From positions 1 to 6,034 of the forward strand of contig JABIQT010000354.1 in the NCBI GenBank assembly GCA_018667995.1: a stretch of 6,034 nt of DNA. Reading direction: 5' to 3'. The position numbers and the translations under genes are program-made. Position 1 is the first letter of the stretch, and every line of letters begins with the position of its first letter. The notes under the pieces were generated by a model, which was not told the origin of the DNA, ran no database searches, and saw only the letters and a list, made by a program, of their open reading frames with translations. Origin of the DNA: Candidatus Latescibacterota bacterium. Lineage in GTDB: Bacteria; JAAXHH01; JABIQT01. Positions 1 to 6,034 of the stretch are shown here, one piece after another.

Positions 1-1
1 C

Positions 2-943
2 ACGGAGACCTTTGATCTGGACCACATGGATCATGCTGTTGGAGCCGTCTGGGCCAAATATCCCAAAGGTGTTGCCGCGGTGCTACAGGGGGAGGGACTG
101 ACTCTTAGAGGATTCGATGCGGTGTTCAACGGCACCGTGCCATTGGGCGCCGGCCTCAGTTCATCGGCGGCTCTGGAAGTGGCAACAGCCACCCTCATGT
201 GCGGTTTATCTGGGATAGAAATTCCAGGACCGCGCCTGGCCAGACTTTGTCAACGCGCAGAGAATGAGTATGCCGGAGTCCAGTGTGGCATCATGGATCA
301 GTTTATCTCTTCCATGGCGGAGTCCGACACCGCGTTAATGCTCGATTGCCGATCTCTTGCCTACGAACATGTACCGCTTCGTATCGGAGATCATATTCTT
401 ATGATTGCCAATACCAATAAGCCGCGCGGGCTTGTTGATTCTGAATACAATAATCGAAGGCAGGAGTGCGAGGAAGGTGTGCGTTTGCTTCAGAAATCAC
501 TTCCTGAGACAAAGGCTCTGCGTGACGTCACTACACTAGAATTTGGCCGGCACAGGACCGGACTAACCGATCAGGTCGCTCATCGGTGCCAGCATGTTAT
601 TGAGGAGAATGAGCGCGTGGAACTCAGTGTAAAGGCACTTAAGCAGGATGACCTATCCGCTTTTGGAAAATTGATGAACGCGTCACATGATAGCCTCCGC
701 GATCTTTACGAGGTCAGCTGTTATGAGTTGGATCTAATGGTGGATATCGCCCGATCCTGTAGCGGCGTACTTGGTTCACGGATGACGGGCGGAGGATTCG
801 GTGGCTGCACAGTGACACTAGTCTCGTCCGAATCTGTCGGACAACTAGAGACAAGTATTCTGGACCAGTATCCGGCCGCGACGGGATTTGAACCGGAGCT
901 GTACGTCTGTCGTCCCTCTGCCGGGGCCAATGAATTGATCTGA
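2..943 (+). CDS. galK: Galactokinase, N-terminus cut off by window edge
   Basis: Cytoplasmic GHMP-family kinase that phosphorylates galactose with ATP to galactose-1-phosphate, first committed step of the Leloir pathway. The frame is open to the left edge, so the ATG at 26 is internal; about 75-80 residues are missing compared with the usual 380-390, including the N-terminal sugar-binding signature. Counting from the ATG at 26, the glycine/serine phosphate-binding loop PLGAGLSSSAALE is at residues 39-51, the catalytic aspartate is D91 in CGIMDQF, SEYNNRR is at 139-145, and the third GHMP motif MTGGGFGGC is at 253-261. The C-terminus (YVCRPSAGA) matches the normal family end, so the 3' end is intact. 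The stop is 36 bases before the HNH gene, compatible with cotranscription. Other GHMP kinases are much less likely, because the spacing and wording of all the motifs follow E. coli GalK closely. Confidence 0.95.
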   Translation, partial: TETFDLDHMDHAVGAVWAKYPKGVAAVLQGEGLTLRGFDAVFNGTVPLGAGLSSSAALEVATATLMCGLSGIEIPGPRLARLCQRAENEYAGVQCGIMDQFISSMAESDTALMLDCRSLAYEHVPLRIGDHILMIANTNKPRGLVDSEYNNRRQECEEGVRLLQKSLPETKALRDVTTLEFGRHRTGLTDQVAHRCQHVIEENERVELSVKALKQDDLSAFGKLMNASHDSLRDLYEVSCYELDLMVDIARSCSGVLGSRMTGGGFGGCTVTLVSSESVGQLETSILDQYPAATGFEPELYVCRPSAGANELI

Positions 944-964
944 GCTATTGGCGGAGCAAATAAT

Positions 965-969
965 GGAGG
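965..969 (+). promoter_or_regulatory. Ribosome binding site of the HNH gene
   Basis: GGAGG lies 10 bases before the ATG at 980 and fixes that start. The start codon itself sits in a perfect 10-base palindrome (CTTCATGAAG, 976-985). GAGG at 966-969 can pair with CCTC at 989-992, so the ribosome site could be partly folded away in the mRNA. Confidence 0.6.
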
Positions 970-979
970 CTGTGGCTTC

Positions 980-1333
980 ATGAAGAAACCTCTCTCTACA
1001 GCGACGTGGGCGCAGTTAGTAAAAGAGCGTGATGAACGGCGTTGTCAGCACGACGGGTGTACCGAGACGAGCAATCTCGAGGCTCATCACATCGTACCCG
1101 TCTCCCAGGGCGGACCGAACACTCCGGAAAATGGCATCACGCTATGCCGTGAGCACCATACCATCGATAACGTACGGATACACAATCGAAGCCGGACTCA
1201 GTCAAAGACCGATCGGATTTTCGCCAAGAGAAAGACGGGAAAGCGAGAGGCCGCCTATCGATTCCTCTCTAAGAAACGCTTGATGGAGACTGCTCGTCCC
1301 AGAGGTCCCTGGCGGCCTGATGAGGAAGACTGA
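980..1333 (+). CDS. Small HNH endonuclease domain protein
   Basis: A 117-residue protein made of little more than one HNH (His-Asn-His, beta-beta-alpha-metal) nuclease domain. Zinc-knuckle-type residues are C22 and C27 (spacing of four), then C56 with H59. The catalytic HNH residues appear to be H36/H37 in AHHIVPVSQGG, N51 in PENGITLC and H60 in CREHH. The C-terminal 55 residues are strongly basic (many K/R), consistent with DNA or RNA contact. No phage terminase, intein, intron or restriction-methylation partner is visible beside it, so its role (housekeeping repair-type nuclease, remnant of a mobile element, or part of an undetected module) cannot be assigned. The start is supported by GGAGG at 965-969. 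It lies between galK and the BFN gene, both apparently core-type genes. The family call is secure; the function is not. Confidence 0.85.
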   Translation: MKKPLSTATWAQLVKERDERRCQHDGCTETSNLEAHHIVPVSQGGPNTPENGITLCREHHTIDNVRIHNRSRTQSKTDRIFAKRKTGKREAAYRFLSKKRLMETARPRGPWRPDEED

Positions 1334-1663
1334 TCAGGTGCCTCTGACGCCCGCGAGACATGTGCTGAGATCATGGAATTTGAAATTCCCTCTGTCACGG
1401 ATTTTCACCTTGACCGCATTCGATCAGTCGCCTTATTATGTGAGGTAGCTGCCTGCGGTTCAGTTCTGATCGCTGGTCTATCCCCGATTCTGCGAAGAAT
1501 ACAGCATAAGCGTGATTTCAAAGAGAACAATTGTAGCATGGGTTGGCATGGCGGTTAATTCCGTATAGTAGTAATAAAACGGAGCTTTGTTGCCGGCCGT
1601 ATGAGGTGGGGCTTTACCCTCAAAAAAATCGGTCACCATCGAGACGTCCAGGGCCCTTCAGCA
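1334..1663 (+). other. Intergenic stretch without a convincing gene
   Basis: These 330 bases separate the HNH and BFN genes. A 61-codon open frame (1373-1558) could encode a short peptide with one hydrophobic stretch (about residues 18-40), but it lacks a good ribosome site and recognisable homology, so I do not call it a gene. The BFN frame is also open back to an ATG at 1601, but the extra 21 residues do not look like the family's N-terminus. I see no terminator with a T-run, no tRNA and no complete riboswitch. The right part is more AT-rich and holds a weak promoter-like pair at 1543-1569. Confidence 0.5.
1543..1569 (+). promoter_or_regulatory. Possible weak promoter for the BFN gene
   Basis: TTGGCA (1543-1548) and TATAGT (1564-1569) resemble -35 and -10 boxes, but the spacer is 15 bases, shorter than the usual 17. 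It stands about 95 bases before the preferred BFN start at 1664, at the AT-rich end of the gene-free stretch. If the organism belongs to the Bacteroidota-like lineages, sigma-70 consensus boxes may not apply. This is a tentative call. Confidence 0.2.
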
Positions 1664-2299
1664 ATGATTAAAGTCAAAGTGTATGATGTAGGCCACACCT
1701 ACCCCGTAAACTATTCGGTGAATCCGTCGCCTCTGCTCTGGCTAACCGATGAGGCTGAAGAACGTGTGCTTGTACTGACGATTGGACCGTCCGAGGCGGT
1801 TGCCATCAAAATGAAGCTCGCGTCGGAGCCCAGTTCCTTTCCAAGACCAATGACCCACGATCTTTTGAAGACGGTTTTTGAGCAATTGGACGCATCCGTT
1901 AATCGCATAGTGATCACTGAGCTGCGGGAAGGCGAGTTCTACGTGGCCGAGATCCACGTAAACAGAGAGAGTGATGCGGTGGTACTGGATGCCAGACCCA
2001 GCGATGCTATCGCCCTGGCACTTCGAACTGATGCGCCTATCTTTGTGGCGGAGGAGGTTATGGAGGAACACGGCCAGCCGATGCCGAAAGAAGCAGCGAC
2101 ATCTCCCGAGGGATTGATCGAAGAGCATCTCGAAAGCATACAGGATGGCTCCACCATGAGTGTCACCGAAGGCGAGGATCCTGAAACGACTGAATCGCCA
2201 CTGGATACAGCCAGGAGAGAACTTCAGTCGGCCATTGATGATGAACGCTACGAGGATGCTGCGCGGCTTCGTGACGAAATCCGGAATCTCGAAGGGTAG
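1664..2299 (+). CDS. Bifunctional nuclease (BFN/DUF151) domain protein with C-terminal UVR motif
   Basis: A 211-residue cytoplasmic protein from the ATG at 1664. Residues 1-135 are a BFN/DUF151 domain, shown by TIGPSEAVAIKMKL (39-52), RPMTHDLL (61-68) and the hallmark DARPSDAIALALR (109-121). In plants and some bacteria this family has been given DNase/RNase activity, but the biochemical role in most bacteria is unsettled. After an acidic linker (about 140-177) the tail (178-211) is a helical-hairpin UVR motif like the UvrB/UvrC interaction segment (ARRELQSAIDDERYEDAARL), suggesting a protein-protein contact, perhaps with the repair or Clp/McsA-type machinery. The start at 1664 is preferred over ATG 1601 because MIKVKVYDVG matches where the family begins, with a weak CAGGG 10 bases upstream. 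The stop is only a few bases before the next gene, suggesting cotranscription and perhaps translational coupling. Confidence 0.88.
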   Translation: MIKVKVYDVGHTYPVNYSVNPSPLLWLTDEAEERVLVLTIGPSEAVAIKMKLASEPSSFPRPMTHDLLKTVFEQLDASVNRIVITELREGEFYVAEIHVNRESDAVVLDARPSDAIALALRTDAPIFVAEEVMEEHGQPMPKEAATSPEGLIEEHLESIQDGSTMSVTEGEDPETTESPLDTARRELQSAIDDERYEDAARLRDEIRNLEG

Positions 2300-2322
2300 G
2301 AGCTGTGAAAGAAGCATTTACA

Positions 2323-3123
2323 ATGTGGAAATACACCAGGATGGTTGTCCTGGTGGCTCTGACGGCGGCGATGTATGCCGCCGTTTTGATTCCGTTTAAG
2401 CTCCTTCCAATTATCCCCGGTATCACAGAAATACGCCCCGCAAATGTATTTCCAGTCATCTGCTCCCTCATGTTCGGTCCTGCTGGGGCTTGGGGGGCAG
2501 CCTTTGGCAATCTTATAGGAGATCTAATGGGCGGCACGTACGGGCTTGGTAGTTATTTCGGCATGCTCGGTAATTTCTGGTTCGGCTACATACCATACCG
2601 AGTTTGGCGGATAATTGGCAAAGGTGAGCCGATACCCTGGACCACGCGAAAACTTCTGCTCTTTCTTCCCGTCACTCTACTCGCCAGCATGGCATGTGGC
2701 GTCCAGGTCGGCTGGGGTTTGGATACGCTCGGACTCGTACCATTTCATGTCCTCGCTCCTCTGATTACCATGAACAATTTCGCGATCGCCGCCGTATTAG
2801 GCGTGCTCTTACTTCCCAGACTCTATCCGCGAGTAAAGAGGTGGGGACTGCTCTATACCGACATTATGGATCCTGAGGATCTGTCCACCGGACGTGTCTC
2901 CCACGTTGCACATATTGTCGCGTGGATAGCGCTAGGTGGTGCCCTTGTCTTCGGTGTTCTTTTGTCGCTTGGGGTAACTGGATCTGACACCTTTGACCTG
3001 GTGTTGCCAGGGGGATTCGAGCTCTCGCTATCAATGGACTGGATGCCCCAGTGGAGTGAGAGCGTGGCGCTCGGTCTTGCTCCCATAATTGTCATATTTA
3101 TCCTCGCATGTGTGTTCATATGA
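2323..3123 (+). CDS. Multi-pass membrane protein, probable ECF transporter S component (QueT-like)
   Basis: A hydrophobic protein of 266 residues from ATG 2323; GTG 2305 would give 272, but its GGAG is only two bases away, while ATG 2323 has AGAAG eight bases upstream. In the 272-residue numbering, likely membrane segments are at about 12-38, 46-76, 82-101, 116-136, 148-172, 203-224 and 253-272. The first 175 residues have the glycine-rich look of small-molecule-binding S components of energy-coupling-factor transporters, closest by eye to the QueT family: TM1 with ALTAAMYAAVL, then EIRPANVFPVICSLMFGPAGAW and GNLIGDLMGG. The ligand cannot be read from the sequence. No EcfT or EcfA gene is in the window, so a shared energising module elsewhere would be needed. 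The added C-terminal part (a hydrophilic loop around 176-200, then two membrane segments) is unusual for an S component, and the protein stops inside its last hydrophobic segment. Two hairpins overlap its first codons. Confidence 0.7.
   Translation: MWKYTRMVVLVALTAAMYAAVLIPFKLLPIIPGITEIRPANVFPVICSLMFGPAGAWGAAFGNLIGDLMGGTYGLGSYFGMLGNFWFGYIPYRVWRIIGKGEPIPWTTRKLLLFLPVTLLASMACGVQVGWGLDTLGLVPFHVLAPLITMNNFAIAAVLGVLLLPRLYPRVKRWGLLYTDIMDPEDLSTGRVSHVAHIVAWIALGGALVFGVLLSLGVTGSDTFDLVLPGGFELSLSMDWMPQWSESVALGLAPIIVIFILACVFI
2334..2355 (+). repeat. Perfect 8-bp inverted repeat in the start of the membrane gene
   Basis: CACCAGGA (2334-2341) and TCCTGGTG (2348-2355) are exact reverse complements around a six-base loop, beginning 11 bases after the ATG at 2323. 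As RNA this is a stable hairpin within the initiating ribosome's footprint. It may be chance from codon usage; see the neighbouring hairpin. Confidence 0.6.
2362..2387 (+). repeat. GC-rich 8-bp hairpin followed by TTTT inside coding sequence
   Basis: ACGGCGGC (2362-2369) and GCCGCCGT (2377-2384) pair perfectly around a seven-base loop, and a run of four T (2384-2387) follows. In an untranslated region this would be called a short intrinsic terminator; here it lies within codons for the first membrane helix (Ala-Ala-Met-Tyr-Ala-Ala). The repeated alanine codons GCG GCG and GCC GCC explain part of the symmetry. Attenuation-type control is possible but unproven. Confidence 0.5.
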
Positions 3124-3134
3124 TCTATACCTCG

Positions 3135-3159
3135 ATATAGTTAGAAGCTCTATCTATAT
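3135..3159 (+). promoter_or_regulatory. AT-rich dyad, operator or hairpin between two transcription units
   Basis: A 25-base imperfect palindrome: ATATAG (3135-3140) pairs with CTATAT (3154-3159), then one T-T mismatch, then TAGA with TCTA around the loop AGC. G3134 and T3160 add a wobble pair. It lies in the 68-base gap after the membrane gene and 33 bases before the enolase-superfamily start. The symmetry would suit a dimeric regulator (GntR- or LacI-like) controlling the sugar-acid genes. It lacks a following T-run, so it is a poor terminator. Confidence 0.4.
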
Positions 3160-3175
3160 TCTCACCACTCCAGCC

Positions 3176-3182
3176 AAAAGGA
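3176..3182 (+). promoter_or_regulatory. Ribosome binding site of the enolase-superfamily gene
   Basis: AAAAGGA ends nine bases before ATG 3192, good spacing, and decides the start. The site overlaps a GGATCC immediately followed by GAATTC (3180-3191), directly abutting the ATG. Confidence 0.65.
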
Positions 3183-3191
3183 TCCGAATTC

Positions 3192-4472
3192 ATGCGAGTG
3201 ACAAGTGTCGATCGAATCGTGGTGGATGTCCCGTTCACGGACCGTCAGACACACATCAGCGAACGCGAAGTTTACAACTGGGCTATTCTTGAGCTCTGCA
3301 AGGTGACGACGGACAGCGGCATCGTAGGGTGGGGTGAGACCGTGATTCATTACACGTGGTCTCGCGTGACGGATGAAGCCGTGGATCGTGTAGTCGGCAA
3401 GAGTCCCGCTGATGTAATGAACGATGATACGCTGGGTGCGGGCCTTCAAATGGCTCTGTTTGATGTGGTGGGTAAGGCCCTGGAAGTGCCTTGCTACAAG
3501 TTGATGGGGACCAAAGTACGCGACTGGACTCCGATTTCATGGTGGTCCATCGATGCTTCACCTCAAGAGTGGTCAGCAGAAGCCGTGGATGCCGTCTCCC
3601 ATGGATATACCAGTTTCAAAATCAAACAGCGGCCCTGGTGGGATATCGTAGAGCAGGTTGAAGCGGTATCAAAGGTGGTACCGGCGGGCTTCAAACTAGA
3701 TCTGGATGCCAATGGAACGATGCAGAATGCTGCGGCTGCCATGCCGATCATGCAACAGTTGGAGCGATATGACCATGTGGCCATGTTTGAAACCCCCATT
3801 CCGCAGACGGACATCCTCGGAAATCGGCAGCTCAGGCAGGCTATCTGTCGGCCCATAGCTATGCATTTCGGATCGCCTCCGTACATAACCGCCGTTCGTG
3901 AAGAAGTATGTGACGGCTTCGTGGTCTGTGCCGGAAAATCGGCGGTTATGCGTCAGGGCGTTCTTGCTGCCGAAGCGAGTATGCCTTTCTGGCTCCAGTT
4001 GGTGGGCAACGGCTTGACGACCACTTGGGCGGCACATCTGGGTGCGGTCCTCACACACGCCACCTGGCCCTCAATTACGTGTATGAATCTCTATAGCAAC
4101 CAGTTATTGAAAGAGCCCATAAAAGTGGTCGGAGGGTATCAGCAGGTACCAGAGAATCCCGGGCTTGGTGTTGAGGTGGATGAGGAGGCCATAGAGGAGT
4201 TTCGTGTTCCCGATACGACCTTGGAAGCTCTATCGGAGGGCGAAAGATATGACCGTCCATTTCCCCGGATCATATGCTCGACCGTTTATCCAGACGGTTC
4301 CCGGATTCACCTTGCTCCCATGCATCAGGGATATGGCTATTTCTCACAGGGACATGGTCCGGCCCATACGCCGGGAGTCAGGCTGGAACCATGGCACGAT
4401 GATGGAACGAAGGAATGGGAAGAATTGTTCGAGCGGGCCAAGAAACATCCTGTCCGCGACAGCGGAATCTAA
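3192..4472 (+). CDS. Enolase-superfamily (mandelate racemase/muconate lactonizing type) protein with altered active site
   Basis: A 426-residue protein with the enolase-superfamily plan: capping domain at about 1-110 (typical TTDSGIVGWGET at 39-50) and a TIM-barrel from about 115. Members abstract a proton alpha to a carboxylate, often dehydrating sugar acids, using Mg2+ held by three acidic residues. Here the KxK motif is K143-I-K145 (SFKIK), metal ligand one is D172 in LDLDANG and ligand two is E200 in FETPIP. Where the third ligand and its usual DE dipeptide belong, the sequence reads PIAMHFGSPP (221-230), giving H225-F226. The next strand reads FVVCAGKSAV (243-252) without the usual catalytic Lys or Asp. 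Thus the chemistry is unclear: unusual ligation, or a non-enzymatic or binding role. The C-terminal tail past about 355 carries an extra His/Gly-rich segment (HLAPMHQGYGYFSQGHG). It is 41 bases before the UxuA-like gene, suggesting a shared sugar-acid or uronate pathway. Family secure; substrate unknown. Confidence 0.85.
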   Translation: MRVTSVDRIVVDVPFTDRQTHISEREVYNWAILELCKVTTDSGIVGWGETVIHYTWSRVTDEAVDRVVGKSPADVMNDDTLGAGLQMALFDVVGKALEVPCYKLMGTKVRDWTPISWWSIDASPQEWSAEAVDAVSHGYTSFKIKQRPWWDIVEQVEAVSKVVPAGFKLDLDANGTMQNAAAAMPIMQQLERYDHVAMFETPIPQTDILGNRQLRQAICRPIAMHFGSPPYITAVREEVCDGFVVCAGKSAVMRQGVLAAEASMPFWLQLVGNGLTTTWAAHLGAVLTHATWPSITCMNLYSNQLLKEPIKVVGGYQQVPENPGLGVEVDEEAIEEFRVPDTTLEALSEGERYDRPFPRIICSTVYPDGSRIHLAPMHQGYGYFSQGHGPAHTPGVRLEPWHDDGTKEWEELFERAKKHPVRDSGI

Positions 4473-4498
4473 GCGACCGACTATTTGCATTTTGACTC

Positions 4499-4507
4499 AG
4501 GAAAGGA
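4499..4507 (+). promoter_or_regulatory. Ribosome binding site of the UxuA-like gene
   Basis: A purine-rich AGGAAAGGA ends six bases before ATG 4514, a strong site that supports this start. The 41-base gap after the enolase-superfamily gene shows no promoter or terminator, so the two genes are probably on one message. Confidence 0.6.
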
Positions 4508-4513
4508 AAACCA

Positions 4514-5485
4514 ATGATTGAGATTGCTGAGGTATTGGGATCACAGCCGAGCCCTCTGTGGCGGCAGGTACAGCAGATTGGCGTCAATCACGCCGTGACA
4601 TCGATGCCTTCGGGAGCGGGGCCCGATGAGAAACCCTGGGATTTCATGCCGATGCTGCGCATGAAAACAAGATTCGAGGATGCCGGATTCAAGGTGTCGG
4701 TCATCGAGAGCGCCCCACCCATGAATAAGATAAAACTGGGTCTACCTGGACGTGATGAGGAGATAGACGACGTCTGTACATTTGTCCGAAGCATGGGCAA
4801 GGTCGGCATTGAGGGCTGGTGCTACAATTGGATGGCCGTATTGAACTGGTTGCGGACCTCCACGTCCATCCCTGCGCGCGGAGGAGCCTTTACCACGGGG
4901 TATGATCATGCCCTCATGAAAGACGCCCCGTTTACCTGGGCCGGCGAGGTCTCCGAAGAGGAGCTGTGGGAGAATCTTGAGTATTTCCTGAAGCGCGTTG
5001 TGCCGGTGGCCGAGGAGGCCGGAGTCAAAATGGCAATGCATCCGGACGATCCTCCGCTTTCACCACTCCGTGGAATTGGCCGGATAATGCGTTCCCTGGA
5101 AAACTTTCAGCGACTGGTCGATCTCGTACCCAGCCCGTCCAACGGCATCACCTTCTGCCAGGGCAATTTCGCACTGATGACCAATGATCAACCCGCGGCC
5201 ATCAGGGATTTCGGAAATCAGGGCAAAATCCATTTTGTGCACTTCCGTGATGTGCGCGGTAATGTTGAGAAGTACGAAGAGACTTTCCATGACAATGGCC
5301 CCACTGACATGATGGAATGTCTTAGAGCTTATAGGGATATCGGGTTTGATGGTGTGCTTCGGCCTGATCATGTGCCGACACTCGAGGGTGATAGCAATGA
5401 CCACCCTGGGTATTCTTCAATCGGTCGACTCTATGCTGTGGGATACATCCGTGGATTACGCGAGGCCGTGTACCGCGAGAACTAA
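4514..5485 (+). CDS. uxuA: Mannonate dehydratase (UxuA)-family protein, short form
   Basis: A 323-residue TIM-barrel protein of the UxuA family, which dehydrates D-mannonate to 2-keto-3-deoxy-D-gluconate in hexuronate breakdown. Family landmarks in order: GWCYNWMAVLNWLRT (101-115), KMAMHPDDPPLSPLRG (172-187), PSPSNGITFCQGNFAL (206-221), GKIHFVHFRDV (237-247), FHDNGPTDMMECLRAY (258-273), RPDH (283-286) and a C-terminal GYSSIGRLYAVGYIRGL (299-315). Expected metal-binding residues are H176, C215, a His of HFVH (H240 or H243) and D285; all are present, so an active enzyme is likely. It is shorter than E. coli UxuA (394 residues), lacking insertions, and has RPDHVP where the classical enzyme has RPDHGR, so the true substrate may be another sugar acid or a ketose (xylose-isomerase-like fold). 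It is cotranscribed with the enolase-superfamily gene and followed by a terminator. Confidence 0.82.
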   Translation: MIEIAEVLGSQPSPLWRQVQQIGVNHAVTSMPSGAGPDEKPWDFMPMLRMKTRFEDAGFKVSVIESAPPMNKIKLGLPGRDEEIDDVCTFVRSMGKVGIEGWCYNWMAVLNWLRTSTSIPARGGAFTTGYDHALMKDAPFTWAGEVSEEELWENLEYFLKRVVPVAEEAGVKMAMHPDDPPLSPLRGIGRIMRSLENFQRLVDLVPSPSNGITFCQGNFALMTNDQPAAIRDFGNQGKIHFVHFRDVRGNVEKYEETFHDNGPTDMMECLRAYRDIGFDGVLRPDHVPTLEGDSNDHPGYSSIGRLYAVGYIRGLREAVYREN

Positions 5486-5491
5486 CGGATG

Positions 5492-5526
5492 CTGGATGGA
5501 CAGATTCTTGATTGTCCATCCAGTTT
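5492..5526 (+). terminator. Rho-independent terminator after the UxuA-like gene
   Basis: CTGGATGGACA (5492-5502) and TGTCCATCCAG (5513-5523) form a perfect 11-bp stem with a 10-base loop, followed by TTTCT. It begins six bases after the uxuA-like stop and ends the plus-strand unit. Reading the other strand there is no T-run after the stem, so it would not serve the convergent cupin gene well. Confidence 0.8.
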
Positions 5527-5614
5527 CTGTAGGTTCCGCAGATGTATCTCATTGATTGCACCTCTTGATCAAAGGGATGACACGTCTGCTTAGATCCGGA
5601 AGGTGGTTCCTCCG

Positions 5615-6034
5615 CTATTCTGCGCTCTTTGTCGGATCCGGATGAATGGAATCCACCCAGTATACCGCTTCAGGTGGTTCGATGGGCTGAATGTCCAGAT
5701 TGACCACAACCGGATCCATCCCGCTGCGCACCAGTACACAATCAAGGGCCTCATCCGAACAGGCATTAATCTCCTGGTGCGGCACAAACGGAGGCACATA
5801 TATGAAGTCTCCCGGTCCCGCCTCTGCCGTGAACTCCAGCTCCTCGCCCCACCGCATCCGTGCCCGTCCCTTTACCACATAAATCACGCTTTCCAGTTCG
5901 CCATGATGGTGCGCGCCAGTCTTCGCATCGGGATGAATGGTTACCGTGCCCGCCCAGAGTTTGCTTGCGCCGGTTCTGGCGTGGGTAATGGCCGCGGCTC
6001 TTCTCATGCCAGGCGTCTGTGGTGTGTTTTCGTC
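5615..6034 (-). CDS. Single-domain cupin protein, N-terminus beyond the window edge
   Basis: A small beta-barrel cupin, convergent with the UxuA-like gene. From the ATG at 6007 it is 130 residues, but the frame is open upstream to the edge, adding DENTPQTPG before Met; related environmental cupins as I recall them carry a TPQTPGM-like segment internally, so the true start is probably off the window. Cupin motif 1 spans about 31-54: HHH at 33-35, E39 and YVVKGRARMRWG (43-54), giving ligands H33, H35 and E39. Motif 2 is GDFIYVPPFVPHQEIN (66-81) with H77 as the fourth ligand. The complete metal set suggests a metal-dependent enzyme (dioxygenase, isomerase or decarboxylase) or a small-molecule sensor; the substrate is not readable. 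The 129-base gap to the UxuA-like stop holds only the plus-strand terminator and no clear signal for this gene. Confidence 0.85.
   Translation of the reverse strand, partial: DENTPQTPGMRRAAAITHARTGASKLWAGTVTIHPDAKTGAHHHGELESVIYVVKGRARMRWGEELEFTAEAGPGDFIYVPPFVPHQEINACSDEALDCVLVRSGMDPVVVNLDIQPIEPPEAVYWVDSIHPDPTKSAE

Follow-up and report, generated by a model that had tools for sequence, protein, structure and literature searches.

Genes of the locus

The window (the whole stretch of DNA that was analysed, 6,034 nucleotides of a Candidatus Latescibacterota contig, JABIQT010000354.1) carries the genes and features listed in Table 1, of which a member of the enolase superfamily is the subject of this report. 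The protein belongs to the mandelate racemase/muconate lactonizing enzyme (MR/MLE) part of the superfamily. Pfam MR_MLE_C (7.1e-27) and MR_MLE_N (1.5e-6) both matched above cut-off, and the superfamily's architecture, a cap domain with a (beta/alpha)7-beta barrel, was also recovered in PDB matches with Z of about 35. NCBIfam gave no equivalog or characterised family at its cut-off for this protein.

Table 1. Genes, predicted active-site positions and other features of the window
Feature	Position	Strand	Basis or remark
GHMP kinase (galactokinase-like)	2..943		cut by window start
Small HNH endonuclease	980..1333
Bifunctional-nuclease-domain protein, C-terminal UVR motif	1601..2299
QueT-like ECF S-component membrane protein	2305..3123	+	upstream; Pfam QueT 1.7e-14
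Enolase-superfamily (MR/MLE) protein, His-ligand clade, 426 aa	3192..4472	+	ORF, Pfam, AlphaFold
K143-I-K145 (KxK), strand 2 (141-145)	3618..3626	+	K143 codon 3618-3620, K145 codon 3624-3626
R147, clade signature KxKxR	3630..3632	+	69/71 in KxK/Gln core of clade
D172, predicted first metal ligand, end of strand 3 (168-172)	3705..3707	+	98/98 in clade
E200, predicted second metal ligand, end of strand 4 (196-200)	3789..3791	+	98/98 in clade
H225 (CAT), third metal-ligand position, end of strand 5 (222-225)	3864..3866	+	98/98 His in clade
C246, just past strand 6 (242-245)	3927..3929	+	MLE Lys / MR Asp position
Q269, end of strand 7 (266-269)	3996..3998	+	position of His base in MR-type dehydratases
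C-terminal extension, ~85 aa, beta-beta-alpha-beta-alpha-beta	4203..4469	+	absent from ordinary MR/MLE proteins
UxuA-like (mannonate dehydratase family) protein, 323 aa	4514..5485	+	Pfam UxuA 1.8e-94; NCBIfam PRK03906 242 bits, cutoff 191
Cupin	5615..6007	-

The UxuA-like gene starts 41 bp 3' of the enolase-superfamily gene on the same strand, and it lies directly downstream in all 16 of 16 same-order orthologues. Its product, which has an unrelated, xylose-isomerase-like fold, is a probable pathway partner. Read by eye, it contains MHPDDPP, FCQGNF, HFVHFRD and RPDH, which we take to be metal-site residues, and these putative residues look intact. On the upstream side, a QueT-like gene cluster recurs in part of the same-order loci, as does the bifunctional-nuclease-domain gene upstream of the operon. 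The QueT-like S-component might import a substrate of the operon. No RNA families and no tRNAs were found in the window.

Predicted active site

The AlphaFold model of the protein, built from alignment A1 (pLDDT 95.8, pTM 0.93), has K143 and K145 on strand 2, while strands 3, 4 and 5 end in D172, E200 and H225, respectively. These C-terminal strand ends are where the superfamily keeps its three metal ligands, so that the predicted set would comprise two acidic residues and, as the third, a histidine. An initial annotation, made from the letters of the DNA, had singled out K143, K145, D172, E200, the segment AMHFG (223-227) and the stretch FVVCAGKSAV; checking the codons placed every one of them where it had been said to be. 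It had also proposed that the protein represents a subgroup whose metal site differs, with His225 as a ligand, and that proposal is well supported by the register of alignment and model, together with the invariance, monophyly and solved precedent described below. In the alignment, the H225 column (within A223-M224-H225-F226-G227) falls on His246 of 2oqy and on the Asn of 4dye. A misread register, with some other Asp or Glu serving as the third ligand, was considered and rejected: the clade has no conserved acidic residue at or beside H225, and the 2oqy and 4dye residues align there.

The same annotation held that the usual acid/base residue is missing, which turned out to be half of the picture. 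The Lys or Asp of strand 6 is indeed gone, its position being taken by C246, within GFVVCAGKSAV, and usually by Gly in relatives (motif table). The His of strand 7 is gone as well; residue 269 is Gln in 89 of the 98 clade rows, while the 35 other rows of the alignment have mostly His (18) or Gly (13). The strand-2 Lys pair, however, is kept, and would be enough for one-base chemistry. K143 is found in 98/98 rows of the clade and K145 in 80/98, the remaining rows having His, and K145 is the likely catalytic base. R147 is atypical for other MR/MLE proteins, and Trp118 is present in 95 of 97 members of the His group.

Distribution and conservation of the histidine

Scanning genome contigs yielded 23 relatives, all with His at position 225, labelled as Latescibacterota, Poribacteria, Zixiibacteriota and Gemmatimonadota, or in one case only as "bacterium". 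The other 15 genomes of the order each hold an orthologue (74-81% identity), and 34 matches come from the genome of the window itself, at least ten of them of the His type. In the phylum designated G054, 78 of 84 genomes had a match at E <= 1e-28 (a count of matches, whatever the residue at 225), while the 195 genomes of the phylum designated G043 gave no match at E <= 1e-22.

To these relatives deeper paralogues were added in an alignment of 133 rows, one of which (L024) repeats the protein of the window. Position 225 is His in 98 rows; the other 35 comprise 16 Asp, 15 Gly (mostly then Glu), 2 Asn, 1 Cys and 1 Thr. Every protein in this alignment scoring above 100 bits is of the His type, and the His is constant, within a sharply separated group, down to about 30% identity, far more than chance would give. 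The initial annotation had asked whether HFGSPP is conserved in homologues; the His is, the motif as a whole less so, with HFG or HYG in the near clade and MHVPQ, LHGVG, FHHLP or MHLGD in deeper members.

Within the His clade, one branch shows KxH in place of KxK (rows L080, L028, L030, L083, L112, L114, L116-L118 and L127-L129), the catalytic Lys thus being swapped for His too, and also carries HYDFN and EDPL motifs. This branch suggests that the catalytic base can change within the His clade. A search for His-type members in cultured, plasmid-bearing organisms matched 633 plasmid records. In the four rows examined, taken from among the best, His was absent from the third-ligand position: three had Asn there and one had an ordinary ALDES motif. 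The best plasmid-borne relatives are haloarchaeal (L145, L146 and L148), with Asn (PNED/VNED) as the third ligand and KTK on strand 2.

The C-terminal extension occurs, at about 75-90 residues, only in the larger branches of the His clade; short branches stop near residue 340. Wherever it occurs, D404 is nearly invariant, and a conserved DDG is found close to its end. No recognised Pfam family covers it. Modelled alone, the 89 residues gave pLDDT 87.4 and pTM 0.71, and a comparison of this small model with the PDB returned no match at E <= 0.001, which is an absence only.

Origin of the His site and selection

A tree of 109 rows was built without columns 222-232, so that the motif itself was removed. 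A single branch (SH-aLRT 100) separates all the His rows from the rest. In a second, careful tree that included seven PDB representatives, the His group was recovered with 100/100 support and 2oqy was placed elsewhere, with MLE-type rows. Constraining 2oqy into the His group was rejected (AU p = 0.024, with one galactarate dehydratase II sequence that forms a long branch), and a single origin shared with 2oqy is accordingly disfavoured. These trees point to the His ligand having arisen twice, in the clade and in 2oqy, although this support is modest, 2oqy being one long branch by itself.

Near relatives compared in two separate lineages gave dN/dS of about 0.09-0.11. This strong constraint, with the gene intact in all orthologues, argues against a decaying pseudogene; that reading was rejected, as it had been in the initial annotation. 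The change at H225 is a real and probably working active-site variant, fixed across a large family in uncultured bacteria.

Comparison with characterised subgroups

The four top Foldseek matches of the model (3hpf, 3fyy, 3es7 and 2oqy, of which some contain Mg) are all entries of one protein, the His-ligand enzyme galactarate dehydratase II of Oceanobacillus iheyensis (also 3gd6). It has the enolase fold, as here, and an Asp/Glu/His ligand set like the one predicted here: 2oqy reads FRLYVG, SYDFSH, MIESPA and PISEHVW, giving R162, Y164, D193, E221 and H246. A 2009 paper on 2oqy is said to have called the strand-5 His unprecedented and to have taken Tyr164-Arg162 as the base. The two proteins thus have a His on strand 5 in common, but strand 2 carries an Arg-x-Tyr pair in 2oqy and K143-I-K145 here, the loop with Tyr90 (mutated to Phe in 3hpf) is missing from the window protein in the alignments, and they do not share a branch of the tree. 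Galactarate dehydratase II (GalD) is among the seven enolase-superfamily subgroups listed in PMC7246345, which cites Rakus et al. 2009 Biochemistry 48:11546, and both 3fyy and 4dye are included in the one-structure-per-subgroup superposition of PMC5467563.

The other subgroups resemble the window protein in different respects. The glucarate dehydratase subgroup and its relatives (E. coli GlucD 1ec7, 4dye, 3vc5) keep KxK and have a non-acidic third ligand, with Z of about 35, but this ligand is Asn (4dye, 3vc5) rather than His, a His near strand 7 is kept and the cap domain is longer. Members of the muconate lactonizing/dipeptide epimerase subgroup (1muc, 3dg6, 1jpm, 2p88; Z of about 34-35) have KxK and the Asp and Glu ligands in common with it, whereas their Asp third ligand (ADE) and strand-6 Lys are replaced here by H225 and by C246 or Gly. 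Mandelate racemase (2mnr) likewise has the fold, the strand-2 Lys and the Asp and Glu ligands, but its Glu third ligand and its His297/Asp270 base are absent, with Q269 and C246 in the latter positions. VIA-align scored MLE, glucarate dehydratase and GlucDRP equally (Z of about 35), so that a subgroup cannot be picked from the fold by itself.

A non-acidic third ligand is therefore already known, with His in one solved case, albeit without KxK on strand 2. The statement in the initial annotation that the superfamily needs three acidic ligands was too strict, given the Asn of the glucarate dehydratase subgroup and the His of galactarate dehydratase II. A literature search found no paper on the His-ligand clade, which is an uncharacterised subgroup of a known superfamily. 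Within the superfamily, conservation is highest at the metal ligands, which help to tell its subgroups apart. A large clade whose third-ligand position is His, apparently gained independently of the solved His enzyme, would offer a natural test of how much a metal site may alter without loss of catalysis. Uncultured genomes of the Latescibacterota and Poribacteria type carry His-type genes in abundance, and these pass no curated family cut-off; standard annotation would say just "mandelate racemase/muconate lactonizing enzyme", leaving some sugar-acid metabolism in these groups without an assignment.

Proposed function and alternatives

We somewhat favour the reading that this is a functional enolase-superfamily enzyme with a D172/E200/H225 metal site and one-base chemistry, most likely an acid-sugar dehydratase. 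A nitrogen of His225 would complete a site for a divalent metal (Mg2+ or Mn2+), and the bound metal would hold the carboxylate of a sugar acid. K145, aided by K143 and R147, could then remove the alpha-proton to give the enolate. The strand-2 Lys is the acting residue in o-succinylbenzoate synthase. For a one-base enzyme without a Lys, Asp or His in the second half of the barrel, elimination of water seems the most likely outcome, and syn-elimination would fit a reaction with K145 as the one base. In the same-order genomes the gene is probably co-transcribed with the UxuA-like dehydratase gene, and its product may feed the breakdown of sugar acids. Since no characterised NCBIfam family was reached, dehydration would follow from family and context. 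It is possible, although we hold this more tentatively, that the clade is a further subgroup beyond the seven curated ones, with a D/E/H site independent of galactarate dehydratase II, K145 as sole base, a C-terminal domain of unrecognised fold and a reaction undescribed for the superfamily; a new reaction was also among the options that the initial annotation had put forward.

Several other explanations compete with a one-base dehydratase. The protein could instead be an epimerase, racemase or cycloisomerase in which K145 acts by itself or together with a residue contributed by a loop or the C-terminal extension; epimerisation at C2, for example, might supply UxuA with a mannonate-type substrate. 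The constant UxuA-like neighbour and the presence of MLE-type cycloisomerases among the top structural matches are in keeping with this, but a 1,1-proton transfer ordinarily requires another base facing K145, and no such residue is conserved, which makes such a reaction unlikely. Membership of the known galactarate dehydratase II subgroup, with a diacid sugar dehydrated by the same route, is suggested by the matching ligand set predicted here, by the leading Foldseek matches and by the KxH branch, whose best PDB sequence match is 2oqy. We nevertheless regard it as quite unlikely in view of the different strand-2 residues (the base role of R162/Y164 reportedly), the missing Tyr90 loop and the rejection of a joint clade.

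We judge it very unlikely that the protein is a catalytically dead scaffold or partner subunit, a role that GlucDRP has in the GlucD-GlucDRP heterotetramer and that the initial annotation had raised. That precedent is represented among the structural matches (4gyp, 4il0), the acid/base positions of strands 6 and 7 are lost, and some relatives (L002, L082) adjoin an ordinary MR/MLE gene. Yet a dead protein would have no need of K143, D172, E200 and H225, invariant in 98 rows, or of a position 145 that is always Lys or His, and the strong constraint together with these residues argues against it. As for an active paralogue to pair with in a heteromer of the GlucDRP type, the same-order orthologues have no enolase-superfamily gene as a fixed neighbour; the constant neighbour is UxuA-like, and no active paralogue is obligatorily adjacent.

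Neighbours in other phyla

Outside the order, the His-type genes have different neighbours, including an IlvD family protein (dihydroxy-acid dehydratase by NCBIfam), SDR, PhyH, xylose-isomerase-like and PLP enzymes, and transporters, so no single pathway follows. Beside the relatives, the genes for SDR, PhyH and xylose-isomerase-like proteins fit a catabolic role, which may be the breakdown of sugar acids. In L002, an ordinary galactonate-dehydratase-like MR/MLE gene (L002:4241-5983) lies immediately upstream of the His-type gene, and in L082 the adjoining MR/MLE gene is ManD-like.
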